This document shows positions 1-6,310 of a stretch of 6,310 nucleotides of DNA, in pieces. The position numbers and the translations under genes were made by a program. The stretch comes from Lentzea sp. Its GTDB lineage: Bacteria; Actinomycetota; Actinomycetes; Mycobacteriales; Pseudonocardiaceae. The stretch spans positions 1 through 6,310 of the forward strand of contig JASLAV010001278.1 in assembly GCA_030146905.1 (NCBI GenBank), written 5' to 3'. Under the pieces are notes generated by a model. That model searched no databases. It was not told the DNA's origin and saw nothing but the letters and a program-made list of their open reading frames with translations. Every line of letters starts with the position of its first letter. The stretch's first letter is position 1.

Positions 1-293
1 CCCGCGCCGAAGAAGGCGTCCATGATGTCGCCGAGGCCGAAGCCCGCGAACGGGTCACCGCCCGCGCGGCCACCGCCGCCGGAGTCGAGCGGGTCGCCGC
101 CCAGGTCGACGACGCGGCGCTTCTCGGGGTTCGACAACACCCCGTAGGCGGTCGTCACCTCCTTGAAGCGGGCCTCCTCGCCGGGATTGACGTCCGGGTG
201 CAGCTGCCTGGCGAGCTTGCGATAGGCGCGCTTGATCTCATCCTGTGTCGCGTTCTGCGAAACACCGAGGATGCCGTAGTAATCCCTGGCCAC
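1..293 (-). CDS. dnaJ: DnaJ2-type J-domain co-chaperone (N-terminal part; runs off the left edge)
   Basis: This is the first 97 codons of a type I J-protein that stimulates the ATPase of DnaK in protein folding and heat-shock recovery. Read from the GTG at 293, it begins [11 protein letters not shown] and continues through helix II ([11 protein letters not shown]) into the invariant HPD tripeptide, in the context QLHPDVNPG, which contacts DnaK. The J domain is followed by DLGGDP and a Gly/Phe-rich linker ([18 protein letters not shown]), as usual for the actinobacterial DnaJ that follows hrcA. The zinc-finger and substrate-binding domains lie outside the window. The gene starts 43 bases after the hrcA stop on the same strand, so co-transcription is likely. 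The start is uncertain: in-frame ATGs at 317, 314 and 308 would add 5-8 residues (MMNMKANK). I chose 293 because family members usually start directly at M-A-R-D-Y-Y, and an AAAG lies 8 bases upstream. Identity is sure; the exact start is less so. Confidence 0.93.
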
Positions 294-336
294 CTTGTTC
301 GCTTTCATGTTCATCATCTACCGCAGGTACGTGTGG

Positions 337-1359
337 TCAACGACCGGTCAGGATCTCACCGACGTAGTTGGCGACCGCGCGCACGGCCGCCATGGTCCCG
401 GGGTAGTCCATGCGCGTCGGTCCGACGACGCCCAGGCCCCCGAGTGGATTGTCACGGCTGCCGTAGCCGATGGACACCACGGAAGTGCTGCGCATCTCAG
501 CGGCCTCGTTCTCCTCGCCGATGCGCACCAGCACGCGACCGGGGTCGCGGGAGGCGGCGAGCAGCTTGAGCACGACGACCTGCTCCTCCAGCGCTTCCAG
601 CACCTGCCGCAACGATCCCGGGAAGTCCGTGATGTTGCGGGTGAGGTTCGCCGTGCCGCCGAGCACCAGCCGTTCCTCCGGGTGCTCCACCAACGTCTCG
701 ATCAGCACTGTAGCGACCCGCAGCATCGGCTCGCGCAGGTTCGAGGGAACCTCCTCCGGCAGCTCGGCGACCTTGGCGGAGGCGTCGGCGAGCCGCTGCC
801 CCGCCATCGCCTGGTTCAGCACACCGCGCAGCTGGGCCGTGTGCTCCTCGCTGATCACGTCGCCGAGCTCGACGATGCGCTGGTCGACGCGGCCGGTGTC
901 GGTGATCAGCACCAGCATCAGCCGCGACGGCGTGATCGGGAGCACCTCCAGGTGCCGCACGGCGGCCCTGGACAGCGTCGGCACCTGGATCACCGCGACC
1001 TGCCGGGTGAGCTGCGCGAGCAGCCGGACGCTGCGCCGCATCACGTCGTCGAGGTCGAGCGCCCCTTCGAGGAAGCTGCGGATGGCCCGCTTCTCCGCGA
1101 CCGACAGCGGTTTGACCTCGCTCAGCCTGTCGACGAAGAGGCGGTAGCCCTTGTCCGTCGGCACCCGGCCGGCGCTGGTGTGCGGCTGGGCGATGTAGCC
1201 CTCGTCCTCCAGCGCGGCCATGTCGTTGCGCACGGTCGCGCTGGACACGCCGAGGTTGTGCCGCTCGACCAGCGCCTTGGAACCGACGGGCTCCTGGTTG
1301 GACACGTAGTCGGCGACGATGGCGCGCAGCACCTCGAACCGACGCTCATCGGCGTTCAC
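337..1359 (-). CDS. hrcA: Heat-inducible transcription repressor HrcA
   Basis: A 340-residue repressor that binds CIRCE operators (TTAGCACTC-N9-GAGTGCTAA) at groES/groEL-type promoters and relies on GroEL for its active fold. That function is established for the family. Residues 1-75 form the winged helix-turn-helix: an [15 protein letters not shown] start, EPVGSKAL, then the recognition region [18 protein letters not shown] and the wing [14 protein letters not shown]. The remainder fits the GAF-like dimerisation domain and ends with the family's C-terminal block [18 protein letters not shown] (about 304-321). Length is normal. The start is GTG at 1359, with a strong SD (GGAGGTGA, 1374-1367) 7 bases upstream. 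It is followed by dnaJ2 on the same strand, a common actinobacterial arrangement. No CIRCE copy is visible in its own upstream region, so HrcA self-regulation is not supported here. Confidence 0.97.
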
Positions 1360-1366
1360 CGCTGTG

Positions 1367-1396
1367 TCACCTCCGTGTCCCGTGCCCTCGAGTTTA
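1367..1396 (-). promoter_or_regulatory. Candidate hrcA -10 box and SD
   Basis: On the minus strand a TAAACT hexamer (1396-1391) matches the TAnnnT -10 pattern. It would place the transcript start near 1384, giving a leader of about 25 bases. The SD GGAGGTGA occupies 1374-1367, 7 bases before the GTG start. No convincing -35 box is present at 16-19 bases from TAAACT. The SD is certain; the promoter is a weak call. Confidence 0.35.
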
Positions 1397-1473
1397 CCCA
1401 GCCGATTTCCTGCGCGGTGGTCGCGCTGAAGTCGTGCTCCGCCGGAGCTCGGGGTTTTTGTCGGTGGCGGTCG

Positions 1474-1494
1474 CTAGGGCGTGTCCCGTGAGTC
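1474..1494 (+). repeat. Left terminal inverted repeat of the fold-back element (21 bp with flank)
   Basis: Starts CTAGGGCGTGTCCC and ends GTGAGTC. It is a perfect 21/21 reverse complement of 1614-1634. The outer CTA includes the putative TA target duplicate, so the element proper starts at the GGG (1477). Beyond 1494 the match continues imperfectly (CGTTCG against CGTCCG). Confidence 0.95.
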
Positions 1495-1631
1495 CGTTCG
1501 ATGAGAGTCACGGCCGAGCGTCCCGGAGGCAGTGCCGCCGCGACGCCCTCATACCGGGCGGGTGTTGCGGCCGTGCCGTCTCCGGGGCCCTCGGCCGCGA
1601 CTATCGCGGACGAGACTCACGGGACACGCCC
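1477..1631. mobile_element. MITE-like fold-back element, 155 bp, flanked by TA
   Basis: The element begins GGGCGTGTCCCGTGAGTC and ends with the exact reverse complement, flanked on both sides by TA (1475-1476 and 1632-1633), as expected for a 2-bp target duplication. The inner sequence continues the symmetry: CGGCCGAG (1511-1518) pairs with CTCGGCCG (1590-1597), CCCGGAG (1522-1528) pairs with CTCCGGG (1580-1586), and GCCC (1545-1548) pairs with GGGC (1556-1559) around a 7-base apex. The whole element can therefore fold into one long imperfect hairpin centred near 1552. It holds no credible transposase ORF. Ends and TA flanks resemble non-autonomous derivatives of IS5-type (IS427-like) elements, but the family assignment is from memory. 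It lies 117 bp upstream of hrcA and 13 bp upstream of the hypothetical gene. A long regulatory hairpin not derived from a transposon is the main alternative. Confidence 0.75.
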
Positions 1632-1634
1632 TAG
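1614..1634 (-). repeat. Right terminal inverted repeat of the fold-back element (21 bp with flank)
   Basis: Exact reverse complement of 1474-1494. Its last bases (CCC, then TAG) lie 11-13 bases before the ATG of the hypothetical gene at 1645, so the element reaches almost to that gene's start codon. Confidence 0.95.
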
Positions 1635-1637
1635 GGT
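1632..1637 (+). promoter_or_regulatory. Possible -10 box at the element/chromosome junction
   Basis: TAGGGT fits the TAnnnT -10 pattern and lies 7 bases before the ATG at 1645, the spacing expected of a leaderless actinobacterial transcript starting on the A of ATG. It straddles the right TA flank of the fold-back element. A partial -35 (CGGACG, sharing GAC with TTGACA) lies inside the element with a 19-base spacer. No good SD precedes the ATG, which favours a leaderless reading. This is an inference only. Confidence 0.25.
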
Positions 1638-1644
1638 CCAAACC

Positions 1645-1872
1645 ATGGACGAGGACAGGCGCAGGCACCTGTCAGTGGTCAGGGACGGCGATCCGCCGCC
1701 GACACCGGGCAAGGCGTGCTTGGTGCACAGCGGCGACGAGTGGTGGCCGGGCACGGTGACGTGGGAGGACGCTCGCCGTGACGACGGGTTGTGGTGGGGC
1801 GAGGTGAGCTACCGCAAGGGCGGCGAGCTGCTCACCGAGGTGCGCAGCCAGCACGACCTGCGCGCCCGCTGA
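1645..1872 (+). CDS. Small conserved-looking hypothetical protein, 75 aa
   Basis: I do not recognise a named family. The product is 75 residues, soluble, with no signal peptide or membrane segment. It has a charged N-terminus (MDEDRRRHLSVVRDGD) and a Pro-rich linker (PPPTPG). Its core is rich in Trp and beta-strand-like segments (CLVHSGDEWWPGTVTWEDAR, then GLWWGEVSYRKGGELLTEV), resembling a small SH3/Tudor-like barrel, though that is only an impression. Codon use is typical of the neighbours, which supports a real gene. The ATG at 1645 was chosen because a longer in-frame ORF from 1501 would be coded by the fold-back element. No clear SD is present. The stop is one base from the hemW stop on the opposite strand, so the two genes are convergent with no room for a terminator between them. 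Confidence 0.7.
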   Translation: MDEDRRRHLSVVRDGDPPPTPGKACLVHSGDEWWPGTVTWEDARRDDGLWWGEVSYRKGGELLTEVRSQHDLRAR

Positions 1873-1873
1873 G

Positions 1874-3082
1874 CTACGGGAGCAGGCGCCGGACCACGGC
1901 GTCGGCGAGCAGGCGGCCGCGGTCGGTCAGCACGCAGCGGTCGTCCAGCGGCTCCAGCAGTCCGTCGGCGATCGCCTGCTTCGCCTCCTCGCGCCCGGCG
2001 TCGTCCAGCACGTCGAAGGGCAGGCCCTCGGCCAGCCTGATCTCCAGCAGCACCCGTTCCACGCGCTGGTCCTCCGCGGACAGCACCTCACGACCGGCGG
2101 CCGGCGACGAGCCGGAGGCGAGCAGCGACGAGTAGCGGGCCGGGTGCTTCACGTTCCAGAACCGCACGCCGCCCACGTGGCTGTGCGCGCCAGGGCCGAA
2201 GCCCCACCAGTCGGCGCCCTTCCAGTACAGGACGTTGTGCCGGCACTGCGCCTCGACCGAGGTGGCCCAGTTCGACACCTCGTACCAGGAGAACCCGGCG
2301 CCCGACAGCACGGAATCCACCATCTCGTAGGACGACGCGAGCACGTCGTCGTCCGGCATCGGCAGGTCGCCGCGGCGGATGCGGCGGGCGAGACCGGTGC
2401 CGTCCTCCACGATCAACGCGTAGGCGGACACGTGGTCGACGCCCGCGTCCAGCACGGCGTCGAGCGACGCGGCCAGGTCGGAGGGCCGCTCCCCCGGCGT
2501 GCCGTAGATCAGGTCGAGGTTCACGTGCTCGAAGCCGGCGACGCGGGCCTCACGCGCGGCGTCGACGGGGCGGCCCGGCGTGTGCTTGCGGTCGAGCACC
2601 TGCAGAACGTGCCGTGCCGCGGACTGCATGCCGAGCGACACGCGGGTGTAGCCGGCCGACCGGATGCCCTCGAAGAACTCCACGGACGTCGACTCGGGGT
2701 TCGACTCGGTCGTCACCTCGGCACCGGGGGCGAGGCCGAACGACTGGCGCACCGCGTCCAGCACGTCGGTCAGGCCGGAGGCGCCGAGCAGGGACGGGGT
2801 GCCGCCGCCGACGAACACGGTCTCGGCGGGCACGGGGGTTCCGAGCACCGAGGCGGCCAGGTCCAGCTCGCGGCGCAGGCCTTCCAGCCACGACTCCGGC
2901 GACGCGGAGGAGCCCAGCTCCCCCGGCGTGTAGGTGTTGAAGTCGCAGTAGCCGCAACGGGTCGCGCAGAACGGCACGTGCACGTAGACGCCGAACGGGC
3001 GGGTGCCGACACCGGCGAGTGAGGAAGCGGGGAGGGATCCGTCGGCGGGCGCGGGCTCGCCTTCGGGCAAAGCGGAGGGCAT
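1874..3082 (-). CDS. hemW: Heme chaperone HemW (radical SAM)
   Basis: A 402-residue cytoplasmic radical SAM protein. Characterised HemW proteins bind heme and deliver it to target proteins; older annotations call them oxygen-independent coproporphyrinogen III oxidase (HemN). The radical SAM cluster motif is C39-ATR-C43-GY-C46, inside YVHVPFCATRCGYCDFNTY. The residue two after C46 is Phe and not the fourth Cys typical of true HemN oxidases, which favours the chaperone. Other marks are GGGTPS (92-97), ESNPES (126-131), LDLIYGTPG (189-197), the HemW motif HNxxYW (HNVLYW, 282-287) and GFGPGAHS (294-301), followed by a C-terminal winged-helix-like tail (LTDRGRLLADAVV). I chose the ATG at 3082 (MPSALPEG). 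A GTG at 3133 would add 17 residues with no family support. The SD is weak. The gene is divergent from the sulfate-assimilation operon and convergent with the 75-residue gene. Confidence 0.95.
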   Translation of the reverse strand: MPSALPEGEPAPADGSLPASSLAGVGTRPFGVYVHVPFCATRCGYCDFNTYTPGELGSSASPESWLEGLRRELDLAASVLGTPVPAETVFVGGGTPSLLGASGLTDVLDAVRQSFGLAPGAEVTTESNPESTSVEFFEGIRSAGYTRVSLGMQSAARHVLQVLDRKHTPGRPVDAAREARVAGFEHVNLDLIYGTPGERPSDLAASLDAVLDAGVDHVSAYALIVEDGTGLARRIRRGDLPMPDDDVLASSYEMVDSVLSGAGFSWYEVSNWATSVEAQCRHNVLYWKGADWWGFGPGAHSHVGGVRFWNVKHPARYSSLLASGSSPAAGREVLSAEDQRVERVLLEIRLAEGLPFDVLDDAGREEAKQAIADGLLEPLDDRCVLTDRGRLLADAVVRRLLP

Positions 3083-3254
3083 GACGCTCAGTGTCCACCA
3101 CGGGCCCCGAACGGCGGTGCCCAGCCAGGACACATCTCTGTCGGTGACAGAAGTATCACTCTGCGAAACTGGTCGCGGATGTCAACTTTCCCAGCAAAAT
3201 CCCAGTATGCGGTTGGCGGTAGACCATGCTCTGGACGCCATGCACACTGAGGAC
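3083..3254. other. Divergent intergenic region between hemW and the sulfur operon leader
   Basis: No gene is supported here. It should hold the hemW promoter (minus strand) and the operon promoter (plus strand). A perfect palindrome TCTGTC-N3-GACAGA lies at 3137-3151, about 55 bases upstream of hemW, and could be an operator for an unknown regulator. On the minus strand a TTGACA (3185-3180) matches a -35 box, but no good -10 lies at 16-19 bases from it; GATACT at 3157-3152 is 22 bases away. Confidence 0.5.
3220..3248 (+). promoter_or_regulatory. Candidate promoter of the sulfur operon (leaderless for the leader ORF)
   Basis: TAGACC (3220-3225; 4 of 6 to TTGACA) is followed after 17 bases by CACACT (3243-3248; keeps the A2 and T6 positions of a -10 box). 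Transcription would start around 3255, exactly the A of the leader-peptide ATG. Leaderless start is plausible because the only SD-like sequence, GAGGA at 3249-3253, is one base from the ATG and too close to act as an SD. The boxes are poor by E. coli standards. Confidence 0.35.
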
Positions 3255-3341
3255 ATGCATTCGACTGGAGTCCGCCTCGTGGCCCGCCGCCACGTCGACT
3301 TCCGTCGTGTCTCCAGCGCGATGTGCCGTCGTTCGGCCTGA
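3255..3341 (+). CDS. Putative cysteine-responsive leader peptide, 28 aa
   Basis: A 28-codon ORF whose product contains RRHVDFRRVSSAMCRR (residues 11-26). It matches the pattern I know from short actinobacterial ORFs annotated as putative leader peptides ahead of sulfur-metabolism genes (RRHVD, then R..S, S, then C). It is basic, with a single Cys (codon TGC at 3324-3326) five codons before the TGA. Mycobacterial short Cys-coding ORFs upstream of sulfur operons act as cysteine-responsive attenuators; the same role here is inferred from family and position. The peptide itself probably has no function; its translation would sense charged tRNA-Cys. It lies 110 bases upstream of sirA on the same strand. 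A longer in-frame reading from 3003 crosses the hemW coding region and is not credible. Confidence 0.8.
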   Translation: MHSTGVRLVARRHVDFRRVSSAMCRRSA

Positions 3342-3451
3342 CCGCGCGCTGATTTGTTCCCGTCGGCGCCCGGCGCGCTGACGACGCCCCCACCACAAGC
3401 ACCTCCGGGCTCGCACGCGCACCGAGCGCCTCGAAACCCCGGAGGATGGCG
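3342..3451 (+). promoter_or_regulatory. sirA leader RNA with SD-sequestering pairing
   Basis: This 110-base untranslated stretch joins the leader ORF to sirA. CCTCCGGG (3402-3409) is a perfect 8-base complement of CCCGGAGG (3438-3445), which contains the sirA SD (GGAGG, 3441-3445). A nested stem GCTCG (3409-3413)/CGAGC (3423-3427) sits inside. An alternative partner for the anti-SD is GCCCGG (3368-3373), which pairs with CCGGGC (3405-3410) and would free the SD. A further stem joins the leader's last codons, CGTCGTT (3327-3333), to GACGACG (3380-3386). No U-run typical of a rho-independent terminator is present, so control of translation start is more likely than intrinsic termination. The pairings were found by eye, without energy calculation. 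Confidence 0.5.
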
Positions 3452-5131
3452 ATGGTCCCGCCGCAGACGTCACCGCGCGCCAAGCAGCGTCGCGGCGAGG
3501 GGCAGTGGGCGCTCGGCTACCGAGAGCCGCTGAACCCCAACGAGCGGAGCAAGAAGGACGACAACCCGCTCAACGTCCGCACCCGCATCGAGAACATCTA
3601 CGCCCACGGCGGTTTCGACTCCATCGACCCGGCCGACCTGCGCGGACGTTTCCGCTGGTACGGCCTGTACACGCAGCGCAAGCCCGGTATCGACGGCGGC
3701 CGCACGGCGACGCTGGAGCCGGAGGAGCTGGACGACGAGTTCTTCATGATGCGCGTCCGCAGCGACGGTGGTGCGCTGACGACCCATCAGCTCAAGGTCC
3801 TCGGTGAGATCTCGCAGACCTACGCCCGCGACACCGCCGACATCACCGACCGGCAGAACATCCAGTACCACTGGATCCGGATCGAGGACGTTCCCACGAT
3901 CTGGCAGAAGCTCGAAGCCGTCGGCCTGACGACGATGGAGGCGTGCGGCGACAGCCCGCGCGTCATCCTCGGCTCGCCGGTCGCCGGCATCTCCGAGGAC
4001 GAGGTCGTCGACGGCCAGCCGGCGATCGACACGATCCTCGAGCGCTACATCGGCGACCCGCGGTTCTCCAACCTGCCGCGCAAGTTCAAGACCGCCATCT
4101 CCGGCCTGCAGGACGTCGCGCACGAGATCCACGACATCGCGTTCGTCGGCGTGCACCACCCCGAGCACGGGCCCGGCTTCGACCTGTGGGTCGGTGGCGG
4201 CCTGTCCACGAACCCCATGCTGGGCAAGCGACTGGGCGCCTGGGTGCCGCTGGACGAGGTGCCGGACGTGTGGGAGGCGGTCATCAGCGTCTTCCGCGAC
4301 TACGGCTACCGCCGCCTGCGCCACCGCGCGCGCATCAAGTTCCTCGTCGCCGACTGGGGCCCGGAGAAGTTCCGCCAGGTCGTGGAGGACGAGTACCTCA
4401 AGCGCAAGATGATCGACGGCCCCGCGCCGGAGGTCCTCGACCAGCAGCTCGACCACATCGGCGTGAACAAGCAGAAGGACGGCCTGTTCTACGTCGGCGC
4501 CGCGCCGGTCGCGGGCAGGGTGTCCGGCTCGATCCTGGTCGAGGTCGCGAAGGTCGCCGAACGGGCCGGCTCCACGCGCGTCCGGTTCACGCCGCAGCAG
4601 AAGATCATCGTGCTGGACGTCGCCGAGTCCGAGGTGCCCACGCTCAAGAGCGACCTCGCCAAGCTCGGGCTGCAGGTCGACCCGTCGCCGTGGCGGCGCG
4701 GCATCATGGCGTGCACCGGCATCGAGTTCTGCAAGCTCGCGATCGTCGAGACCAAGGCCCGCGCGAACAACCTGGTCACGCAGCTCGAAGCGAACCTCAA
4801 GGACATCGTCGACGGCGTCACGGCGCCGATCACCGTGCACATCAACGGCTGCCCGAACTCCTGCGCCCGCATCCAGACCGCGGACATCGGCCTCAAGGGC
4901 CAGATCGTCACGGACGACCAGGGCAACCAGGTCGAGGGCTTCCAGGTGCACCTCGGCGGCGGTCTCGGCCTCGACGCCGGGTTCGGGCGCAAGCTGCGCG
5001 GCCACAAGGTCACCGCGGACGAGCTGCCCGAGTACGTCGAACGCGTGGTGCGCAACTTCGTCGCCCAGCGCGAAGAGGACGAGCGCTTCGCCCAGTGGGT
5101 CGCCCGTGCGGAAGAAGGTTCGCTGCGATGA
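3452..5131 (+). CDS. sirA: Assimilatory ferredoxin-sulfite reductase (siroheme, [4Fe-4S])
   Basis: This 559-residue enzyme reduces sulfite to sulfide with six electrons from ferredoxin. It has the same layout as M. tuberculosis SirA/NirA (Rv2391). The cofactor ligands form C421-x5-C427 (ACTGIEFCKLA) and C467-x3-C471 (NGCPNSCARIQ), binding the [4Fe-4S] cluster bridged to siroheme. R101 (MMRVR), R170 (GDSPR), K211 and K213 (LPRKFK) match the basic anion-binding residues. Y73 (GLYTQR) and C165 (EACGD) match the Tyr-Cys pair that is covalently linked in the M. tuberculosis structure. The ATG at 3452 is chosen because GGAGG (3441-3445) gives a 6-base spacing; the in-frame ATG at 3446 abuts the SD. 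The gene heads the operon with the zinc-ribbon gene, cysH and cysD. Some annotations say nitrite reductase; the cysH/cysD context argues for sulfite. Confidence 0.95.
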   Translation: MVPPQTSPRAKQRRGEGQWALGYREPLNPNERSKKDDNPLNVRTRIENIYAHGGFDSIDPADLRGRFRWYGLYTQRKPGIDGGRTATLEPEELDDEFFMMRVRSDGGALTTHQLKVLGEISQTYARDTADITDRQNIQYHWIRIEDVPTIWQKLEAVGLTTMEACGDSPRVILGSPVAGISEDEVVDGQPAIDTILERYIGDPRFSNLPRKFKTAISGLQDVAHEIHDIAFVGVHHPEHGPGFDLWVGGGLSTNPMLGKRLGAWVPLDEVPDVWEAVISVFRDYGYRRLRHRARIKFLVADWGPEKFRQVVEDEYLKRKMIDGPAPEVLDQQLDHIGVNKQKDGLFYVGAAPVAGRVSGSILVEVAKVAERAGSTRVRFTPQQKIIVLDVAESEVPTLKSDLAKLGLQVDPSPWRRGIMACTGIEFCKLAIVETKARANNLVTQLEANLKDIVDGVTAPITVHINGCPNSCARIQTADIGLKGQIVTDDQGNQVEGFQVHLGGGLGLDAGFGRKLRGHKVTADELPEYVERVVRNFVAQREEDERFAQWVARAEEGSLR

Positions 5132-5175
5132 GTGCCAGCCGACGTACGTGTCCCAGCGGAGGCTGCGATGACTGA
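5128..5175 (+). CDS. Possible 15-codon cysteine-containing ORF linking sirA and the zinc-ribbon gene
   Basis: ATG at 5128 overlaps the sirA stop as ATGA. The ORF encodes MSASRRTCPSGGCDD and ends with a TGA at 5173-5175, past the ATG (5168) of the next gene. An AAGG-type SD (within GAAGAAGG, 5111-5118) lies 9 bases upstream. Its reading frame covers the SD and start of the zinc-ribbon gene, so a ribosome on it would reach that start. It has two Cys codons. It could equally be chance, since it is very short and no family is known to me. Confidence 0.2.
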   Translation: MSASRRTCPSGGCDD

Positions 5176-5326
5176 GCGCGCGACGCCCTTCTACTGCCCC
5201 TACTGCGGTGACGAGGACCTCCGGCCGCAGGAGGAACCCAGCTACGCGTGGCTGTGCACCGGGTGCCGCCGCGTCTTCAAGGTCTCGTTCGTCGGGCTCA
5301 ACCTGCCGCAGGAGGTGAAGAAGTGA
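5168..5326 (+). CDS. Small zinc-ribbon protein of the sulfate-assimilation operon, 52 aa
   Basis: A 52-residue protein with two CxxC knuckles: C10-PY-C13 (FYCPYCGDED) and C30-TG-C33 (WLCTGCRRVFKV). They are spaced as in rubredoxin-like or zinc-ribbon folds, so a single Zn (or possibly Fe) site is expected. The tail is [14 protein letters not shown]. Function is unknown to me. A small protein of this kind sits between sulfite reductase and cysH in other actinomycetes as far as I recall, suggesting a role tied to SirA or CysH. I chose ATG 5168 because GGAGG (5158-5162) lies 5 bases upstream and the CxxC core follows at once; a GTG at 5132 would add 12 residues without a good SD. Its stop overlaps the cysH start (GTGA), so the two are translationally coupled. 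Confidence 0.85.
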   Translation: MTERATPFYCPYCGDEDLRPQEEPSYAWLCTGCRRVFKVSFVGLNLPQEVKK

Positions 5327-6018
5327 GCGATCTCAAGGAAGACCTCAGGATCGTCGCCGAAGCCGCGCAAGAGGAGCTGGCCGGCGCTTCCGCTGTCGAG
5401 GCCCTGGAGTGGACCGCGCGGACGTTCGGCGACAGCTACATCGTCGCGTCGAACATGCAGGACGCCGTGCTGATCGACCTCGCAGCCAAGGTGAAGCCGA
5501 ACTTCGACGTGCTTTTCCTGGAGACCGGTTACCACTTCCCGGAGACCATCGGCATGCGTGACGCCGTCGCGGTCGTCTACCCGGACGTGCGCATCGTGAA
5601 CGCCGCCGCCGAGCAGTCGGTCGAGGACCAGGAACGCGAGTTCGGCCTGCTGTACCAGTCGGACCCGGCCACGTGCTGCAACCTGCGCAAGGTCGTGCCG
5701 CTGCGCCGGGAGCTCGCGAAGTACGACGCGTGGGTCACCGGTGTGCGCCGGGTGGACGCGCCGACCAGGGCGAACACGCCGATCGTGCAGTGGGACGAGC
5801 GCAACGGCCTGGTGAAGGTCAACCCGATCGCGCCGTGGAGCGACGAGGAGTTCAACGCCTACATCCGCGAGAAGGGTGTCCTCGAGAACCTGTTGGTGCA
5901 GGAGGGATATCCCTCGATCGGCTGTCTGCCGTGCACCGCGAAGCCGTTGCCGGGGCAGGACGCCCGCAGCGGACGGTGGGCCGGTCAGTCGAAGACGGAA
6001 TGTGGGTTGCACGGATGA
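5323..6018 (+). CDS. cysH: Fe-S adenylyl-sulfate (APS) reductase, assimilatory
   Basis: A 231-residue cytoplasmic enzyme that reduces APS to sulfite and AMP using thioredoxin-type thiols. The start is GTG at 5323 ([10 protein letters not shown]), with GGAGGTGA (5311-5318) 4 bases upstream; the start overlaps the zinc-ribbon stop. The nucleotide-binding PP-loop-like region is ASNMQDAVL (42-50), followed by ETGYHFPET (67-75). C118-C119 ([11 protein letters not shown]) and C201-LP-C204 (SIGCLPCTA) are the four ligands of the [4Fe-4S] cluster that marks bacterial APS reductases; PAPS-specific CysH lacks them. C227 in the C-terminal ECGLHG is the catalytic nucleophile. Length is normal for the class. 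APS use fits the absence of cysC before cysD. It is followed by cysD with a 4-base overlap. Confidence 0.95.
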
Positions 6019-6310
6019 CTCTGGCTCTGGACACCCTGGGACGCCTCGAATCGGAGGCGATCCACATCTTCCGCGAGGTCGCTGGCGAGTTCGACCGGCC
6101 GGTGATCCTCTTCTCCGGCGGCAAGGACTCGACGCTGCTGCTGCACCTCGCGATCAAGGCGTTCTACCCGGCGCCGGTGCCGTTCCCGCTGCTGCACGTC
6201 GACACCGGGCACAACTTCGACGAGGTCATCGAGTTCCGCGACCGCGTCGTGGCACAGCACGGGCTGCGCCTGGAGGTCGCGAAGGTCCAGGACTGGATCG
6301 ACGACGGCCG
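6015..6310 (+). CDS. cysD: Sulfate adenylyltransferase subunit 2 (N-terminal part; runs off the right edge)
   Basis: The first 98 codons of the small, catalytic subunit of ATP sulfurylase, which with the GTPase CysN makes APS from sulfate and ATP. The N-terminus [19 protein letters not shown] is typical. The ATP-PPase PP-loop SGGKDS occupies residues 35-40 ([16 protein letters not shown]), followed by [19 protein letters not shown] (58-76), the conserved second block. The ATG at 6015 overlaps the cysH stop as ATGA, and no strong SD precedes it, so translation is probably coupled to cysH. cysN would be expected just to the right, outside the window. Confidence 0.95.

Follow-up and report, generated by a model that had tools for sequence, protein, structure and literature searches.

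Is the very short ORF that precedes the sulfur assimilation genes of a Lentzea species a genuine leader gene, and could it couple these genes to the supply of cysteine? In the window, which means the whole stretch of 6,310 nucleotides analyzed here, the ORF lies on the forward strand at 3255..3341 (ATG at 3255, TGA at 3339-3341), has 28 codons, and encodes the peptide MHSTGVRLVARRHVDFRRVSSAMCRRSA, as the preliminary description had given it. Its only Cys codon, the TGC at 3324..3326, is separated from the stop codon by four sense codons. As that description also noticed, the ORF is buried at the 3′ end of a longer, spurious in-frame ORF, which has 112 codons (3003-3341). It is fairly probable that the short ORF is a cysteine-responsive, ribosome-mediated attenuator of the sirA-cysH-cysD operon, and that its start makes it a leaderless leader. 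Such a leader would probably let this soil actinobacterium make more of the sulfur assimilation enzymes at cysteine shortage.

Upstream of the leader ORF, hemW occupies 1874-3133 on the reverse strand. Downstream, all on the forward strand, a gene for a sirA-type nitrite/sulfite reductase (3452..5131; NIR_SIR domains, with the NCBIfam equivalog cut-offs not reached) is followed by an ORF for a Cys-rich, zinc-ribbon-like product of 52 amino acids (5168..5326; weak zinc-ribbon matches only), by the phosphoadenylyl-sulfate reductase gene cysH (5323..6018), and by the 5′ part of cysD (6015..6310; named from its position and a PAPS_reduct domain). The sirA start at 3452 is likelier than that at 3446 by the spacing to the Shine-Dalgarno sequence. 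Apart from these genes, 1469-1639 contains an 80-nt inverted repeat that is imperfect (76% complementary) and has an 11-nt spacer. Its GGGCGTGTCCCGTGAGTC-type ends were seen by eye, and none of the 247 fetched loci contains this end sequence; the repeat is perhaps a small MITE-like element.

A conserved leader ORF and its upstream region

On comparative grounds, the 28-codon ORF is a real and conserved short leader gene. Its product matches the NCBIfam family NF042934 ("putative leader peptide") with 30.9 bits at a cut-off of 27 (E 1.5e-7), which agrees with the leader peptide signature claimed beforehand, and 15 of the 15 A1 leaders match the same family at E≤1. The score for NF042936, the Ms4527A family Cys-rich leader peptide, is also 30.9 bits, which is under the cut-off of 45. 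In the regions upstream of sirA, the leader motif was found in 80 of 81 loci (the window and 80 relatives), and the sole locus lacking it, L042, has just 137 nt of upstream sequence. The 80 sirA loci are the best 80 of at least 587 confirmed relatives, and close relatives are thus favored; among the matches listed, the five closest are from Lentzea species (94-97% identity). A narrower motif pattern missed ten loci, nine of which were recovered by wider patterns. Across the motif-bearing loci, 60 to 426 nt separate the leader stop from the point where the sirA match begins.

The residues R0, D4, R7, and C13 of the motif are invariant in all 80 sirA leaders; the search pattern required D4 and R7, so their invariance is shown only in that the pattern failed at none of the loci whose upstream sequence was long enough. 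Between Cys13 and the leader end, 1-5 residues remain in each of the 80. Thus, both the placement ahead of sirA-cysH-cysD and the conservation of RRHVD...C, as put forward in the preliminary description, were borne out by the comparison of upstream regions. Over all pairs of the 80 leaders, the leader frame has a mean pS of 0.537 and a mean pN of 0.167, whereas this relation is reversed in the other two frames (0.230/0.273 and 0.129/0.324). Since synonymous positions vary while the residues are kept, selection acts on the peptide itself. The ORF is real beyond chance because the match to NF042934 is above the cut-off, the motif precedes sirA in nearly all loci, and Cys13 is always present.

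Several other explanations of the ORF were rejected. A spurious ORF is ruled out by the NF042934 match, the conservation of the upstream motif, and the selection on the peptide. A leader start at the in-frame ATG 3240 is also ruled out; this ATG is absent from the relatives, and the promoter-like block described below speaks against it as well. A phage origin was dropped, as the 87-nt leader ORF has no phage match, and so was a plasmid origin, as the plasmid collection gave one short match, which lies within a sulfite reductase gene. No known RNA family reached its gathering threshold.

What precedes the start codon? The sirA leaders share a recurring block in which TNGAC is followed after 17 or 18 nt by a CACRCT-like hexamer and, after another 6 or 7 nt, by ATG or GTG. 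In the window, a possible -35 element, TAGACC, lies on the forward strand at 3220..3225, and a possible -10 element, CACACT, lies at 3243..3248, with a spacer of 17 nt between them and a gap of 6 nt to the ATG. TNGAC with a spacer of 17 or 18 nt is present in 61 of the 80 leaders. The gap of 6 or 7 nt occurs in 79 of 80, a figure obtained partly by construction because the choice of the start rewarded such a hexamer; the same block is visible when the upstream sequences are set out without being anchored on any start. A scan of 3150-3500 with the sigma-70 consensus gave no promoter-like site. The conserved spacing of the promoter-like block suggests a transcript on which the ORF is leaderless. 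Further upstream of the -35 element lies a conserved TCCCAGTATGCGGT block (3200..3213, forward strand). Its TCC..AT..GG pattern was found in 63 of the 80 sirA leaders, compared with 2.5% of letter-shuffled upstream regions. The block is perhaps a transcription factor site, which would add a second, regulator-based layer of control.

Related leaders, the presumed sensing codon, and the nascent chain

Leaders of this type are not confined to sirA. In a draw of 60 genomes from the family, every genome has a match, with a best E of at most 2e-7, and among the matches listed these genomes have at least 2-19 each at E≤0.05; three of the 60 were also in the sets picked earlier. Further leader copies were present in those two sets too (6 and 14 genomes), which had been picked for carrying the sirA leader. 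For 80 hand-picked matches, 68 downstream proteins were chosen by a GC3 rule, and 61 of them were searched against Pfam. This search gave nine SDF symporters, nine ABC permeases, eight luciferase-like monooxygenases, eight TauE exporters, six Cys/Met PLP enzymes, six and five NMT1-type binding proteins (two models), and two PALP proteins. The SsuC model matches eight of the nine permeases at E≤1e-20, and alkanesulfonate monooxygenase models match six of the eight monooxygenases. Some of the 61 proteins, such as those of the MFS, APH, and HpcH types, have no obvious link to sulfur. Similar downstream genes in another listing were recognized by eye only. The frequent occurrence of sulfur genes behind related leaders thus fits the sensing of cysteine or of sulfur supply.

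The codon at motif position 13 presumably does the sensing; the 80 sirA leaders have UGU here in 50 cases and UGC in 30, the window having UGC. Within the sirA genes, UGU makes up 16 and UGC 412 of 428 Cys codons, and the enrichment of UGU in the leaders (Fisher p ~5e-34) is indicative only, as the sequences are related. The preference depends on the group: position 13 is UGU in 6 of 36 loci of the Pseudonocardiaceae type (Pseudonocardia excluded), and in all 44 remaining loci (eight Pseudonocardia, 27 Streptomyces-type, and nine others). Of the 80 hand-picked related leaders, 64 do not belong to sirA, and 55 of these have UGU and 9 have UGC, compared with 8 UGU and 81 UGC in the downstream genes. 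The six sirA leaders in the related set have one UGU and five UGC, and the RRAVD subfamily has ten UGU and no UGC. A single tRNA is expected to read both UGU and UGC, and for this reason a slow codon accounts for the bias most simply. As to the variants, RRAVDxCRV replaces RRHVDxxRV in L192, L194-L197, L226, L242, and L244-L246.

The conserved peptide and the preference for UGU raise the question of whether these leaders sense through the codon only or with the nascent chain as well. A contribution of the nascent chain is the main rival of the codon-based attenuator. The nascent RRHVDxxRxxSAxC may contact the exit tunnel and delay the ribosome on the Cys codon; a single codon would then suffice as the sensor, and all downstream steps would be identical to those of the attenuator. 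Consistent with this, conservation is at the level of residues and not of codons, the spacing from D4 and R7 to C13 is fixed, 63 of the 80 sirA leaders have a single Cys only, and the peptide stays constant across families whose UTRs differ. A pure codon sensor is disfavored because it needs neither R0, D4, and R7 nor their spacing to C13, all of which are conserved. Against the arrest peptide, the stalling by a nascent chain is a supposition from sequence, the mycobacterial relatives have several Cys codons, as codon sensing alone would favor, and the UGU bias indicates decoding. I regard an arrest peptide as a tentative possibility. If the peptide matters, the leader would represent a ribosome-based sensor common to many actinomycete sulfur operons. 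It is conceivable, at a similarly low level of confidence, that RRHVDxxRxxSAxC is an actinobacterial composite sensor, which reports the supply of cysteinyl-tRNA to a whole set of sulfur operons and in which an arrest motif is tuned to a single Cys codon of slow decoding (in most cases UGU, which is otherwise rare), and that the polycysteine runs of mycobacteria are a local elaboration of it.

Competing helices between the leader stop and sirA

How might an event on the leader reach sirA? On the forward strand, segment z (3342..3359) directly follows the leader stop, and its residues 3346-3353 are able to base-pair with 3362-3369. Segment a (3361..3369) is the left arm of a hairpin and can pair with either z or segment b (3375..3383), the right arm. 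Farther downstream, the anti-Shine-Dalgarno segment e (CCTCCGGG, 3402..3409) pairs in the fold of the window with segment d (CCCGGAGG, 3438..3445), which contains the sirA Shine-Dalgarno sequence GGAGG (3441-3445). The unpaired probability of this GGAGG is 0.00, compared with a mean of 0.25 in shuffled sequences, and none of 20 shuffles was as low. The overall folds are unexceptional (z scores of -1.66 and -1.14).

The pairings were assessed by a swap test, in which native duplex energies are compared with those of species-swapped duplexes for fifteen segment pairs in 31 UTRs. These Pseudonocardiaceae UTRs were selected manually, by a recognizable hairpin block, among 68 non-redundant ones (of 130 found); outside the set lie Amycolatopsis (L013, L025, L027), Pseudonocardia, and others (L141, L147, L152, L164, L199). 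The presence of a:b was thus selected by the choice of UTRs, and the informative part is the comparison of native with swapped duplexes only. With n=31, z:a and a:b each gave p=5e-5, b:c gave p=0.0023, e:d gave p=0.023, and a:c gave p=0.033, while the remaining ten pairs were not significant. At a threshold of 0.05/15, z:a, a:b, and b:c pass, and e:d and a:c fail. In a control with reversed partners, significance was lost for z:a (p=0.37), a:b, and e:d. It was equally strong for b:c (p=0.0002), and b:c was dropped as a proven helix. Among 21 sequences with less than 70% identity, the values were 0.0002 for z:a, 0.0001 for a:b, 0.02 for b:c, and 0.14 for e:d. A first swap test with other segment borders (n=16) had given 0.003 for a:b, 0.005 for e:d, 0.036 for z:a, 0.12 for a:c, and 0.37 for b:c. 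The a:b hairpin shows compensatory changes, for example at the pair 3363-3381 (CG in 14, TA in 6, and GC in 1), where 23 of the 31 UTRs are paired. In total, 225 of 279 cells of the a:b hairpin are paired (0.81), the maximum in 500 column shuffles being 0.80. In the 31 chosen UTRs, z:a and a:b are therefore two mutually exclusive, coevolving helices adjoining the leader stop.

In the proposed mechanism, the leader would couple the sirA-cysH-cysD operon to the supply of cysteinyl-tRNA. When cysteine is short, the ribosome would wait at the Cys codon at 3324 with its front edge just before 3342, which would leave z free to pair with a. The footprint of about 13 nt ahead of the codon center is a value used in a passage of PMC13236596. 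When cysteine is plentiful, the ribosome would reach the stop at 3339-3341 and cover some ten bases at the start of z, and a would fold with b into the hairpin. The two helices are placed such that a ribosome at the stop, and not one at the Cys codon, would cover the first of them. The z:a state would favor an open sirA Shine-Dalgarno sequence, while the a:b state would favor one paired with 3402-3409. The sequences show the conserved peptide with its Cys, the conserved promoter-like block, the coevolution of z:a and a:b, and the local Shine-Dalgarno hairpin in the window; I infer the translation of the leader, the stalling, the ribosome footprint, the link from z:a and a:b to the Shine-Dalgarno sequence, and the response to cysteine.

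Folding calculations agree with this scheme in part. When the first 10 nt were masked in transcripts ending just past b, z:a fell from 0.38 to 0.03 and a:b rose from 0.32 to 0.66; a:b went up in 21 and down in none of the 31. The rise of a:b was 0.34 with the native z and 0.12 with a shuffled z, but z from other species gave 0.30, which is near the native value and speaks against the model. For equilibrium folding up to the sirA start in 42 of 80 sequences, the mean opening of the Shine-Dalgarno sequence was 0.225 with the ribosome at the Cys codon and 0.235 with it at the stop (0.277 in shuffles). In the 31 sequences, the values were 0.37 and 0.38. Neither set shows an opening that depends on the stall. 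A general sequestration by equilibrium folding is thus unsupported over the 42 of 80 sequences. With segment c included, a:b is rare in the 31 sequences (0.10 stalled and 0.04 at the stop), b:c is 0.61 at the stop versus 0.55 stalled (higher in ten and lower in three), and e:d is 0.26 stalled versus 0.23 at the stop. These modeled trends with segment c run opposite to the proposed model. To hold, the model would require the choice between folds to be made while the RNA is being transcribed.

The RNA part also differs among families. Streptomyces UTRs have a different hairpin, and in four Amycolatopsis loci (L016, L018, L019, L021) only 36 nt separate the leader stop from the sirA start, which leaves no room for z, a, and b. 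One RNA architecture for all families is ruled out by these cases, and the z/a/b switch is therefore not general. The peptide is constant across the loci, while the RNA output is variable.

Could transcription termination be the output instead? Termination by Rho or by other means within the C-rich stretch that follows the leader might act in place of, or besides, the sequestration of the Shine-Dalgarno sequence. From the leader stop to the Shine-Dalgarno sequence, C exceeds G in 80 of 80 loci. The mean skew is 0.257, compared with 0.094 at the sirA start, and it is higher than there in 70 of 80. No terminator-like site was found in 3150-3500, as fits a factor-dependent mechanism, and a part of PMC1262725 proposes Rho for mycobacterial cys leaders. 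However, the richest 50 nt begin 48 nt past the stop in the window (median of the 80, 20 nt), beyond the footprint of a stalled ribosome, and the mycobacterial case is called translation attenuation in a passage of PMC13236596. Termination of this kind is unlikely. Translational coupling, in which ribosomes that end the leader reinitiate at sirA, is very unlikely. The four short Amycolatopsis UTRs would suit it, but the distance in the window is 110 nt, and stalling would reduce sirA expression at cysteine limitation, which is the wrong direction for a biosynthetic operon. Most improbable is a small protein acting in trans, for although purifying selection on the peptide would fit one, the several divergent copies per genome, many of them just before sulfur genes and ending soon past the Cys, fit action in cis.

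Relation to known leaders

With the attenuator as the preferred reading, the window leader is of a kind that mycobacteria are already known to have and differs by its single Cys codon in a strongly conserved peptide. Canestrari et al. (2020, Mol Microbiol 114:93) reportedly described cysteine-responsive, polycysteine leaderless sORFs of M. smegmatis. The trp-type attenuators have alternating hairpins and an intrinsic terminator with a U tract. The mutually exclusive z:a and a:b helices beside the window leader stop resemble them; in contrast, the window has no terminator-like site, a 3:4 helix is not established, and the output is proposed to lie at the Shine-Dalgarno sequence.

The mycobacterial precedent to which the preliminary description appealed is stated in passages of PMC9031893 and PMC13236596, which report cysteine-responsive attenuation by leaderless polycysteine sORFs in M. 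smegmatis. Six such sORFs are predicted for M. tuberculosis in a part of PMC9094748, and conserved Cys-rich uORFs with ribosome occupancy appear in a part of PMC4633059. The window leader was likened to the M. smegmatis sORFs from its sequence: it shares the apparent leaderless start, a Cys near the stop, the place before sulfur genes, and a possible sequestration of the Shine-Dalgarno sequence. The cysteine response belongs to the M. smegmatis case, where a run of Cys codons stands in place of the single one. A similar relation holds for the candidate cys leaders without terminators that a passage of PMC1262725 predicts in Mycobacterium, P. acnes, and B. longum. They too are short ORFs that precede cys genes, have Cys codons close to the stop, and lack an evident terminator, but these codons come in runs. 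For S. lividans, the consulted passages of PMC8079986 describe eight leader peptides, none of which they term cysteine-dependent. In the open-access literature, no paper on an RRHVD-type motif was found.

Among the curated families, the window leader scores above the cut-off of NF042934 and is a short ORF before a cysteine/sulfur operon that is conserved in relatives. That annotation names the peptide and gives no mechanism. NF042936/Ms4527A has the same core, and the mycobacterial sirA leaders L045, L070, and L078 occupy the same position; in contrast, the window leader is under its cut-off and has one Cys rather than several. The locus shows concretely how a cysteine-type leader can be built outside the mycobacteria: one Cys codon, a conserved core of the peptide, perhaps a leaderless promoter, and RNA helices that compete. 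As a side observation, the leader of L190 has seven further Cys codons in the tail after the motif Cys, which makes a polycysteine run behind the motif.
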